64,000 nt of DNA, taken from the NCBI RefSeq assembly GCF_900113935.1, contig NZ_FORF01000014.1, positions 1 to 64,000 of the forward strand. Direction: 5' to 3'. A program made the position numbers and the translations under genes. Of this stretch, positions 1 through 64,000 are shown in pieces. Every line of letters begins with the position of its first letter. The first letter of the stretch is position 1. A model generated the notes under the pieces. That model was not told the origin of the DNA and made no database searches. It was given only the letters and a program-made list of their open reading frames with translations. Origin of the DNA: Aquamicrobium aerolatum DSM 21857 (GTDB taxonomy: Bacteria > Pseudomonadota > Alphaproteobacteria > Rhizobiales > Rhizobiaceae).

Positions 1-507
1 GGTCGCCGTATAGCCATCCCCTCCGTTCATGATGCGAAATGCATTGTTGTTTGCTTCGCGGGTGCGGGCTGCGTTGCGCTCGCTTGCCGCCTGCTCAAGG
101 CGCAACTTGCCGACCGTGACATTCGGAGCAAGCGTTCGCATTTCATTTTCAGGAATGCCAAGGGAGGTGCCGTAGGAGATCAGGGCGTCGAGTTCCGCCT
201 TTTCCTTCTGACGTTCGCGTTCCTGCTCTTTCAGGGCCTCATCGTACTTATGCTGATCAAAGCGCTGGGTCTGCAGACCGCTCAGAATATCGGGCATATT
301 CATCAACGGCGCGTTGCGGGGGCTCGACATGAGAGACAGCCCCACTGCGCGGATAACGTCGCTACCATTCGAGGAGTTGGCAAAGTTGGCGATGCCGCGA
401 CCAAGGCCGCCGAGGGCGCCAAATGAGCTTTGCTGCTGAGGTGCTGGTGGGAAGTAGCTGGTGCGATCGGGGATGCCAGCAGCACCCATCATCGGAAGAT
501 CGATCAT
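1..507 (-). CDS. Phage virion-type protein, N-terminal part only
   Basis: The frame stays open from an ATG at 507 to the window edge, giving 169 residues of a longer protein. The first 50 residues are rich in Gly, Ser, Pro and Gln. Residues of about 75-110 are a charged, probably coiled-coil helix rich in Glu, Lys and Arg, and later residues stay hydrophilic. This composition fits internal or DNA-ejection proteins of phages, but I see no diagnostic motif, so the role is only an inference. The start overlaps the stop of the upstream 51-residue gene by ATGA, which indicates translational coupling in a minus-strand operon. No signal peptide or membrane segment is seen. Confidence 0.6.
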   Translation of the reverse strand, partial: MIDLPMMGAAGIPDRTSYFPPAPQQQSSFGALGGLGRGIANFANSSNGSDVIRAVGLSLMSSPRNAPLMNMPDILSGLQTQRFDQHKYDEALKEQERERQKEKAELDALISYGTSLGIPENEMRTLAPNVTVGKLRLEQAASERNAARTREANNNAFRIMNGGDGYTAT

Positions 508-659
508 GCGGCCACCTTGCGAGCTGCTTTCTCAGCCGTCACTCGAAGGAAATCTGAAAGAGTCATGCCACATTTGTGGGCTGCCTCGAAAAGCGCGCGC
601 TTCTCTTCCTGAGAAACACGAGCGCGGATGAGTTCGTCTTTAGTTTTGCGGGCCGCCAT
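504..659 (-). CDS. 51-aa ribbon-helix-helix-like small protein
   Basis: A 51-residue protein starting MAARKTKDELIRARVSQEEK. A basic N-terminus is followed by a strand (LIRARVS) and two helices, with the 'S(Q)EEK..L...A...G.T.SDFLR' pattern seen in CopG, MobC and DUF1778-like ribbon-helix-helix DNA-binding proteins. The product is probably a dimeric regulator or accessory DNA-binding protein of the element. Its stop overlaps the start of the downstream virion-type gene in an ATGA, so it leads that operon. The five-fold 10-bp repeat at 751-800 lies directly upstream and could be its operator. Family assignment is by pattern only. Confidence 0.7.
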   Translation of the reverse strand: MAARKTKDELIRARVSQEEKRALFEAAHKCGMTLSDFLRVTAEKAARKVAA

Positions 660-750
660 TCCGGCTCTCCTGCTTCGTTTCAGTAGCCACAGGATACTAC
701 GAAGCGATTAAGCAGAAAAGACAAATAACATATTAAAAACAAACAGTTAT

Positions 751-800
751 ACTGTATCTGATTGTGTCTGTATGTATCCGGTACGGTCCGGCAGTGTCCG
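751..800. repeat. Five tandem 10-bp repeats (element-encoded protein binding array)
   Basis: Five 10-bp units follow one another without gaps: actgtatctg, attgtgtctg, tatgtatccg, gtacggtccg, gcagtgtccg. The shared core is T(A/G)TC(C/T)G in phase at every unit, one helical turn apart. The array lies between the minus-strand small gene (start 659) and the plus-strand secreted protein gene (start 862). Units of the same core recur inverted near the integrase and att site at 9495-9572. A 10-bp period on one face of the helix suggests cooperative protein binding. Confidence 0.7.
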
Positions 801-861
801 CTCTCGTTGCTGGACGGAGAATTAACGACCCGCTAGAATTCCGGTTTCATGGAGGGAAATC

Positions 862-1227
862 ATGAAGGCCTTACTTTTGATTGCCGCGATCTTTGGTGCG
901 TCCGTTCCTGCCTCGGCTCAACAGATGCTTGATAGCTACACAGCCCGCTTGAGCACTGCTGATCACTTCAATTCCAACGGCGCACGCCTCACTAGCGCTG
1001 CTGCAGTCATTCGTCAGGACCGGGCGAACTTCTACGTCTTTGGCTCCAGCGACGTTGAGGATGAGGCGGATTCATTTTTTCACGACAAGGCCAATCGAGC
1101 CAAGCTTGAAAGAATGCTCAACCGAGGCACTTTTTCGCCATCCGCTAAGCGTGCAATCCTAAATGGCACGCCGCTGATCCACGTCGAGATTTATCGAGAT
1201 TTCATCAACGTCTATGTGAACAACTAG
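862..1227 (+). CDS. Small secreted protein of unknown function
   Basis: A 121-residue protein. Residues 1-19 form a clear Sec signal peptide (MKALLLIAAIFGASVPASA) with an Ala-x-Ala cleavage site before QQM. The start has a good Shine-Dalgarno sequence, GGAGGG, about 5 nt upstream. The mature part is about 100 residues, hydrophilic, without cysteines and without a family I recognise. It is followed after 11 nt by a second signal-peptide gene, so the two form a short plus-strand pair divergent from the minus-strand phage genes. They look like cargo genes of the integrated element rather than structural genes. Confidence 0.8.
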   Translation: MKALLLIAAIFGASVPASAQQMLDSYTARLSTADHFNSNGARLTSAAAVIRQDRANFYVFGSSDVEDEADSFFHDKANRAKLERMLNRGTFSPSAKRAILNGTPLIHVEIYRDFINVYVNN

Positions 1228-1238
1228 GGGCAAAGCAC

Positions 1239-1625
1239 ATGCTTGGGGATGGCTGGATACCAAGATGTCTCACGGTCGCGCTGGCGCTTTGCGCGACGCC
1301 TGCATTCGCCATCTGCCAGTCGGCTGATGCGCCGATCAGTGGGCGCCTGGTGCAAATCGAGGCTCGCCATCCTACAGGAGAGCCAATCAAGGGCTGGGCT
1401 CTCCTTGCCAGCGATGTCTGCATTTCAATGGAAACCATGGATGGTGAAATCGCTGACATGGAGCCTCGAATAGTTCACTTGGTTTTTGCAGATGGCAAGC
1501 AGCCTCGCAATCTCTGGAAGCTAGCCGAAGACGAAGTGGCTGCACGAGGCACTCTGATGGAATCACACACCGTTTGGCATCTTGGTGAAATTTTGATGTT
1601 TGACGCAGAGATCGCGATCGACTGA
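1239..1625 (+). CDS. DUF4431-like secreted protein
   Basis: A 128-residue protein with a signal peptide (hydrophobic LTVALALCATPAFA, cleavage before ICQ). The mature part follows the layout of DUF4431 proteins as I know them: an initial 'G.L.Q.E..HPTGEP..GWALL' segment, a central VC cysteine, a 'IVHLVFADG' strand and a final 'ARGTLMESHTVWHLGEILM' segment, which parallels the 'V.GTLF.A.T.HH...VLL' end of that family. The molecular function of DUF4431 is unknown to me. It sits 11 nt after another secreted protein gene and probably shares its transcript. Confidence 0.75.
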   Translation: MLGDGWIPRCLTVALALCATPAFAICQSADAPISGRLVQIEARHPTGEPIKGWALLASDVCISMETMDGEIADMEPRIVHLVFADGKQPRNLWKLAEDEVAARGTLMESHTVWHLGEILMFDAEIAID

Positions 1626-1637
1626 CTGTAAATTTCG

Positions 1638-2627
1638 TCAGCAGGGATTTCGATCACGGCGACGCCAGTTGTTCACGGTCTGGGGGCTGACACTGACGAG
1701 CCGTGCGATTTCGCGGTCGGATAAATTGGGGTTGCTGTCCAACATTAACAAAACATCGGCGCGCTTGTCGGCATTGGTGCGGCGCCCTGACCGGGCGGTG
1801 CTTTGCTTCTGTAGGATCTGGTGATCTGCTGAAATTCGCGCGTGCAATGCGCGCTCCTCATCGACGGACGGTGCAAGCTCGCGATCGATCCGGATATTCC
1901 ACCACGCCATGCGCGCGGCCATGTCCACCCATGAGGCGACCGGCTGGTGATTCAACCTCGCCTCCAAAATTACAATGCGGCCCTGAACCTCAAGGTAGTG
2001 AATCCATTCGGTATGGAACAGTTCGCGCAGGTTCTGCAGGTCACGCCAAACTATCCACTCGGCAAGGATGCTGTCCAAGTTAGGTGGCATGGGATAGGCG
2101 GACTCGACAGCCTCAACGAAAGCCGGCGTCATGTCGCTCAACTTCCACAGGTAGCCACCAGCCCCGCATCCGTCGATTCGTATCATGTATGGATAGGAGG
2201 TGCCGTCTTGCGCGTTCCATTCAGCTTGCTCGCAGTCCAGCCCTATCACCGCCGCAAACAGATTCTGCTCTCGATCTGTCCTTTGGAATATTGCCTCTTC
2301 GGACCCGTACTTTGAGAGTGCCTCACGGCGACCGCTTGCTCTGACTTGCTCTCGTTCAGCGCGCGCGGCAGCGTTCTTGGCCTTGTACCCGGGCTCCTTC
2401 TGCTCCATCCAATCATCGAAACCCTCGAAAAAGTTGACTGGTTTCGCGGATGGCTTCGCGTCCAAATTGGACACGGCTTGTTTCAGGGTCATTCCAGCTT
2501 TCGCAGCCATAACCTCCGCGCGGGCTTTCGCGGCAGCCCGCTCGCCTGCAGTTACGCCGCCAGTTACCAAGGCATAAACCTTGCGGAATTTCTCAGTGTC
2601 CAATTTGGACGCCGTGTGCACATTCAT
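1638..2627 (-). CDS. Phage protein: DUF2786-like N-terminus, HTH C-terminus
   Basis: I place the start at the ATG at 2627, which overlaps the stop of the primase gene as ATGA and has GGGAG about 9 nt upstream. An in-frame ATG at 2642 would add five residues. The protein has 329 residues. Residues of about 10-45 (YALVTGGVTAGERAAAKARA) resemble DUF2786, a helical N-terminal module of phage and plasmid proteins. The last 40 residues are a helix-turn-helix of the homeodomain/resolvase sort, 'NPNLSDREIARLVSVSPQTV', followed by a basic NWRRRDR tail. It is the last gene of the replication operon and is probably a DNA-binding or regulatory protein. Confidence 0.75.
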   Translation of the reverse strand: MNVHTASKLDTEKFRKVYALVTGGVTAGERAAAKARAEVMAAKAGMTLKQAVSNLDAKPSAKPVNFFEGFDDWMEQKEPGYKAKNAAARAEREQVRASGRREALSKYGSEEAIFQRTDREQNLFAAVIGLDCEQAEWNAQDGTSYPYMIRIDGCGAGGYLWKLSDMTPAFVEAVESAYPMPPNLDSILAEWIVWRDLQNLRELFHTEWIHYLEVQGRIVILEARLNHQPVASWVDMAARMAWWNIRIDRELAPSVDEERALHARISADHQILQKQSTARSGRRTNADKRADVLLMLDSNPNLSDREIARLVSVSPQTVNNWRRRDRNPC

Positions 2628-3580
2628 GCTGCGCGCTCCCACCGGTGGATCAGGAAGTCGTTCCAGTCAGTGCCTGCGCGCACCGGGATCTCGATTGCTA
2701 CCGTCAAGCCCTTGGCTTTGAGCCGGCGACCAAGACCAAAGGCAGCTGCTTGCCCGGTGAAGCTCGCATCATGGTCGCCAAAGATCATGACGGTGCTGAC
2801 CGAGGCTGGTGGCTCCCATGCCTGAAGCAGATCGGCTGTCAGTGCTGCCCATACCGGAACACCGAACAACTGGGACGCGGAAAATGCGGTTTCGATGCCT
2901 TCAGCAATTCCCAGCACATCGCCATGCGGCATCAGACGAACCGCTGCACCTGTGGGCATGGCCCCCATCATCTTGCGTGGCGACGGTAAGTCGGCCTTGT
3001 GCCCGGCCGCCGTCAGGTACGTTCGATGCAATGCGGCGCGCTCACCAGCCGCCCGCGCATCATCGCTGGGATCGACGCGAGCGATCATGGCGGGGTGCCA
3101 CGTGGCGCGCTGCCCGGCGTCGGCATAGCGTTCATCGGGGACTTGGCGCAGCGTACCGGGGAAGGTTTCAAGCTTGAGGCGACGTTGCAAATACCGCCCA
3201 GCGGCATCGTCCAGCGAAATAGGCTTGGCCCGCTGCCACAAGGACGCCATTGCCTCGCGCGTCTTGCCGTCGTCTGCCCGCTGCCCCTGGCGCGTAGCCT
3301 GAACCGGAGCGGCGTCCATATGCTTCTCGATCTCCAACGCGGCGCCTCGAAAGTCAGTCCGCAAGAAGTGTTGAACGAACTGCACGCCGTTCCCAGCACC
3401 ACACTGAGAGCAAATCCACGAGCCACTTCCCGCCTTGTCATCAAAGCGAAATCGATCTTTGCCACCGCACATCGGACAAGGGCCATGCCTGTTTCGCAGG
3501 GCTTTCGCCGGCACGCCAACGGCGGCAAGGATGCCGTGCCAGCGACCGCGCGCCCTTTCCCAAATTGGCTCACGCTGCAT
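2624..3580 (-). CDS. P4-type DNA primase (zinc finger plus Toprim)
   Basis: A 318-residue primase for replication of the element. The N-terminal zinc ribbon has Cys35-x2-Cys38 and Cys57-x2-Cys60, with the GGKDRFRF signature of phage P4-like primases. A Toprim-like domain occupies the second half: the acidic GIAEGIETAFSA motif near residue 220 and the FGDHD motif near residue 265 supply the metal-binding acids. It overlaps the end of the upstream helicase gene by 11 nt and its stop overlaps the next gene by 4 nt, so the genes are translationally coupled. The helicase domain found in long P4 alpha proteins is absent here and is supplied by the neighbouring gene. Confidence 0.9.
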   Translation of the reverse strand: MQREPIWERARGRWHGILAAVGVPAKALRNRHGPCPMCGGKDRFRFDDKAGSGSWICSQCGAGNGVQFVQHFLRTDFRGAALEIEKHMDAAPVQATRQGQRADDGKTREAMASLWQRAKPISLDDAAGRYLQRRLKLETFPGTLRQVPDERYADAGQRATWHPAMIARVDPSDDARAAGERAALHRTYLTAAGHKADLPSPRKMMGAMPTGAAVRLMPHGDVLGIAEGIETAFSASQLFGVPVWAALTADLLQAWEPPASVSTVMIFGDHDASFTGQAAAFGLGRRLKAKGLTVAIEIPVRAGTDWNDFLIHRWERAA

Positions 3581-5057
3581 GGGCGGCCTCCTGCTTCTTG
3601 TTCCGTTTCGCCCATGCGATCTGCTTGGATTTTACCCAGTTCAAAAATACTGCGTCAGGTTCGATCGCACGGTCGATCATGCTGCGGGGCCAGACGCCGA
3701 ACCGATCCTTGAACTTGTGCGAGACATAGCCAGGCGCATAGCCGCGCTCCTGGCGAAGCCAAACCAGCATCGAGTAGAACTGCTGCTTTTCTTCGTGCGT
3801 CGCCTCCCGGTTATTCTTTCGCTTGCCTTTCAGCGCGATCAGCTCACCCTGCAGTTCTTCGATCTGCGACTGGCGTTCGGGTTCGAAACCGCACGACGGG
3901 CATTTGCGGACGCCTGCGGGCTTCAGACGCGAGCACGCTGAGCATTCTTTCGGCAAAGGAGCATCGCGCTCCTTGGTGGTGGCCTTGCTCTTATTCCGCG
4001 CACCTGTGTCGAGATGATCGTGATGTATGTCGTCTACGAAACCGAGGCGAAGCGTCGTGTCGCTGTGGTCCAAGATGAGGCAGTCGGCCTTGCCGGGAGC
4101 CGTGCGCAAGCCGCGCCCGATGATCTGGGTGAACAGGGTTTCGGATTTCGTCGGTCGGGCAAGGATGATGCAGCGCACGTCCCAATCGACACCGGTGGTC
4201 AGCGTGAAGACGTTGCACACGACCTTGATCTGACCATGCTTCAGCCGCTCACCAATCTGAACGCGCTCTTCTGGCGGCGTATCCATGTCGACGTAGCCGG
4301 TAGGCACGCCAGCCGCTTCGAACTGATCGGCAAGCTTGCGAGCATGAGCACGATCGACGGCAAAGCACAGCGTGGGGCGATCCTCTCCAAGCCGCAACCA
4401 AGTTGCAACCGTGTCTGCGATCAGGACCGGCTGGCTCATCGCTTCAGACAACTGACCCTCGTGATAGTCTCCAGCTACGTCGCGTACATTCGTCAGATCA
4501 GGATGCGCGGGTGCGAAGACCTTGAACGGCGACAGGAAGCCTTGAGAGATGAGCGCCTTGGTTGTCGTCGGAATCAACAGGTCGTCGTAGTGCTTGCCCA
4601 GACCCTTGGTCCACGGAGTGGCGGATAGACCGACGAACGGGACATTCTGCCATTCGGGCATTTTCATCCACGTGCCGTAGAAATCGAACCACCGGTGCGC
4701 TTCATCAACGAGGACGATGCCAGCACGAGGAAGCTTGCGGCGCATCAACGTCTGGATACTTGCCACCTGCACCGGCTGGGTAGCATCTGTCGCCGGATGG
4801 TAACCCTGCATGACGCCAACGCTGTGGATGCCTTGTTCTGCAAATCGCTCGACAGTCTGATCGACCAAGGAGAGGAACGGGACCGTGAACAGCACCGGAT
4901 TGCCCTTGCGCAATGCGCCTTCGACTATGGCAGAACCGATCACGGTCTTGCCGCTGCCGGTGGGGCTCTGGATCATTGGGCGCTTGTGGCCGGTTGCCAG
5001 CGAATGACGCAGCAGGTCCAGAGCGCGTTCCTGATGGTCAAGGAGGGTGAACTTCAT
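3570..5057 (-). CDS. DEAH-box superfamily 2 helicase
   Basis: A 495-residue SF2 helicase of the phage or plasmid replication type. It shows Walker A SPTGSGKT at 31-38, motif II DEAH at 118-121, SAT at 145-147 and the arginine-finger motif QIIGRGLR near residue 300. A four-cysteine zinc ribbon (CSAC...CPSC) lies near 367-385. The last 80 residues are basic. Together with the adjacent primase it would unwind and prime element DNA. The start overlaps the stop of the DUF1376 gene as ATGA. Confidence 0.92.
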   Translation of the reverse strand: MKFTLLDHQERALDLLRHSLATGHKRPMIQSPTGSGKTVIGSAIVEGALRKGNPVLFTVPFLSLVDQTVERFAEQGIHSVGVMQGYHPATDATQPVQVASIQTLMRRKLPRAGIVLVDEAHRWFDFYGTWMKMPEWQNVPFVGLSATPWTKGLGKHYDDLLIPTTTKALISQGFLSPFKVFAPAHPDLTNVRDVAGDYHEGQLSEAMSQPVLIADTVATWLRLGEDRPTLCFAVDRAHARKLADQFEAAGVPTGYVDMDTPPEERVQIGERLKHGQIKVVCNVFTLTTGVDWDVRCIILARPTKSETLFTQIIGRGLRTAPGKADCLILDHSDTTLRLGFVDDIHHDHLDTGARNKSKATTKERDAPLPKECSACSRLKPAGVRKCPSCGFEPERQSQIEELQGELIALKGKRKNNREATHEEKQQFYSMLVWLRQERGYAPGYVSHKFKDRFGVWPRSMIDRAIEPDAVFLNWVKSKQIAWAKRNKKQEAAHAA

Positions 5058-5548
5058 AGCTCGTCCTCCCCACCGATCACGCCGCCGTTGACAGCAGCGA
5101 GCCTGACCGCAGCCCCTCCCAGAGCCATACCCCGAGAGGTATTTTGCTCCCCTTGGATAGTATCTTCACGTAGTGAATGTGGTTGTGGTTGTGGTTGCGA
5201 TCCCAATGCGATCGCATTGCGACGGTCAGCCCACCGCTTTGCGTTGCCCTTCTGGCCCGCGCGGGAACGCTTTTCATAGGCTGCAACAGCCTTTTGCATC
5301 TCCCTGTCGATGCGGCGGTGATGCCAGCCATCGCCAAAGAAAGCGCGGATAATCGGGCGGTTGCGTCGCCATTCAGTGAGAGTCATGCAAGCGATGCGCG
5401 CCAACTGCTCGTCGTCGTCCGGGACTGCTCCCTGCTGCCAATAGTGCATGATGAGGAGCAGATATGCTCCGTGCTGCGCGGCGCTCAGATGGGTCGTGTC
5501 CGCGCGATAATCGCCTACGTAGAGAGGCATCCAGGCCATCGAACTCAT
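5054..5548 (-). CDS. DUF1376 (YdaU-like) phage replication protein
   Basis: A 164-residue protein. Residues 5-90 match the DUF1376 layout, with WMPLYVGDYRADTTHLSAAQHGAYLLL and a WQQG turn followed by a winged-helix-like region. The family is found next to helicases or helicase loaders in lambdoid and other prophages and is presumed to act in replication initiation. After residue 110 the protein becomes low-complexity, with a QPQPQPH stretch encoded by short tandem GTTGTG repeats (about 5175-5200). It is coupled by ATGA overlaps to both neighbours. Confidence 0.85.
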   Translation of the reverse strand: MSSMAWMPLYVGDYRADTTHLSAAQHGAYLLLIMHYWQQGAVPDDDEQLARIACMTLTEWRRNRPIIRAFFGDGWHHRRIDREMQKAVAAYEKRSRAGQKGNAKRWADRRNAIALGSQPQPQPHSLREDTIQGEQNTSRGMALGGAAVRLAAVNGGVIGGEDEL

Positions 5549-6354
5549 TGGTCTAAAGCCTCCATGATCTCGCTCATCCGGTTCGCAAGGCCCGATGCGC
5601 GCTGACCGAGAACGGAACGCTGGCGGCCGGCGGCTTGGAGTAAGTCCGGGATCGGAATGGCCTCGATCTCACCGACCAACGCCACAAACCGCTCGAAAGC
5701 TTTCGACGGGACGGGCTGCGGCGAAACCGTATTCGCTGGTGCGAAGCGAGCAACGATGCCACCCGCCTTGTGCTGCTGGAGCGCCTGAACCTGAGCGGCT
5801 GCATTCGGCTGCTTGGCCGCGTTCAGCAGCGCAGAGCGGTTGTTGTCGAGACCAATATTACGGGCGGCTTCCTTCGCTTCTTCCGAGAGGCTGGCGACTT
5901 GGACCGCTCGGTGCGCGTCAGTGCTCTCAATCCCCAGATCGCGGGCTGCAGCACGAGTACCGCTCTCCGGTCGTCCGCCGTTAGGTTTTGTTGCACCTTG
6001 CAACGAAACCCTCTTGGCGTTCAGTTCTACCCACTTCGATATCTGCTCATCACGCTCAAGCGCAGTGAGTTCGGCGCGGTGCAGGTTCTCCGCGATCATG
6101 GCCATTTCGGCGGCAATGTCGTCGTCGGTCGTGACAATGCAGGGAACTTCACGCCACCCAAGCGAGTCGACTGCCTGAAGACGATGCGAGCCGGCAACGA
6201 CTTCGTAGCCATCGCCAACCATCCGGACGCGGATCGGATTGATGAGACCGATCTTGTCAATGGAGCTAGCAAGCTCAGCCAATGCACCGTCGCTGCGTGG
6301 GCGAGCATCCTGGCGGTGATGAATGCTTTCAATCGGAAGGGGCTGGATCTGCAT
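5545..6354 (-). CDS. ParB/Spo0J N-terminal domain protein
   Basis: I place the start at the ATG at 6354, which overlaps the upstream stop as TGATG and has GGAGGG about 9 nt upstream. An ATG at 6387 is possible but lies inside the upstream gene. The 269-residue protein has a ParB-N nuclease/CTPase-type domain at about 1-100, with the GSHR box at 55-58 and ENLHRAEL at 89-96. A helical, probably DNA-binding part follows. No ParA partner is visible in the window. In phage replication modules such proteins are often regulators or nucleases rather than partition factors, and I cannot decide between these roles. Confidence 0.85.
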   Translation of the reverse strand: MQIQPLPIESIHHRQDARPRSDGALAELASSIDKIGLINPIRVRMVGDGYEVVAGSHRLQAVDSLGWREVPCIVTTDDDIAAEMAMIAENLHRAELTALERDEQISKWVELNAKRVSLQGATKPNGGRPESGTRAAARDLGIESTDAHRAVQVASLSEEAKEAARNIGLDNNRSALLNAAKQPNAAAQVQALQQHKAGGIVARFAPANTVSPQPVPSKAFERFVALVGEIEAIPIPDLLQAAGRQRSVLGQRASGLANRMSEIMEALDQ

Positions 6355-6557
6355 CAGGCGAGCCCTCCGATGTGGGCAAGCCTGCAAATCTCGCGCGCGG
6401 TCGCGATATGCAGACGGTGACGCGCCGCAACAAGGCGAGCGGCGAAATCAAAGCTGGAAATGTCGATCTGATTGAGGTAGTTTTCCGCTGCTACAGCTTT
6501 TTGAACTACCTCGCCGCTCCCGATGCCAGTCGGGGCGGCGTATTTGTTTACAGCCAT
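6354..6557 (-). CDS. 67-aa small phage protein of unknown function
   Basis: I place the start at the ATG at 6557, because GGAGG lies 6 nt upstream and the previous gene stops 2 nt before it. An upstream in-frame ATG at 6620 would lie inside that gene. The 67-residue product is soluble and mostly helical and shows no motif I recognise. Its stop overlaps the ParB-like gene start in TGATG, so it is a coupled member of the same operon. Confidence 0.65.
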   Translation of the reverse strand: MAVNKYAAPTGIGSGEVVQKAVAAENYLNQIDISSFDFAARLVAARHRLHIATAREICRLAHIGGLA

Positions 6558-6558
6558 G

Positions 6559-6744
6559 TTACGCCTCCTTTCGCTGTGCGGTCGGGAGGCTTTCGATGTA
6601 CTGGCGAAGATCTTCAGCAAGGATGATGGTGCGTCGGCCCGCTTTGCGAACAGTGAGCTTGCCAGCTTTCATGGCTTCGTAGAGATGCGAGCGGGTGAGG
6701 CCGCTTGCTGCTACGGCCTGCTTTACGTTCAGTGAGAAAGTCAT
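6559..6744 (-). CDS. Excisionase/AlpA-like HTH protein
   Basis: I place the start at the ATG at 6744, with GAGGTG 4 nt upstream; an upstream in-frame ATG at 6840 lacks a ribosome site. The 61-residue product is almost entirely one winged helix-turn-helix of the HTH_17 class: LNVKQAVAASGLTRSHLYEA, the wing KAGKLTVRKAGRRT, then ILAEDLRQYIESLP. Such proteins act as excisionases (Xis) or as AlpA-type activators of integrase expression. It is the first gene of the replication operon. A pair of 14-bp direct repeats at 6840-6871, upstream of it, is a natural binding site. Confidence 0.85.
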   Translation of the reverse strand: MTFSLNVKQAVAASGLTRSHLYEAMKAGKLTVRKAGRRTIILAEDLRQYIESLPTAQRKEA

Positions 6745-6839
6745 TTTCACCTCGTCGTGTGGCGGCGTCCGGTTGCCGCTGGTTGAACGAGGTGGAGGGT
6801 GGATTACTGAAGTTGGCGCGTCATTTGGCAACAACGGCA

Positions 6840-6871
6840 ATGCCGAACTTGCCCAAGATGCCTAACTTGCC
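6840..6871. promoter_or_regulatory. Pair of 14-bp direct repeats upstream of the Xis-like gene
   Basis: ATGCCGAACTTGCC at 6840-6853 is repeated as ATGCCTAACTTGCC at 6858-6871. There is one mismatch and the spacing is 18 bp from start to start. The pair lies about 100 nt upstream of the HTH gene start at 6744 and just past the end of the 6880-8016 gene. Direct repeats of this kind are typical binding sites of Xis/AlpA proteins, so autoregulation or an excision-related role is a reasonable inference. Confidence 0.5.
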
Positions 6872-6879
6872 ACTGCTAA

Positions 6880-8016
6880 TTACCCCTTTCTGCCCGCCGC
6901 ACGTAGGATTGTCTCCCGGCTTGGCGCGTCCGTGCCTATTTTGTCCGCAACCACTTTAGTTAGATGGCCGTCTCTCATTTCTGTTCTGTCCGGGACTCCG
7001 TTGGGGAAGAGAGCTTCTATGGCTTTTGTCGCGCGAGTCCGCTGTGGAGCTTGCCGTATGGGCTTTGGGGCCATTGGCACCTCAACCTCCATAATGGAGG
7101 TGGTTTGAAGAACTGGCTGCACACGCAACTTATCTTCTGTGGGTGAGATACGATCGGAGGGTTGTCGCCACACGTGATTGGTGACCTGATTCCGCTCAAT
7201 CCGAAGGTCACAATACGAAGCATCGCGCGGACGCCCAGAGCCGTCTCTCTCCTGCCCAAAGGCGCGGTATTCAAGGCCGGCCTCACGGTCGTCAAAGAAA
7301 AGCTGCAGATCGGCCCATTCGAGCTTATCAATCTCTCGCCGTCTGCCGGAAGCCGGCCGGCCTGTCGCGGCAATGGCCCCAGTTGCAAGCGCGCCAAGAA
7401 GCGCGTGCCGAGCGGCTATCACTTCAGCCGGCGTCCCATCGCCGTAACTGAGAAGCAAAACCTCAAGGGGCGTCGAGCAAATCTCCCGCATTTTACCGGG
7501 CGAACGATAGGCGATCCACACCATTGCCATGCCGATTGACCACAGCGGCATCTGCATGGGGTCTTCGTCAATCAGTATCCCGTCAAATCTGGTTGGTTGG
7601 ATGCGTGGTGCCGCATCTTCGATAAAAAGCCACTGTCGCGTACCGATTAATCTATTCAGCGGGCGGAAATCCTCGGCGAGGATGGCTTCGGCGGCGACCT
7701 CAATTTTTCCCGCCACAATAGCATCACGGAATGCATTGGTAGTCATGGCGTCACGGGTAAGATGGAACATCTGTCCCGTGATTGGCAGTTGGATCGTCGC
7801 CCAACACTGGCCGCTCTCACACATTTGCTGAAGGTTTTCGACTACAGCGTTAAGGTTTGCATTATCAAAGATGTGCACTTCATCCTGTGGCCATTCTTCG
7901 CCAAACATTTGCCTTCCGAGGGAATGAAGCGCGCGAAAAACGAAAGTGTATTGAGGGGTGTCGCGCGGCCATTGCGCGCGATTGTTCCGCTCGTCTTGCT
8001 CATTCCCTCTCTCCAT
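6880..8016 (-). CDS. Hypothetical protein of the integrated element
   Basis: I place the start at the ATG at 8016, with GAGGTG 6 nt upstream; the frame is open to an ATG at 8070. The 378-residue protein is soluble. I recognise no catalytic motif. The C-terminal 45 residues (KAIEALFPNGVPDRTEMRDG, then a helix and SRETILRAAGRKG) resemble a small helical, possibly DNA-contacting tail seen at the end of other alphaproteobacterial hypothetical proteins. It lies between the integrase and the replication operon on the same strand. Confidence 0.7.
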   Translation of the reverse strand: MERGNEQDERNNRAQWPRDTPQYTFVFRALHSLGRQMFGEEWPQDEVHIFDNANLNAVVENLQQMCESGQCWATIQLPITGQMFHLTRDAMTTNAFRDAIVAGKIEVAAEAILAEDFRPLNRLIGTRQWLFIEDAAPRIQPTRFDGILIDEDPMQMPLWSIGMAMVWIAYRSPGKMREICSTPLEVLLLSYGDGTPAEVIAARHALLGALATGAIAATGRPASGRRREIDKLEWADLQLFFDDREAGLEYRAFGQERDGSGRPRDASYCDLRIERNQVTNHVWRQPSDRISPTEDKLRVQPVLQTTSIMEVEVPMAPKPIRQAPQRTRATKAIEALFPNGVPDRTEMRDGHLTKVVADKIGTDAPSRETILRAAGRKG

Positions 8017-8109
8017 CGCTACACCTCGCGCGATGCACCTTGAGGACCGCAGGGAAGCTGAGAGGCGCACCCCAGCTTGTCGAGCCGTCGCCCTATCCCT
8101 GCGGATCGG

Positions 8110-9450
8110 TTACCGACGCATCGGCACAACGTTGTCGGCTTGCGGGGCCACAAGAGGAATGACCGCGGCCGCCGCTAAGTCATCGAGGGCATCAATAATT
8201 GCGCTCGCGTAGTGCCGCTCAATGATGGCAGCGGACGTATCATGGGACTTTGCCACCAACTGGACCGGTAGACCGCGCCGAAGCTGACGCACGATGCTGG
8301 AGTGGCGGAATGCATAGGGCACAATGTCCTTGGACATTCCTGCCTTGGTCAGGATTGCGGCCCAGGGGCGCCCGAGCTCAGAGGCATTCACCCACGCCTC
8401 GCGTGATGAGCGCTCCCATTTGGGGCGCCGAGATCCATCCGAGTCGGGTACTTGTGTGTGGCGCCATCGACGCAACAGCGGTTCCGATGGCTTGCGACCA
8501 ATCAATTCAGGCCGCAGCGCCTCAATCACGTCCTCGCCCACACGAACCGCCGTGTGAGAGACCTTCTTCGTGCCACGTCCCTTCCGGCTGGTTGGCACCA
8601 TGAGGCGACACTGGTCTGGCTGAACGTCGCCAACGGCGAGGCGGCGCACTTGCGAAAATCGTGCTCCGGTCGCAGCCAGCACAAGGATCATGCGCAGAAG
8701 GTCGCCATCCCATTGGCTTTCGGCATCAACGATGCGCGCGGCCTCGATGATTTTGCGAATATCGTCGTCAGGCAGGGCCTGCTTGTCGCGGGATACAGGA
8801 GCGGAATCCTCTCCGGCGGCGAGCCCGAACTTGATCGTTCCTGGGAGGCCCGGAGGCATCCGCTCACGCTCACTGTCTGCTGCGGCATTAAGTGCGGCTT
8901 TGAAATCGTTTGATATCCGTCGCAAAGACGAGGCCGCAAGACTGTCTGGCCACTGCCTTGTCCATCGGCGTAGATGATCAACAGTCAGGTCATGCAAATT
9001 GACCGCGCACAACTCTTCATCGCAGATGACGTGGCGAGTGAGTCGGCGGCGAGCGTCGCTCTTGCCTGTCCCTCCCTGTGAGAGGTGGCGAGCGTCGCGA
9101 GAAGCCATATAGCTTTCGACTACAGATCCCACAGTCGGGATTTCCCCCGTGGCGGCGATTGCGGCTTCTGCGCGCTTACGAACAACAATATCAACTGCGG
9201 CATTCTTTGCCTGCGTGAAGGAAAAGACGTTCAGTCCGTCGGCCTGGGCCTCATCATCCGCGCTGCCGATCGTTTCGCGCTCATATCGTTGCTGTCCCAG
9301 ATACCAACGAACAAGCCACCGGCCGGCGCGTGTGCCTTTGCGATATCCCAGATGAATATCTGCATCGATTGCCCGCCAATGCACGCCCGCCTTAAGTTTC
9401 AGGCGGGCGTTCGCAGTGGTCAGCGGCGCTTCTTTCAGTGTGCGGCTCAT
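8110..9450 (-). CDS. Tyrosine-type site-specific integrase
   Basis: A 446-residue phage integrase. The N-terminal 60 residues (RAIDADIHLGYRKG...GRWLVRWYLG) are an arm-binding domain, followed by a core-binding domain at about 105-195. The catalytic domain shows Arg264 (TGARFSQVRRL), Lys290 (SRKGRGTKK), Arg382-His383 (YAFRHSS), His403 (KSHDTS) and the nucleophile Tyr414 (ERHYAS). Tyr379 stands where many relatives have the first histidine of HxxR. The gene reads away from the att site 140 nt upstream of its start. It would recombine this site with the copy at the other end of the element, outside the window. Confidence 0.95.
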   Translation of the reverse strand: MSRTLKEAPLTTANARLKLKAGVHWRAIDADIHLGYRKGTRAGRWLVRWYLGQQRYERETIGSADDEAQADGLNVFSFTQAKNAAVDIVVRKRAEAAIAATGEIPTVGSVVESYMASRDARHLSQGGTGKSDARRRLTRHVICDEELCAVNLHDLTVDHLRRWTRQWPDSLAASSLRRISNDFKAALNAAADSERERMPPGLPGTIKFGLAAGEDSAPVSRDKQALPDDDIRKIIEAARIVDAESQWDGDLLRMILVLAATGARFSQVRRLAVGDVQPDQCRLMVPTSRKGRGTKKVSHTAVRVGEDVIEALRPELIGRKPSEPLLRRWRHTQVPDSDGSRRPKWERSSREAWVNASELGRPWAAILTKAGMSKDIVPYAFRHSSIVRQLRRGLPVQLVAKSHDTSAAIIERHYASAIIDALDDLAAAAVIPLVAPQADNVVPMRR

Positions 9451-9494
9451 GAATCCCCAGAAACCGTCAAATATTCCGTCAAATAAGCAGTCGT

Positions 9495-9572
9495 GGATAC
9501 AGCCGGATAGTGCGGGACAGATGAGAAATTATCAAGAACGAATAATAAACGTAACGGGACAATTGGGGATAA
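9495..9572. repeat. 10-bp-spaced sites between int and att (putative arm-type sites)
   Basis: Five hexamers of the family GGA(T/C)A(C/G/A) occur at exactly 10-bp spacing in two groups: GGATAC 9495, GGATAG 9505 and GGACAG 9515, then GGACAA 9557 and GGATAA 9567. They are the reverse complement of the core in the 751-800 array. Adjacent 10-bp direct repeats beside an attachment site are the known arrangement of arm-type sites for lambda-like integrases, so I read them as integrase arm sites. Confidence 0.6.
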
Positions 9573-9591
9573 TCACGCTCTAAGCTGCCGT

Positions 9592-9637
9592 CCCTCTCAC
9601 GGCGCAAACAGGGGTTCGATTCCCCTTGGGCGTACCA
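9592..9637 (+). other. att site: 3' fragment of tRNA-Glu(CTC)
   Basis: The sequence runs from the end of an anticodon arm (loop CTCTCAC) through a complete T arm (AGGGG, loop TTCGATT, CCCCT), a 3' acceptor strand TGGGCGT, discriminator A and CCA ending at 9637. No matching 5' half precedes it: the 5' side of the anticodon stem is already mismatched. This is the footprint left by integration into the 3' end of a tRNA gene. The intact tRNA-Glu should lie at the other end of the element, left of this window. Confidence 0.8.
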
Positions 9638-10132
9638 GCTATTTCAATATCTTAGATGTTTGTCGCTCTTGCGTTTTTGGATGGCGTTCCAATGACGAGC
9701 ACTGCGTGTTTCTGCGGGACAAGGCTATTCGACGAATTTTGCTGCGAAATACTCGCTCCCGCCGCGAAAACGGCTCATGGGTGCTTGCCAAGACACAGGC
9801 CCAATTTGGGCTGACGCAAGCCGGGGCCATAAGACCGCATTCCGGGCTTCAGCGCGGATATGGCTGTGCAAAGTGTGCTCCGCTGCCTGAATAATAAGAG
9901 TTCCTAGAGCGGGTCGCGATCTTTCGGGTCCGCTTCATGCGCGTCAAGTTTCTACATTGACGTATCTCTTTATCCTGAAGCCGGTGCCCACTTTCGGCAG
10001 ATGTGCGCGAAGCATCAAAAGATAAAACAAAGAATTCGCAAAGATCAATGAGGAATAAGATGTAGACTCCCAATCAGTCTGGAAGATATGCTGGAGGGCA
10101 GTTGCAATATTCATTGATTGGCAGGTGGGGCA
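9638..10132. other. 495-nt gene-free flank of the att site, with a rhizobial repeat
   Basis: I find no convincing gene. The first 250 nt contain only short frames without ribosome sites and may be remnant coding DNA at the integration junction. From about 9905 to 10010 lies a copy of a dispersed rhizobial intergenic element, recognisable by TCCTGAAGCCGGTGCCCACT and the flanking GACGTATCTCTTTA and GCAGATGTGCG blocks. The remaining 120 nt form the leader of the next gene. Confidence 0.55.
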
Positions 10133-11848
10133 ATGGCGGCGAAGCTCGAAATCGTATGGACAGACATTGTCGATGCCGCGAACAGTAGCGATAATTTGCG
10201 CCAGTTTCTGATTTACGATCTCAACCAGGATGGCCTGGAGGATATACTCTCGTTCGGGGTTGTATTTCCTCCTGAGCCGATAGGAACTGCGCCGCTGCGT
10301 GTGTATCAACAGAATGCCAACGGGACATTCACTGCAGTAAATCCGATGGCGGACGGCAGCGATCTGCTAATGACTAATCCACGTGATTTCATTGTCGCAG
10401 ACTTCAATGGCGATGGAATCGAAGACATCTTCGTTGTTGCGCATGGCTACGATACGAATCCGTTTCCAGGGGAGCAGAACCGCCTTCTTCTAGGAGTTGG
10501 CAACGGCAAATTGATGGATGCCACCAATCGCCTGCCTGCGCTCGACGATTTTTCGCATGGGGTCGCGGCAGCTGACATTGACGGTGATGGCGATATCGAC
10601 ATCTACGTGGCCAATCTCTACGGCCAGCACGCTCTTGGTCCATATTTGCTCATCAACGACGGGAACGGCAATTTTACCCGCGATACCGCACGACTGCCGG
10701 TATCGGTGGTGGATGGGATTGCGCGCAACGAAAAATATATGATGGCCGAGTTTGCTGACCTGAATAATGATGGCATTCCGGACCTTATTCTGGGCGGAGA
10801 TGGAATTAGCAGCCGCGTCTATTGGGGAGCTCCTGGTGGTCAATATACAGACCACAACGTCACCCATCTGCCTTTCACGACCAGCGCGATCAATACGCCG
10901 CATCAGTTCATCATTCATGACTTCGACAATGACGGACAGCTGGACATTCTCAACCTTGGTGGAGTTGGCCTGAACGCGCCAGGCGCGCTGCAAATGCTGA
11001 TCAATGACGGCGGATATGGATTCATCGACAAGACAGCCGAGTTTTTTCCGCAGGGTTTCGGCACCCAAGTTCCTTTTTACGGCGCGCGGCTGATCGACAT
11101 CAATAACGATGGATGGCTGGATATCGTGCGCACCAATGACTTCATCCTGCGTGCACCGCCCAGTGAAACGCTGTTCTGGCTCAATGACGGCACCAACCGT
11201 TTCAACAGTGTAACAATGGGCCAATTGGGTCTCACCGATAATCTGATGCAGACAAGCTATGTTGGCCCTGATGGGGATATTCGCTGGCTGTCGCAGATCC
11301 GGTCTGCCGCCGAAGCGCAGGCTAATCTTGTCTACTACAAGACGACGGACGCATTCGAGACGTCATTTCCATCAGCGCCGCAAGCCTATCTGATAGGGCA
11401 ACACGACGGCCTGGTAAACGTAGCGCGCTTTTACAACACGCAAACGGGTACGCATTTCTACACCGGCTTTGCAGAAGAACGAGACGGCCTGCGCGGTGGC
11501 GGCAAGGGGTTCATATTCGAAGGCAACGCATTCGATTCGAACGCGACCGCTGAAAACGGGATAGCTGTTTTCCGTTTTTACAGTTCGGACACCGGTACGC
11601 ACTTCTACACCGCCAATGCGCAAGAGCGCGACCATGTCATCGCGACGCTGCCGGGGATGCACTATGAGGGCGTCGCTTATCACGCCTACGCCGAAGACGG
11701 TGCGGGACGACAGGGATTGCATCGCTTCTACAACACACAGACCGGTACACATTTCTACACCGGCAGCGAAGCCGAGCGCGACGATGTCCTGGCGACCTTG
11801 CCGCAGTTCAACTACGAAGGCGTCGCGTTCTATGTCGACTTCGCTTAG
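10133..11848 (+). CDS. FG-GAP/VCBS beta-propeller protein with three DUF5648 repeats
   Basis: The ATG at 10133 has AGGTGGGG 5-6 nt upstream and is preferred over a TTG at 10118. The 571-residue protein has two parts. Residues of about 20-400 carry FG-GAP-type calcium-binding repeats: DLNQDGLEDI, DFNGDGIEDIF, DIDGDGDIDIYV, DLNNDGIPDLI, DFDNDGQLDIL, DINNDGWLDIV. Residues of about 425-571 are three DUF5648-like repeats, each with 'FY(N/S)...TGTHFYT...ERD'. No Sec signal is visible, so export, if any, would be by another route. It sits just outside the att site. The product is probably an extracellular calcium-binding adhesin or binding protein. Confidence 0.85.
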   Translation: MAAKLEIVWTDIVDAANSSDNLRQFLIYDLNQDGLEDILSFGVVFPPEPIGTAPLRVYQQNANGTFTAVNPMADGSDLLMTNPRDFIVADFNGDGIEDIFVVAHGYDTNPFPGEQNRLLLGVGNGKLMDATNRLPALDDFSHGVAAADIDGDGDIDIYVANLYGQHALGPYLLINDGNGNFTRDTARLPVSVVDGIARNEKYMMAEFADLNNDGIPDLILGGDGISSRVYWGAPGGQYTDHNVTHLPFTTSAINTPHQFIIHDFDNDGQLDILNLGGVGLNAPGALQMLINDGGYGFIDKTAEFFPQGFGTQVPFYGARLIDINNDGWLDIVRTNDFILRAPPSETLFWLNDGTNRFNSVTMGQLGLTDNLMQTSYVGPDGDIRWLSQIRSAAEAQANLVYYKTTDAFETSFPSAPQAYLIGQHDGLVNVARFYNTQTGTHFYTGFAEERDGLRGGGKGFIFEGNAFDSNATAENGIAVFRFYSSDTGTHFYTANAQERDHVIATLPGMHYEGVAYHAYAEDGAGRQGLHRFYNTQTGTHFYTGSEAERDDVLATLPQFNYEGVAFYVDFA

Positions 11849-12036
11849 CCACTCCGTGAGCCGAGGGATTTGGCACTCTTGGCTGTCGTAAAATCACGCC
11901 CCGACCGCTCCCTCCGCTTTCAATCGAGCAATGCTGGAAGAATTCTGACTGAAATCACCGATGCTACGGTCTACTGGCCAGCGGCTCAGGTGTTGCAGCG
12001 CTTTCTTGTAGATTGACGCGAGTTGGCGCGGGATTT

Positions 12037-12061
12037 GGAACCGATCAGCGTCGGGCACGTT
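12037..12061 (+). promoter_or_regulatory. EcfG-type promoter for the interrupted small gene
   Basis: GGAAC at 12037-12041, a 16-nt spacer and CGTT at 12058-12061 match the general-stress sigma factor consensus exactly. The start codon at 12093 lies 32 nt downstream of the -10 element. Confidence 0.75.
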
Positions 12062-12092
12062 CGACAGCTATCTCCAATGCTGGGAGGCAGCG

Positions 12093-12455
12093 ATGTCATC
12101 GAATACTCCGCGTGATGGTAAACTCGAAATCCCGCATGCACCGCCAAGCGGCGCGGACTAAGAGCGACCGGCCGGCTCGTTTCCACCTTTTGACGATCCT
12201 GCCTTTGCTTCCGGAGCTCCGGGAGAGGTTCTGCTGAATCCGATGCGCAGCGGGCCGATTGCCGAGGTCGAGGCGCGCAATGAAGAGCAGGCGCGAATGG
12301 CCCCGAAAGATACGGAATATGCTGGGCATCCTGATTTTTCACAGGATGCTGCCGGCAACAAGCCGCCCCGCGGCATTGGAAATAGCGAGCCTCTCAACGA
12401 CGTCGAGGAAAAAACGCGGCATTCGGAGGGCGTTGAGCCCTCGCGCGATGCTTGA
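12093..12455 (+). pseudogene. Stress-promoter-driven small gene interrupted by in-frame TAA
   Basis: An ATG at 12093, with GGGAGG 5 nt upstream, opens a frame reading MSSNTPRDGKLEIPHAPPSG, then AD and an ochre TAA at 12159-12161. The same frame continues without further stops for 97 codons to 12455: ERPAGSFPPFDDPAFASGAP and so on to GVEPSRDA. The two parts share a hydrophilic, proline- and acid-rich composition, so they look like one 120-residue protein broken by a single nonsense codon. An internal ATG at 12243 could give a 70-residue remnant but has no ribosome site. I recognise no family. A sequencing error is the alternative. Confidence 0.65.
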
Positions 12456-12471
12456 GAAGTTGAATGGCGCC

Positions 12472-13458
12472 TTACAATTGTTCGCGGCGCAGTTCCTCAG
12501 CGCTCTTTGGTGACAGGAGACCGGGCGCGACATCGAACACTGTGATTGCGCCGTGCTGTCCCATCGCATTGAGGCGGTGCACCGCTCGTGCGTAGGCGAC
12601 CAGCACGCTGGCCGTAAACTCCGGATTGCTGTTGAGCTTGAGCCCGTACTCGATCACCTGCGGGGTCTCGGGTGAGGTATTGCCGCTGCGGATCACGAAG
12701 CCGCCATGAACCATTGCGTGATGATCGCGGGCCAGTTCCTCTGCCGAGATGAAATTCACGGTCGTGTCATATTCATCGAAGTAATGCGGCATGGTTACGA
12801 TCGCCTGGCGGATTGCCTCGGCATTGGCACCCTCTTCCAAGACGACGAAGCACTCTCGACGATGCTTTTCACGGGTGGTGAGCGTGGGGCGTTCAGAGTT
12901 GCGTACGCGATCAACCGCTTCCTTGATTGGCCGGGTATACTGGACTGCGCCGGCCACGCCTGGAATGCGCCGTACGGCATCCGAGTGGCCCTGACTGAGA
13001 CCATCGCCCCAGAACGTATAGGTAGCTCCATCCGGCAGGAGCGCTTCGCCGATGATGCGGTTGATCGAGAACATGCCCGGATCCCACCCGGCAGAAATCA
13101 GCGCCGTGCGCTTGTTGGCGCGCGCAGGAGCGTCGACCGAATCGAAATATTCCGGAATGCGTGCGTGGGTGTCGAAGCTGTCAACAGTGTTGAAAAGAGC
13201 GGCAAGTTCGGGCCCCTGCCGAGGCAGATCTTCCTTTGAGCCACCGCAGAGGATCAATACGTCGATGTCGTCGGTGTGATTGACCAGCTCTGTCATTGCA
13301 TAGACGGGCGTTGCGCTGTCGCGCGGGGTCAACTGATCCGGGGAGCGTCTTGTGTAGATCCCGACCAGCCGCATGTCAGGGTTTTTCGCGACGGATGCTT
13401 CCACGCCACGTCCGAGATTTCCATGCCCGGCGATAGCGATCCGGATTTGCTCTGCCAT
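12472..13458 (-). CDS. ddh: meso-diaminopimelate D-dehydrogenase
   Basis: A 328-residue NADPH-dependent enzyme interconverting meso-diaminopimelate and L-2-amino-6-oxopimelate, a one-step route in lysine and peptidoglycan precursor synthesis. The length matches the family (about 326). The N-terminal Rossmann motif is IAIAGHGNLGRGV. The protein continues with YTRRSPDQ, the LCGGSKEDLP loop, DSFDTHA, the SAGWDPGMFS active-site loop and WGDGLSQGHSDA, all characteristic of Ddh. I place the start at 13458 (MAEQIRIAIAG), since the longer frame to 13692 has no homologous-looking sequence. It is divergent from the gene at 13605. Confidence 0.93.
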   Translation of the reverse strand: MAEQIRIAIAGHGNLGRGVEASVAKNPDMRLVGIYTRRSPDQLTPRDSATPVYAMTELVNHTDDIDVLILCGGSKEDLPRQGPELAALFNTVDSFDTHARIPEYFDSVDAPARANKRTALISAGWDPGMFSINRIIGEALLPDGATYTFWGDGLSQGHSDAVRRIPGVAGAVQYTRPIKEAVDRVRNSERPTLTTREKHRRECFVVLEEGANAEAIRQAIVTMPHYFDEYDTTVNFISAEELARDHHAMVHGGFVIRSGNTSPETPQVIEYGLKLNSNPEFTASVLVAYARAVHRLNAMGQHGAITVFDVAPGLLSPKSAEELRREQL

Positions 13459-13604
13459 AATTACGATTCCTTTATGCGTCGCGAACCGGCAGAGGGATAG
13501 CAAACCCTGCAGAGCGATCAAGAACTCGTTGATCAACGGTGTGTTGCATCGCTCCGATCCAGCACTTATCAGTTGAGGAGTGGTTTGGTTTCGGAGGTTT
13601 CCCG

Positions 13605-14078
13605 GTGACGACAGCGACAGGCGCGTTGTTGGCAGTTGCAGCAGGGCTTGTGCTTCATACCGTGACACCTGAATTGTCCGGTGGCTATGCACCCGATGTC
13701 AGACGTTTCGTAGGCTCCGATGCAATTGGCAACTTGCAGCCAGACGACGAAGACCTTCAATTTCTGGCTGACTATAATACGGCGATGTCTCAGCAGCGCG
13801 GGAGGGGCGAGGCGTACTATGTTTGGCACAACGACCAGCCCTTTGAAGTTCCCTTTTTTTGGGTAGCTGAGGATGGCAGTTCCGTTCGCAGAATGACGGA
13901 CGGCGTGTTCCTTCTGACGATGGCGTCGCCGCATCGCGATTGGTTCTTCCTGATCCATTGTCACGCTGCCGGCTGGCCGATGTTCTATTGTACCGATGGT
14001 CGTGAACGGCAGATGGCAGCGCCCGATCTCGCCACGACGATCTTCGACGATGTTGCTTATCGCCGCGTGCTGCCCTGA
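13605..14078 (+). CDS. Hypothetical protein with N-terminal hydrophobic segment
   Basis: I use the GTG at 13605 because GGAGG lies 7 nt upstream; the frame is open back to 13539. The 157-residue protein starts with a hydrophobic stretch (TGALLAVAAGLVLHTVTPEL) that could be an uncleaved signal anchor. A soluble domain follows, rich in aromatic residues, with two cysteines (IHCHAAGWPMFYCTDG). I recognise no family. It is followed by the promoter region of the large hybrid kinase. Confidence 0.65.
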   Translation: MTTATGALLAVAAGLVLHTVTPELSGGYAPDVRRFVGSDAIGNLQPDDEDLQFLADYNTAMSQQRGRGEAYYVWHNDQPFEVPFFWVAEDGSSVRRMTDGVFLLTMASPHRDWFFLIHCHAAGWPMFYCTDGRERQMAAPDLATTIFDDVAYRRVLP

Positions 14079-14169
14079 CGGCCAGGCGTGGTGTTGAGGC
14101 GGTACGGCAAGGCGTTTGCCTGCGGGATGAAACTGCGCTTAGATGCAAGTTCGACTGGCACGTATATGG

Positions 14170-14184
14170 TTAGCATATCGTTAA
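14170..14184. promoter_or_regulatory. CtrA-like half-site pair
   Basis: TTAG at 14170-14173 and TTAA at 14181-14184 are separated by 7 nt, one mismatch from the CtrA consensus TTAA-N7-TTAA. The site lies about 50 nt upstream of the hybrid kinase start. Cell-cycle control is a possibility only. Confidence 0.35.
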
Positions 14185-14234
14185 ACCTTGCCGTGCACAC
14201 TTCATGCTGACCAAAACCGGCGGGGGTATCAGCG

Positions 14235-17200
14235 GTGGCACTGCGGGGGGGACGCAACGCAATCGACTCAGATCGAAAAGCTGAGGGTAGCGGCGAGATC
14301 ATTTCTGGGCGCAACAGAACGCATGGTGAAGGGCACCAGTTGCGCTTAAGCGCGTTTCTTGATCCGGGTCAGCTTGACGATCTGCTCGCTGCGAGCGCGG
14401 ACTGGCTCTGGGAGACGGATGCGAACCACCGCATCGTGTTCGTGTCTGAAGGATTTCAGGCGCAGACCGGCATTGCTCCGGAGCGCGTCGTCGGCCACAC
14501 CAGCTTGTATCGGCTAATGAATGGAGCAAATTCCAGCGACAATTCGGGCCATCTGGATGATCTTGCCGGAGAGCGTCCCTTTCGCGAATTTGTCTGCGAA
14601 CTGAAGGATGCACGCCAATCGTGTCGCTGGGTTTCGCTGTCGGGTGTCCCGCGTCACGATGATGCGGGGGCACTCCTGGGTTTTTGTGGTGTCGGCCGCA
14701 ATGTCACCCACCTTGTTGAGAGGACAAAACCAGATGCCGGGCCGAACCTGCAATTGGCGCGGGCGGTGGTGGACAGTCTGTCTCACCCGCTTTTTGTCAA
14801 AGATGCGCGGCTCAACTTCGTAACGGTGAACGACGCATTTGCTGCGTTGATGGGAATGACGGCCGATGCACTTGTTGGCCATCCGATCGGCGATTTCGTA
14901 AGTGCCGAACAGGCCGCCGCTTATGAGCTCAATGAGCGTCATGTTCTGACGACTGGCACAATTTATGAAGCCGAGGTTGATGTCAGGCAGCGCGATGGTT
15001 CCAAGACGCGGATCGTCCGAAAATACCGCATCCAATCTGCGTCGGGGGACGAGTTTGTCGTTGGAACGTTCTTCGATGTGACAGATCTGAAGCGTCGCGA
15101 GCGTGAAATTCAGGCGATGCATGACTATCTCGCAGATGTTCTGGAAACGCTGCCGGCGGCAGTCATCATCTATGACAGCGAAGACCGTTTTGTGCTTGCC
15201 AATCGCAAGCTTCACGACATGGTCCCGCTGCTTGCCCCGACCTGGAAAAAGGGAACGCCCTTTCGCGATGCGCTCGAGCTTGGCCATCAGGTCGGCTATT
15301 TCCGAACCAGCGGCGACCCGGCGATTGATGCCTTGTACGATCAGGATTTCGAGGCCTGGGCGGCAGCATATAATGGACGTCGCAAGGCTGGCGCGACCTC
15401 AGAGCGACGGATGCCGGATGGGCGGTGGTTCAAGGTGTTTGATTCGCGCACCGCTGATGGTTCGCATATCGGTATTCGTCTGGACATCACGGAGCAGAAG
15501 AACCGCGAAGCCGAGCTTCGCACAAGCATGGGCGAAATCGAGCTCTACAAGCGGGTGCTCGATGAGTTACCGGTTTCGGCCTATGTGAAAACCGAAGATC
15601 TGGCGTTTGAATTTGTCAATCAGATCTGGTGCCATATTGCAGGGGTGAGCAAGGAAGACGCAATTGGCAAGACGGACATCGATATTTTTGGCGATGCCGG
15701 CAAGGCGTTTGCGCAGCGCGATCTGGGCGTGATCGCGACGGGCAGGACCAACGAGACGGAAGAGGAAATTCTTCAGAGTGATGGAACGACACTGCACGTT
15801 ATCGCCAAGAAGAACCGTCTGATCGATGCTGACGGGCGTGTGCATCTGATTGGCTCCAGCACTGACATTTCGGAGCTGAAGCAGCGCGAAAGAGAGCTTG
15901 AGGAAGCGCAGCGTCGAGCGGTTCTGGCGGATCGTGCCAAATCGGAATTTCTCGCCAATATGAGTCATGAAATCCGCACCCCGATGAACGGTGTTCTGGG
16001 GATGGCGGAGTTGCTGGCCAAGTCCGAACTGGATGCGCGTCAGCGCACTTTCACCGACATCATCATCAAGTCGGGACATGCCTTGCTGACGATCATCAAC
16101 GATATTCTCGATTTTTCGAAGATAGATGCTGGTCAGCTGGTGTTGGATCCCGGCCCTTTCGATCTGGCGGAAGCGATCGAGGATGTCGCCACGCTGGTGG
16201 CAAGTCGCGCAAAGGAAAAGGATCTGGAGCTGGTGGTGCGAGTGCAGCCCGGCTTGCACGATCATTATATTGGTGATGTGGGACGCATACGCCAGATCAT
16301 CACCAACCTGTTGGGCAATGCGGTGAAGTTCACCGACGCAGGCCATGTGCTGATCGATGTCAGCGGTGAGATGCGCGGCAATGTGACGGCCCTGCGGGTT
16401 GAAGTGCGCGACACAGGGATTGGGATTCCTGCGGACAAGCTTGATCTGGTTTTCGACAAGTTCAGTCAGGTTGATACGACGTCGACCCGCCGACATGAGG
16501 GGACCGGTCTCGGGCTGGCCATTACGTCGCGTCTCGTCACGTTGATGGGCGGAGACATGGGGGTCAGCAGTGTTGAAGGGGAGGGGGCGACTTTCTGGTT
16601 CTCGACCGAGCTCGGTCACGCGGAGCGCCGGGAAAACCGGAAAACACCACCGCTGGATGTAACGGGCGCGCGCGTTCTTATCATTGACGATAACCTCATC
16701 AATCGATCAATCCTGCTCGAGCAGACCTCGATGTGGGGCTTTGATTCCTGCGCCGCGGAAAGCGGGCAGGAGGGGCTTGCGGTTCTTGAGGCCGTACGGA
16801 AGCGCGGGCTCGCAGTCGACTGCATCATTCTCGACTACCAGATGCCGGGCATGTCCGGCGCTGAGGTCGCCCAGATTGTTCGCGGCACACCACAGATCGC
16901 GACAACACCGATTGTCATGCTGACTTCGGTGGACCAGAGTCTAGGACAGCCTGGCTACAAGAGCCTGGCCATTGACGGACATCTCATCAAGCCCGCTCGA
17001 TCTTCCGTGTTGTTGGAGACTGTTGTAGCGGCGATCCAGAAGCATCGCGGCTTGAAAACGTCTGATGTTGTTGAGAGGCCGGAGGACGCAGCGCCACTTG
17101 TCCCGGTTCAACCGGAGCTGAAACCGCGACCTGCGGCATCGGTGAAGCGGGGGCGGCGGCTTGCGCCCGGTGTTGCAGGGGTCGTGCATCGCGTTGATAT

Positions 17201-17606
17201 CCTGGTCGCCGAAGACAATGAGGTGAACCAGCTGGTGTTTTCGCAGATATTGGGCGAGACCGACTTCACCTACGAGATCGTCAGTAATGGGCGATTGGCG
17301 GTGGATGCGTTCAGCACAATGATGCCGCGCATGATCCTGATGGATGTTTCTATGCCGCAGATGAACGGGCTTGAGGCAACGGCGCGCATCCGTGGCGAAG
17401 AGCGCGTCATGGGTGGCAGAATCCCGATCATCGGGGTGACGGCCCATGCGCTGAAGGGTGATCGTGAGCGTTGTCTGGAGGCCGGAATGGACGATTATTT
17501 GTCCAAGCCCATCAGCCCGAAGGCACTTACGGACAAGATCGCCAAGTGGATACAGAACGCGCTTGATGAAGCGCCCGCAAGAGCCGGCCACGCATTACCG
17601 AGCTGA
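14235..17606 (+). CDS. Hybrid sensor histidine kinase with four PAS and two receiver domains
   Basis: A 1123-residue, apparently soluble kinase with no membrane segment. Four PAS-type domains occupy about 45-160, 173-290, 290-420 and 425-560. The dimerisation domain has the phospho-accepting histidine in MSHEIRTPMNGVLG (about residue 578), followed by a HATPase domain with N, G1 (DTGIGIP) and G2 (GTGLGLAI) boxes. Two receivers follow: REC1 at about 812-925 with ILDYQMPG, REC2 at about 988-1105 with LMDVSMPQ and LSKPIS. No Hpt domain is present, so a separate phosphotransferase is implied. The start is a GTG. The gene ends inside the PHO-box region of pstS, in the place where phoR is found in many relatives, but its domain plan is not that of PhoR. 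Confidence 0.93.
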   Translation: MALRGGRNAIDSDRKAEGSGEIISGRNRTHGEGHQLRLSAFLDPGQLDDLLAASADWLWETDANHRIVFVSEGFQAQTGIAPERVVGHTSLYRLMNGANSSDNSGHLDDLAGERPFREFVCELKDARQSCRWVSLSGVPRHDDAGALLGFCGVGRNVTHLVERTKPDAGPNLQLARAVVDSLSHPLFVKDARLNFVTVNDAFAALMGMTADALVGHPIGDFVSAEQAAAYELNERHVLTTGTIYEAEVDVRQRDGSKTRIVRKYRIQSASGDEFVVGTFFDVTDLKRREREIQAMHDYLADVLETLPAAVIIYDSEDRFVLANRKLHDMVPLLAPTWKKGTPFRDALELGHQVGYFRTSGDPAIDALYDQDFEAWAAAYNGRRKAGATSERRMPDGRWFKVFDSRTADGSHIGIRLDITEQKNREAELRTSMGEIELYKRVLDELPVSAYVKTEDLAFEFVNQIWCHIAGVSKEDAIGKTDIDIFGDAGKAFAQRDLGVIATGRTNETEEEILQSDGTTLHVIAKKNRLIDADGRVHLIGSSTDISELKQRERELEEAQRRAVLADRAKSEFLANMSHEIRTPMNGVLGMAELLAKSELDARQRTFTDIIIKSGHALLTIINDILDFSKIDAGQLVLDPGPFDLAEAIEDVATLVASRAKEKDLELVVRVQPGLHDHYIGDVGRIRQIITNLLGNAVKFTDAGHVLIDVSGEMRGNVTALRVEVRDTGIGIPADKLDLVFDKFSQVDTTSTRRHEGTGLGLAITSRLVTLMGGDMGVSSVEGEGATFWFSTELGHAERRENRKTPPLDVTGARVLIIDDNLINRSILLEQTSMWGFDSCAAESGQEGLAVLEAVRKRGLAVDCIILDYQMPGMSGAEVAQIVRGTPQIATTPIVMLTSVDQSLGQPGYKSLAIDGHLIKPARSSVLLETVVAAIQKHRGLKTSDVVERPEDAAPLVPVQPELKPRPAASVKRGRRLAPGVAGVVHRVDILVAEDNEVNQLVFSQILGETDFTYEIVSNGRLAVDAFSTMMPRMILMDVSMPQMNGLEATARIRGEERVMGGRIPIIGVTAHALKGDRERCLEAGMDDYLSKPISPKALTDKIAKWIQNALDEAPARAGHALPS

Positions 17607-17631
17607 CATCTAACTGTCATCTGGCTGTTAC
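17603..17631 (+). promoter_or_regulatory. Triple PHO box upstream of pstS
   Basis: CTGACAT (17603), CTGTCAT (17614) and CTGTTAC (17625) repeat with an exact 11-bp period. This is the PhoB-binding architecture of 7-bp direct repeats separated by 4 bp. The first repeat overlaps the stop codon of the hybrid kinase. The pstS start lies 66 nt downstream. It would activate the pst operon under phosphate limitation, through PhoB encoded at the operon's end. Confidence 0.88.
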
Positions 17632-17697
17632 AAACCCCCTTTATTGCCACTCCCGACGCAAGGACGTCGTATCCCAATTCCGTACTGGAGTAGGCAC

Positions 17698-18738
17698 ATG
17701 ATCAAGTTTTTCCTCGCAGCGACCGTGGCTTCGGTTGCCGTCGCCGCATCGCTCGGCGCAGCTTCGGCACAGTCGCGCGACACCATGCAGATTGCAGGTT
17801 CGTCCACCGTTCTTCCGTTCTCCAGCATCGTGGCTGAGGAGTTCGGGCAGGCGTTTCCGGAATTCAAGACGCCAGTCGTCGGCTCGGGTGGCACCGGCGG
17901 TGGACTGCGCCAGTTCTGCGCTGGTGTTGGTGACAATACCATCGATATCGCCAATGCTTCGCGCCGCATGAAGGCTGCAGAGATCGAATCCTGCAACGCT
18001 GCCGGTGTTAACGATATCCGTGAAATCCAGATCGGCTATGACGGCATCGTCTTTGCCTCGAACGCGTCGAAGGGTGAATTCGCTCTTGAGCCGGTCCATG
18101 TCTTCAAGGCGATTGCCGCGCAGGTCGCTGTTGATGGCAAGCTGGTCGACAACCCATACAAAAGCTGGAACGAGATTGATGCGTCGCTGCCAAATCAGCC
18201 GATCAGCCTTGCGATCCCGGCTTCGAACCACGGTACCCGTGAAGTCTTTCAGGAAAAGGTGATCGCGGATGGCGCCAAGGCCGCCGGCTTGCCGGAGCTT
18301 TCCAAGGAAGAGCTCGAAAAGGTCACCACCACTTTCCGTCAGGATGTCGTGATCGAGATCGCCGGTGACTACACCGAGACGCTTTCGCGCCTCCAGTCCA
18401 ATGCTGACACGATCGGTGTGTTCGGTCTGTCGTTCTATGATCAGAACCGCGACACCCTCAAGGTTGCGACCGTTTCCGGTGTCACGCCGTCGCTTGAGAC
18501 TGTGGCTGCCGGTGAGTACCCGGTGTCACGTCCGCTCTACTTCTACGTCAAGGGTGAGCACATCGGCACCGTTCCCGGCATCAACGAATTCGTTGAGTTC
18601 TATCTGTCGGAGCAGATGGCTGGTCTGGGTGGCACCCTCGAAGCTGCCGGCCTGATCCCTGCTCCTGCCGAAGAGACCGCTGCCGTTCTTGCTGCCTTCC
18701 AGGAAGGCAAGGCGCTGACCGTCGACGCGGTGAAGTAA
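17698..18738 (+). CDS. pstS: Periplasmic phosphate-binding protein
   Basis: A 346-residue substrate-binding protein of the phosphate ABC transporter. The start at 17698 gives a signal peptide (MIKFFLAATVASVAVAASLG, cleavage after ASA). Phosphate-contacting motifs are visible: AGSSTVLPFSS near the mature N-terminus, GSGGTGGGLRQFC and ASRRM. The last third has PVSRPLYFYVKGEHIG, typical of PstS. It is the first gene of pstSCAB-phoU-phoB and is preceded by a PHO box. Confidence 0.95.
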   Translation: MIKFFLAATVASVAVAASLGAASAQSRDTMQIAGSSTVLPFSSIVAEEFGQAFPEFKTPVVGSGGTGGGLRQFCAGVGDNTIDIANASRRMKAAEIESCNAAGVNDIREIQIGYDGIVFASNASKGEFALEPVHVFKAIAAQVAVDGKLVDNPYKSWNEIDASLPNQPISLAIPASNHGTREVFQEKVIADGAKAAGLPELSKEELEKVTTTFRQDVVIEIAGDYTETLSRLQSNADTIGVFGLSFYDQNRDTLKVATVSGVTPSLETVAAGEYPVSRPLYFYVKGEHIGTVPGINEFVEFYLSEQMAGLGGTLEAAGLIPAPAEETAAVLAAFQEGKALTVDAVK

Positions 18739-18833
18739 GAAAGCCAATCCCTGGCGGGGTTCACCAATGGTGGACCTCGCCAGATTGCCTATAGGCCTGT
18801 TTTCGTTCGACGGCTTCGCGGAGCGCGCCCCCA

Positions 18834-20207
18834 GTGAACACAGCTATCGTCGCCAGCCTGCTTTTGCTCATGCTCGGCTTTGCATACCAGCTCGGCTGGT
18901 CTCGCAGTCGCAACATGGCCGTATCGGGCGTCAAGATCCATTCGCGTCCGGCCTACCATGCCTCGCTTGTTGCCTTCTGGGCATTGCTGCCCGCCCTGCT
19001 CGTGTTGGGGCTTTGGGCGCTGTTCGGGGACACCGCGACACGCACCTACATCTTGGCGCAGCTGCCAACTGAGATCACCAGTCTTACAGCTGCTGATCTT
19101 GAAGTCACGATCCGCCGAATTCGCCAGATTGAGAGCGGTTTTGGTGTCGTTGGCGAGGCGCAGACATATGAGAATTCTGCGGCACAGGCCTTGCGCGAGT
19201 TTCGCGCACTGACATTTGCATTTGTCGTTGCGACGGCAGCCGCGACGGGGGCTGTTGGGCTGTTTCTCGCTCAGCGTCGCATCAACCCGCGCCTGCGTGC
19301 CCGCAATGAAATCGAGCGCATCGTGCGTGTGTTGCTGATTGGCTGTTCGGTTGTCGCAATTCTGACCACGGTCGGCATCGTTGCATCTTTGCTGGCTGAA
19401 GCTTTCCGCTTTTTCACGTTCGTCAGCCCGATCGATTTCTTCTTTGGCACTGTGTGGAGCCCCGGCTTCTCCTCCACGGGGGCGGGTGCCAGCGGCAAGT
19501 ATGGGCTGCTTCCCCTGTTGTGGGGCACGCTCATGGTCGCGGCGATTGCCATACTTGTCGCGCTGCCGATCGGCCTGATGACAGCAATCTACCTGACCCA
19601 ATATGCGACGCCGCGCGTGCGCGGCATCGTCAAGCCGATCATTGAGTTGCTCGCAGGCATTCCAACCATCGTCTACGGGTTTTTCGCACTCGTGACGGTC
19701 GGTCCGTTTCTGGCAGGGATCGGAAGTGCGCTCGGCCTCGACATCAGAGCCACCAGCGCCTTGACGGCCGGTGTGGTGATGGGCGTAATGATCATTCCGT
19801 TCATCTCATCGCTTTCTGACGACGTCATCCGGCAGGTGCCGCTGGCAATGCGTGACGGTTCGCTCGGCCTTGGCGCGACACAGTCCGAAACAATTCGCCG
19901 CGTGGTGATCCCTGCTGCGTTGCCCGGCATTGTCGGGGCATTTCTGCTCGCGGTCAGCCGCGCGATCGGCGAGACGATGATCGTGGTTCTGGCGGCCGGC
20001 AACAGCCCTTTTCTTCGTCTCAATCCAGGCGAGCCGGTGTCGACCGTGACGGTCACCATCGTCAACCAGCTTACGGGCGATACCGACTTTGCTTCCCCGC
20101 AATCCCTGGTCGCTTTTGCGCTTGGCCTGACCCTCTTTGTCATGACGCTCATACTCAACGTCGCGGCGCTATTTATCGTCCGGCGCTATCGGGAGCAGTA
20201 CGACTGA
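18834..20207 (+). CDS. pstC: Phosphate ABC transporter permease PstC
   Basis: A 457-residue inner-membrane permease starting at a GTG. It is longer than enteric PstC (about 320) because of two N-terminal membrane segments and a periplasmic insert (about residues 65-130), a form usual in alphaproteobacteria. The permease core begins near residue 230 (LLPLLWGTLMVAAIAILVAL). It contains the EAA-type coupling loop SLGLGATQSETIRRVVIPAA and the PGIVGAFLLAVSRAIGETM segment. It ends 1 nt before pstA. Confidence 0.94.
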   Translation: MNTAIVASLLLLMLGFAYQLGWSRSRNMAVSGVKIHSRPAYHASLVAFWALLPALLVLGLWALFGDTATRTYILAQLPTEITSLTAADLEVTIRRIRQIESGFGVVGEAQTYENSAAQALREFRALTFAFVVATAAATGAVGLFLAQRRINPRLRARNEIERIVRVLLIGCSVVAILTTVGIVASLLAEAFRFFTFVSPIDFFFGTVWSPGFSSTGAGASGKYGLLPLLWGTLMVAAIAILVALPIGLMTAIYLTQYATPRVRGIVKPIIELLAGIPTIVYGFFALVTVGPFLAGIGSALGLDIRATSALTAGVVMGVMIIPFISSLSDDVIRQVPLAMRDGSLGLGATQSETIRRVVIPAALPGIVGAFLLAVSRAIGETMIVVLAAGNSPFLRLNPGEPVSTVTVTIVNQLTGDTDFASPQSLVAFALGLTLFVMTLILNVAALFIVRRYREQYD

Positions 20208-20208
20208 T

Positions 20209-21582
20209 ATGGCCCATTCGTTTACCCCACCGTCGGAACAAGCACTTGATGGTTCGGCAGAGCGCCTGAAGCGCATTCGCGCGGGTCTTGGCAAACGTCA
20301 TGCAAGGGAACGCCGGTTTCGTGCGCTTGGCATTGCCGCCATCGCGGCGGCGCTCGGTTTCGTCGCCATCCTGTTCTCGATGATCCTCTACCAGGGGCTG
20401 CCCGCGTTTACGCAGGCCAACCTCGAGGTTGATGTGCATTTCGATCCGGCGATCGTGAAAGTTGCAGCGCGGCCCGTGCGGGACGCCCAGCAATCTTCTG
20501 CCGAGTATCAGCGCGCACTGCTCGACTGGGAGCGCAAGGTCACGATGGTCAACTGGAACCGGGTTCTGGAACAGTCGATCAAGGCTGCGGCACCGGATTT
20601 CGAGATCGACACCAAGTCGGCGCTGTCGATTGTCGAGACAAGTGAACGTTTCCGGTTGCGCGACATGTTCGTCGCCGATCCAGGCCTCCTGGGTCAGACA
20701 GTCAAGGTCAAAATGCTGGCGTCCGCCAATGCGGACAATTGGCTGAAGGGCAATATCGACCGGAGCCTGCCCGACACGCAGCAGCAATTGTCGCCTTCCG
20801 CTCGCATGCTGTCGGATCGTTTCATGGAAGATGGCCAGATGCGCTTTGCATTTGCCTGGCACATCTTCACCAACAGCGATTCACGCTCGGCGCCGGCGTC
20901 GGCAGGACTTGCCGGAGCGTTCATTGGCTCGCTTTACATGATGCTGGTCGTGATCGTGCTTGCGGTGCCGATTGGTGTGATGAGCGCCGTCTATCTTGAG
21001 GAATTCGCGCCCAAGAACAAGTTCACCGACTTTATCGAGGTCAACATCAACAATCTCGCGGCGGTCCCGTCGATCGTATTCGGGCTGCTGGGCGCTGCCG
21101 TTTTCATCAACTATTTTCGCCTGCCATTGTCAGCGCCGCTGGTCGGTGGCCTCGTGCTGACATTGATGACGCTTCCCACCATCATCATCGCAACCAGATC
21201 TGCCCTGCGCGCCGTGCCGCCGTCGCTGCGTCAGGCCGCATTGGGCATCGGGGCTTCCAAGACGCAGACCGTCTTCCATCATGTATTGCCGGTGACCTAT
21301 CCAGGAATTCTCACGGCGACAATCATCGGCGTGGCTCAGGCGCTCGGTGAGACAGCACCGTTGCTGCTGATCGGGATGAACGCTTTCGTGGCGCAGATCC
21401 CTGGAAGTCCGCTGGAGCCATCGAGTGCGTTGCCGGTGCAGATCTATCTCTGGCAGGGCAATGAAAACCGTAATTTCTTTGAGGCACGGACCTCAGCTGC
21501 GATCATCGTGCTGCTTGGCCTGATGCTGATGCTGAACGCAATCGCCATTTTCCTGCGTGCAAGGCTGGAGCGCCGCAAATGA
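20209..21582 (+). CDS. pstA: Phosphate ABC transporter permease PstA
   Basis: A 457-residue permease that pairs with PstC. One N-terminal membrane segment (about 38-62) is followed by a soluble insert of about 170 residues, giving the long alphaproteobacterial form. The core has [20 protein letters not shown], the EAA-like loop [20 protein letters not shown] and the terminal [15 protein letters not shown]. The DUF3333-like N-terminal insert is of unknown role. It is tightly spaced after pstC; its stop overlaps an ATG at 21579, but pstB has a better start at 21612. Confidence 0.94.
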
Positions 21583-21611
21583 GAGTTGAACCAAAACAGG
21601 AGGCGGCGGCC

Positions 21612-22457
21612 ATGCACATGCCGACCGACAAGATCGTTCCACAATCTGATCTTTACAGCCGCGAGTCGACGACTGCGCGCACACCCGACGAAAATCCACT
21701 GCCGGTACGCGTCAAGGCTCGCGATGTCAGTGTCTTTTACGGTCAGAAGCAGGCGCTTTTTGACGTGTCGATCGACGTTCCGGAAAAGTCGGTGACCGCA
21801 TTCATCGGCCCTTCGGGCTGCGGCAAGTCCACGTTTCTGCGCTGCCTCAATCGCATGAACGACACAATCGAGGGATGCAGGGTATCCGGTCTGATCGCAC
21901 TTGATGGTTCAGACATTTACGACCCGTCTCTGGACCCGGTGGAACTTCGGGCGCGTGTTGGGATGGTGTTCCAGAAGCCGAACCCGTTCCCCAAATCCAT
22001 CTATGAGAATGTCGCCTACGGCCCCCGCATCCATGGCCTTGCCCGCAGTCGCAGCGACATGGATGCGATCGTCGAATCCAGTCTCCAGAAGGCGGGGCTC
22101 TGGTCGGAGGTAAAGGATCGGCTGCATGAGGCCGGCACGGGTCTTTCGGGCGGCCAGCAGCAGCGCCTTTGCATCGCGCGCGCGATCGCCGTTTCGCCGG
22201 AAGTGATCCTGATGGACGAACCATGTTCGGCACTCGACCCGATCGCGACAGCGCGTATCGAGGAACTGATCGACGAACTGCGGCAGAACTACACAATCGT
22301 TATTGTCACACACTCCATGCAGCAAGCGGCGCGCGTGTCCCAGCGCACAGCTTTCTTCCATCTGGGCAATCTTGTGGAAGAGGGGCCGACCGATCTGATC
22401 TTCACCAGCCCGGTGGAAAAGCGGACGCAGGATTACATCACCGGTCGCTACGGCTGA
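21612..22457 (+). CDS. pstB: Phosphate ABC transporter ATP-binding protein
   Basis: The ATPase of the Pst importer, 281 residues from the ATG at 21612, which has AGGAGG 8 nt upstream. An ATG at 21579 overlapping the pstA stop would add 11 residues. Walker A is GPSGCGKS at about 66-73, the signature LSGGQQQRL, Walker [14 protein letters not shown] and the switch histidine VTHSM. The [20 protein letters not shown] segment is diagnostic of PstB. The protein acts on the cytoplasmic face with PstC and PstA. Confidence 0.96.
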
Positions 22458-22474
22458 TGGTGCGGAAAGGACAG

Positions 22475-23176
22475 ATGATGGGCCAGCATACAGTAACTTC
22501 CTTTGATGAGGATCTGAACGCCATCGACCGCCTGGTCCATGATATGGGCGACCTGGCTGCAGACATGGTCGTTGCATCGACCCGTTCACTGGTCGAGACG
22601 GATGCCGTCCTGGCGCAGCGTGTCATTTCCGACGACGCGATCATGGATGCGCGTCAGCGTGAGCTTGATGACAGGGCGATTACGCTGATCGCCAAACGCC
22701 AGCCGGTTGCGCAGGATTTGCGGGCCGTTGTTGGTGCGATCCGCATGGCGGCGGATCTCGAGCGAATTGGCGATCTGGCCAAGAATATTTCGAAACGAGT
22801 TTCGGCAGTCGGTGAAGGCAGTGCGCCGCGCAGTCTTTCCCACTCGATTGACGCGATGGCCCAATCGGTCGTGGCTCAGGTTCACGAGGTGATTGCAGCC
22901 TATGAGGGGCGCGACTCTGAAAAGCTCAAATTGTTGCGGGCAGCGGACGAAAATATCGACATCCAGTATACTCGGGTGTTTCGGGAGCTGCTGACATATA
23001 TGATGGAAGATCCGCGCAACATCACCACCTGCACGCACCTGCTGTTTTGTGCCAAGAACCTGGAGCGCATTGGTGACCATGTGACCAATATCGCTGAAGA
23101 TGCCTATTACGTGATGACCGGCATGCAGTTGCCGCTCTACCGGCCCAAAGCCGACGAGACTTCGGTCGCCGACTGA
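22475..23176 (+). CDS. phoU: Phosphate signalling protein PhoU
   Basis: A 233-residue all-helical protein with two PhoU repeats: RMAADLERIGDLAKNISKR in the first and CAKNLERIGDHVTNIAEDAY in the second, the metal-binding E/D-x-x-x-D motifs of the family. It links Pst transporter status to the PhoR/PhoB system and prevents excess phosphate uptake. The start is one of two adjacent ATGs (22475, 22478) after AAGGA. Confidence 0.95.
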   Translation: MMGQHTVTSFDEDLNAIDRLVHDMGDLAADMVVASTRSLVETDAVLAQRVISDDAIMDARQRELDDRAITLIAKRQPVAQDLRAVVGAIRMAADLERIGDLAKNISKRVSAVGEGSAPRSLSHSIDAMAQSVVAQVHEVIAAYEGRDSEKLKLLRAADENIDIQYTRVFRELLTYMMEDPRNITTCTHLLFCAKNLERIGDHVTNIAEDAYYVMTGMQLPLYRPKADETSVAD

Positions 23177-23191
23177 CGGAAAGACGGATCA

Positions 23192-23881
23192 ATGATTGCA
23201 CCAAAGATTATGGTTGTTGAGGACGAGGAGCCATTGGGCGTCCTTCTCAAATACAATCTCGAGGCAGAAGGCTATCAGGTTGAGGTCGTTACGCGCGGTG
23301 ACGAGGCCGAGTTGCGGTTGCGTGAGAACCAGCCGGACCTGCTTGTGCTCGATTGGATGGTCCCTGCGGTTTCCGGTATCGAATTGTGCCGCCGTCTGCG
23401 GATGCGCGCCGAAACTGAGCGCTTGCCGATCATCATGCTGACCGCACGTGGGGAAGAGAGCGACCGCGTACGGGGCCTGTCGACGGGAGCAGATGATTAT
23501 CTGGTTAAACCTTTCTCGACACCGGAATTGATCGCGCGGGTCAAGGCGCTGCTGCGCCGCGCCAAGCCTGAAGTTCTGTCTTCGGTGTTGAAGGTGGGAG
23601 ATATCGTTCTGGATCGCGAAACCCACCGCGTACATCGCGGCGAAAGTGAAATCCGCCTTGGTCCGACAGAATATCGCCTACTCGAGTTTATGATGCAAAA
23701 TCCCGGACGGGTATTTTCACGCGGGCAGTTGCTCGACAATGTCTGGGGCGAAACGATCTATATCGACGAGCGTACGGTCGATGTTCATGTCGGTCGTCTG
23801 CGCAAGGCGGTCAATATCGGGAGCCTTCCTGACATCATCCGCACGATCCGGGGCGCCGGATATGCAATCCAGGAAGTCTGA
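23192..23881 (+). CDS. phoB: Phosphate regulon response regulator PhoB
   Basis: A 229-residue OmpR-family regulator. The receiver has the acidic pair EDEEP near residue 10, the phospho-accepting Asp in LLVLDWMVPAVSG, and KPFST. The C-terminal winged helix includes GPTEYRLLEFMMQNPGRVFS and ERTVDVHVGRLRKA, followed by DIIRTIRGAGYAI. It would bind the PHO-box array upstream of pstS. No phoR is present in the window next to it. Confidence 0.94.
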   Translation: MIAPKIMVVEDEEPLGVLLKYNLEAEGYQVEVVTRGDEAELRLRENQPDLLVLDWMVPAVSGIELCRRLRMRAETERLPIIMLTARGEESDRVRGLSTGADDYLVKPFSTPELIARVKALLRRAKPEVLSSVLKVGDIVLDRETHRVHRGESEIRLGPTEYRLLEFMMQNPGRVFSRGQLLDNVWGETIYIDERTVDVHVGRLRKAVNIGSLPDIIRTIRGAGYAIQEV

Positions 23882-23894
23882 AGGAAGCGCCGCG

Positions 23895-25136
23895 CTACAC
23901 GACCTCTTTGCGCGTCGCTCCTGCCGAGACGCTGTTGGCAAAGATCTGCGTGTCGATGACGTTCAGGGCGTGGCGCGCAGATCCCTCGCGGATCAGCGGC
24001 ATTTCATCCAGTTCCAGATCGAATGAGATAGCGGTGCCATGTTGACCGCCTGCCGTGCGGGCGATGGCTTCGCGCATGGTTGGTTCGAACACGTCGAAGG
24101 CTGACGTTCCAAGTCCGACAATGGCGACTGGCGCAGGGTCGAACAGTGCGAACAGACTGCCTAGTCCATAGCCGATGGCTTCACCGGCCCGCTGGAAAGC
24201 TTCGCGTTCAGGGCCGGGACCCCTGCGCGCGGCGGCAGCCATTGCGACCATGGTGGCGTCGTCAATGTCGGCAACTGGCTGCGCCTGTTCACTTTCCCCA
24301 CGTGCATGGCGATAGATTGCATAATTCCCGGCATAAGCCTCGATGCATCCGCGGCGGCCGCAACGGCACAATGCTCCATCCGGCAAGTGATTCATGTGGC
24401 CGAATTCGCCTGCCGAGGAGTGCGCGCCGGTGAAGAGGCTGCCGCGCAACATCAGTCCCATCCCGATACCGTTGGACAGAAGGATGGTGAAGAAATTGTC
24501 CTGATAGCGCTCGGGGGCGCGCGCGCGCAAAGCCACCGATATCATGTTGCAGTCGTTCTCGACTGTGACGGGAACGTCGAACCGTGCCTCGAGGGCATCA
24601 GCAAACGCGACGTCGCTGTGTGGAGTGATTGGCGACCACAACAGCCGACGAGCACCGGAGTCGGTGATGCCCTGCACGGTGAATGTCATGCGCAGCACGG
24701 GACCACTTGAAGCGGGCCTGCGTTCCAGAGCCAGGGCTACGGCATCGATGACGGTTCCAACAAGCGCCTGGCGTGACAGTGTCAGTGTGGGAGGGCGGGA
24801 CAGATCCTGCAGGATCGCCGCGCCGTTATAATCATTCAGGGTTACCGAGAGCGTATTCAGCGAAAGAACGATCGAGACGACTGTGGCAGCTTGCGGATTG
24901 AGATCGAGCGCCACCTGCGGACGACCTCGTTTCAGGACGCCGGGTTCGGCCGGCTTTGCCAGCGCAAGGATGCCTTCTTCCATCAGGTCTGAGGAAATGG
25001 TGGAGATGGTTGAATGGCTCAGGCCAGTGGCGTTGGCGATCTCCGTGCGCGAAGGCTGCGTGCCACGGCGCACTGCCGCGATCACCATCGCGCGATTACG
25101 TTTACGAAGATCGTCGTGCCGCACGCCGACCGTCAT
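23895..25136 (-). CDS. ROK-family transcriptional repressor (XylR-like)
   Basis: I place the start at the ATG at 25136, with GGAGG 8 nt upstream; ATGs further up (25166, 25355) have poorer sites. The 413-residue protein has an N-terminal winged helix at about 28-60 (SRTEIANATGLSHSTISTIS) and a sugar-kinase-like ROK domain. The latter carries the zinc motif CRCGRRGCIEAYAG and the ENDCNMISVALR segment. It is divergent from xylFHG and most likely represses it until the sugar is bound. The nearest candidate operator is the inverted repeat at 25239-25253. Confidence 0.88.
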   Translation of the reverse strand: MTVGVRHDDLRKRNRAMVIAAVRRGTQPSRTEIANATGLSHSTISTISSDLMEEGILALAKPAEPGVLKRGRPQVALDLNPQAATVVSIVLSLNTLSVTLNDYNGAAILQDLSRPPTLTLSRQALVGTVIDAVALALERRPASSGPVLRMTFTVQGITDSGARRLLWSPITPHSDVAFADALEARFDVPVTVENDCNMISVALRARAPERYQDNFFTILLSNGIGMGLMLRGSLFTGAHSSAGEFGHMNHLPDGALCRCGRRGCIEAYAGNYAIYRHARGESEQAQPVADIDDATMVAMAAAARRGPGPEREAFQRAGEAIGYGLGSLFALFDPAPVAIVGLGTSAFDVFEPTMREAIARTAGGQHGTAISFDLELDEMPLIREGSARHALNVIDTQIFANSVSAGATRKEVV

Positions 25137-25238
25137 CAGCCGTCCTCCCTGCTTTGCCGTCGCCATAGCCTTCTTTCGTGGCGTTCGCCAGCACTGCAGC
25201 GGGATATTGACACGGCCTCTCACCTGAGTCATTCTTTT

Positions 25239-25253
25239 TTTCGGAGCCCGAAA
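25239..25253. promoter_or_regulatory. Perfect inverted repeat, candidate ROK operator
   Basis: TTTCGG-AGC-CCGAAA is a perfect 6-bp inverted repeat with a 3-nt centre. It lies between the divergent ROK repressor (start 25136) and xylF (start 25315). Position and symmetry suit an operator of the repressor; binding has to be inferred. Confidence 0.45.
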
Positions 25254-25314
25254 TAAAGGCTCGCTGAGAAGTGTGCAAGCACCAGCAAGCGCTTTCGAGC
25301 GCAGGGAGGAAATC

Positions 25315-26358
25315 ATGAACAAGTTTGCAACCGCCATGCTGGCGGGTGTTGCCATGTCGCTTACACTGGCAGGGACGGCGCATGCTGCAGGAAAGACCGT
25401 TGGCGTTTCGTGGTCGAATTTTCAGGAGGAGCGCTGGAAGACTGACGAAGCAGCCATCAAGGCAGCGCTGGAGGCTGCCGGAAACTCGTATATTTCCGCA
25501 GACGCACAGTCCTCTGCCGCCAAGCAGCTGACGGACGTCGAAGCGCTGATTGCACAAGGTGCTGATGCGCTGATCATTCTTGCGCAGGATTCCAGCGCAA
25601 TTGGTCCGGCAGTTGAGAAGGCCGTGGCCGAGGGCATTCCGGTCGTTGGCTATGACCGCCTGATCGAGAATCCGGACGCGTTCTACCTCACCTTCGACAA
25701 CAAGGAAGTTGGCCGGATGCAGGCGCGTGCCGTGTTCGAAGCGGCGCCAGAGGGCAATTATGTCTTCATCAAGGGCAATGGTGCCGATCCGAACGCTGAT
25801 TTCCTGTTTTCCGGACAGATGGAAGTGCTGAAGGAAGCCATTGACGCCGGCAATATCAAGAATGTCGGCGAGGCCTATACCGACGGATGGCTGCCTGCAA
25901 ATGCCCAGCGCAACATGGAACAATTCCTGACGGCCAACGACAACAACGTCGATGCCGTCGTGGCGTCGAACGACGGAACCGCCGGCGGTGCAATCGCCGC
26001 GCTGGAAGCACAGGGGCTGGCAGGCTCGGTACCGGTTTCCGGTCAAGACGCCGATCATGCCGCGCTCAACCGGATTGCGCTCGGCACTCAGACGGTGTCT
26101 GTCTGGAAGGACTCGCGTGAACTTGGCAAGGCCGCAGCCGAAATCGCTAACCAGCTTGCCGATGGCACTGCTCTGGACGGTGTCAAGGGTGCAACCAAGT
26201 GGTCGGATGGCCCGAATGGCGTGGAGATGAATGCCATCTTCCTCGCGCCCAACCCGATCACGCGTGACAACCTCAATGTCATCATCGAGTCTGGCTGGGT
26301 GTCGAAGGACGTGGTGTGCCAGGGTGTGGCTGCTGGCACCGTGGCGGCCTGCAACTGA
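25315..26358 (+). CDS. xylF: Periplasmic D-xylose/monosaccharide-binding protein
   Basis: A 347-residue substrate-binding protein with a signal peptide ([20 protein letters not shown], cleavage after AHA). The start has GAGGGAGG upstream. Family I sugar-binding features are [40 protein letters not shown], the VVGYDRLIE loop, [11 protein letters not shown], and the final WVSKDVVC region with a CysxxCys pair typical of XylF. It is expressed ahead of xylHG and followed by a hairpin that probably raises its level relative to them. Confidence 0.9.
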
Positions 26359-26375
26359 TCCCCGGACTAGACTGA

Positions 26376-26407
26376 AAACGCCGCGGTTTGATGAAGCCGC
26401 GGCGTTT
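26376..26407 (+). terminator. Intercistronic hairpin between xylF and xylH
   Basis: AAACGCCGCGG at 26376-26386 pairs perfectly with CCGCGGCGTTT at 26397-26407 (11 bp, 10-nt loop) and ends in a short T run. Partial termination or 3' protection of the binding-protein message is the usual role at this position. Confidence 0.75.
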
Positions 26408-26456
26408 TGCCAGAATGAAACACCGGCCGACGAATTGGGCCGGACGGAGGACGATG

Positions 26457-27770
26457 ATGTCGGACGCCACCGCAGAGGTCCCGGTTGACCGAGCTCGCGC
26501 CACGGAAGCTGGGCCGATCGGACGCTTCCTGAACGCCACTGAACTCGACACACGCATGCTGGGGATGCTTGGCGCGCTGCTGATCATCTGGCTCATGTTC
26601 CACGTCCTTTCCGGTGGGCTGTTTCTCACCCCTCGCAATTTGTGGAATTTGTCGGTCCAGTCAGCATCGGTTGCGGTGATGGCGACTGGCATGGTGCTTG
26701 TGATCGTCACACGCAACATCGATCTGTCGGTGGGCTCGATCCTTGGCTTCGTTGGCATGATCATGGGGGTGACCCAGGCGCAGCTGCTTCCCGGCATTTT
26801 AGGATTTGGTCATCCGGCTATCTGGCTGCTGGCAGCCTTGGCAGGTCTGTGCGTCGGCGTGACGATCGGAGCGCTGCATGGTTTTGTCATTGCTTATCTC
26901 GGTGTGCCGGCCTTCATCGTTACCCTTGGCGGATTGCTTGTCTGGCGCGGTGGTGCGTGGTGGGTCACAAGCGGACAGACCGTTGCGCCGATGGACGCGA
27001 CCTTTCGGCTGATGGGTGGTGGGGTTGATGGCTCAATCGGCGCTACGTGGAGCTGGATTGTCGGCATAGTGGCCTGTGTCGCCGTCGTTCTCATGCTGAT
27101 GAACGCTCGTTCGCAGCGCCGGCGTTTCAGTTTCCCGCGGCGGCCAATCTGGGCCGAAGCATTTCTGGGGGCGGTCACCTGCTCGCTCATTCTCGGTGCT
27201 GTCTGGGTTGCAAATTCCTATCCTTGGCCAGTCGGTATCGTGCGTCGCTACGCGCAGGCAAACAACATCGAGATCCCGGAAGGGGGCCTGTTCATCGCGC
27301 ATGGCATTGCCATTCCAGTTCTGATCGCGTTGGTGGTTGGGATTGCGATGACCTTCATCGCCAACCGCACCCGTTTTGGCCGCTATGTTTTCGCTATTGG
27401 CGGCAATCCGGAAGCTGCTGAACTTGCCGGCATCAACACACGCTGGGTGACCATGAAAATCTTCATGCTGATGGGCGGTCTGGCTGCCGTCGGCGCGATG
27501 ATCTCGACCGCGCGCCTCAATGCGGCGACCAACGCACAAGGCACTCTCGACGAACTTCTCGTCATCGCGGCTGCGGTGATTGGCGGCACGTCCCTTTCAG
27601 GTGGTGTCGGCACGATTGCGGGAGCGATGCTGGGAGCGATGCTGATGCAGTCGCTTGCCTCGGGCATGATCCTGCTCGGCGTTGATACACCTCTGCAGAA
27701 TATCGTTGTCGGTCTGGCGCTTGTCGTCGCCGTCTGGCTCGACACTGTCTATCGCCGCCGTGTCGGTTGA
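26457..27770 (+). CDS. xylH: Sugar ABC transporter permease XylH
   Basis: A 437-residue permease of the RbsC/XylH type, using the ATG with GGAGG 6 nt upstream (an adjacent ATG is at 26454). I see about ten or more membrane segments. The typical motifs are [40 protein letters not shown] and the EAA-like [17 protein letters not shown] loop. The C-terminal [20 protein letters not shown] motif is diagnostic. It forms the membrane channel for the XylF-bound sugar. Confidence 0.92.
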
Positions 27771-27781
27771 GGAGAAACGTG

Positions 27782-28570
27782 ATGGCACAGGAAGCCACCC
27801 CCCCGCTGGTTGAGCTGAAGAACATTTCCATCTCGTTCGGCGGCATTCAGGCTGTTGATGACGCGTCGCTTGATCTGCATGCTGGAGAGGTCGTCGCTCT
27901 TCTCGGACACAATGGTGCCGGCAAGTCGACGTTGATCAAGATCCTTTCCGGCGCTTACCGTCGTGACGCCGGAACGATCCTAGTCAAGGGCGAGGAAGCG
28001 GTGATCGGAAACCCGCGCGACGCCAAGAAATATGGGATCGAGACGATCTACCAGACACTGGCACTGGCCGATAACGTCGATGCGGCGGCGAATCTTTTTC
28101 TGGGTCGGGAACTGCGTACGCGGTGGGGCACGCTTGATGACGTGGCAATGGAGTCGCAGACGCGCAAGGTCATGGGCCGACTCAATCCGCGCTTTCAGCG
28201 TTTCAAGGAGCCGGTGTCAAAGCTTTCCGGCGGCCAGCGACAATCGGTGGCGATTGCGCGAGCGATTCATTTCGACGCGCGCATCCTGATCATGGACGAG
28301 CCGACGGCGGCACTTGGCCCACAGGAAACTGCGCAGGTCGGGGAGCTGGTCAAGCAGCTGAAAGCCGACGGCATCGGCATTTTCCTTATCAGCCATGACA
28401 TCCACGACGTGTTTGATCTCGCCGACCGTGTTTGCGTGATGAAGAACGGACAGGTGGTCGGGACGGCACGCACGCAGGATGTGACCAAGGATGAAGTGCT
28501 GGGGATGATTATTCTGGGTAAATGTCCGCCAGGGGCGGTTCCCGGACCAGGGGCTGCGCCACTTTCCTGA
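27782..28570 (+). CDS. xylG: Sugar ABC transporter ATP-binding protein (single-domain XylG)
   Basis: A 262-residue ATPase with one nucleotide-binding domain, about half the length of enteric XylG, which has two; the short form is common in Hyphomicrobiales. Walker A is GHNGAGKST (42-50), the signature [15 protein letters not shown], Walker [13 protein letters not shown] and the switch [16 protein letters not shown] precedes the ATG at 27782. It completes the XylFHG importer. Confidence 0.9.
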
Positions 28571-28587
28571 CACTTGTCAGAAACGAA

Positions 28588-28612
28588 AAAGGGAACCGCG
28601 AAGGTTCCCTTT
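28588..28612. terminator. Bidirectional intrinsic terminator
   Basis: AAAGGGAACC at 28588-28597 pairs perfectly with GGTTCCCTTT at 28603-28612, loop GCGAA. A-rich and T-rich flanks make it usable for xylG (+) and the convergent lipoprotein gene (-). Confidence 0.9.
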
Positions 28613-28648
28613 CTTACTGGAGAGGAGAGAGCCCCACTCAAGTCTTGA

Positions 28649-28906
28649 TTAGCAGCGCGCTTCGTACACGCGGTTGTACTGGTCGCGATAACGGCACCAG
28701 CCCGAACGCGTCGTGCTGCGACCAATCAGGTAGCCCGAAGCACCACCGATTGCGGCGCCTGCCAGCGCGCCTTCAACGCGGCCTGTCGTTACGCCGCCAA
28801 TTGCAGCGCCTACTGCCGCGCCGCCTACAGCCGTCTGTTCTGCAGTCGAGCAGCCAGCTGTTGCCAGTGCGGCAACGCTCGCAATTGCCAATACAAATTT
28901 TCTCAT
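28649..28906 (-). CDS. Glycine-zipper outer-membrane-type lipoprotein
   Basis: An 85-residue protein starting at 28906, with GGAGG 5 nt upstream. It has a lipoprotein-like signal ending LATAGC, with the lipidated Cys at about residue 19. A glycine-zipper segment follows ([20 protein letters not shown], then [12 protein letters not shown]), and the C-terminus is basic and aromatic with two cysteines. Proteins of this SmpA/YMGG-like type sit in the outer membrane or periplasm, and their role is poorly defined. Confidence 0.85.
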
Positions 28907-29092
28907 ACCTGCCTCCATTTGACGCATTGCCCTTCAACGCCCAGATTGCCGGTACGCTGTGTCGGCATCAAGACATTTTCACAAAATAGCCCAGCTTGAT
29001 AAACAACTTGCAACTGGTTTGGAACTCCTCAAACGTCAAACGGTTCCATATTTGACTTTTTGCAAAGCCGAATAAATTCCCTTGCGAGCGTG

Positions 29093-30016
29093 ATGATGAG
29101 CAGTGCGGTCCGGATTGAAGCATTCCTGGAGATGATGAGCGCGGAGCGTGGTGCGAGCGGCAACACGCTCGATGCGTATCGCCGCGACCTTGAAGATGCT
29201 GACGCGTTTTTGGGCCGCAAACTCGCAGTCGCCTCCGTTGACGATATCCGCAACTGGCTGGATGATGTTGCAGTCCGAGGGTTTGCCTCGTCATCACAGG
29301 CGCGAAAACTCTCCGCCATGCGGCAGTTTTTTCGCTTCCTCTATGCCGAAGGCATCCGCCAGGATGATCCGACCGGGGTGATTGACGCCCCGCGCAAGCA
29401 ACGTTCATTGCCAAAGACCATGCAGGAAGACGCGGTGACACGGCTTCTGGAGCGCGCCGAGACAGAAAAGGCGCAGGCGCGTGACGATGAGGCTTGGTTC
29501 GCCGCCTGCCGGCTGCACGCACTGGTCGAGACGCTTTATGCGACGGGGCTGCGTGTTACCGAACTGGTCAGTCTGCCATTGAGCGTTGCGTCGCGCGACG
29601 AGCGCTATTTCGTCGTTCGGGGCAAAGGCGGCAAAGAGCGAATTGTTCCATTATCACCCAAGGCGAAGGATGCGCTGAAAGACTGGATCAAGGCACGCGC
29701 GGCACAGCCGAGGTTTTTGGACAGTCTATTCCTGTTCCCGGCAGCATCTGAAAGCGGTCATCTCCCGCGTCAGGTTTTTGCGCGTGAGCTGAAGGCGCTC
29801 GGTTCACGTTGTGGCGTTCCAGCGGCGAAATTGTCGCCGCATGTTCTTCGGCACGCTTTTGCGAGCCATTTATTGCAGAATGGCGCGGATTTGCGTGCAG
29901 TTCAGCAATTGCTGGGGCATTCGGACATTTCAACGACACAAATCTATACCCATGTGCTCGAAAACCGGCTTGTCGAACTGGTCAGCAAGAATCACCCGCT
30001 TGCCGATCAGGCCTAG
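29093..30016 (+). CDS. xerD: Chromosome dimer resolution recombinase XerD
   Basis: A 307-residue tyrosine recombinase from the ATG at 29093; a TTG at 29060 would give 11 more. The catalytic set is complete: Arg154 ([10 protein letters not shown]), Lys178/Lys181 (RGKGGKER), His250 and Arg253 ([14 protein letters not shown]), His276 ([11 protein letters not shown]), Tyr285 (IYTHV). Length and motifs separate it from the phage integrase earlier in the window. With XerC it resolves chromosome dimers at dif. It is followed by accA, a gene order I know from Brucella and relatives. Confidence 0.93.
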
Positions 30017-30090
30017 GCTCGCTATGTGAAAACCCGAAATAGCCGTTCTGGCTCCCTGGGCGTCAAGCCATCTCCGGATCAAAGCTGCGT

Positions 30091-31041
30091 ATGTTCAATT
30101 ATCTCGATTTCGAAAAACCTGTCGCTGACCTAGAGGGCAAGATCCTCGATTTGAAGACGCTTGCCCAGAATGGGGAAGCTGTCGATGTGGCTGACGAAAT
30201 CGCGCGACTTGAGAAGCGTTCCGGCGATGCGCTGCGAGATGTCTACAAACAGCTGACGCCATGGCAGAAGGTCCAGGTCGCGCGTCATCCGGACAGACCG
30301 CACTGCCTCGATTATGTCGGCAAGCTGTTCACCGACTTTACACCGCTGGCAGGTGACCGTGCATTTGGCGAGGATAATGCCGTTATTGCCGGCTTCGCGC
30401 GGTTCAACGGTGAGTCGGTCGCGATACTCGGTCTGGAAAAGGGTAACGACACCCAGTCGCGTCTCAAGCACAATTTCGGTAGTGCGCGCCCGGAGGGTTA
30501 CCGCAAGGCGGTCCGGGTGATGGAGATGGCGGATCGGTTCGGTATTCCGGTGGTCAGCCTTGTCGATACTGCAGGCGCCTATCCCGGCATTGGTGCGGAA
30601 GAGCGTGGGCAGGCCGAGGCGATCGCGCGTTCGACGTCGGTTTCGCTTGGCCTGAAGGTTCCGAACATCTCGGTGATTATTGGCGAGGGCGGGTCGGGTG
30701 GCGCCATTGCGATTGCGGTGGCCAACAAGGTCTACATGCTGGAGCACTCGATCTATTCGGTGATCTCGCCGGAGGGTGCAGCGTCGATCCTGTGGCGCGA
30801 CACGACGCGTTCGAAGGACGCGGCCACCAACATGAAGATCACGGCTCAGGACTTGCTCGATCTGAAGATCATCGACTCTATTATCGCCGAGCCTCTCGGT
30901 GGCGCGCATCGCAACCGTGATGCGGTGATCGAGGCGACCGGCAAGCAGATCGCAAAGGGATTTGCCGAGCTGGCAAGCGCTGGCACCGACTATCGTGAGC
31001 ATCGCCGCGAGAAATTTCTTGCTATGGGGCGTACGCTTTAG
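30091..31041 (+). CDS. accA: Acetyl-CoA carboxylase carboxyltransferase alpha subunit
   Basis: A 316-residue protein of the usual AccA length. Diagnostic segments are MFNYLDFEKPVADLEGKI, the ARHPDRPHCLDYV motif, DTAGAYPGIGAEERGQAEAI and IGEGGSGGAIAIAVANKVYM, where backbone amides form the oxyanion hole. It also has ISPEGAASILWRD. With AccD it transfers carboxyl from carboxybiotin to acetyl-CoA, the first step of fatty acid synthesis. Confidence 0.97.
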   Translation: MFNYLDFEKPVADLEGKILDLKTLAQNGEAVDVADEIARLEKRSGDALRDVYKQLTPWQKVQVARHPDRPHCLDYVGKLFTDFTPLAGDRAFGEDNAVIAGFARFNGESVAILGLEKGNDTQSRLKHNFGSARPEGYRKAVRVMEMADRFGIPVVSLVDTAGAYPGIGAEERGQAEAIARSTSVSLGLKVPNISVIIGEGGSGGAIAIAVANKVYMLEHSIYSVISPEGAASILWRDTTRSKDAATNMKITAQDLLDLKIIDSIIAEPLGGAHRNRDAVIEATGKQIAKGFAELASAGTDYREHRREKFLAMGRTL

Positions 31042-31325
31042 CGCTCCATAGATCTGGCCGATTTGCTCTGTCCTTGCGGGTGTGAAAACGGGATCTTTGG
31101 ACAGGTTTTTGCCGGTTCGGGATCGGAGAGCCGGCTTTGCCACAATATTGCCGCGTGAACCGCTTCTTCGTTCCCCTGATGAACTTCGCGTGAACTCCTT
31201 CCTGTCGGTGTAGCTGGTAAGGAATCCTCAAGGTTAACGGGCGTAGTTGTCGGAACGAACCAGACATGATGTTTCGGAAGGAAGCTCACTCCGAAACTCC
31301 AACCAAGGCTAGAGTTGCGATCGCC

Positions 31326-32498
31326 ATGAATACCAGCTTCGCCCGTGCCGGCCTGTTGCTTGCAGTCCTTGCGTTTGCCGGATGCAACGGGACTTTGGAA
31401 GACATTGCACCGAAGGCGGAGAAGAGCCTTCCGCCGGCTCTCGTGCAATCAATGCGGGTCAAGGGTATGACCCAGACCTCCCCGATCATGGTTCGCATCT
31501 TCAAGGAAGAGGCGAAGCTAGAGGTCTGGAAGCGCAAGGATAACGGGCGTTACGACCTGGCTACCAGTTACGAAATCTGCAAATGGTCGGGTCAGCTGGG
31601 GCCAAAATTTACCGAGGGTGACCGTCAGGCTCCCGAAGGCTTCTACTCTGTTCGTCCACATCAGATGAACCCGACGTCTCAGTATCACCTTGCGTTCAAC
31701 ATGGGGTTTCCGAACGCCTTTGACCGCGTGAACGGGCGGAATGGTACGCATCTCATGGTGCATGGCGCGTGTTCGTCCGCTGGCTGCTATTCCATGACCG
31801 ACGCCCAGATGGAGCAGATCTATGCGTTCGCGCGCGATGCTTTCAAGGGCGGTCAAAGCGAGTTCCAGATTCAGGCCTTTCCGTTCCGGATGACGGCGGC
31901 CAACATGGCCCGCTACAGAAATGATCCGAACTACCAGTTCTGGACCATGCTGAAAGAGGGCTACGACCATTTCGAGATTACCAGGGTGCCGCCGAAAGTT
32001 GACGTCTGCGGCAAGCGCTATGTCTTCAACCAGGAGCTTGAAGCAGGACGCAGCTTGTCTGCTGCCGCGGCATGCCCGGTGACGACCCAGCCCGAATCCT
32101 TGCGTGTTGCCTATGCAGGCTACAAGGCGAAGTATGATGCCGCGTTCCAGGCAGCGCTCGATGGGCAGGGCGCAGGTAAAGTAGCGCCGGTCTCCGAGAC
32201 GATTGATGGGCTGAAGGAAGCGGCGCTTGTTGCTGACTGGTCTCGCCGCAGAGCGCGTGGAGAGCGCGTCACGCCGCAGCCGCCGACAATGGAAGCACCG
32301 CATATCCTGTTGGCCGACAAGGAACGTGCCAAAGGCCCGGTCACCACGCCTGCCATTGCGGCAGCGCCAACGCCAGCACCAGCAGCTGCTTCGCCGCAAC
32401 AGGCGGTGGTGGAGGCTGCGGCGCCGACGGATGGTGCAAAGCCGGAATCTGCGCGTCCTAAGCTTACCCAGCGCCTTCTGGGCATGTTTGGTGGCTGA
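31326..32498 (+). CDS. L,D-transpeptidase family lipoprotein (YafK-like)
   Basis: I use the ATG at 31326, since it yields a clean lipoprotein signal with lipobox LAFAGC (Cys20); the frame is open to 31266. The 390-residue protein carries a YkuD-type catalytic motif near residues 145-153 (HLMVHGACSSAGCYSMTD), with His and Cys as catalytic pair. It should cross-link peptidoglycan or attach proteins to it in the periplasm. The C-terminal 70 residues are an Ala/Pro-rich low-complexity tail (APTPAPAAASPQ). Its end overlaps the start of the TusA-like gene. Confidence 0.9.
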   Translation: MNTSFARAGLLLAVLAFAGCNGTLEDIAPKAEKSLPPALVQSMRVKGMTQTSPIMVRIFKEEAKLEVWKRKDNGRYDLATSYEICKWSGQLGPKFTEGDRQAPEGFYSVRPHQMNPTSQYHLAFNMGFPNAFDRVNGRNGTHLMVHGACSSAGCYSMTDAQMEQIYAFARDAFKGGQSEFQIQAFPFRMTAANMARYRNDPNYQFWTMLKEGYDHFEITRVPPKVDVCGKRYVFNQELEAGRSLSAAAACPVTTQPESLRVAYAGYKAKYDAAFQAALDGQGAGKVAPVSETIDGLKEAALVADWSRRRARGERVTPQPPTMEAPHILLADKERAKGPVTTPAIAAAPTPAPAAASPQQAVVEAAAPTDGAKPESARPKLTQRLLGMFGG

Positions 32499-32742
32499 CT
32501 TGGTCCGCCAGGAGCCTTGCGATCTTTATGATCTGCGTGGGCTCAATTGTCCGTTGCCTGTGTTGCGCAGCCGCAAGCGGCTGGCCGGCATGGCGCCCGG
32601 CGCTCAATTATGGGTCGAGACCACCGATCCGCTGGCAGTGATCGACATCCCGGCATTTTGCCATGAAAGCGGCCACCGCCTCTTGAGCACTCTCGCCGTT
32701 GAAGGTGGCCACCGTTTTCTCATTGAGCGCGGTGACGCGTAG
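32491..32742 (+). CDS. TusA-like sulfur-carrier protein
   Basis: An 83-residue protein with a GTG start overlapping the stop of the preceding gene by 8 nt. It contains the sulfurtransferase motif LRGLNCPLPVLRSRKRL, with Cys20-Pro-Leu-Pro23 as the persulfide site, and the two-layer alpha/beta pattern of the family (VETTDPLAVIDIPAFCHESG). It may hand sulfur to tRNA thiolation, molybdenum cofactor or other acceptors. No gene that identifies the acceptor is adjacent. Confidence 0.88.
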   Translation: MADLVRQEPCDLYDLRGLNCPLPVLRSRKRLAGMAPGAQLWVETTDPLAVIDIPAFCHESGHRLLSTLAVEGGHRFLIERGDA

Positions 32743-32748
32743 CGGCCG

Positions 32749-33852
32749 TTACGGGCGGTAGCCGGCGATTGCGAGCGGGTTGTCCTGAAGTGCGGCCCGA
32801 TCCGGGGTGTCGATTGATGGAGCCCCCATGAATGCCGAAAACAGGCGCTGCACATAAATATCCGGCATGTCGAAGGTGATGAGCACGAGCCGCACACCAC
32901 GTGGGCCTTCCGGCCATGAGGTGAGGCGCGCTGGTGGATGCAGAAGCTTCTGCACACCATGAATGACCAGCGGTCGCTCGGGGTCTTCCACAAGCTCGAT
33001 CACGCCTTTCATGCGCAAAAGCTTGTCGCCCTGCGTGGAGCGCAGGATATCCAGAAATGCCTCGATTGCGCCAAAGGAGACCGGCTGAGGATGCACTAGC
33101 GATAGTGTCCTGACGCGGTCGTCGTGATGATGGTGATGTGTGTGGCCGCAGCCGTCATCATGCGTATGGTCGTGATCATGATGGGCGTCCGATAGCTCCC
33201 CGAGCCATCGGTTAAGGTCAGCTTCTCGTCGCTTGGGGTCGTAGAGCCCACAATCGATCAGCGCCGTTGCTGAGGCTGAATCCGCGCGAAGGAAGGTAGC
33301 ACGTGGGTTCAACGAGTTCAGACGCGCCGTCAGTGCTTCAAGCTCTTTCGCCTCGGCAAGGTCAGCCTTGGCGATAACGATCCGGTCAGCCACTGCGGCC
33401 TGGCGGACGGCCTCCTGATGAGCATCGAGCGTGGCAGAGCCGTTGACGGCGTCCACGACGCAGATCACACCATCGAGCCGTAGCGCTTGCGTCAGGACAG
33501 GATGGCCCATCACGGCCTGCAGCACCGGAACGGGGTCGGCAAGCCCGGTTGTCTCGATCACGATCCTTTTGAGCGGTGCGATGCGCCCGGTCTGCATCCG
33601 GTCGATCAGATCAGCCAGCGTGTCCACCAGCTCGCCGCGCACCGTGCAGCACAAGCAGCCATCGGCCAGTTGGATCAGCCCGTCAGATGCCTGCTCGACG
33701 AGCATGTGATCGATAGATATCTCCCCGAATTCGTTGATGATAACGGCTGTCGATTCGAGTTCGGGGTCTTTGAGAAGCCGGTTGAGAAGAGTGGTCTTCC
33801 CCGCGCCGAGAAAGCCGGTGAGGATGGACACTGCGATCGGAGCGTGGGCCAT
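32749..33852 (-). CDS. COG0523 (CobW/ZNG-type) metallochaperone GTPase
   Basis: A 367-residue G3E GTPase. Walker A is GFLGAGKTT (13-21), the metal motif CLCC is at 66-69 (GCLCCTVRGE), and the NKxD equivalent is AKADL. A long histidine-rich loop (about 220-240, HDHDHTHDDG then HTHHHHHDD) lies between the GTPase and the C-terminal domain, as in zinc-responsive members. It probably delivers zinc or another metal to client proteins. Cobalamin involvement is possible but no cob gene is near; cobST is 26 kb away. It ends 6 nt from the convergent TusA-like gene. Confidence 0.9.
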   Translation of the reverse strand: MAHAPIAVSILTGFLGAGKTTLLNRLLKDPELESTAVIINEFGEISIDHMLVEQASDGLIQLADGCLCCTVRGELVDTLADLIDRMQTGRIAPLKRIVIETTGLADPVPVLQAVMGHPVLTQALRLDGVICVVDAVNGSATLDAHQEAVRQAAVADRIVIAKADLAEAKELEALTARLNSLNPRATFLRADSASATALIDCGLYDPKRREADLNRWLGELSDAHHDHDHTHDDGCGHTHHHHHDDRVRTLSLVHPQPVSFGAIEAFLDILRSTQGDKLLRMKGVIELVEDPERPLVIHGVQKLLHPPARLTSWPEGPRGVRLVLITFDMPDIYVQRLFSAFMGAPSIDTPDRAALQDNPLAIAGYRP

Positions 33853-33855
33853 CTG

Positions 33856-34950
33856 TTACCCACCCTGCGCGCTGGCTGCGACCGGAACATAGTCGGTCGG
33901 ACGTGGTGTCGGGATCGGCACATCTGCATAACGTGGTGCCTTGGATTCCGGGCCCGTGGCGCCTCCCAATGCCACGGTGACGGCAATTGGCGTACGCGTT
34001 GGTTCCCGCAGGTGAGGCGACTTGAATGCCGGCTTGCCGCTGGGTGCGCGCGCTTCCGTGACTGCTTTCCAATGTGCTTCGGTGCAGATGGTCGAGCGCA
34101 GGTTGACTGCTTGCTTCGGTTCGCGGCCGCTGGGACGTAACTGACCGATATAGGGTGCGTCGGTTGCAGCTGTGGCGAAGCCGCGGGCGAGGAGATCGGC
34201 AGTCTTGTCGCCGCGCGCTTCCACAGTGGGTTCGCCAATGACAACGGCCAGAAGATTACGCCCGTTGCGGGAGGCGGTCGCGATCAGGTTGAAACCTGAC
34301 GGGCAGGTATAGCCGGTCTTCATCCCGTTGGCGCCATCGAAGCGTCGGATCAACTCGTTGGTGTTGTCGATCGTCTTGTTGTCAACGACGATCGCCTCGA
34401 GCTCATAATATTTTTTGTACTGCGGAAATTCGTTTCGCAGTGTCATCGCCAGCACTGCAAGGTCATGCGCATTGGTGACCTGCGCGTCTGCGTGCAGACC
34501 GTGCGCATTGACAAAATGAGTGCCGCTCATGCCGAGGCGGCGGGCTTCAGCGTTCATCCGTTCCACGAAGGCGGATGATGATCCCGCGATGCTTTCGGCG
34601 AGGGCCGCGGAAACGTCATTGGCGGATTTGACCATCAGGATCTTGATTGCACTGTCGACCGTCAACACCGATCCGGGTTTGAAGCCCATGCGGCTGGGTG
34701 GCTCCTTGGCGGCACGCTGCGAAATTCGAACGGGCGATTTCATCGTGACTTCACCAGCGGCAATCGCGCGATAAGTCACATAGGTCGTCATCAGCTTCGT
34801 CAGCGAGGCTGGGTACCAGGGCGCGAAGGCATCCTCAGCAGCGAGCACCTTGCCGTTGTCCAGATCGAGCAGCAACGAAGGCCCCGCCTGTAGTGCGCCG
34901 GTGAAGCAAAGCATTGCCGCAATTGCGGAACCGACAGTCTTTCCCCGCAT
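33856..34950 (-). CDS. D-alanyl-D-alanine carboxypeptidase (DacF/PBP5-like)
   Basis: A 364-residue S11 peptidase from the ATG at 34950; the frame extends to 35004. The signal peptide is about 20 residues (MRGKTVGSAIAAMLCFTGAL). The three active-site motifs are present: SxxK in YPASLTKLMT, SxN in VKSANDVSAAL and KTG in GMKTGYTC. The C-terminus is variable and Pro/Thr-rich and lacks an obvious amphipathic anchor. It trims the terminal D-Ala of peptidoglycan stem peptides. It precedes the COG0523 gene by 3 nt on the same strand. Confidence 0.92.
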   Translation of the reverse strand: MRGKTVGSAIAAMLCFTGALQAGPSLLLDLDNGKVLAAEDAFAPWYPASLTKLMTTYVTYRAIAAGEVTMKSPVRISQRAAKEPPSRMGFKPGSVLTVDSAIKILMVKSANDVSAALAESIAGSSSAFVERMNAEARRLGMSGTHFVNAHGLHADAQVTNAHDLAVLAMTLRNEFPQYKKYYELEAIVVDNKTIDNTNELIRRFDGANGMKTGYTCPSGFNLIATASRNGRNLLAVVIGEPTVEARGDKTADLLARGFATAATDAPYIGQLRPSGREPKQAVNLRSTICTEAHWKAVTEARAPSGKPAFKSPHLREPTRTPIAVTVALGGATGPESKAPRYADVPIPTPRPTDYVPVAASAQGG

Positions 34951-35149
34951 GATCAATCCATTCGTTTCTTGCCGCGGCCGTCCCCGATAACCATGAGCCG
35001 CCAATGACGGCCTGTCATGCTGGTTGCGACTCTGCGGGACTGTATTTGGTCCAGCTACTTAACCTATGTGACCTCAAGATGGCAAAGCGTTGCCAGTCTC
35101 CCCACGTCTTATTACGATGCCGGCAATTCACCAAAGAGGACGACTGCCA

Positions 35150-36313
35150 ATGCCCATTCTGAACCGCGTTGCCGAACTGCATGAAGAAGTGACGGAATGG
35201 CGTCGCCATCTGCATACAATCCCCGAATTGTTGTACGAAGTGCACCAGACGGCGGCATTCGTAGCCGACAAGTTGCGGGCGTTCGGTTGCGATGAGGTCG
35301 TTACGGGCATCGGCCGGACGGGTGTGGTCGGCTTGATCAAGGGAACGCGAGGCGACGGTCCGGTGATTGGCCTGCGCGCCGACATGGATGCATTGCCGCT
35401 CAACGAGATCACCGGCAAGCCCTATGCTTCGCAGACGCAGGGCAAGATGCATGCCTGTGGCCATGACGGCCACACTGCCATGTTGCTGGGCGCAGCGAAA
35501 TATCTGGCTGAGACGCGTAATTTTGCCGGTTCCGTCGCAGTCATCTTCCAGCCGGCGGAGGAGGGCGGCGCCGGAGGCAAGGCGATGATCGAAGACGGGC
35601 TCATGGACCGTTTCGGCATTCAGAGCGTTTTCGGCATGCACAACATGCCAGGCCTGCCGGTCGGCCAGTTTGCCACCCGTCCGGGACCGCTGATGGCGGC
35701 CACCTGCGAATTCACCATCACCGTGCGTGGCAAGGGCGGGCATGCCGCCATGCCGCACCTGTCGATTGATCCGATCGTCACGGCAAGCCAGATTGTAACG
35801 GCGCTGCAAACGATCACCGCACGCAGCATCGACCCGCTTGACTCCCTCGTGGTGTCGGTCACGAAATTCCATTCGGGCGACGCCAATAATGTGATCGCGC
35901 CGTCGGCAGAGCTTGCCGGCACGATCCGCACGCTGCGCGACGAGGTCGGTGAACTTGCCCGTGCGCGCATGGTCGAGATCTGCAACGGGATCGCCGCCGC
36001 CAATGGCGCGCAGGTGGATGTCGCTCTGGACATCAACTATCCGGTGACCTTCAACCATGCCGAGGAGACAGATTTCGTCATCGACATCGCGACGCAGATT
36101 GCCGGACAGGGCAATGTTGACGGTGCTGTGAGCCCGACGATGGGTGGTGAGGATTTTTCCTACATGTTGCAGGCCCGTCCCGGAGCGTTCATCTTCGCGG
36201 GCAACGGCGATACGGCCGGTCTTCATCACCCGGCCTATGACTTCAACGACGAGCTGATCCCGCACGGTATTTCGTATTGGGTGAAGCTCACAGAAGCTGC
36301 ATTGGCCCGCTAG
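35150..36313 (+). CDS. M20-family amidohydrolase (hippurate hydrolase-like)
   Basis: A 387-residue metal-dependent amidohydrolase starting MPILNRVAELHEEVTEWRRH. The metal-ligand motif MHACGHDGHTAM, the catalytic glutamates in QPAEEGGAGG and the late ligand HHPAYDFNDE are intact, as is the dimerisation-domain motif GKGGHAAMPHLSIDPI. The family cleaves N-acyl amino acids, hippurate or indole-amino acid conjugates; the substrate is not predictable. A 455-codon open frame on the opposite strand is a coding-bias shadow. Confidence 0.93.
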   Translation: MPILNRVAELHEEVTEWRRHLHTIPELLYEVHQTAAFVADKLRAFGCDEVVTGIGRTGVVGLIKGTRGDGPVIGLRADMDALPLNEITGKPYASQTQGKMHACGHDGHTAMLLGAAKYLAETRNFAGSVAVIFQPAEEGGAGGKAMIEDGLMDRFGIQSVFGMHNMPGLPVGQFATRPGPLMAATCEFTITVRGKGGHAAMPHLSIDPIVTASQIVTALQTITARSIDPLDSLVVSVTKFHSGDANNVIAPSAELAGTIRTLRDEVGELARARMVEICNGIAAANGAQVDVALDINYPVTFNHAEETDFVIDIATQIAGQGNVDGAVSPTMGGEDFSYMLQARPGAFIFAGNGDTAGLHHPAYDFNDELIPHGISYWVKLTEAALAR

Positions 36314-36413
36314 GGCATTTCCGCTTTTCGTAGCCTCGCGGAATTGCTCTAACTCATTGTCTTCATGCAATTTCGATCGCAAAACCGCTACGCGTTTTTG
36401 CTGGAATTGTCAT
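36312..36413. repeat. Rhizobial intergenic palindromic repeat
   Basis: The block GGGCATTTCCGCTTTTCG, followed by GCGGAATTGCTCTAA, GCAATTTCGATCGC and AAAACCGCTACGCG, then GCTGGAATTG, matches a type of dispersed intergenic element I know from Brucella, Ochrobactrum and Mesorhizobium. It starts at the stop codon of the amidohydrolase gene and lies just before tRNA-Arg. Confidence 0.6.
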
Positions 36414-36495
36414 AGCTGGCAACAAGAAATACGGACGGACGGGGGCTTGCAAATGTATTGGCGAACCCGTCCGAACCGTTTATACCGCCTTCAGC

Positions 36496-36572
36496 GGTCC
36501 CGTAGCTCAGTAGGATAGAGCACCAGATTCCTAATCTGGGGGTCACAGGTTCGAATCCTGTCGGGATCACCA
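36496..36572 (+). tRNA. tRNA-Arg (anticodon CCT)
   Basis: A complete 77-nt cloverleaf. The acceptor stem is GGTCCCG with CGGGATC and discriminator A. The D arm is GCTCAGTAGGATAGAGC. The anticodon stem CCAGA/TCTGG holds loop TTCCTAA with anticodon CCT. The T arm is ACAGG-TTCGAAT-CCTGT, and CCA is encoded. Confidence 0.97.
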
Positions 36573-36599
36573 CGGCGTTGTTTTTTCGGTTCCTGCGCC

Positions 36600-36833
36600 T
36601 CACGCGCCCGAGAATTTCACCGCCACGCCACGCTGACGAAAATAGGCCTGCATCAGCTTGCGACCGGAGCGGTTGTTCTGGGCCAGTCGGGTCGGGTCAA
36701 ACTCTGCTTCTTTGACACCTTCGCGTTTCATCGCTGCCTTGAGCGTCGCGATGTGCTCATCGATTTCCGCATTGTCGGCGCCAAGAGACGCGTAAACTGC
36801 CTCGATGGCGTCGGCTACAGTCTGTTCGCTCAC
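36600..36833 (-). CDS. Small conserved-looking hypothetical protein
   Basis: I use the GTG at 36833, with AGGAG 8 nt upstream; a TTG at 36848 would place that ribosome site inside the gene. The 77-residue product is helical and charged (MSEQTVADAIEAVYASLGAD, ending AYFRQRGVAVKFSGA). I recognise no family. It lies between tRNA-Arg and a strong hairpin. Confidence 0.65.
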   Translation of the reverse strand: MSEQTVADAIEAVYASLGADNAEIDEHIATLKAAMKREGVKEAEFDPTRLAQNNRSGRKLMQAYFRQRGVAVKFSGA

Positions 36834-36979
36834 CGCTTTACTCCTCAATCATATGTCGGGCTGAACTACGTTGCCCTGGAAGCGCCTTTTTCAATCGCGC
36901 TTTCTTGCCCATATTCGGGCGGAGTGGCAAGCGCCTGGCAGTGGCAGTCGTTTTTTCATGTCTCGGCGGCGAGCTCAGC

Positions 36980-37010
36980 ACAAACCCGCCACTTGCGGTG
37001 GCGGGTTTGT
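36980..37010. terminator. Strong 13-bp hairpin terminator
   Basis: ACAAACCCGCCAC at 36980-36992 pairs perfectly with GTGGCGGGTTTGT at 36998-37010, loop TTGCG. It lies 16 nt past the stop of the ferritin-like gene on the minus strand. T runs are short, so termination efficiency is uncertain. Confidence 0.7.
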
Positions 37011-37025
37011 GCTTGAGACGTGATG

Positions 37026-37499
37026 TCACTTCTTGTTTAGCGAGGTGACCGCCAGGTTGGTCAGCTTGTTGTTGGCTGCTTTTTCCTGGTCGAGAATTTC
37101 GCTGAGAAGCGTATGTGCTTCATCGTGGCCGAGGAGTTTGGCCCATTCACGCAGCGAGCCGTAGCGCGAAATCTCATAGTGCTCGACAGCCTGGGCTGCG
37201 GCCAGCAATCCGGCATCGAGCGCGGTGCCGGAGGCCTCCTTCATCAACCCTTCCGATTCCTTGATCAGCCCCTCAATGGCGTCGCATTTCTCACCTTCCG
37301 CCGTAACGCCGATGGAAGCGAAGACTTTCTTGAGTTTCTTGATCTGGTCTTTCGTCTCGGCCAGATGGGTGTCGATAGCCTTCTTGAGGTCGGCGCTCTT
37401 TACCGCATCCGCCATTTTCGGGAGCGCTTTGGTCAGTGCATTTTCCGCGTAGTAGATGTCCTTGAGGGTATGCTCGAACAATTCAGCCATCGTTTTCAT
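37026..37499 (-). CDS. Ferritin-like DUF892 (YciE/YciF) protein
   Basis: A 157-residue four-helix protein starting MKTMAELFEHTLKDIYYAEN. The DUF892 pattern is clear: helix 1 LFEHTLKDIYYAENALTKAL, and later EHYEISRYGSLREWAKLLGH and LLSEILDQEKAANNKL, which supply the Glu/His ligands of a ferritin-like diiron site. Such proteins are stress-induced in enterobacteria and rhizobia; the biochemical role is unproven. An EcfG-type promoter lies 36 nt upstream of the start. Confidence 0.92.
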   Translation of the reverse strand: MKTMAELFEHTLKDIYYAENALTKALPKMADAVKSADLKKAIDTHLAETKDQIKKLKKVFASIGVTAEGEKCDAIEGLIKESEGLMKEASGTALDAGLLAAAQAVEHYEISRYGSLREWAKLLGHDEAHTLLSEILDQEKAANNKLTNLAVTSLNKK

Positions 37500-37534
37500 A
37501 CTGCGTCCTTTCTCGAACGGAGCCCCGTTGTGAG

Positions 37535-37559
37535 AATGTCCGACGCAGGGACAAGTTCC
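37535..37559 (-). promoter_or_regulatory. EcfG-type promoter of the DUF892 gene
   Basis: On the minus strand GGAAC (37559-37555), 16 nt, CATT (37538-37535): one mismatch from GGAAC-N16-CGTT. The start codon is 36 nt downstream. Confidence 0.65.
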
Positions 37560-37676
37560 GCCCGGCAGGCTTGAAAACGCAGTTTGAACCCGTTGCGTTT
37601 CCTGTAAAGATCAGCTGTTGGCTGATCCGGGATTGGATCGACTGAACCAGTGATTGGGAATGAACAAGGATATCGA

Positions 37677-37847
37677 ATGGCTCGCCTTCACCAAAGAGGA
37701 GTGGACTTGCTACTCAATCTGCAAACGGCAATTGAGCATCTGGACAAGCTGACATCGAGGGAGGTCGCCGATCTCCTCAAGGAAACAGAGATCGTTCTGC
37801 GTGATCTGCTGGCGCGTGATGTGCCAAAGAGCGGTCAGGTCGACTGA
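37677..37847 (+). CDS. 56-aa helical hypothetical protein
   Basis: The ATG at 37677 has AAGGA about 7 nt upstream; an in-frame GTG at 37650 is less likely. The product, MARLHQRGVDLLLNLQTAIE continuing to DVPKSGQVD, is predicted to be a helical hairpin (LLLNLQTAIEHLDKLT, then VADLLKETEIVLRDLLA). No family is recognised. It is convergent with the three-hairpin sRNA, whose terminator begins 10 nt past its stop. Confidence 0.55.
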   Translation: MARLHQRGVDLLLNLQTAIEHLDKLTSREVADLLKETEIVLRDLLARDVPKSGQVD

Positions 37848-37959
37848 ACAAAAGAAAAACCCGCCGGGGGAGGAGGTCCGGCGGGTCTATCTGAAGCACG
37901 GCAGGGAGGAGGATTGCCGTGCTAGCGTCGGCTCTCTGGGAGGAGGTAGATCACCGACA
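37848..37959 (-). ncRNA. Three-hairpin sRNA with CCTCCTCCC in every loop
   Basis: On the minus strand three stem-loops follow one another, each with CCTCCTCCC in its loop (complements at 37938-37946, 37904-37912 and 37868-37876). Stem 1 is GTCGG/CCGAC. Stem 2 is AGCACGGCA/TGCCGTGCT, perfect over 9 bp. Stem 3 is ACCCGCCGG/CCGGCGGGT followed by TTTTTCTTTT, an intrinsic terminator. A rhizobial-type sigma70 promoter lies at 37966-37994, giving a transcript of about 112 nt. The loops are anti-Shine-Dalgarno sequences, as in the alpha-r14 / 'cuckoo' sRNAs known in Hyphomicrobiales and Rhodobacterales. It probably represses translation by covering ribosome sites. Confidence 0.88.
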
Positions 37960-37965
37960 CCGCCT

Positions 37966-37994
37966 ATCTAGGGACGGGGAGCGACCATTTCAAG
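37966..37994 (-). promoter_or_regulatory. Sigma70 promoter of the three-hairpin sRNA
   Basis: On the minus strand CTTGAA (37994-37989), 17-nt spacer, CTAGAT (37971-37966). This is close to the alphaproteobacterial consensus CTTGAC-N17-CTATAT. The predicted transcript start is about 37958-37960. Confidence 0.75.
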
Positions 37995-38162
37995 CAATTC
38001 GTCCGCATGGCAGCTCTGCATATTTGCAGGTGCTGGTGACCAGTACTTTCCGGTCTTTCGGCGCGCTCCAACAAGGTTGGGAAAAAATCTTCATGACGTA
38101 GGGTTAAGCTGGACAGATAACACGCTGCCAGCCATCATCCTGTTGTCTTAAGGAGGCAACCC

Positions 38163-38417
38163 ATGGGAATTGAGAGTCTTATCGTCTTTATTCTGATCGG
38201 TGCAATTGCCGGCTGGTTGGCTGGCGTACTCGTGAAAGGTTTCGGCTTTGGCGTGATCGGCAATATCGTCGTCGGTATTGTCGGTGCATTCATCGCAGGC
38301 TGGCTCTTCCCGGCTCTCGGGATCAGTCTGGGCAGCGGCATTGTCGCGGCCATTATTCACGCAACTATCGGCGCGGTTATTCTTCTGGTGATCATCCGCC
38401 TCGTCAAAAGCGCTTGA
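38163..38417 (+). CDS. GlsB/YeaQ/YmgE-family membrane protein
   Basis: An 84-residue protein, almost entirely three membrane helices with small-residue packing: IVFILIGAIAGWLAGVLVKG, GVIGNIVVGIVGAFIAGWLF and IVAAIIHATIGAVILLVIIR. This is the transglycosylase-associated (YmgE) family, often stress-induced, without a proven activity. RBS AAGGAGG lies 7 nt upstream. A strong terminator follows the stop by 4 nt. Confidence 0.92.
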   Translation: MGIESLIVFILIGAIAGWLAGVLVKGFGFGVIGNIVVGIVGAFIAGWLFPALGISLGSGIVAAIIHATIGAVILLVIIRLVKSA

Positions 38418-38421
38418 CGAA

Positions 38422-38455
38422 AAAAAGCCCGGGCACGCGAACGCCCGGGCTTTTT
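38422..38455 (+). terminator. Intrinsic terminator after the YmgE-like gene
   Basis: GCCCGGGC at 38427-38434 pairs with GCCCGGGC at 38443-38450, extended by AAAAA/TTTTT. It serves both strands, including the convergent DUF883 gene. Confidence 0.93.
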
Positions 38456-38479
38456 GCTTGAATACGTACGCTGCTAAGG

Positions 38480-38794
38480 TCAGTGGCGGCGGCCAACCAA
38501 CATCATTACGGCAGTGACGGCCAATGCCGCCAGGCCCACAGTGGCGATGGCCCTTGTCGGGTTGTCGCGAACTGCTTCTTCAAGATGGCGGGCACGCTTG
38601 CGGATGACTGGCAGTGCATCCGCGACCCGGCTGCTCATTTCATCGTAAAGATGCGACGCCTCTTCACTGGCATCACGATATGCCGAAGTGCCATGCTTGG
38701 AAGCCGAGCGGCTGAGTGCCGTGATCTGCTTCTGCAACGCGGCGATCTGGCGATTGAAGTCATGTGTGCGGTCATCATTCGAGAAAAACGCCAT
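38480..38794 (-). CDS. ElaB/YqjD-like (DUF883) membrane-anchored protein
   Basis: The ATG at 38794 has GGAG 8 nt upstream. The 104-residue product has a long charged amphipathic helix (about 10-75) and a single C-terminal membrane helix (RAIATVGLAALAVTAVMMLV), the layout of ElaB/YqjD proteins that tether to the inner membrane; E. coli YqjD binds ribosomes in stationary phase. A perfect EcfG-type promoter sits 33 nt upstream of the start. Confidence 0.85.
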   Translation of the reverse strand: MAFFSNDDRTHDFNRQIAALQKQITALSRSASKHGTSAYRDASEEASHLYDEMSSRVADALPVIRKRARHLEEAVRDNPTRAIATVGLAALAVTAVMMLVGRRH

Positions 38795-38826
38795 CGCGAG
38801 GCTCCGGTTAGAGGGTTCCATTCCCA

Positions 38827-38851
38827 AACGGTCGATCACTGAGTTGGTTCC
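38827..38851 (-). promoter_or_regulatory. EcfG-type promoter of the DUF883 gene
   Basis: On the minus strand GGAAC (38851-38847), 16 nt, CGTT (38830-38827): exact consensus. The adjacent tctA gene ends 8 nt to the right. Confidence 0.8.
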
Positions 38852-38858
38852 CCGCTCG

Positions 38859-40385
38859 CTAGCCAGTCGTCGCTTGCTCCATGGCAGCCTGGTTTGCGAT
38901 GCGGCGGGCTCTGAGGGCGGACCAGATTCCCCAAACGAGGAGCGCCGCTGTGATGGAAATGACGGTGGCGCTGATCGGCCGGTCGAGGAACGTCGCGAAG
39001 TCGCCGCGCGAAAGTAGCATGGCGCGCCGGAAATGCTCTTCCATTAGCGGACCGAGCACGAAGCCCAGCAGCAATGGCGCGGCAGGCCAGTCGAGCATGC
39101 GCATCATGTATCCGAAGAAGCCGAAGAACGCGACGATCCAGAGATCGAATGAGCTTGTGTTGACCGAATAGGTGCCGACGCAGATGAACAGCAAGACCGC
39201 CGGATAGAGCAGATGATAGGGAATCGTCAGCAAGCGGACCCAGATGCCGATCAGGGGGACATTGAGAATGACGAGGATCACATTGCCGATCCAGAAGCTC
39301 ATGATCAGCCCCCAGAACAGGCTTGGTTGCTCGGTCATCAGGCTGGGGCCGGGTGCAATGCCATGGATCATCAGCGCGCCGAGCATCAGCGCCATCGTCG
39401 GGCTGCCGGGGATCCCAAGCGACAGCGTAGGAATGAAAGACGTCATCTCGGCGGAATTGTCGGCAGCTTCCGGCGACATGATGCCTTCGATGGCGCCCTT
39501 TCCAAACCGTTGTGGTTCGGAGGAGACGCGTTTTTCAAGTGCATAGGACATGAAGGAAGCCACGGAAGGGCCCGTGCCCGGCAGTGTTCCAAAGAACGCT
39601 CCGAGCGATGAGCCGCGCAGCATGGGAAACCATGAGCGGCGGACTTCGTCGCGTGTCGGTTTCATTGCCGACATGCTGACATTGGTCTTGCCAACATCGC
39701 CGACCTCAATCTTGCCAACGGTGGCGATGACTTCGGCGACGCCGAACATGCCCATGGCAAGAGCAATCAGGCTAAGCTGATCGGTGAGTTCCAGAAGGCC
39801 GAAAGAGAAGCGCGGTGTGCCGGTGTAGATGTCGGCCCCGATACAGCCAAACATGATCCCGAGGACGACCATCGCCAGTGCCTTGATTGCGGAACCTTCC
39901 GAAATCGTGGAAGCGGCGACCAGTCCAAGCAGCATCAGCGAGAAATATTCGGCCGAGCCGAAACTCAGCGCATACCGCGCGATGACCGGCGCAAAAAGCA
40001 TCAGGATGATGATCCCGATCGAACCGCCGACGAAAGAGGCCACGGTTGTCATGAACAGGGCGACGCCACCGCGGCCTTGCTTTGTCATCGGATAGCCGTC
40101 GAGGCAGGTGACAGCGTTGGCAATGGTGCCGGGAATGTTCAGGAGGATCGACGCCGTGCGCCCGCCATATCCGGTGCCGTACCAGATGCCGGCGAGCATG
40201 ATCAGTGCGGTGGTCGGCTCAAGGTAAAAGGTGATCGGGAACAGCATCGTGATTGCCGACAGCACGCCGATGCCCGGAATGACGCCGACCAGCATGCCCA
40301 GAAACACGCCGATGAAGCAGTAGAACAGATTGGTGAAGGTCAGCGCTGTGCTGAAACCAATCGCCATGTTGGAAAAGATATCCAT
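38859..40385 (-). CDS. tctA: Tripartite tricarboxylate transporter large membrane subunit
   Basis: A 508-residue protein of the TctA family with about 11-12 membrane segments. Signature regions are GVIPGIGVLSAITMLFPITF, YGGRTASILLNIPGTIANAV, GTLPGTGPSVASFMSYALEK and ADNSAEMTSFIPTLSLGIPG. It forms the channel of a secondary transporter for citrate, tartrate or related organic acids, with TctB and the periplasmic TctC. It is the last gene of the minus-strand tctCBA order. Confidence 0.95.
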   Translation of the reverse strand: MDIFSNMAIGFSTALTFTNLFYCFIGVFLGMLVGVIPGIGVLSAITMLFPITFYLEPTTALIMLAGIWYGTGYGGRTASILLNIPGTIANAVTCLDGYPMTKQGRGGVALFMTTVASFVGGSIGIIILMLFAPVIARYALSFGSAEYFSLMLLGLVAASTISEGSAIKALAMVVLGIMFGCIGADIYTGTPRFSFGLLELTDQLSLIALAMGMFGVAEVIATVGKIEVGDVGKTNVSMSAMKPTRDEVRRSWFPMLRGSSLGAFFGTLPGTGPSVASFMSYALEKRVSSEPQRFGKGAIEGIMSPEAADNSAEMTSFIPTLSLGIPGSPTMALMLGALMIHGIAPGPSLMTEQPSLFWGLIMSFWIGNVILVILNVPLIGIWVRLLTIPYHLLYPAVLLFICVGTYSVNTSSFDLWIVAFFGFFGYMMRMLDWPAAPLLLGFVLGPLMEEHFRRAMLLSRGDFATFLDRPISATVISITAALLVWGIWSALRARRIANQAAMEQATTG

Positions 40386-40496
40386 GACGGGCGCTCCTTG
40401 AGCAATCTTGGCAGCAATCCTGACGACACGAGAGGCGTGCGCATTCAGATCGCGTGAATTTCTATGGCCGGGGGCGCGCTTTGCGAGCGCAGCGCC

Positions 40497-40946
40497 CTAG
40501 AACGGCCAGCGAAACATGTGAACCGGCATCCCCAGTCCGACCTTGAAGGTGAGCCAGGCGATCAGACAGAGCGAAACGCAAAGAAGAGCCAGGCTTGCCG
40601 GGCGAATCCTCAGCTCAGCCATGGATGAGATGATGGTCACTGCCAGTGTCGCGGGCACCAGACCGAACGAGCGGATCAGCAGTCCGAACGCAACGACGCT
40701 CGACAGGACGAAGAGTGGACTCCAAATCCTGATTTCAGGCATCGTGCCAGCGCGGAAAAATGCGGGAACCATCATCATCAGGCCGAATACGGCCAGCACG
40801 AGCCCCAACGCCATCGGGAACATGCCCGGCCCCATGCGGCGCAACGACCCGAGGTCATACTGATGTGCGGCGTACCATGAAAATGCAATGCCGCCGATGA
40901 TCAGCAATGCCCCGCCGATGATGTCCCGATAGTCGCGGGTCAACAT
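40497..40946 (-). CDS. tctB: Tripartite tricarboxylate transporter small membrane subunit
   Basis: A 149-residue protein from the ATG at 40946, with GGGAG 9 nt upstream. Four membrane helices are visible (IIGGALLIIGGIAFSWYAAH, FPMALGLVLAVFGLMMMVPA, FVLSSVVAFGLLIRSFGLVP, ALLCVSLCLIAWLTFKVGLG), with the MGPGMFP motif typical of TctB. It is located between tctC and tctA. Confidence 0.93.
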   Translation of the reverse strand: MLTRDYRDIIGGALLIIGGIAFSWYAAHQYDLGSLRRMGPGMFPMALGLVLAVFGLMMMVPAFFRAGTMPEIRIWSPLFVLSSVVAFGLLIRSFGLVPATLAVTIISSMAELRIRPASLALLCVSLCLIAWLTFKVGLGMPVHMFRWPF

Positions 40947-40990
40947 GTAGCTCAACTCCCAATATCTCGGATTGCCGCGAGGTGGACTGC

Positions 40991-41036
40991 GGCCAAGGTA
41001 GTCAGGCCGCCTTCTGGCGACCTGACTACCTTGGCC
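40991..41036. terminator. Very stable hairpin between tctC and tctB
   Basis: GGCCAAGGTAGTCAGG at 40991-41006 is perfectly complementary to CCTGACTACCTTGGCC at 41021-41036 (16 bp), with a nested CGCC-TTCT-GGCG hairpin in the loop. No T run follows, so it is more likely an RNA-stabilising or attenuating element that raises tctC over tctBA than a full terminator. Confidence 0.7.
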
Positions 41037-41076
41037 GGGTTGGCGGATCAGCGGGCCAGCCGTTCCGCCAGCCGCA

Positions 41077-42054
41077 TCAGTTGGCGTAGACGCCAGCTGC
41101 CTCGATGATCGGGCGCCACAGGTCGATCTCACTTTGAACCTTGGCGCGCAAAGCTGCGGGCGTCGCGTCGGCTTCCGGGGAAGGGGCTGTGCCGAGGTCG
41201 GCGAAGCGCTCGACGACAGTTGGATCCTTGAGCGCAATTTTCAGCGATTGGCTGAGGCGGTTGACGACATCTTCCGGCGTCCCCTTTGGCGCATAGACGC
41301 CGTGCCAGATTGTCACTTCAAATCCTTCAAGCCCGCTTTCGGATGCCGTCGGCACGTCGGGAAGGCTTTCCAGCCGCTCGGGAACGGTGACGCCGAATGC
41401 CTTGATCGAACCGTCGCGGATCTGGTTGGTCGTGTTGGTTGTCTGGTCACACATGAGATCGACCTGACCACCCATCAGGTCGGTCAGCGCCGGACCAGTG
41501 CCCTGATAGGGGACGGTGGTCATCTGCGTTTCCAGCGCGTTCATGAACAGCAGTCCGCAAAGATGAGAGGCCGCGCCGATGCCAGCATTGGCGTACATCA
41601 CATCCTCGCCCTTCTCCCGAACATAGGCAATCACTTCAGCCATCGTGTCGGCTTCAAGGTCGCGACGCCCGACCATGACCATAGGGACTTCGGTCACAAG
41701 GCCGACATGCGCGAAATCCTCAAGCGCGTTGTATGGCAGTTCGCGGTAAAGTGTGGCAGTGGTTGCCATGCCGATGTGATGCAGAAGCAGCGTGTAGCCA
41801 TTGGGCTCTGCGTGCGCGACACGGGCAGCGCCCAGAGTTCCTCCGGCACCGCCTACGTTCTCAACGACGACCTGCTGGCCCAGATCCTGCCCCATCGCCT
41901 GCGCGACAAGGCGGGTGACCGTATCAGTCGGGCCGCCCGCCGAGAAAGGCACGACGATGGTGATGGGCTGTGTTGGAAATGACTGCGCACTGGCGCTTTG
42001 CGATGCAAAGGCGAGCGCTGTCCCGAGCCCCAATGCCGTGATCATCTTCTTCAT
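41077..42054 (-). CDS. tctC: TctC/Bug-family periplasmic solute-binding protein
   Basis: A 325-residue binding protein with a signal peptide (LGTALAFASQSASAQ). GGGAGG lies upstream of the ATG. Bug-family motifs are ITIVVPFSAGGPTDTVTRLV, NVGGAGGTLGAARVAHAEPN and GYTLLLHHIGMAT. It binds a di- or tricarboxylate for TctAB. It is encoded directly after the two-component genes on the same strand, suggesting that they control it. Confidence 0.95.
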   Translation of the reverse strand: MKKMITALGLGTALAFASQSASAQSFPTQPITIVVPFSAGGPTDTVTRLVAQAMGQDLGQQVVVENVGGAGGTLGAARVAHAEPNGYTLLLHHIGMATTATLYRELPYNALEDFAHVGLVTEVPMVMVGRRDLEADTMAEVIAYVREKGEDVMYANAGIGAASHLCGLLFMNALETQMTTVPYQGTGPALTDLMGGQVDLMCDQTTNTTNQIRDGSIKAFGVTVPERLESLPDVPTASESGLEGFEVTIWHGVYAPKGTPEDVVNRLSQSLKIALKDPTVVERFADLGTAPSPEADATPAALRAKVQSEIDLWRPIIEAAGVYAN

Positions 42055-42147
42055 TTGCTTCCCTCCCGTGGATTGGTTCTTTTGATCGACGGCTCTTGCG
42101 TCGTTGGGGATGATTAGGGAGCAGGGAAGGCGGGTTTTTCAACGAAA

Positions 42148-42164
42148 TGCGCCGTGGAAACCAA
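42148..42164 (-). promoter_or_regulatory. Possible sigma54 promoter of tctCBA
   Basis: On the minus strand TTGG (42164-42161) and GC (42150-42149) have the invariant GG-N10-GC spacing of -24/-12 promoters. Flanking bases match poorly. It is about 95 nt upstream of tctC and is supported mainly by the adjacent NtrC-type regulator. Confidence 0.3.
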
Positions 42165-42220
42165 ACAATGTTACCGCAACAGTTGAAAAATGGGTGGAAT
42201 TCGTAACGCCAGCCGCGGAT

Positions 42221-42242
42221 GATGTGTCAATCTTCACACATC
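42221..42242. promoter_or_regulatory. Inverted repeat GATGTGT-N8-ACACATC
   Basis: A perfect 7-bp inverted repeat with an 8-nt spacer lies 8 nt past the stop of the NtrC-type regulator. It is about 75 nt upstream of the possible sigma54 promoter. It could be an enhancer site for that regulator or a weak terminator. Confidence 0.4.
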
Positions 42243-42249
42243 GCTGACC

Positions 42250-43614
42250 TCATTCGGAGCGGTCTGGCTTGTCGCCCGCGGTGAGTGCGTGTTTGTCGAG
42301 GGCGTAGCGCTGCATCTTTTCGTAAAGTGTCTTTCGTGAAATGCCGAGCATCTCATAGACGGGTTTCAGGCTGCCGCCATGGGCTTGGAGCGCGCTTGCG
42401 ATGATTGCCCGTTCGAAACGGGCAACCTGGTCCGCCAGTTTGTCTGACGAGTTCCCGGTCGCAGTCGGGTCGAGCGTGCCGATGCCCAGCCCCAAAAGGT
42501 AGCGGTCAGCAGCGTTGCGCAGTTCGCGTACATTTCCGGGCCAGTCGTGCTGGGCGAGGGTTTCCAGCAGTTTTGCCGGCACGTCGATCATGTCACGCCG
42601 ATGCCGTCCCGCCGCTTCTCTGACCAGTTGCAGGAACAGGATCGGGACGTCTTCTCGTCGTTCAGCAAGTTGTGGCACGCGCAGCGTTACCACATTGAGG
42701 CGATAGAGCAGATCAGCGCGAAAGCGCCCCGCATTGACCTCTTCCTCCAGTTCGACCTTGCTCGTGGCGATGAAGCGCACGTCGAGCGGGATCGGTTCGT
42801 TCGAGCCGAGCCGAACGATGACGCGTTCCTGAATGACGCGCAGAAGCTTGGCCTGAAGGTCAGCAGGCATCGAGCCGATTTCGTCGAGCAGGACCGTGCC
42901 GCCGCGAGCGTGTTCGAACTTGCCATAGCGGGTTCTCAAGGCACCTGGAAAGGCGCCGGCTTCGTGTCCGAACAATTCACTTTCGATCAGGTTTTCCGGC
43001 AGGGCCGCGCAGTTGATCGCCACCAGAGGCCGGTCGGCGCGGCCGCTGATGTCATGGATCGCGCGCGCGACCACTTCCTTGCCCACCCCGGTGTCGCCGA
43101 CGATGAGGATATCAGCGTCTGTGGGTGCAACGGCTCGCAGCCTGAAGCGCAAATCGATCATCGCCGATGAGCGGCCCGGCAGGCGGGTTTCGATATCGTC
43201 GGGATGACCGGCTGCAGCGCGCAGCAACCGGTTCTCAAGCACCAGACTGCGGCGGTCCAACCCGCGTCTGACGATGTCGGTCAGGTGCTGGGTGGCGAAT
43301 GGCTTTTCGAGAAAGTCATAGGCACCGGCGCGGATCGCACGCACCGCAAGTTGAACGTCGCCGTGGCCGGTGACAAGGATTACAGGGATGTCGGCATCGA
43401 TGTCGTGGATACGGGACAGGAGTGTCATCCCGTCGAGGCCGGGCATCCGGATATCGCTGACCACCACGCCGCGAAATCCGGGTGTGATGTAGTCGAGCGC
43501 CTGTTCCGCGCTCGCGAACTCGTGGACAGTCAAACCGGCAAGTTCCAGTGCCTGAGCGGTTGAGTGACGGATGTCCTCTTCGTCGTCGACGAGCAGTACG
43601 CTGGGCGATTTCAT
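42250..43614 (-). CDS. NtrC/DctD-type response regulator with altered GAFTGA loop
   Basis: A 454-residue regulator. The receiver has Asp54 (VVSDIRMPG) and Lys in EKPFA. The AAA+ domain has Walker A GDTGVGKE (173-180), Walker B GGTVLLDEIG, an arginine-finger region FRADLLYRLNVV, and C-terminal Fis-type HTH LKPVYEMLGISRKTLYEKMQ. The sigma54-contact loop reads GAFPGA (220-225) instead of GAFTGA. In well-studied activators that threonine is needed to engage sigma54, so activation may be weakened or altered. It is coupled by a 4-nt overlap to the sensor kinase and followed by tctC. Confidence 0.92.
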   Translation of the reverse strand: MKSPSVLLVDDEEDIRHSTAQALELAGLTVHEFASAEQALDYITPGFRGVVVSDIRMPGLDGMTLLSRIHDIDADIPVILVTGHGDVQLAVRAIRAGAYDFLEKPFATQHLTDIVRRGLDRRSLVLENRLLRAAAGHPDDIETRLPGRSSAMIDLRFRLRAVAPTDADILIVGDTGVGKEVVARAIHDISGRADRPLVAINCAALPENLIESELFGHEAGAFPGALRTRYGKFEHARGGTVLLDEIGSMPADLQAKLLRVIQERVIVRLGSNEPIPLDVRFIATSKVELEEEVNAGRFRADLLYRLNVVTLRVPQLAERREDVPILFLQLVREAAGRHRRDMIDVPAKLLETLAQHDWPGNVRELRNAADRYLLGLGIGTLDPTATGNSSDKLADQVARFERAIIASALQAHGGSLKPVYEMLGISRKTLYEKMQRYALDKHALTAGDKPDRSE

Positions 43615-45464
43615 TGCGCCGCCTCCATCAGATCTGGCCGATCTGGCAACGCTTCCGCATCCAGTTCGACGGTGACGACGGCGCCACCTTCAGGGTGTTG
43701 TTCGACGGTGAGTGTTCCGCCGAAGTCCCTCACGATATTGTAAGAGATGGAAAGGCCGAGGCCGAGGCCTCGACCGACGCCCTTGGTGGAAAAGAACGGA
43801 TCGAAAATGCGCTCTGCAATTGCGTCTGGCACGCCCGGACCATGATCGCGGACGGCAATTGCAATCCGCTCACCGGTCCGTGTCGCGTTCAGCTCAATTC
43901 GCCGATCGTCCAGCCCCTCCACTGCATCGGCCGCGTTGGAGAGAATGTTGACCAGCACTTGCTGCAGCCGGACCGATCCTGCACGCACGGCGAGGGGCGC
44001 CTCGCCAAGATTGACCAGAAGTTCCGCCTTTGCCGCCTGAAGACGCCAAGCGATGATCTCCAGCGTGTCGGCTACCACGCTGTCAAGCAAGACCGGCCCC
44101 AGCTTCTGGTTTGGTTTGCGCGCAAAATTGCGCAGGTGACGGCTGATCGACGCCATCCGCTCGACGAGCGATGAGATGCGGCTGATATTGTCGCGCGCCT
44201 CCTCTACCCGTGCGCGGTCAATCAAAATGGCTGCATTGTCGGCATAGGCGCGCACGGCTGCCAGAGGCTGGTTGAACTCGTGCGACAATGCGGCCGACAT
44301 TTGGCCCAAAGCTGCCAGCTTTCCGGCCTGAACCAGGTCGGATTGGGTCTTTCGCAGTGCGCGTTCTGTCATTTCGCGCTCGGAAATTTCCTCTTTCAGC
44401 AAGGCGTTGACCGCGGCAAGGTCTGCGGTGCGCTCCTCGACGCGGCGTTCGAGCAATTCTTGTGCCTCGCGCTGGACCTGCAGCCGTTCGGCAAGCTGAC
44501 CTCGTCGCTGCAGCCAGACAGCGGCAGCCATCATGCCAAGCCCGACAAGCAATACCAGCGAGGTGACCATTGTTAATGCCTGCGCGCGTGCTGAAGCCGT
44601 GTCGAGCAGCACCTTGACCGTCCAGTTCGCCTCCGGCATCGCCTCGGTCACGGTCAAATATTCGCGTGCGCCGCCGGGATCGGGAACCTTGATCAAATCA
44701 TGCCCCTGGTCGGTGACAGCGCGGTTTATGCGCAGTTCGCGCAAGGGAGCATCGGCATAGCGACGCGTCAGCTCTGTGCGTGCAATCCTTTCATGTGTCA
44801 GCGGATTGATGGCCGTGAAGAGCCAGTCCCGACGCCCGGTCATGAAAATGATGCCTTCAGGATCCGTAACGACAATTTCGTATTCGCGGCTGCTCCACGT
44901 ATGCTCGATGGAATCGATATCCATCTTGAACACGACCACACCCTTGATCTCGGGGCCAACTCGAATTGGCGCGCCGAAATAGTAGCCGCGTTTCAGAGAG
45001 GTGGTGCCAAGAGCAAAGAAGCGGCCCTGACCGCCGCTTAAAGCATCCTGAAAATAGGGGCGGTAACTGAAATTCTGACCGACGAAAGGCGCTTCCTGAT
45101 CATAGTTTGACGCGGCTATCGTCATGCCATCGGGGAGCATCACATAGATGTCCGATGCCGCCAGCAGCTGATTGATTGCTTTGAGGTAGCGATTGATCGT
45201 GTCAACTCGGTCGGGATCATGCGGGTTGACGATGAGATCCTTGATCGCCTCGTGATCGGCGACCAGTTCCGGAAGGTTCTCATATCGTGCCAGCTGGCCG
45301 CGCAATGCCGTGACTGCGAGGCCCAGCGTGTTCGCGCCCCGCGCTTCCGCCTGATCCAAATAGTAGGTGGTCATGACGCGCATGCCGGCAACGCCCGTGA
45401 GGGCGCAAAGCACGATGGCGATCACGCCAAGCGCGATCGTGTGTCGGCGGCCGAGCCATTTCAT
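43611..45464 (-). CDS. DctB-type sensor histidine kinase
   Basis: A 617-residue membrane kinase. TM1 is near 10-30, and a periplasmic tandem-PAS (dCache-like) sensor at about 30-295 contains GQNFSYRPYFQDAL and TTSLKRGYYFGAPI, as in C4-dicarboxylate sensors. TM2 is near 300-320 and a coiled coil at 325-370. The H box is ALSHEFNQPLAAVRAYADNA, with a HATPase domain after it (NILSNAADAVEG, DHGPGVP, GLGLGLSISY). It probably senses the carboxylate imported by TctABC and phosphorylates the regulator at 42250-43614. Confidence 0.93.
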   Translation of the reverse strand: MKWLGRRHTIALGVIAIVLCALTGVAGMRVMTTYYLDQAEARGANTLGLAVTALRGQLARYENLPELVADHEAIKDLIVNPHDPDRVDTINRYLKAINQLLAASDIYVMLPDGMTIAASNYDQEAPFVGQNFSYRPYFQDALSGGQGRFFALGTTSLKRGYYFGAPIRVGPEIKGVVVFKMDIDSIEHTWSSREYEIVVTDPEGIIFMTGRRDWLFTAINPLTHERIARTELTRRYADAPLRELRINRAVTDQGHDLIKVPDPGGAREYLTVTEAMPEANWTVKVLLDTASARAQALTMVTSLVLLVGLGMMAAAVWLQRRGQLAERLQVQREAQELLERRVEERTADLAAVNALLKEEISEREMTERALRKTQSDLVQAGKLAALGQMSAALSHEFNQPLAAVRAYADNAAILIDRARVEEARDNISRISSLVERMASISRHLRNFARKPNQKLGPVLLDSVVADTLEIIAWRLQAAKAELLVNLGEAPLAVRAGSVRLQQVLVNILSNAADAVEGLDDRRIELNATRTGERIAIAVRDHGPGVPDAIAERIFDPFFSTKGVGRGLGLGLSISYNIVRDFGGTLTVEQHPEGGAVVTVELDAEALPDRPDLMEAAQ

Positions 45465-45577
45465 GCGCGCGCTGTCTGCCCTCCCAGTCAGAGGGCAAGT
45501 ATAAGCAGGGTGCCCTCCAGATGTCGAATGGCTGGCCTAAAGCATGGCGCGTCCTTCCAGATTCGTTGGGATCGGCG

Positions 45578-45874
45578 CTAGCGCATCCAGACATCGTCCC
45601 AGGCTGGACTCATGCGCTTGAATTCGTCAGCCACATACCAGCAAGTTGGCGTAATGCGTGCCTGGGCTTGCCTGGCATCGGTGATCAACCGCTCGACGAG
45701 CCGTTCGGCGATGTCGCCGCCACGCCAGGGCAGCGGCACAAAGGTGTGATCGGCGATCCAGTGGGTGTCCGACACGCGCACATAGGTCCGGCGCGCATCC
45801 TCGTCTTCAGAAAAGCGGACGAAATAACGTCCGCCCTTTGGCGTCGTTTCGAATTCGATCGGAAGCTCGCTCAT
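45578..45874 (-). CDS. GNAT-like N-acetyltransferase (YidJ type), second copy
   Basis: A 98-residue protein starting MSELPIEFETTPKGGRYFVR; its ATG overlaps the upstream stop as ATGA. It has the small COG2388 GNAT layout, including a HTFVPLPWRGGDIAERLVER acetyl-CoA-loop equivalent, though the loop is degenerate compared with its neighbour (WRGGDIAERL against FRGQGVGAML). Substrate is unknown. It is the last gene of the mhq-like cluster. Confidence 0.82.
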   Translation of the reverse strand: MSELPIEFETTPKGGRYFVRFSEDEDARRTYVRVSDTHWIADHTFVPLPWRGGDIAERLVERLITDARQAQARITPTCWYVADEFKRMSPAWDDVWMR

Positions 45875-46167
45875 GATTTCAGCACGTCCGCCCATTCAGC
45901 GTGGCGGCGAAATTGAGCGGCTGCGAAAGGACAAAGAGGAATGATCTTCTTGCCGGCAGCGCGCGCATCCTCGACGGCGCGGGCAACCAGCATGGCCCCG
46001 ACGCCTTGGCCGCGAAACACGTCAGGAACGCCTGTATGATCTATGATGATCTGGCTTTCGCCAACTTTGCTGAACGTCATCTCCGCTTCCGCTCCGTCCG
46101 GTCCCTTGACCACGTAGCGGCCCTTTGAGCCCTGTTCTTCAAGGTTGATCACGATATTTTCGCTCAT
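45871..46167 (-). CDS. GNAT-family N-acetyltransferase (YidJ type)
   Basis: A 98-residue protein from the ATG at 46167, with GAGGACAAG upstream. The acetyl-CoA-binding motif is VPDVFRGQGVGAMLVARAVE and the C-terminal part is GKKIIPLCPFAAAQFRRHAE, both typical of the short COG2388 family. The overlap with the next gene and the similar layout suggest an old tandem duplication. The acceptor is unknown. Confidence 0.88.
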   Translation of the reverse strand: MSENIVINLEEQGSKGRYVVKGPDGAEAEMTFSKVGESQIIIDHTGVPDVFRGQGVGAMLVARAVEDARAAGKKIIPLCPFAAAQFRRHAEWADVLKS

Positions 46168-46177
46168 CTTGTCCTCT

Positions 46178-46792
46178 TCAGTCACGCCATGCGGAAAGAA
46201 ATGCCTCGGTGGCAACAATTTCGCCCTGGCGAATTTCGTGGCCGCCATCATGCCAGAATGTTTCGACTGTCGCGCCCAGTTTGCGCAACTTCTGTTCCAG
46301 AGCGAGTGTCTGGGGCTGGGGACAGATCGGGTCGCGCCGGCCCGCCGTCACCAGCACTTTGGTGTCACGCAGATGCCCATCGACGCGTGGTTCGAATGGG
46401 ATCAGCGGATGCATGAGCACCGCTGCATCAAACAGGTCCGGTTCAGCAAACAGCACGGAAGTCAGGATGTTGGCGCCGTTCGAGTACCCAAGGCCGATGA
46501 CCGAGGAAGGACTTTTGTCTGAAACATGGGCGTTTATGAAGCCGGCCATCTTGGCAGTGCCGCGCGCCAGGTCGTCCATGTCGTAAACACCCTCGCTCGT
46601 GCGTCGGAAATAACGCGCCGCGCCATGTTCCGACACGTCGCCGCGCGGTGCAACGATGGTGGCCTCCGGCATCAGGTCACGGCCGAGCCCCAGAAACTGG
46701 TTTTCATCACCCCCGGTGCCGTGGAACACGAATAACAGGGGGCCGCCACTTTTGCCGGCAGCCGTCTTGTGCATGTAGCTGTCGATGGTCAT
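46178..46792 (-). CDS. Alpha/beta hydrolase, phospholipase/carboxylesterase type (MhqD-like)
   Basis: A 204-residue serine hydrolase. The oxyanion motif is LLFVFHGTGGDENQF, the nucleophile elbow GLGYSNGAN, the catalytic Asp lies in TAGRRDPICP and the His in WHDGGHEI. It ends 10 nt before the GNAT gene and follows a ring-cleaving dioxygenase gene by 3 nt. This pairing matches the quinone-responsive mhqE-mhqD pair known from Firmicutes and other bacteria, so a role in quinone or electrophile detoxification is inferred. Confidence 0.88.
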   Translation of the reverse strand: MTIDSYMHKTAAGKSGGPLLFVFHGTGGDENQFLGLGRDLMPEATIVAPRGDVSEHGAARYFRRTSEGVYDMDDLARGTAKMAGFINAHVSDKSPSSVIGLGYSNGANILTSVLFAEPDLFDAAVLMHPLIPFEPRVDGHLRDTKVLVTAGRRDPICPQPQTLALEQKLRKLGATVETFWHDGGHEIRQGEIVATEAFLSAWRD

Positions 46793-46795
46793 CGA

Positions 46796-47732
46796 TCAGT
46801 CTCCGAGAGGTTGCAGGTTCTGCTCCAGCCATGGCCGCAGGTGCTCATGTTGGGTCGGCAGCTTGAGTGCCTCACCCAGATGTGCGGTATCCTCGTCGCG
46901 GTCGAAACCGGGCTCGTTGGTCGCTACCTCGAACAATACACCACCCGGTGTGCGGAAATAGATCGCCCAGAAGTAATCGCGGTCGATCACCGGTGTCACA
47001 TGATAGCCGGTATCCTTCAGCGCCTTGCGCACTTCGAGTTGGGCGGCGCGATTCTCGACTGCAAATGCAACATGGTGTACCGAGCCAGCGCCCTGTCGCG
47101 TATGTGCGACCATCGGCAAGGTCTCCAGATCGATGATGTCCGCACCGTTGCCGCCCTTTACCGCAAAGCGGCGAACTTTGCCCGCCTTCTCGATCTCTTC
47201 ATAGTTCATGAATTTGAGAAGCTCCGCGGTGGGTGGCGCCACTGTCCTGCAGGCGCATCGACACCGAGTGGAAGCCGCGAATTGCGTCATCCGCGTTGAC
47301 GCCGCCGCCCGTCCACGGTGCGCGCTGATCTTCGCGGCTTTCGACAAGCGCGAAGGCCTCGCCATCAGGGCCCTGGAAGGTCAGCCGGGGTTCACCGAAA
47401 GAGGTGGTGCGCTGCAAGTCGGTGATGCCTTGTCCGGTAAGGTGCTGCTGCCAGAAATCAAGAGCGCCATGGGGTACTGCAAAGGAAGTCGTGCCAACCT
47501 CGCCGGTACCCTGACGACCGCGCGCCGCGTTGGGGAACGGAAAATAGGTCATCACCGAGCCCGGCGTGCCAAATTCGTCCGCATAGTAGAGATGATAGAC
47601 GTCCGGCGCATCGAAATTGACCGTCTTCTTCACCCTGCGCAAACCCAGCTTGTGCGTGAAGAACGCATTGTTCTCGGCAGCGTCGCGCGCCATCGATGTG
47701 ACGTGATGCAGACCTTTGATCTGTGTAAGCAT
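46796..47732 (-). pseudogene. Glyoxalase-fold ring-cleaving dioxygenase (MhqE/MhqO-like), frameshifted
   Basis: Two frames together encode one protein of about 310 residues. From the ATG at 47732 (AAGGAAG upstream) the reading is MLTQIKGLHHVTSMARDAAE up to RGFHSVSMRLQDSGAT, then out of frame to a stop at 47199. The second half is in another frame: TAELLKFMNYEEIEKAGKVR to PWLEQNLQPLGD. The break lies at the tandem GGTGGGTG (47228-47235, plus strand). Removing one GGTG restores ATAELL. Both vicinal-oxygen-chelate halves are otherwise intact. The change is a recent inactivation or a sequencing artefact. Confidence 0.85.
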
Positions 47733-47867
47733 GGCGATGCTTCCTTCCCGTTTCGCCGCATGAGTTGCGGCCTTCACAGACATATTTCGTGCAAAACGGT
47801 GAAATGGAAAGCGGCTCAAAGCGATAAGGATCGTTCTCTAATGGTGAACAATCGCCGCGCCGTTGTT

Positions 47868-47900
47868 CAAAATGAAAGGCCGACGTCGATGACGCCGGCC
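47868..47900 (-). terminator. Intrinsic terminator of the PRC-barrel gene
   Basis: On the minus strand GGCCGGCGTC-ATC-GACGTCGGCC (47900-47878; 10 bp with one G-T pair) is followed by TTTCATTTT. It lies 23 nt after the stop of the gene at 47924. Confidence 0.8.
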
Positions 47901-47923
47901 CTCTCAGATCCGCCGCTGATGGA

Positions 47924-48829
47924 TCAGTTCGCGGGAACGATAATCAGCTGTTTGTCACGATTTTCGACAAATGTGCTCTTGTCGTAGGCCGGCTGTGCTT
48001 CAAGCTGCTCCTTGGTGAAAGGAGTATAGAGATAGGTGTCACCATCTGCGTCAGTCATGAATGTGAGATTTTCCATACCCACGGCGACCTTCTTTGACCC
48101 GATCCCGAGGAAGCCGCCAACATCCAGGACAACCGCCTCTACGGCCTTGCCATCCGCCCCCAGGATTACGTCGTCGATCTCTCCGACATTTTCATCTTTG
48201 GCTCCGTAAACGGTCGTGCCGATGAAATCGTCGGTGCTCATCCCGGCCAGCGGTGCTTCGGTCAGCGTTGATCGATCCACGATGACAGCGGTCTTGTCGT
48301 CTGCGCTTTCAGCTGGCGCAGCCGCTGCAGGTGCTGCGGTAGTGGCAGCGCCGATTTCTTCGGCTGTCGCGGGTTTGGTATTTCCAACCGCTGCATCAGC
48401 CGGCTGCGGGCTGTAGGCGGCCCTGTCGAACTCTGGGAGCGCTTCGAGCGCCTCGCGATTGGTCGGGATCACCAGCCATTGCGTGTTATCGCGCTGGACC
48501 CACTCGACCGCGTCATATTCCAGCGCGACATGTTTCTGGCCAAGGCCAAGAAACCCGCCCACTGCAACGACAACGCCTTCGACGTCACCGTCTTCACTGA
48601 TGACGAGATCGGTCACGCTGCCAATGTTCTCGGCATCATCGGCGGAACTGCTGTACACTGTCTGACCAATGAGGTTGGAAGCCAGATGGCCCTCAGCGTG
48701 AATGACATTGGGAGCTGCCTGTTCAGTAGTGGTGGTCACAGGGGCAGGTGCTGATTGCGCATAGGCACCGGTCGTGCCAGCAGCGATAAAGGTTGCGATT
48801 GCGGTAGTCGCCAAGAGCTTGCGGATCAT
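47924..48829 (-). CDS. Exported protein with two PRC-barrel domains
   Basis: A 301-residue protein from the ATG at 48829 (AGGAG 8 nt upstream). A signal peptide (LATTAIATFIAAGTTGAYAQ) is followed by two PRC-barrel repeats. Each has a NLIGQTVYS or DFIGTTVYG start, a V(G/T)xxxDxxxxxDG core and a GGFLG(L/I)G(Q/S)K(H/K)VA motif, at about 65-140 and 205-285. An Ala-rich linker separates them. Such proteins recur in stress regulons of rhizobia; the ligand is unknown. An EcfG-type promoter lies 93 nt upstream. Confidence 0.9.
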   Translation of the reverse strand: MIRKLLATTAIATFIAAGTTGAYAQSAPAPVTTTTEQAAPNVIHAEGHLASNLIGQTVYSSSADDAENIGSVTDLVISEDGDVEGVVVAVGGFLGLGQKHVALEYDAVEWVQRDNTQWLVIPTNREALEALPEFDRAAYSPQPADAAVGNTKPATAEEIGAATTAAPAAAAPAESADDKTAVIVDRSTLTEAPLAGMSTDDFIGTTVYGAKDENVGEIDDVILGADGKAVEAVVLDVGGFLGIGSKKVAVGMENLTFMTDADGDTYLYTPFTKEQLEAQPAYDKSTFVENRDKQLIIVPAN

Positions 48830-48921
48830 GTTATTATCTCCTTGTGCAGGTTTCTTGCACGGTCGCGCCGACACCGAACTTTCGCAGGCGAGGCTGTTGG
48901 CGCGACCTTTGACATGGACAC

Positions 48922-48946
48922 AACGCCGCTATTCCAGTGAGGTTCC
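48922..48946 (-). promoter_or_regulatory. EcfG-type promoter of the PRC-barrel gene
   Basis: On the minus strand GGAAC (48946-48942), 16 nt, CGTT (48925-48922): exact consensus. It is divergent from the promoter at 49006-49030. Confidence 0.8.
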
Positions 48947-49005
48947 GTCTGCAGAGGCTTTCTCTGGCAGACCATGCGTCAGGTTGTGCTGGTAGTGAGC
49001 CGGCT

Positions 49006-49030
49006 GGAACGAAACTCCGACGCACACGTT
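49006..49030 (+). promoter_or_regulatory. EcfG-type promoter of the lipid kinase gene
   Basis: GGAAC at 49006-49010, 16 nt, CGTT at 49027-49030: exact consensus. It is 51 nt before the start codon at 49081. Confidence 0.8.
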
Positions 49031-49080
49031 TTCGCGATTACTTGTCCCCCGCCCGTATCCTTATCGCGGAGCACTGATTC

Positions 49081-49983
49081 ATGCGCTTTCACGTGATTTT
49101 GAACCGCGATGGAGGCTCGCTGCGGACAATCGACCTGGGGAGTTTTGCGCGCCGCATCAGCGATTTTCTGTCGGCTGCCGGACATCAAGTAGATGTCGCG
49201 GTGGTGAGCGGAAGAGAGCTTGCCGAAGCGTTGGAGGCGGCGACGGTTGCAGAATGCGACGTGGTGATTGTCGGCGGCGGTGATGGCACCATTTCAACAG
49301 CCGCCACCAAGCTTCGAGGGACCGACAAGGCATTGGCGGTCCTGCCTGCCGGAACGATGAACCTGTTTGCCCGTAGCCTGGCGATCCCGCTGGAGATGAA
49401 TGAAGCCGTCGCATCGTTCGCGAATGGTGAAGTGCGGTCGGTCGATTTGGCCATCGCCGATGGGATAGTCTTTGTTCATCAGTTTTCGGTGGGCCTGCAT
49501 GCGGAATTGATCCGGTTGCGCGAACGGCGAACCTACGCATCGCGGCTGGGAAAGATCTGGGCTTCTTGCCGCGCCGGGATCGACGCGTTCATTCGCCCGC
49601 CGCGCTTTGCCGCAACGCTGCTGATCGATGGTGAGGAAGTGATGGTCAAAACGTCGGCCATTGGCATCACCAACAACGTGTTCGGAGAGGGGCGCATGCT
49701 GCCCTATGCTGACACGCTTACCGATGGGGTTCTTGGGGTCTACGTGACTCGTGCCCGGCGTCGGCGCGATATGGTGGCGACCGCGCTCAGACTTGCCCTT
49801 GGCCGATGGCGGGACAACCCGCATATCGATCTCTATAAGGCGCGCGAAGTCAAAGTGACCTTGTCGTCGAAACACGGCAAGCTTGGCTGCGCCATTGACG
49901 GTGAGCTTGTCCCACTGGCCAAAGAAACGACATTGCGCGTGTTGCCTGCTGCTTTGCGGGTTCTTGTTCCGCGCCCGCTCTGA
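49081..49983 (+). CDS. Diacylglycerol/sphingosine kinase-family lipid kinase
   Basis: A 300-residue protein of the DAGK catalytic family. The nucleotide motif is VIVGGGDGTISTAA (Gly65-Thr70), followed by LAVLPAGTMNLFARSL, and the C-terminal beta-sandwich domain ends with CAIDGELVPLAKE. It phosphorylates a lipid alcohol (diacylglycerol, ceramide or similar), so stress-linked membrane lipid change is plausible. A perfect EcfG-type promoter precedes it. Confidence 0.9.
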   Translation: MRFHVILNRDGGSLRTIDLGSFARRISDFLSAAGHQVDVAVVSGRELAEALEAATVAECDVVIVGGGDGTISTAATKLRGTDKALAVLPAGTMNLFARSLAIPLEMNEAVASFANGEVRSVDLAIADGIVFVHQFSVGLHAELIRLRERRTYASRLGKIWASCRAGIDAFIRPPRFAATLLIDGEEVMVKTSAIGITNNVFGEGRMLPYADTLTDGVLGVYVTRARRRRDMVATALRLALGRWRDNPHIDLYKAREVKVTLSSKHGKLGCAIDGELVPLAKETTLRVLPAALRVLVPRPL

Positions 49984-49989
49984 CGGTCT

Positions 49990-50042
49990 ATTTGCGGACG
50001 ATCTTATCGCAAAACCGGTCCGCCCTTTTGCAAGACATTGCG
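49990..50042. repeat. Rhizobial intergenic repeat, also a possible terminator
   Basis: The segment ACGATCTTATCGCAAAACCG, followed by GTCCGCCCTTTTGCAA, aligns with the same dispersed family as 9905-10010 and 54546-54600. GCGGAC (49992-49997) and GTCCGC (50019-50024) form an inverted repeat between two convergent genes. Confidence 0.5.
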
Positions 50043-50252
50043 CTAGTTTGAAGGCGCTTCTGGAGCCGGAGCGGCAGGTGTTGCCGATGCCCCGTCAATA
50101 CGGTCCTGTGGTGCAGGGGCGATCTGTTCGCCATACATTTCGACGCCAACCCAAACCAGCGCCGCCAGCGCAAGTGCCACCAGCAATACCACCAGGACAG
50201 GTGTGCCGCTGCGGCCTTGCCGTGCCCGGTTCTTGTCAAATTCGTTAGACAT
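50043..50252 (-). CDS. 69-aa single-span membrane protein
   Basis: The ATG at 50252 has GGAG 6 nt upstream. The product has a basic N-terminus (MSNEFDKNRARQGRSGT), one membrane helix (PVLVVLLVALALAALVWVGV) and a short Pro/Ala-rich periplasmic tail. No family is recognised. An EcfG-type promoter lies 35 nt upstream, so it belongs to the stress regulon. Confidence 0.75.
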   Translation of the reverse strand: MSNEFDKNRARQGRSGTPVLVVLLVALALAALVWVGVEMYGEQIAPAPQDRIDGASATPAAPAPEAPSN

Positions 50253-50286
50253 GGAAGCTCCACGCATCGATTGATAGGATTCAATC

Positions 50287-50311
50287 AATGCGTGGACCAA
50301 CTGCTTGTTCC
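50287..50311 (-). promoter_or_regulatory. EcfG-type promoter of the 69-aa membrane protein gene
   Basis: On the minus strand GGAAC (50311-50307), 16 nt, CATT (50290-50287): one mismatch from consensus. Confidence 0.65.
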
Positions 50312-50340
50312 GTCGGAAGCATCGTCGGGCAATAGAAGAT

Positions 50341-50799
50341 CTAGTCTTGTCGAGATCTCATGTCTGGCCGGCGACGCGAGTTTTCTTTCCATACGCCGTA
50401 GCCCAGAGCTGCAGCCAGAGGGGCAAGAACAGCGATGCTGCCTGTACGGCTGGCCAACAGAGCCGGAAGGAGGGTCACTGCGGCGGTGCTTACGACGGTC
50501 TTGATTTCTGCCTGTCGCTGGCGGGCAATCCGCCTTGCGCGCGCTTTCGCGGCAAGTCGGTGAAGCAAGATTACCAGCAAGCCAATGATGAAGAATCCGC
50601 CACCGAACCAAAGGCTGGTTTGCAAAGCACCGATCTCGCGTGCCAGAGCGATAAAGGCGGCAATGAGCAGAAAAACCAGACCGAGAACGAGCAGGATTGC
50701 AGCGACCAGATAGATCATTGCCGACTGTCGTGCGCGGGCCAGCGCCTCGCTGGCCTCGCCAGTCGCGATCGAGCCTATGAGAGCCAAAAGAGCCTGCAC
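50341..50799 (-). CDS. YqjE/DUF1469 (holin superfamily III-like) membrane protein
   Basis: A 152-residue protein with a GTG start 3 nt after the upstream stop. Two central membrane helices (MIYLVAAILLVLGLVFLLIA and WFGGGFFIIGLLVILLHRLA) are followed by a basic stretch and a third hydrophobic segment. It pairs with a YqjD-like gene upstream, as in the E. coli yqjD-yqjE pair. Function is unknown; membrane association of the stress response is likely. Confidence 0.82.
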   Translation of the reverse strand: MQALLALIGSIATGEASEALARARQSAMIYLVAAILLVLGLVFLLIAAFIALAREIGALQTSLWFGGGFFIIGLLVILLHRLAAKARARRIARQRQAEIKTVVSTAAVTLLPALLASRTGSIAVLAPLAAALGYGVWKENSRRRPDMRSRQD

Positions 50800-50802
50800 G
50801 GC

Positions 50803-51147
50803 TTATCGACGCGTCAACAGAGCAAAGAAAAAGCCGATACCTGCGGCGATCGCCATTGCCGTGATAGGCTTTTCGCGTACCGCGTCGGTAATCTGCTGCT
50901 CGACATCATCCGCGCCGGACTTCAGCGAGTCCATCGCAGCTTCGCCTTTGACACGCAATTGTTCTGCGCCAACGCTGGCGGCACGGCGGGCGGCCGCGAT
51001 CGAGTGCTCGCCGGTGGTCGACAGCTGTTCGGAGAGGCGCGCAACATCTTCCTTCAGTCGTGCGATTTCCGCCTCAAGATCCTCAGGCTTCCCGACAGAG
51101 GAGAGATTTTCGTTCTTGTCCGTCTTGCCACTGCGTTCTGTCGCCAT
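50803..51147 (-). CDS. YqjD/ElaB-like (DUF883) membrane-anchored protein
   Basis: The ATG at 51147 has AAGGAG 6 nt upstream. The 114-residue product has a long coiled-coil region (EDLEAEIARLKEDVARLSEQ), an amphipathic helix, and a C-terminal GG-type membrane helix (PITAMAIAAGIGFFFALLTR). A second DUF883 gene lies at 38480-38794. Only an imperfect EcfG-like sequence (15-nt spacer, AGTT) is seen upstream. Confidence 0.87.
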   Translation of the reverse strand: MATERSGKTDKNENLSSVGKPEDLEAEIARLKEDVARLSEQLSTTGEHSIAAARRAASVGAEQLRVKGEAAMDSLKSGADDVEQQITDAVREKPITAMAIAAGIGFFFALLTRR

Positions 51148-51216
51148 GTCAAACTCCTTTGTGATGATGTCGTAACTCAATCCCTGTCCGCAGTTCCGGC
51201 GAACGCAGCTGATGAA

Positions 51217-51765
51217 TCACGCTGCGTTTGAACCCATCACCTGCGCAGAAATCGCGTCTGGACCGTAGTCGCCTTCGCCGGAAACCTTTAGGATTTCCTG
51301 CAAACGGCTTCGGGCCCGGCTGACCCGGCTTTTGATGGTGCCCACGGCACAGCCGCAGATTTCCGCAGCTTCCTCGTAGGAAAATCCAGACGCGCCGATC
51401 AGGATGATGGCTTCGCGCTGATCTTCCGGCAATGTTTCGAGGGCCGCCTTGAAATCGTTCAGGTCCATGGAGCCGACCTGGCTCGGATGAACGGCGAGGC
51501 GTGCGGTCATGAGACCGTCGCTGTCCTGAACTTCGCGGCCCCGCTTGCGCATCTGCGAATAGAATTCGTTGCGAAGGATGGTAAACACCCAGGCCTTCAG
51601 GTTGGTGCCCGCCTGAAAGGAAGCCTGTTTGTCCCAGGCCTTCACCAGCGTCTCCTGAACGAGATCGTCTGCCTTGTCAGCGTTCTGGGCCAGAGACATC
51701 GCGAATGCGCGCAGGCTCGGGATGGCTCCAAGTAACTCAACCTTGAACGTTGGACCGCCCGCCAT
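51217..51765 (-). CDS. ecfG: EcfG-family general stress sigma factor
   Basis: A 182-residue ECF sigma factor from the ATG at 51765, with GGGGGAT just upstream. Region 2 includes LRAFAMSLAQNADKADDLVQ and the -10-reading helix (AWVFTILRNEFYSQMRKRGR). Region 4 contains LPEDQREAIILIGASGFSYE and CGCAVGTIKSRVSRARSRL. It starts 2 nt after the nepR stop. It directs transcription of the GGAAC-N16-CGTT promoters listed here and is held inactive by NepR until PhyR is phosphorylated. Confidence 0.95.
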   Translation of the reverse strand: MAGGPTFKVELLGAIPSLRAFAMSLAQNADKADDLVQETLVKAWDKQASFQAGTNLKAWVFTILRNEFYSQMRKRGREVQDSDGLMTARLAVHPSQVGSMDLNDFKAALETLPEDQREAIILIGASGFSYEEAAEICGCAVGTIKSRVSRARSRLQEILKVSGEGDYGPDAISAQVMGSNAA

Positions 51766-51766
51766 A

Positions 51767-51979
51767 TTATCCCCCTTTGCCCGCTGTACTGTCGATAGTT
51801 GTTTCCTGCTCCTCAAGCTGCTTTAGGAGCTCAGCAAACCTGTCGGGAACCTCTTCGGAAGTCAGGTCGTCGTAGTACTGCTTCAGCTTCCTCCCAATCT
51901 CTGAATGTACTCCTAAAGGGTCGGTTTTATTGACCGCCTTATTTGGGCTGATCTCCGCAGCCATTTTCATTGATTTCAT
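51767..51979 (-). CDS. nepR: Anti-sigma factor NepR
   Basis: About 70 residues; the exact start among ATGs at 51979, 51970 and 51964 is uncertain. The conserved NepR core is present: LGVHSEIGRKLKQYYDDLTS and VPDRFAELLKQLEEQ, the two helices that clamp EcfG. Phosphorylated PhyR binds NepR instead and frees the sigma factor. It is transcribed with ecfG from an EcfG-type promoter, giving autoregulation. Confidence 0.93.
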   Translation of the reverse strand: MKSMKMAAEISPNKAVNKTDPLGVHSEIGRKLKQYYDDLTSEEVPDRFAELLKQLEEQETTIDSTAGKGG

Positions 51980-52074
51980 GCCTATTCTCGCCCCCGACAA
52001 TTTTGGCTATGGAACTTAACGTCAGACACGCGCCGATATCCGCAGCCCCAAGCTGCATCGATGCCTTGACTTCC

Positions 52075-52099
52075 AACGTCTCACTCAAAAAAATGTTCC
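52075..52099 (-). promoter_or_regulatory. EcfG-type promoter of nepR-ecfG
   Basis: On the minus strand GGAAC (52099-52095), 16 nt, CGTT (52078-52075): exact consensus. It accounts for autoregulation of the stress sigma factor. Confidence 0.82.
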
Positions 52100-52108
52100 A
52101 CACATTTT

Positions 52109-52133
52109 GGAACTTTTTATCATCGTTGGAGTT
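52109..52133 (+). promoter_or_regulatory. EcfG-like promoter of phyR
   Basis: GGAAC at 52109-52113, 16 nt, AGTT at 52130-52133: one mismatch. It lies 59 nt before phyR and back-to-back with the nepR-ecfG promoter. Confidence 0.55.
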
Positions 52134-52191
52134 TGATTGCTCGAAAGCACCATTTGTTTTCGCGAAATCGTCATTGAGGGAGACGGAACTT

Positions 52192-52986
52192 ATGAGTTTA
52201 TCTGCGCGAATTGCGCCACACCTGCCATTTCTCAGACGCTTCGCTCGCGCCGCCACCGGTTCCCAGAACAGCGGCGACGCGCTTGTGGCGGCAACGCTTG
52301 AAGCTGTTATTGCCGATGTCAGCGTGTTCCCGGCGCTGTCCAGCGATCGAATTGCGCTCTACCGAGTGTTCACGAAGCTGTTTACGTCGGTCAACATCCG
52401 CGTCCCGCAGGATGAAACCGCGCAAGGTTGGGAGAGCCGGGCGGCGGCCAATCTCTCTGCGATTGCTCCGCTGCCGCGCCAGGCATTTCTGCTTGTCGCT
52501 GTCGAAGGATTTTCCGAGGCTGAGGCCGCGGAAGTGCTCGATCTGTCGGAAGAGCGTTTTGCCGAGCTTCTGAAAGAGGCCAGCGAAGAAATTTCGCGCC
52601 AGGTGGCGACCGATGTCCTGATCATCGAAGACGAGCCGCTCATCGCGATGGATATCGAGCAGATGGTCGAAAGCCTCGGGCATCGGGTGGTTGGCACTGC
52701 ACGCACGCATAAGGAAGCAGTTGCGCTGTTCGGAAAGGCGCGACCCAAAATGGTGCTTGCGGATATTCAGCTGGCTGACGGCTCATCAGGTATTGATGCC
52801 GTCAACGAGATTCTGACGGGCGCGACCGTGCCTGTGATCTTTATCACGGCGTTTCCCGAGCGGTTGCTGACCGGGGAGCGACCGGAGCCTGCTTTCCTTG
52901 TGACGAAACCGTTCAACCCTGACATGGTCAAGGCGCTGATCAGCCAGGCGCTGTTCTTTGATCGTCAGGCGCGCGCAGCGGCATAA
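52192..52986 (+). CDS. phyR: General stress response regulator PhyR
   Basis: A 264-residue protein from the ATG at 52192. The N-terminal sigma-like domain (MSLSARIAPHLPFLRRFARA to EEISRQV) mimics EcfG, lacking DNA-binding capacity. The C-terminal receiver begins TDVLIIEDEPLIAMDIEQMV and has its phospho-accepting Asp in VLADIQLADG and Lys in VTKPFNPD. When phosphorylated it sequesters NepR. It is divergent from nepR-ecfG, with a terminator after its stop. Confidence 0.96.
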   Translation: MSLSARIAPHLPFLRRFARAATGSQNSGDALVAATLEAVIADVSVFPALSSDRIALYRVFTKLFTSVNIRVPQDETAQGWESRAAANLSAIAPLPRQAFLLVAVEGFSEAEAAEVLDLSEERFAELLKEASEEISRQVATDVLIIEDEPLIAMDIEQMVESLGHRVVGTARTHKEAVALFGKARPKMVLADIQLADGSSGIDAVNEILTGATVPVIFITAFPERLLTGERPEPAFLVTKPFNPDMVKALISQALFFDRQARAAA

Positions 52987-53004
52987 GTCGAGCATCAGCA
53001 ATTG

Positions 53005-53034
53005 AAAGGCCGTCCGATTGTGGCGGCCTTTTTT
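53005..53034 (+). terminator. Intrinsic terminator after phyR
   Basis: AAAGGCCG at 53005-53012 pairs with CGGCCTTT at 53024-53031, running into TTTTTT. It is 19 nt past the phyR stop. Confidence 0.85.
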
Positions 53035-53097
53035 GTTGAGATGGCGCTGCGTCAGGATTGCGCAGGCACAAAAACCGCGTCACAGCAGCATTTCGAC

Positions 53098-53122
53098 GGA
53101 ACCAATCCGCTTTCCTCGCGTT
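53098..53122 (+). promoter_or_regulatory. EcfG-type promoter of the DUF1328 gene
   Basis: GGAAC at 53098-53102, 16 nt, CGTT at 53119-53122: exact consensus, 32 nt before the start codon at 53154. Confidence 0.8.
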
Positions 53123-53153
53123 TTTAATGTACTAATTCCAAGGAGATAGAAAC

Positions 53154-53321
53154 ATGCTCTACTGGACGCTCGTCTTCCTCGTAGTGGCGGTCATTGCCGG
53201 CGCGCTTGGTTTTGGCGGCATCGCCGGAGCATCAGCGGGAATCGCACAGATCCTGTTTTTCATCTTCTTTGCGTTCCTGGTGATTTCCTTGATCGCCGGC
53301 CTTCTGCGACGTGCCGGATAG
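53154..53321 (+). CDS. DUF1328 (YtjA-like) small membrane protein
   Basis: A 55-residue protein with AAGGAG 7 nt upstream of the ATG. It is nearly all hydrophobic, with two membrane helices ([20 protein letters not shown] and [20 protein letters not shown]) linked by GGIAGASAG, which is the YtjA/DUF1328 pattern. Members are often stress-induced and have no proven activity. A perfect EcfG-type promoter lies immediately upstream. Confidence 0.9.
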
Positions 53322-53449
53322 GCCGTCCAGCCCTTCGAGCCGCATCGCAAGATGCCCTCGAAAAGTGGAGTTCGAAGTTCCCTCAACTCCTGGCTCCGCC
53401 GCGCGCCGGGTAATGCTTCAAAGATGGCATTGCCCGGCGTTGTGGTGTT

Positions 53450-53474
53450 GGAACCATTTCACACTTCACGCATT
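53450..53474 (+). promoter_or_regulatory. EcfG-type promoter of the HisKA_2 kinase gene
   Basis: GGAAC at 53450-53454, 16 nt, CATT at 53471-53474: one mismatch. It decides in favour of the kinase start at 53526, since the longer frame from 53352 would begin upstream of it. Confidence 0.65.
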
Positions 53475-53525
53475 CTTTGTTTCATCGTACCAGTAACGAA
53501 GGGTACGGGCGGGAAACTGAAGCCT

Positions 53526-54548
53526 ATGGGAGTGGGAATTATCGACAGCACGCGGCCAGGCGATGCGAGGTCCCCTCACGCAGATATTGCGCAAGGGAGG
53601 GGGCTGCTGCGTGCTCTGAGGAACACCGGCATAACGGTTTTCTACCAGACGCCGGATCTCAAGGTCGTATGGGGACAGAACATCCCGGAAAACTGGCTCG
53701 ATGGGCGGATCGAGGGCAAGGTTGATCGTGACTTTCTGCCCGCGTCCGTCGCTTCGTGGATTTCGGACAGAAAGCGCGCGGTGCTTGAGACCGGGATTTC
53801 CGATTCAGTGGAATTTCGCGACGGCGAAGATCAGAGCCGTTGGTATGACATGTGGATTGATGCAGATTTTTCCGACGAGGGCGTTCTTCAAGGGGTGATC
53901 ACAACCGTCGTGGAGATCACCGAGCGGAAGCACCGTGAGCAGACATTGCGTACGCTTCTGCGTGAAGTCAGCCATCGCTCGAAAAATCTGTTGGCGATCA
54001 TCCAGAGCATTGCCACGCAGACAGGTCGCTACTCGACCACCATTGAGGGGTTTCTTGATCGGTTCAGAGGCCGCTTGCACTCGTTGTCCTTTTCACAGGA
54101 CCTGGTGACATCGTCGGACTGGCGTGGCGCTACCCTCAGCGAACTTGTCGGGACGCAGGTGATGCGTTTTCGTGGCGATGAGGATCATAGCGTCAGGTTC
54201 GAAGGGGCCGACGTCTATCTCAATCCTAATGCCGCACTCCATATCGGACTTGCTCTTCATGAGCTGGTCGTCAATTCGATGAGCCACGGCGCTTTGGCGC
54301 GTCACGATGGAAGGGTTCATCTTCACAGCGAACTGGCCAAGGACGGAGACGTGCTCATTCTCCTGTGGAGCGAGCGGACGGTTGGATTGCTGTCGCCGAT
54401 CAAGCGCTTTGGCAGCGTGGCATTGGAGCGGGTCGTGCCCCTGTCGCTGGATGGCACGGCCACTGTCGAATATGTCGATGGGCAGCTTGACTACCGGCTG
54501 GAAATTCCGAGTGCCAATTTCGAGATCGAACAACTCTCCCATGGCTGA
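53526..54548 (+). CDS. HisKA_2/HWE-type sensor histidine kinase with PAS domain
   Basis: A 340-residue soluble kinase from the ATG at 53526. A PAS domain occupies about 25-135 (RNTGITVFYQTPDLKVVWGQ to VITTVVEITERKHRE). The HisKA_2 dimerisation box is LREVSHRSKNLLAIIQSIAT with His150, and the ATPase N box is HELVVNSMSHGAL. Kinases of this subfamily phosphorylate PhyR in other alphaproteobacteria, and this one is encoded in the same locus under its own EcfG-type promoter. It is therefore a likely PhyK-type or modulating kinase. The G2 region is short and poorly conserved. Confidence 0.88.
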   Translation: MGVGIIDSTRPGDARSPHADIAQGRGLLRALRNTGITVFYQTPDLKVVWGQNIPENWLDGRIEGKVDRDFLPASVASWISDRKRAVLETGISDSVEFRDGEDQSRWYDMWIDADFSDEGVLQGVITTVVEITERKHREQTLRTLLREVSHRSKNLLAIIQSIATQTGRYSTTIEGFLDRFRGRLHSLSFSQDLVTSSDWRGATLSELVGTQVMRFRGDEDHSVRFEGADVYLNPNAALHIGLALHELVVNSMSHGALARHDGRVHLHSELAKDGDVLILLWSERTVGLLSPIKRFGSVALERVVPLSLDGTATVEYVDGQLDYRLEIPSANFEIEQLSHG

Positions 54549-54600
54549 TGCATGTTTCCCGAAAGTTGGAGCCGGTTTCGGGACAAAGGCATGCGAGCCA
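54546..54600. repeat. Rhizobial intergenic repeat
   Basis: GCATGTTTCCCGAAAGTTGG, then AGCCGGTTTCGGGACAAAGG and CATGCGAGCC, matches the dispersed family also seen at 9905-10010 and 49990-50042. It begins at the kinase stop codon. Confidence 0.6.
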
Positions 54601-54649
54601 AAGGCTTGCAGCGGGCGGCCATGTGAGATCGATTGAAGCCAGTGCCAAT

Positions 54650-54764
54650 TAAAAAGGCTGGTCTTGCGACCAGCCTTCTCACGGAAGATCACGCCCCCGT
54701 TGTGCCGCACTGTCCACCATTTGGGGGGGGGGGCGATTGGGCTGGTGTCCAGCGCGGCATGGAC
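54650..54764 (-). ncRNA. EcfG-dependent sRNA with an 11-C loop (GsrN-like)
   Basis: An orphan transcript on the minus strand starts about 6-8 nt after the perfect EcfG promoter at 54769-54793. It ends at an intrinsic terminator: AAGGCTGGTC (54677-54668), GCAA tetraloop, GACCAGCCTT (54663-54654), then TTTAATT. Near the 5' end GCCGCGCTGGACACC (54758-54744) pairs with GGTGGACAGTGCGGC (54718-54704), 13 of 15 positions paired. The 25-nt apical loop contains eleven cytosines (54733-54723). A GGGGGC segment in the linker could pair with the loop. No coding frame with a ribosome site is inside. Promoter class, locus, size and C-rich 5' loop all match Caulobacter GsrN. Confidence 0.8.
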
Positions 54765-54768
54765 TAAC

Positions 54769-54793
54769 AACGAAGTCTGGATAAAATAGTTCC
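54769..54793 (-). promoter_or_regulatory. EcfG-type promoter of the C-loop sRNA
   Basis: On the minus strand GGAAC (54793-54789), 16 nt, CGTT (54772-54769): exact consensus, with no protein gene downstream on that strand. Confidence 0.8.
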
Positions 54794-54825
54794 ATCATTT
54801 CTCACGAATTTTTAGCATTCCGCTC

Positions 54826-54850
54826 GGAACATGCTTCAAATCAGTACGTT
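54826..54850 (+). promoter_or_regulatory. EcfG-type promoter of the 57-aa gene
   Basis: GGAAC at 54826-54830, 16 nt, CGTT at 54847-54850: exact consensus, 40 nt before the start codon at 54890. Confidence 0.8.
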
Positions 54851-54889
54851 CAACGGTCATGGTTCGCTGTCGTCGTCTGGGAGGTGAAG

Positions 54890-55063
54890 ATGATTTCGCA
54901 AATGAACGTGGTGCAAAATGCGGCGCGTCTGGCGATGGATCATCGCGCCGCGCGGCCCCGGCGCAATCCTGGCAGTGATGCCCCGTCGCGCTTTCTCAAG
55001 ATGGCTTTGGGCGTCGCCAGCGTCGCAGCCCTGCTGGGCGCTGTCTATCTGATCATGGCGTGA
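54890..55063 (+). CDS. 57-aa single-span membrane protein of the stress regulon
   Basis: GGGAGGTGAAG directly precedes the ATG. The product has a basic soluble N-terminus (about 33 residues, HRAARPRRNPG) and one C-terminal membrane helix (MALGVASVAALLGAVYLIMA). No family is recognised. The exact EcfG promoter 40 nt upstream supports it as a real gene despite its size. Confidence 0.75.
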   Translation: MISQMNVVQNAARLAMDHRAARPRRNPGSDAPSRFLKMALGVASVAALLGAVYLIMA

Positions 55064-55073
55064 TCGGGCCGAA

Positions 55074-55223
55074 TTATTGCGGCGGGTTCATGCGCTCTGG
55101 TGGGATCCGAACGGTCATTTCTCCAATATTCGGCTCGACCATGGTCGCCAAGGCGTACATGGCGCCATAGATAACGCCTGCAATGACGGCGAGCGTCATG
55201 ATGAACCGGAATAGCGTCGGCAT
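55074..55223 (-). CDS. 49-aa conserved-looking membrane protein
   Basis: From the ATG at 55223 the product is MPTLFRFIMTLAVIAGVIYG, continuing through AMYALATMVEPNIGEMTVRI to PPERMNPPQ. It has one N-terminal membrane helix and a conserved-looking EMTVRIPPER tail that I associate with small proteins beside xerD or aroK in Hyphomicrobiales. The ribosome site is weak. It is divergent from aroK. Confidence 0.72.
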   Translation of the reverse strand: MPTLFRFIMTLAVIAGVIYGAMYALATMVEPNIGEMTVRIPPERMNPPQ

Positions 55224-55412
55224 GGAGTGCTCGTGACTGGTGGCTGGCAATCTGCGTCCCGTTATGGGACGTGCACCAGTGTATTTCAAGGCAGCGAACC
55301 GCTCTGCGTGCTTGACGTGGTCATCTTTTCATGGCGTTACCGCCCGGCGGGGCAATTGCCTTGGCGAAGCGGGGTGGCGTGAATGCTGTCCTGAAGGGGG
55401 CCATAAAAGGCG

Positions 55413-56009
55413 GTGGGCGCTGTGAAACTGCTTGCTTCTCAAATTCGCGACAGGCTCGGCGAGCGGACGATCGTATTTGTCGGCCTGATGGGTGCGGGCA
55501 AAACTGCGATTGGCCGCCAGGTGGCGCAAATTCTCGACCTGCCTTTTGCCGACAGCGATCATGAAATTGAAGCGGTCTCGAAGATGACCGTTCCCGAGCT
55601 TTTCGAGCGCTATGGCGAGCCGGAATTTCGTGCGCTGGAGCAGCGCGTCATCGAACGTCTGATGAAAGACGGTCCGCGGGTGGTTTCGACAGGTGGTGGA
55701 GCCTTCATGAGCGCCCAGACCCGCGAGATCATTGGACGCCATGGTCTGGGGGTCTGGCTCAAGGCGGATCTCGATCTTTTGATGGAGCGGGTTTCCAAGC
55801 GTCAGAACCGTCCGCTTCTGAAAGATCCGGACCCGCGCGGCGTGATGCGTCGGCTGATGGATGAGCGCTATCCGTTTTATGCGCAGGCACATCTGACCTT
55901 CGAGACACGTGACGCGAAACGAGAAGTCATCACCGCGGAAACGCTGCAGGCAATTGCGCGCTATCTGGGGGTCGACATGGAAGATACACAGGCAGGGTCG
56001 CAGGAATGA
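55413..56009 (+). CDS. aroK: Shikimate kinase
   Basis: A 198-residue kinase with a GTG start (alternative GTG at 55422). Walker A is [11 protein letters not shown], the shikimate-binding Asp lies in DSDHEIE, the substrate loop is STGGGAFM, and the lid arginine region is RQNRPLLKD. It phosphorylates shikimate at O3 in aromatic amino acid synthesis. Its stop overlaps aroB by 4 nt. Confidence 0.95.
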
Positions 56010-57127
56010 CACTCAATCAGGTCACGGCGCAGAAGGTTCGGGTCAATCTTGCAGAGCGCAGTTATGACATCCTGATCGGCGACGGTCTCCTTTCAGGCGC
56101 TGGACAGGAGATTGCGGCCCGGCTGCCCGGTGCTCGCGTTGCAATCGTCACAGACAGCAACGTTGCAGCCGCACACGCCAAGCAACTGGTGCAGAGCCTC
56201 GATCTGGCAGGCATCGCGTCCACCACGATCTCGATTGCACCGGGGGAGCGCAGCAAGAGGTTTGAGGTGCTTCAGCAGGTGGTCGATGGTGTGCTGTCTG
56301 CACGACTTGAGCGGGGCGATGCCGTCATCGCGCTGGGCGGCGGTGTCGTCGGCGATCTTGCCGGTTTTGTGTCAGGAATCGTGCGGCGCGGCATGAAGTT
56401 TGTGCAGATGCCGACATCGCTGCTGGCTCAGGTGGATTCGTCGGTTGGCGGCAAGACCGGGATCAACACAGCCCATGGCAAAAATCTCATTGGCGTGTTT
56501 CAGCAGCCCGCGCTGGTTCTGGCAGACACCCAGGTTCTGGACACGCTGCCTGACCGCGAATTTCGCGCTGGTTACGCCGAAGTGGCAAAATACGGCCTCA
56601 TCGATCGTCCGGACTTTTTTACGTGGCTGGAGCGCAATTGGCAGGCGGTGTTTGCAGGCGGGGTCGAGCGCGTTCATGCCATCGCACAATCCTGTCAGGC
56701 CAAGGCCGACATGGTCGAACGTGACGAGTATGAAACCGGCGACCGTGCATTGCTGAACCTGGGTCATACGTTCGGTCATGCCCTGGAGGCAGCCACTGGC
56801 TATGACAGTGCCCGCCTTGTGCATGGCGAAGGTGTCGCCATTGGCATGGCGCTGGCGCACCGCTTTTCCAGTCGGCTCAATCTTTGCTCGATGGATGATA
56901 CGACACGTGTCGAGGCACATTTGCGCGCCGTCGGCTTGCCAGTCACGCTGGCCGAGGTTCCTGGTGGTTTGCCGGGAGCGGAGCGTTTGCTTGACTATAT
57001 CATGCAGGACAAAAAGGTTTCGCGGGGCGCGCTGACATTCATCTTGACGCGTGGCGTCGGGCAATCATTCGTTGCCAAAGATGTTCCGTCTTCTGAAGTC
57101 CTGTCCTTCCTTCAGTCGGTAACCTGA
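56006..57127 (+). CDS. aroB: 3-dehydroquinate synthase
   Basis: A 373-residue enzyme converting DAHP to 3-dehydroquinate with NAD and a divalent metal. Diagnostic segments are [40 protein letters not shown], the EVAKYGLI helix and the metal ligands in [18 protein letters not shown] and [11 protein letters not shown]. It is coupled to aroK, the enzyme two steps later. Confidence 0.97.
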
Positions 57128-57138
57128 CCGGTTGTTTC

Positions 57139-58035
57139 ATGGATCGTTCGTTTCTGGTGATCGCAGCTTTGGTCGGGGCAGGCGCTTTTGGCGGCGTCCT
57201 GTTCTTTTTGCGTCCGATCCTGCGGATGTTTGGCTACGAGCTCATGTCTGCGTCCGCGGCTCGGGGCGCGAGCGCTGAAGCGCGTGGCAGCGCTGGGGAC
57301 ATGCATCGCGATCCAGACGCGGGCCGGCAGGAACGGGACCGGATAGGCGGTGTTCTCGATATCGTTGATCTGGAAGTTTCTGACGTCATGGTCCACCGTA
57401 CCAAGATGCGGTCGGTGTGCATCGACCAGCCCGTCGAGGCGGTGGTGCATGATGTTCTGATGAGCCCGCACACCCGCTTGCCGTTGTGGCGTGACAGTAC
57501 CGAAAATATCGTTGGCGTACTCCATTCCAAGGATTTGCTGCGCGCGCTGCATGAAGCGGGCAACGATGCCTCGCGCATCGACATCTCGAAAGTCGCGACC
57601 AAGCCCTGGTTTGTTCCGGACACAACGTCCCTGCCGGACCAGTTGAATGCTTTCCTGCGGCGAAAGACGCATTTCGCAATTGTTGTTGACGAATATGGCG
57701 AGATGGAAGGGCTGGTGACGCTCGAGGATATTCTTGAGGAGATTGTCGGTGACATCGCGGACGAGCACGATGTCGATGTTCAGGGCGTCAAGCAGGAAGC
57801 CGACGGATCGGTCGTCGTTGACGGAGCCGTGCCGATTCGGGATCTGAACCGGGCGCTTGGCTGGTCGCTGCCAGACGAGGAGGCGACCACGATTGCCGGG
57901 CTGGTCATCCACGAAACGCAGACGATCCCGGAGGTCCGACAAGCGTTTACCTTCCACGGCAAGCGCTTCTTCATCATGCGCCGAGAGCGCAATCGCATCA
58001 CGCGGATCAGGATCAGACCTGCCGATCAGGCCTGA
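57139..58035 (+). CDS. CBS-pair/CorC_HlyC protein lacking the DUF21 domain
   Basis: A 298-residue protein. One N-terminal hydrophobic helix (FLVIAALVGAGAFGGVLFFL) is followed by a non-conserved linker. Then comes the conserved module: LDIVDLEVSDVMVHRTKMRS, a CBS pair up to HFAIVVDEYGEMEGLVTLED, and a CorC_HlyC domain (GAVPIRDLNRALGWSLPDEE). The usual gene in this position after aroB encodes about 430 residues with a four-helix DUF21 (CNNM) membrane domain, which is absent here. It would be a regulatory or ion-efflux-related protein. The reduced membrane part suggests changed function. Confidence 0.85.
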   Translation: MDRSFLVIAALVGAGAFGGVLFFLRPILRMFGYELMSASAARGASAEARGSAGDMHRDPDAGRQERDRIGGVLDIVDLEVSDVMVHRTKMRSVCIDQPVEAVVHDVLMSPHTRLPLWRDSTENIVGVLHSKDLLRALHEAGNDASRIDISKVATKPWFVPDTTSLPDQLNAFLRRKTHFAIVVDEYGEMEGLVTLEDILEEIVGDIADEHDVDVQGVKQEADGSVVVDGAVPIRDLNRALGWSLPDEEATTIAGLVIHETQTIPEVRQAFTFHGKRFFIMRRERNRITRIRIRPADQA

Positions 58036-58086
58036 GCGGGTCTACGCACTCAACCGGCGCAGACGCCGTGCGTGATCGCGCCTGGG

Positions 58087-58401
58087 CTACCAGCGGGTTG
58101 CTTCACCAGGGGCGGATGCCTCGATCGCAAGCGCATGAACGCCCTGGTTCAATTCGTCCGCCAGTGTGTCGTTGACCGCGCGGTGGCGTTGCAGCCGGCT
58201 CATGGCAGAAAACATCTCTGCCACGATGCGGACACGGAAATGGGTTTCACCCGTGCCATCGAAAGAATCGTGGTGGTCAGAGCCGGAGTGATGGTGTCCG
58301 GCATGCAAATGGCTTTCGTTGATCACGACAAGCCTCTCGGGAGAAAAGGCAGAGTTGAGCTTCTCTTCTATCGTCGACTGGATGGACAAGGGCGGCTCCA
58401 T
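58087..58401 (-). CDS. BolA-family protein
   Basis: A 104-residue protein starting MEPPLSIQSTIEEKLNSAFS. The BolA fold shows ERLVVINESHLHAGH, a GETHFRVRIVAEMFSAMSRL strand-helix and the family's RLQRHRAVNDTLADEL...VHALAIEA end with conserved histidines. BolA proteins bind glutaredoxins and iron-sulfur clusters and can act as regulators. It carries an extra histidine-rich loop (HHHSGSDHHDSFDG). It is convergent with the CBS gene. Confidence 0.92.
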   Translation of the reverse strand: MEPPLSIQSTIEEKLNSAFSPERLVVINESHLHAGHHHSGSDHHDSFDGTGETHFRVRIVAEMFSAMSRLQRHRAVNDTLADELNQGVHALAIEASAPGEATRW

Positions 58402-58530
58402 TCACCATATGGGACATGCCCGCGGCGCAGGCGTGATTCATGCCGTTGGGCGATCACCCGGGAAATGTCAATTCTTGTATCGGATCGCGAAGCGCCCATA
58501 ATCAGGCAATAGCTTCGCTTGTTGAATCGT

Positions 58531-59145
58531 ATGAAACCGTATTCGAAATATTTCGAGAAGATTAAAGTGCGTCCGGACGCCAAGGCCGAGGCCAAGGCGA
58601 GCACACCCGCGTGCCAGTGGGACGGATGCACTGAGCCAGGCACGCACCGCGCGCCAGTTGGACGCATGCGCGAAGGTGAATATTTTAAATTCTGCTTCGA
58701 CCACGTGCGCGAGTACAACAAGGGTTTCAATTATTTTTCAGGTGTTCCCGATTCGGATATTGCGCGTTTCCAGAAAGAAGCGCTGACGGGTCACCGTCCG
58801 ACCTGGAAGATGGGCGCCAATGCTCAGGCGACGTCTTCTCCCGATTTTGCGCAGAAACGCTCGGGCAATGCCGGTTATCACAACCGGATGCGCGACCAAT
58901 ATGGCATTTTCGGTGACCAGGCGCCGCCGCGGGCGCGCGAGCGCAAGCTGAAGTCGCTTGAGGCCAAGGCGATGGAAACGCTTGGCCTTGACGCAAAGGC
59001 GACTGGCGAAGACATAAAGGCGCGCTATAAGGAACTCGTGAAACGCCACCATCCGGATGCGAATGGCGGTGACAGAGGTTCGGAAGACCGTTTGCGAGAT
59101 GTGTTGCAGGCCTATCGCGTGCTGAAACAAGCAGGTTTGTGTTAG
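58531..59145 (+). CDS. J-domain protein with N-terminal cysteine/histidine region
   Basis: From the ATG at 58531 the product has 204 residues. The N-terminal half has a conserved-looking CQWDGCTEPGTHRAP...FKFCFDHVREYNKGFNYFSG segment with possible zinc ligands. The C-terminal 60 residues are a J-domain: METLGLDAKATGEDIKARYK with the HPD tripeptide in RHHPDANGGD. It would stimulate a DnaK partner. It precedes cobS-cobT, an arrangement known in Hyphomicrobiales. Confidence 0.9.
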   Translation: MKPYSKYFEKIKVRPDAKAEAKASTPACQWDGCTEPGTHRAPVGRMREGEYFKFCFDHVREYNKGFNYFSGVPDSDIARFQKEALTGHRPTWKMGANAQATSSPDFAQKRSGNAGYHNRMRDQYGIFGDQAPPRARERKLKSLEAKAMETLGLDAKATGEDIKARYKELVKRHHPDANGGDRGSEDRLRDVLQAYRVLKQAGLC

Positions 59146-59221
59146 GCGCAGTGTCTGATAAAGACGGCCCCCGGAAGAAGACAAGAACACCGGCGAAAGC
59201 GCGGCTTTCGCACGTGGAGGC

Positions 59222-60211
59222 ATGATGAACAAGGTCGATCGCGACATCGCCAACCTGCCCGATACTACGGTTTCGGTGAAGGATATTTTCTGCTTCGAAT
59301 CCTCGATGGTCGTTCCGGCCTATTCGGCTACGAGCGAGCACGTCCCGGATATCGATCCCGACTACCTGTTTGACCCCCAGACGACGCTGGCGATCCTTTC
59401 GGGCTTTGCCTTCAATCGTCGTGTGATGGTGTCCGGCTATCACGGCACCGGCAAATCGACGCATATCGAGCAGGTTGCGGCGCGCCTCAACTGGCCTTGC
59501 GTGCGCATCAATCTCGACAGCCATGTCAGCCGTATCGATCTGGTTGGCAAGGACGCGATTGTGCTGCGCGACGGCATGCAGGTCACCGAATTCAAGGACG
59601 GCATCCTGCCCTGGGCCTACCAGCACAATGTCGCGCTGGTGTTCGACGAATATGACGCTGGCCGTCCGGACGTGATGTTCGTGATCCAGCGCGTGCTGGA
59701 AGCGTCTGGCCGCCTGACGCTGCTCGACCAGAGCCGCGTGATCCGCCCGCACCCGGCCTTCCGCCTGTTTGCAACCGCCAACACGGTTGGGCTTGGCGAC
59801 ACGACCGGCCTCTATCATGGCACCCAGCAGATCAACCAGGCGCAGATGGACCGTTGGTCCATTGTCACGACGCTGAACTATCTGCCGCATGAGCAGGAAG
59901 TGAACATCGTTCTGGCCAAGGCGAAGCACTTCCAGACCGAGAAGGGACGCGACATCGTCAGCAAGATGGTGCGCGTTGCAGACATGACGCGCTCCGCCTT
60001 CATCAATGGCGATCTGTCGACCGTGATGAGCCCGCGGACCGTGATCACCTGGGCAGAAAACGCCGAAATCTTCGGCGATGTCGGTTTTGCGTTCAGGCTC
60101 ACCTTCCTCAACAAGTGCGACGAACTGGAACGCTCGGTGGTGGCCGAGTTCTACCAGCGCGCTTTTGGTGAAGAACTTCCTGAGTCGGCAGCCAACATAG
60201 TTCTGGGGTAA
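59222..60211 (+). CDS. cobS: Aerobic cobaltochelatase subunit CobS
   Basis: A 329-residue AAA+ protein. Walker A is [14 protein letters not shown], Walker [16 protein letters not shown], followed by [14 protein letters not shown] and the arginine-finger region. With CobT and CobN it inserts cobalt into hydrogenobyrinic acid diamide in aerobic B12 synthesis. GGAGG precedes two adjacent ATGs at 59222 and 59225. No cobalamin riboswitch is visible upstream. Confidence 0.95.
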
Positions 60212-60214
60212 TCC

Positions 60215-62098
60215 TTGTCCGGTCCGGGAGACAACACGCGCAACAAGCCGTTGAAGAACGGTGAAGCCGACGTTTTCAAGCGTGCGGTGAGCGTGTCGAT
60301 GCGCGCGCTTTCTGGCGATAATGAACTGGAAGTGTCGTTTTCCAAGGAGAAGCCATCACTGGTGGGCGGTCGCGCCCGCCTGCCGGACCTGCCCAAGAAG
60401 GCAAGCGCGGAAGATATCGCGATCACGCGCGGTCTTGGCGATTCGATGGCTCTGCGCCAGGCGCGTCACGATCCGCGCATCCACATGAAGCTAGCGCCGG
60501 AAGGCAAGCGGGCTCGCGCTATCTTTGACGCGGTGGAGCAGGCGCGTGTCGAGGCCATCGGCAGTCGGGCCATGGCCGGGGTTGCCGACAATATCGGCTC
60601 GATGCTTGAGGACAAATACGCCAAGGCCAATCTGGCCGACGTTTCCGACCAGGCCGATGCGCCGCTGGAGGAAGCGGTGGCGCTGATGGTGCGCGAGAAG
60701 CTGACGGGGCGCGCTGCGCCTCGCAGTGGTCAGCGTGTCGTTGACCTGTGGCGGTCATGGGTCGACGAAAAGGCCGGAACTGATTTCGACAGTCTGAACG
60801 ACGCTCTTGATGACCAGCAGGCTTTTGCCCGCGTTGTGCGCAACATGCTCGCATCGATGGAAATGGCCGAAGAGATGGGTCAGGACGAAGAGAGCGAGGA
60901 AGCGGACGATTCCGAAGACCAGCCGCAAGGTGAGGAACAGAGCGAAGAGGGGGGCGAGGACGATTCCGGCTCCGATGATTCGCAGTCTGAAGAAACCGAC
61001 GCGTCGAGTGAGGATCAGGAGACTGGCGAAACCGAAACGTCCGACGCCAGCGCTGACGATTTCTCTGACGACGAAGACCTCGATGCGGAAACCCCCGGCG
61101 AAGCCAAGCGCAACGACGACCCGTTCGCCAATCTGTCGAAGGATATCGACTACAAGGTTTTCACCACGGCGTTCGATGAAACGGTCGGAGCCGAGGAGCT
61201 TTGCGACGAGGAAGAGCTGGAGCGTCTGCGCGCCTTCCTCGACAAGCAGCTCGCGAATCTGCAGGGTGTCGTAGGACGGCTTGCCAATCGCCTGCAGCGC
61301 CGTCTGATGGCGCAGCAAAACCGGTCCTGGGAGTTTGACCTCGAAGAGGGTGTCCTCGACACCGCACGCCTGCTACGGGTCGTGCTGGACCCGATGCAGC
61401 CGCTGTCGTTCAAGCGTGAACGTGACACCAATTTCCGCGACACGGTGGTGACGCTGGTTCTGGACAATTCCGGCTCCATGCGTGGGCGCCCGATCACGGT
61501 TGCCGCCACTTGCGCCGATATTCTGGCGCGCACACTGGAGCGTTGCGGCGTGTCGGTCGAAATTCTGGGCTTCACCACGCGGGCTTGGAAGGGCGGTCAG
61601 TCGCGGGAGCAGTGGCTCAAGGATGGCAAGCCCGCCAGCCCAGGTCGCCTCAACGATCTGCGCCACATCATCTACAAGTCGGCCGATGCGCCGTGGCGCC
61701 GTTCGCGCCGCAATCTTGGGCTGATGATGCGCGAAGGCCTGCTGAAAGAGAACATCGACGGTGAAGCGCTGCTGTGGGCGCATAGCCGCCTGATCGCGCG
61801 CCCCGAGCAGCGCAAGATCCTGATGATGATTTCCGACGGTGCGCCGGTCGATGACTCCACGCTGTCGGTCAATCCCGGCAATTATCTGGAACGTCACCTG
61901 CGCGCTGTGATCGACCTGATCGAGACACGTTCGCCGGTCGAGTTGCTGGCGATCGGCATCGGGCATGATGTGACACGCTACTATCGTCGCGCCGTCACGA
62001 TCGTGGATGCCGAGGAGCTGGCCGGCGCGATGACCGAGCAGTTGGCGAGCCTGTTTGGTGAGGAGACCACCCGCGGCCAGAGACGGCGCGTCAGATGA
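60215..62098 (+). CDS. cobT: Aerobic cobaltochelatase subunit CobT
   Basis: A 627-residue protein with a TTG start 3 nt after cobS. The N-terminal helical domain leads to a highly acidic linker (about 225-300). The C-terminal von Willebrand A domain has MIDAS residues in [10 protein letters not shown] (near 416) and [10 protein letters not shown]. It forms the ring-shaped partner of CobS. Its stop overlaps the next start by 4 nt. Confidence 0.95.
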
Positions 62099-63093
62099 GG
62101 TGGGCAGCGGTTGCCCTTGCGGCCGCGCTTGCCGTTCTGTCACCTTACTCCGACGCGCTTGCTCAGGCTGAGCCTGTCGAGGTCCGCGCGCGTCCTGTCA
62201 CGCATTTTCGTCTCGGATCCGATGAACGCTTTTTCGGCCCGCTCGAATTCGTCGGCGGCTTTGAAATGCGCTCGCCTGAACGGCGGTTTGGGCAGTTCTC
62301 GGCTCTGAGATTTCTGGAGCCGGGCAAAAAATTTGCGGGCGTCGCCGATCATGGCTTCTGGTTTTTCGGATCGATCCTTCGAGACGACGACCTCGTTCCT
62401 GTGGGCGTCGCGGACTTCACGATGCAAGCCATGCTTGGCGACGATGGCGAGGTCATCGAAAGCAAGCTCGACAAGGACGCAGAGGCGCTCGACATCAGCG
62501 GCGATGTCGCCACGGTGGCGTTCGAACGGCGAGCGCGCATCACTGAATATGCGCTTGAACCGGCTGATATGGGAAAGCCGGTCCGGCATCTCGACATAGT
62601 CGTGCCACGCCATGAACTACGTAGCAACCAAGGTTTTGAGACGCTGGTGCGGGCACCGCAGGACGGGCCGCTCCAAGGGGCGCGGCTCGTCATCGCCGAA
62701 CGCAGCCTTGATGAAGAGGGAAACCTGTTCTCGGCCATTCTGGAAGGGCCTGGCCGGGGGCTGTTCAAGGTTGTTCGCAGCGACGATTTCGACGTGACGG
62801 ATGGCGCGTTCCTGCCAGACGGCGATCTGTTGTTGCTGGAGCGCCGCTTCTCGCTGGCAAGCGGCGTCGCCATGCGACTGCGTCGCATCGACGGCGCCTC
62901 GGTTCGCGCCGGCGCCTTGCTTGACGGCGCGGTGCTGATGGAAGCGAATATGGGCTACCAGATCGACAATATGGAAGGCCTGGACGTCTGGCGGCGCAGC
63001 GATGGCAAACTCATCCTGTCGCTGCTGTCAGACAACAACCAGTCGTTTCTCCAGCGCACGCTCTATCTGGAATTCATCCTGCACGACGAATGA
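62095..63093 (+). CDS. Secreted phytase-like/esterase-like beta-propeller protein
   Basis: A 332-residue protein with a signal peptide ([20 protein letters not shown]). The sequence has the repeating pattern of the COG4246 'esterase-like activity of phytase' family: [85 protein letters not shown]. The function is unproven. It is coupled by ATGA overlap to cobT but is not a known B12 gene. Confidence 0.85.
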
Positions 63094-63097
63094 GAGA

Positions 63098-63463
63098 TCA
63101 GGCCGCGATGGCTTCCTGCACCTTGCTGCGGATTTCGGCCAGCGAAAAAGGCTTGGGCACCACGTCGATAATGACTTGCGCCAGATCTTCCGCCCGCTCC
63201 CGCTGCTCGGCATAGCCGGTCATCAGCAGGATCTTCAGCCCTGGAAACTCGCTGGCGGCTTTCATCGCCATTTCAATGCCGTCCATTGCCGGCATGCGGA
63301 TATCCGAGAGGACGAGGTCGTAGTCGCCTTCCGCCTTGCGAATCGATTCGAGGCCCAGATCACCGTCCTCAGCCGTCTCGACGACGTGGCCGGAGGCGGC
63401 GATTGCACGGGCGGTGAAGGTACGAACGGAATCGTCGTCTTCGACAATCAGGATCTTCGCCAT
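63098..63463 (-). CDS. cpdR: Single-domain response regulator CpdR
   Basis: A 121-residue stand-alone receiver with acidic residues Asp9-Asp10, phospho-acceptor Asp54 (LVLSDIRMPAMDG), LLMTGYAEQRERAEDL and Lys in VVPKPFSLAEIRSKVQ. The sequence and its place next to hpt fit CpdR, which in its unphosphorylated form primes ClpXP for cell-cycle proteolysis in Caulobacter and rhizobia. Confidence 0.92.
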   Translation of the reverse strand: MAKILIVEDDDSVRTFTARAIAASGHVVETAEDGDLGLESIRKAEGDYDLVLSDIRMPAMDGIEMAMKAASEFPGLKILLMTGYAEQRERAEDLAQVIIDVVPKPFSLAEIRSKVQEAIAA

Positions 63464-63466
63464 AGC

Positions 63467-64000
63467 TTACGCGTCCCCCTTGACCACGCCGACAAACGGC
63501 AATTCGCGGAAGGCATGGGCAACGTCCATACCGTAGCCGACAACGAAATAGTCGGGGCACTCAAAGCCGACAAAGTCAGCGTCCAACTCGGTCTGGCGCT
63601 TGGTGTGCTTGTCGAGAAGCACGGCGATGGATACGCTTTTTGCGCCGCGCGACAGCATCAGGTCACGGGTGAAGGTCAGCGTCTTGCCGGATTCGAGAAT
63701 GTCGTCGACCAGCAGCACGTCGCGTCCGGCGACCTCATTGTCGATGTCGCGCAGCACGCGAACTTCGCCGGATGTCGTGCCGGTGCCGTAGCTTGAGATG
63801 AAAATGAACTCGACTTCCGGCGACAGGCCGGTGTCATGCATCGCGCGGATCAGGTCGGCGGCGAACACGAAGGAGCCCTTCAGGATCGAGATGACCAGAA
63901 GGTCCTTGTATTCACGCTCCGCGATAGCCTTTGCGAGTTCGAGATTGCGGCGCGCAATCGTGGAAGCGCTGAACAGCACTTCAATGTCTTTGTCCCGGAC
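63467..64000 (-). CDS. hpt: Hypoxanthine phosphoribosyltransferase, start beyond window
   Basis: The frame runs off the right edge; 177 residues are seen (VRDKDIEVLFSASTIARRNL onwards). Only a few N-terminal residues should be missing, as the family is about 180 long. The PRPP-binding motif is VLLVDDILESGKTL, preceded by SILKGSFVFAADLIRAM and SSYGTGTTSGEVR, and followed by the purine-contact segment DYFVVGYGMD. It salvages hypoxanthine and guanine. It lies 3 nt upstream of cpdR. Confidence 0.95.
   Translation of the reverse strand, partial: VRDKDIEVLFSASTIARRNLELAKAIAEREYKDLLVISILKGSFVFAADLIRAMHDTGLSPEVEFIFISSYGTGTTSGEVRVLRDIDNEVAGRDVLLVDDILESGKTLTFTRDLMLSRGAKSVSIAVLLDKHTKRQTELDADFVGFECPDYFVVGYGMDVAHAFRELPFVGVVKGDA

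Follow-up and report, generated by a model that had tools for sequence, protein, structure and literature searches.

The 64-kb stretch of DNA analysed here (the window) derives from a relative of Mesorhizobium and carries a predicted small RNA (sRNA) gene that adjoins its general stress genes. We consider it likely (probability roughly 0.8) that the RNA is a general-stress-locus sRNA of the Rhizobiaceae, of the ReC64 kind and similar to GsrN, which is driven by EcfG and acts by pairing of its loop with mRNAs. The window RNA belongs to a known but thinly studied kind, and the gene is conserved and very probably real.

The general stress locus in the window consists of ecfG and nepR on the minus strand, and of phyR and an HWE histidine kinase gene on the plus strand. 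The ECF sigma factor gene ecfG (51217-51765, with 51765 as the putative start) shows the Pfam domains Sigma70_r2 and Sigma70_r4_2 on 51217-51756, and is preceded by the anti-sigma factor gene nepR (51770-52000; Pfam NepR, 1.1e-16). The phyR gene (52180-52986; PhyR_sigma2, PhyR_sigma-like and Response_reg) is followed by the kinase gene (53352-54548; HWE_HK, 7.8e-23), which takes the position of tcrY in R. etli and whose true start probably lies further in than 53352. The sRNA is found behind phyR and the kinase gene, on the opposite strand, which is the place that characterizes the ReC64 kind.

Two further EcfG promoters were observed around these genes on the plus strand. The one at 53098-53122, between phyR and the kinase gene, precedes an open reading frame (ORF) for a small membrane protein, and the same layout was seen in several relatives. 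The other (54826-54850) is divergent to the sRNA promoter, at 32 bp from its -35 box, and such a divergent box within 80 bp was found in five of the seven congeners. It precedes a small ORF (54890-55063) of 57 aa with a hydrophobic C-terminus, which has no Pfam match but does have tblastn matches at the same place in two relatives (L094 and L099).

The minus strand carries a perfect EcfG-type promoter (GGAAC-N16-CGTT) at 54793-54769, as a sequence-only reading of this DNA had proposed, and the same element is present in all seven congeners. That reading was also right in stating that no protein gene lies behind it: the 225-aa ORF found there is antisense to the kinase gene, and its start lies upstream of that predicted for the RNA. 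In total the window contains eight GGAAC-N16/17-CGTT sites, compared with 0.85 expected on the basis of shuffles. The predicted sRNA runs from 54762 to 54651 on the minus strand, with both ends deduced, the start (54763-54761) from a distance of 6-8 nt past CGTT and the end from the T tract. On these deduced ends its length is about 112 nt, slightly below the figure of about 115 nt put forward before. The minus strand from 54764 to 54645 folds at -58.7 kcal/mol (z -5.33; none of 200 shuffles as good), and RNAs of similar build are found at the same place in relatives.

In the predicted fold, hairpin 1 (54703-54759) has a stem of 10 + 5 = 15 pairs around a 2x2 internal loop, and an apical loop of 23 nt (54742-54720). 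The first reading of this stem-loop had the 15 positions and the eleven cytosines right, but gave the loop 25 nt instead of 23. The eleven C (54723-54733) constitute the sole C or G run of eight or more in the window, and the sequence at 54737-54729 of the minus strand, AUCGCCCCC, recurs in several relatives. The fold of the first 72 nt has a z-score of -4.04, and the window RNA is predicted to share the exposed C-rich 5' loop of GsrN. What had been described as a linker is not plain: it is predicted to form a third hairpin of 7 bp (hairpin 2, 54681-54700), in which GGGGGCG at 54698-54692 is complementary to the C loop. The intrinsic terminator (54651-54680) has the 10-bp core stem capped by GCAA that was noted earlier, and reaches 13 bp in the minimum-energy fold, with three extra pairs that use the T tract. 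A simple terminator scan of the window did not report it, probably owing to the way in which the scan treats the T run as paired.

BLASTN against 60 relatives and eight genomes of the genus returned only short matches beyond the window itself (best outside match E 0.004), and thus no convincing relative even within the genus. One of the matches (congener G007, E 0.07) corresponds to the terminator and lies at the syntenic place. Since BLASTN gave no convincing match, the RNA was searched for by place (synteny), and the case for common descent therefore rests on place, promoter and build. The kinase is present in all seven congeners searched. In each of them the opposite strand behind the kinase gene carries GGAAC-N16-CGTT and, after it, a hairpin whose loop is C-rich. 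Most also show a clear terminator; L038 and L098 are atypical. The possible refutation that close relatives would lack these elements did not materialize, as promoter, place and C-loop hairpin are kept in 7/7 congeners. The GsrN-like build suggested before, with an EcfG promoter, a general stress locus and a (predicted) exposed C-rich 5' loop, is thus kept throughout the congeners and in part of the family.

A loose promoter with a C5 run was accepted in 14 of the best 80 named kinase loci (455 had been found), and eight of these 14 have CGTT. The 14 loci are from Mesorhizobium sediminum, an Aquamicrobium MAG, M. microcysteis, Aminobacter sp. J41, Aquamicrobium zhengzhouense, Aquamicrobium sp. 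LC103, a Hyphomicrobiales MAG, three Aliihoeflea, two Rhizobiaceae MAGs, Mesorhizobium sp. YIM 152430 and M. albiziae. No accepted site was found in the other 66 of these best 80 loci, mostly labelled Mesorhizobium; one plus-strand match in L112 and one match in L115 were set aside. The loci L104-L173, labelled Mesorhizobium, are mostly without such an sRNA behind the kinase gene. The two that were checked (L104 and L131) keep ecfG, nepR and phyR, and have a short ORF behind the kinase gene that by eye resembles the 57-aa ORF of the window.

At the level of the family, phyR was identified (E <= 1e-70) in 111 of 135 genomes, representing 91 of 109 genera. The survey set comprised 91 phyR loci from 90 Rhizobiaceae genera, i.e. 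the window, L096 (same genus, which is therefore counted twice), L099 and 88 further stretches; the genus of G012, with a partial phyR match, was left out. The expected place was defined as the 3 kb behind phyR, on the minus strand. A loose promoter, a C5 run and a terminator were found together in 21 loci, 19 of them at the expected place (18 genera) and two elsewhere; with the strict promoter this was 16 loci, 14 at the expected place. The reversed-pattern control gave 14 sites in the survey loci, none with C5. When the C filter was omitted, promoter and terminator coincided in 29 sites at the place (27 loci) and in 51 elsewhere. A C5 run was present in 19 of the former versus two of the latter (Fisher p 2.6e-9), which implies an association between place and C-run.

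The C5-plus-terminator test at the expected place failed for 72 of the 91 survey loci; there the RNA is either missing or moved, or the criteria miss it. With 19 of 91 loci (18 genera) positive, it appears that a minority of genera retain the RNA, with its place and build preserved and its stem sequences diverging. The survey understates its occurrence, because for two genera (g8 and g70) the genome that entered the survey is negative and another genome has the RNA (L088 and L090). In a pattern search of 297 family genomes 20 matched, of which on inspection 14 look real and six look like chance; the reversed control yielded 12 sites. In 25 RNAs the predicted fold energy of the first 72 nt was below the shuffle mean in every case (z -0.31 to -5.63, mean about -2.5), although related rows in this comparison are not independent. 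Seven of the 25 first hairpins have a z weaker than -1.3, and the longest C-run is 67-100% unpaired in the predicted folds. The sequence elements of the window RNA, its predicted fold, and the fact that relatives keep its promoter, place and architecture are directly supported by these data.

The RNAs of the family could be divided into structural types. That of the window combines a single long stem with a large loop that is commonly built around AAUCGCCCCC. The second type, found in Rhizobium-like genera and in S. meliloti (L072), consists of an outer stem, an inner hairpin resembling CAUCGCCCCCAAUG, a hairpin with CAACUCAC-CCCCC-GUGAGUUG and the terminator. For comparisons across types we used 37 RNAs: 23 from the survey, picked by eye from the 29 sites (27 loci) with L211, L212, L242 and L271 dropped as unlike, and 14 added. 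A C-rich first loop is present in 36/37, which is not a free count as the rows were partly chosen for C-runs. A second C-rich loop, near the region of hairpin 2 of the window RNA, was found in 27 of the 37. In the Rhizobium/Sinorhizobium-like type 99.1% of the cells pair and five of the 29 pairs change on both sides, with eight cells showing such changes versus 1.7 in shuffles. The number of further pair types in this type (11 versus 10.1, matched by 149 of 500 shuffles) lends no support. RNAalifold on 16 diverse members found the terminator as the only structure, because stem 1 cannot be aligned by sequence.

When the Rhizobium/Sinorhizobium-like type was cast into a covariance model, this model matched, with strict filters, 12 of 347 genomes of the order and missed the window RNA. 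Three of the 12 matches are real (L174-L176, phyR-kinase loci); the other nine have no general stress response gene in their 1.5-kb flanks. A check against Rfam, advised together with BLASTN by the sequence-only reading, gave no family at the gathering score over the sRNA or in the loci of nine relatives. Two sub-threshold candidates were rejected: BASRCI27 (plus strand; 27.2 bits against a cut-off of 59.8), which covers a palindromic repeat and the terminator, and STnc390 (sRNA strand; 19.9 bits against a cut-off of 50), which covers the terminator end. The palindromic repeat, GCATG...CCGGTTTCGGG...CATGC, is located behind the kinase gene (54543-54688, plus strand, with its core at 54560-54582) and bears a weak likeness to the Brucella BASRCI27; a second, weaker copy occurs at 9974-9996, and L036 has a comparable stretch close to the locus. 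Elsewhere in the window Rfam identified the sRNA ar14 (RF02344; 37852-37965, minus strand, 77.5 bits), which is likewise alphaproteobacterial, but belongs to another family and to another place.

The suggestion that the RNA could be undescribed was not upheld, in view of published descriptions. The positional equivalent in R. etli, ReC64, measures 88 nt and lies behind phyR-tcrY, with a promoter for EcfG (PMC3892343), and its start as determined by 5' RACE matches the EcfG consensus promoter (PMC2881028, PMC3892343). Its expression was abolished in ecfG1 mutants and its promoter was activated by EcfG in E. coli (PMC3892343), so that EcfG dependence is documented by Northern, 5' RACE and reporter fusions (PMC2881028, PMC3892343). 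The Northern showed an additional larger band (PMC2881028). Elsewhere ReC64 was described as up in salt shock, with SigA and RpoH promoters predicted for it (PMC4167512). By description, ReC64 and the window RNA share the place and the EcfG consensus promoter; as to length, 88 nt is reported for ReC64 and about 112 nt, with deduced ends, is predicted here. The Rhizobium-like relatives (not ReC64 itself) differ from the window RNA in their stem set and have two C-rich loops.

In Caulobacter, GsrN depends on sigma-T and uses a C-rich loop to pair with katG (Tien et al. 2018, PMC5869019). The window RNA would share with it the control by a general stress sigma factor, an exposed C-rich 5' loop and a second exposed region. 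BLASTN homologs of GsrN were reported in Caulobacteraceae only, and homologs at the same locus, near ecfG-nepR-phyR, had already been predicted in R. etli, S. meliloti, B. abortus and A. radiobacter, with a 5' loop that is cytosine-rich in the text and G-rich in the figure legend (PMC5869019). The S. meliloti RNA in our set (L072, minus strand, 7949-7815) is similarly found after phyR on the opposite strand, behind rsiB1, and has a C-rich loop (AUCGCCCCCAAU), a second C-rich run and a terminator. It differs in its -10 box, which is CATT instead of CGTT, and in the absence of a histidine kinase gene between rsiB1 and the RNA. Among the matches listed in a literature search on GsrN, ReC64 and EcfG with sRNA, in which subscription journals are thinly covered, no title or abstract opening points to a target of this Rhizobiaceae RNA or describes the RNA in the group of the window organism.

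We propose that under stress PhyR would free EcfG from NepR, a switch that is taken from published work on relatives, and that EcfG would then drive transcription of the sRNA from 54793-54769, as published for ReC64. Transcription would stop at the GCAA-capped terminator. The stems would act as a scaffold that keeps the C-rich loop single-stranded, and the loop (AUCGCCCCC...) would pair with G-rich stretches of mRNAs, in analogy to the pairing published for Caulobacter GsrN, and so alter their translation or stability. Transcription of the window copy, the loop as the active part and every target are what we infer here; the build, as modelled, fits a stress-induced, loop-pairing regulator.

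GsrN activates katG via leader pairing, and in this respect the window RNA differs, as katG was not found in the window's assembly. It is present in six of the seven congeners, in which the roughly 160 nt ahead of the assumed start revealed no common G-rich stretch. The loop of the window RNA is predicted to pair with GGGGGCGAUU at -19.9 kcal/mol. The complement of the loop core, GGGGGCGAT, occurs once in the window, namely on the other strand of the sRNA gene itself. A search for GGGGGCGAT-N0-30-ATG in eight genomes gave 153 places against 15 for the reversed pattern, an unfair control for coding sequence, and inspection of 30 of the 153 revealed nothing recurrent and convincing. In congener G005 (L298) GGGGGCGAT, the complement of the sRNA loop core, immediately precedes the ATG of an ORF, presumably argG. 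No conserved target was found, either in katG or in the ribosome site of ecfG.

A CCUCC motif in an exposed loop defines anti-Shine-Dalgarno sRNAs, and the sequence-only reading had named the GGAGG-type ribosome sites of the window as obvious targets. That claim finds no support in the window RNA, which contains no CCUCC and pairs with two GGAGG test strings at a mere -9.3 and -5.2 kcal/mol, as compared to the value for GGGGGCGAUU. In the family, CCTCC occurs somewhere in 21/37 of the RNAs, and two of four tested relatives' loops reach -17.2 kcal/mol with AAGGAGGGGU; that the loop blocks the ribosome sites of many messages we hold to be unlikely. Still less likely is a negative feedback on EcfG by pairing of the loop with the ecfG ribosome site AAAGGGGGAUAAUAUG. 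The window's ecfG leader does have a G5 run (51775-51771, minus strand) right before the start, and in several relatives hairpin 2 contains GAUCCCCC, the complement of GGGGGAU. However, G5 near the ecfG start was found in two of 35 loci with the RNA (the window and L193) and in four of 57 without it, and such feedback was rejected as a general rule, G5 being neither conserved nor associated with the RNA; for the window, AAAGGGGGAUAAUAUG as a partner is suggestive. That there is no sRNA at all, and that the hairpin is just a convergent terminator of the kinase gene, behind which it does lie, is highly improbable: the T tract is on the minus strand alone, and promoter, C-run and terminator recur jointly at the same place in relatives.

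The G-rich hairpin 2 raises the question whether the RNA could mask itself. The window RNA alone among the 37 family RNAs has a G5 run (0 of the other 36), in a group where 27 of 37 carry a second C-rich loop, which may perhaps reflect a flip of the hairpin. A duplex of loop and linker is predicted at -17.3 kcal/mol versus -6.9 for the linker's own hairpin, and only 13 of 2000 shuffled linkers reach this value. In such a variant, hairpin 2 would pair with the C loop of its own or of another copy, leaving the RNA inactive or dimeric until opened by a G-rich target or a chaperone, and the sRNA would carry its own antidote. We regard this as rather unlikely, since it concerns one genome only and the 4 nt that join stem 1 to the G run are probably too few for a 15-bp stem in a simple pseudoknot, so that partial opening of the stem or pairing of two molecules would be needed. 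Low odds are likewise given to the more specific form in which the G5 linker would cover the C11 seed within or between molecules, as an autoinhibited or dimeric stress sRNA that only strong G-rich targets or a chaperone would open. The G run may serve to mask the RNA, or it may have arisen by accident in a single lineage. Finally, the RNA might be read as a leaderless mini-gene with a start codon at its 5' end and the C-run as proline codons. An ATG or GTG is found 6-14 nt after CGTT in 22 of 41 RNAs against 12.6 expected (as many in 1 of 500 shuffles), with all 22 frames open into the C-run at a baseline openness of 78%; the 41 rows are related and these numbers therefore overstate the case. 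The other 19 RNAs have no such start, close relatives lose it (L094 has one, L095 not) and the frame shifts inside the loop between L107 and L108, which makes a peptide very improbable.

A stress-induced regulator that pairs through its C-rich loop is our preferred reading. The RNA is not linked by BLASTN even within the genus, yet its promoter, place, architecture and C-rich loops allowed it to be found in at least 18 of the 90 Rhizobiaceae genera sampled. This makes the GsrN/ReC64 group a good case of sRNAs in which the seed is kept whereas the scaffold turns over, and synteny provides a recipe for locating them. It also makes testable what role a C-rich stress sRNA has in a genome in which katG was not found.
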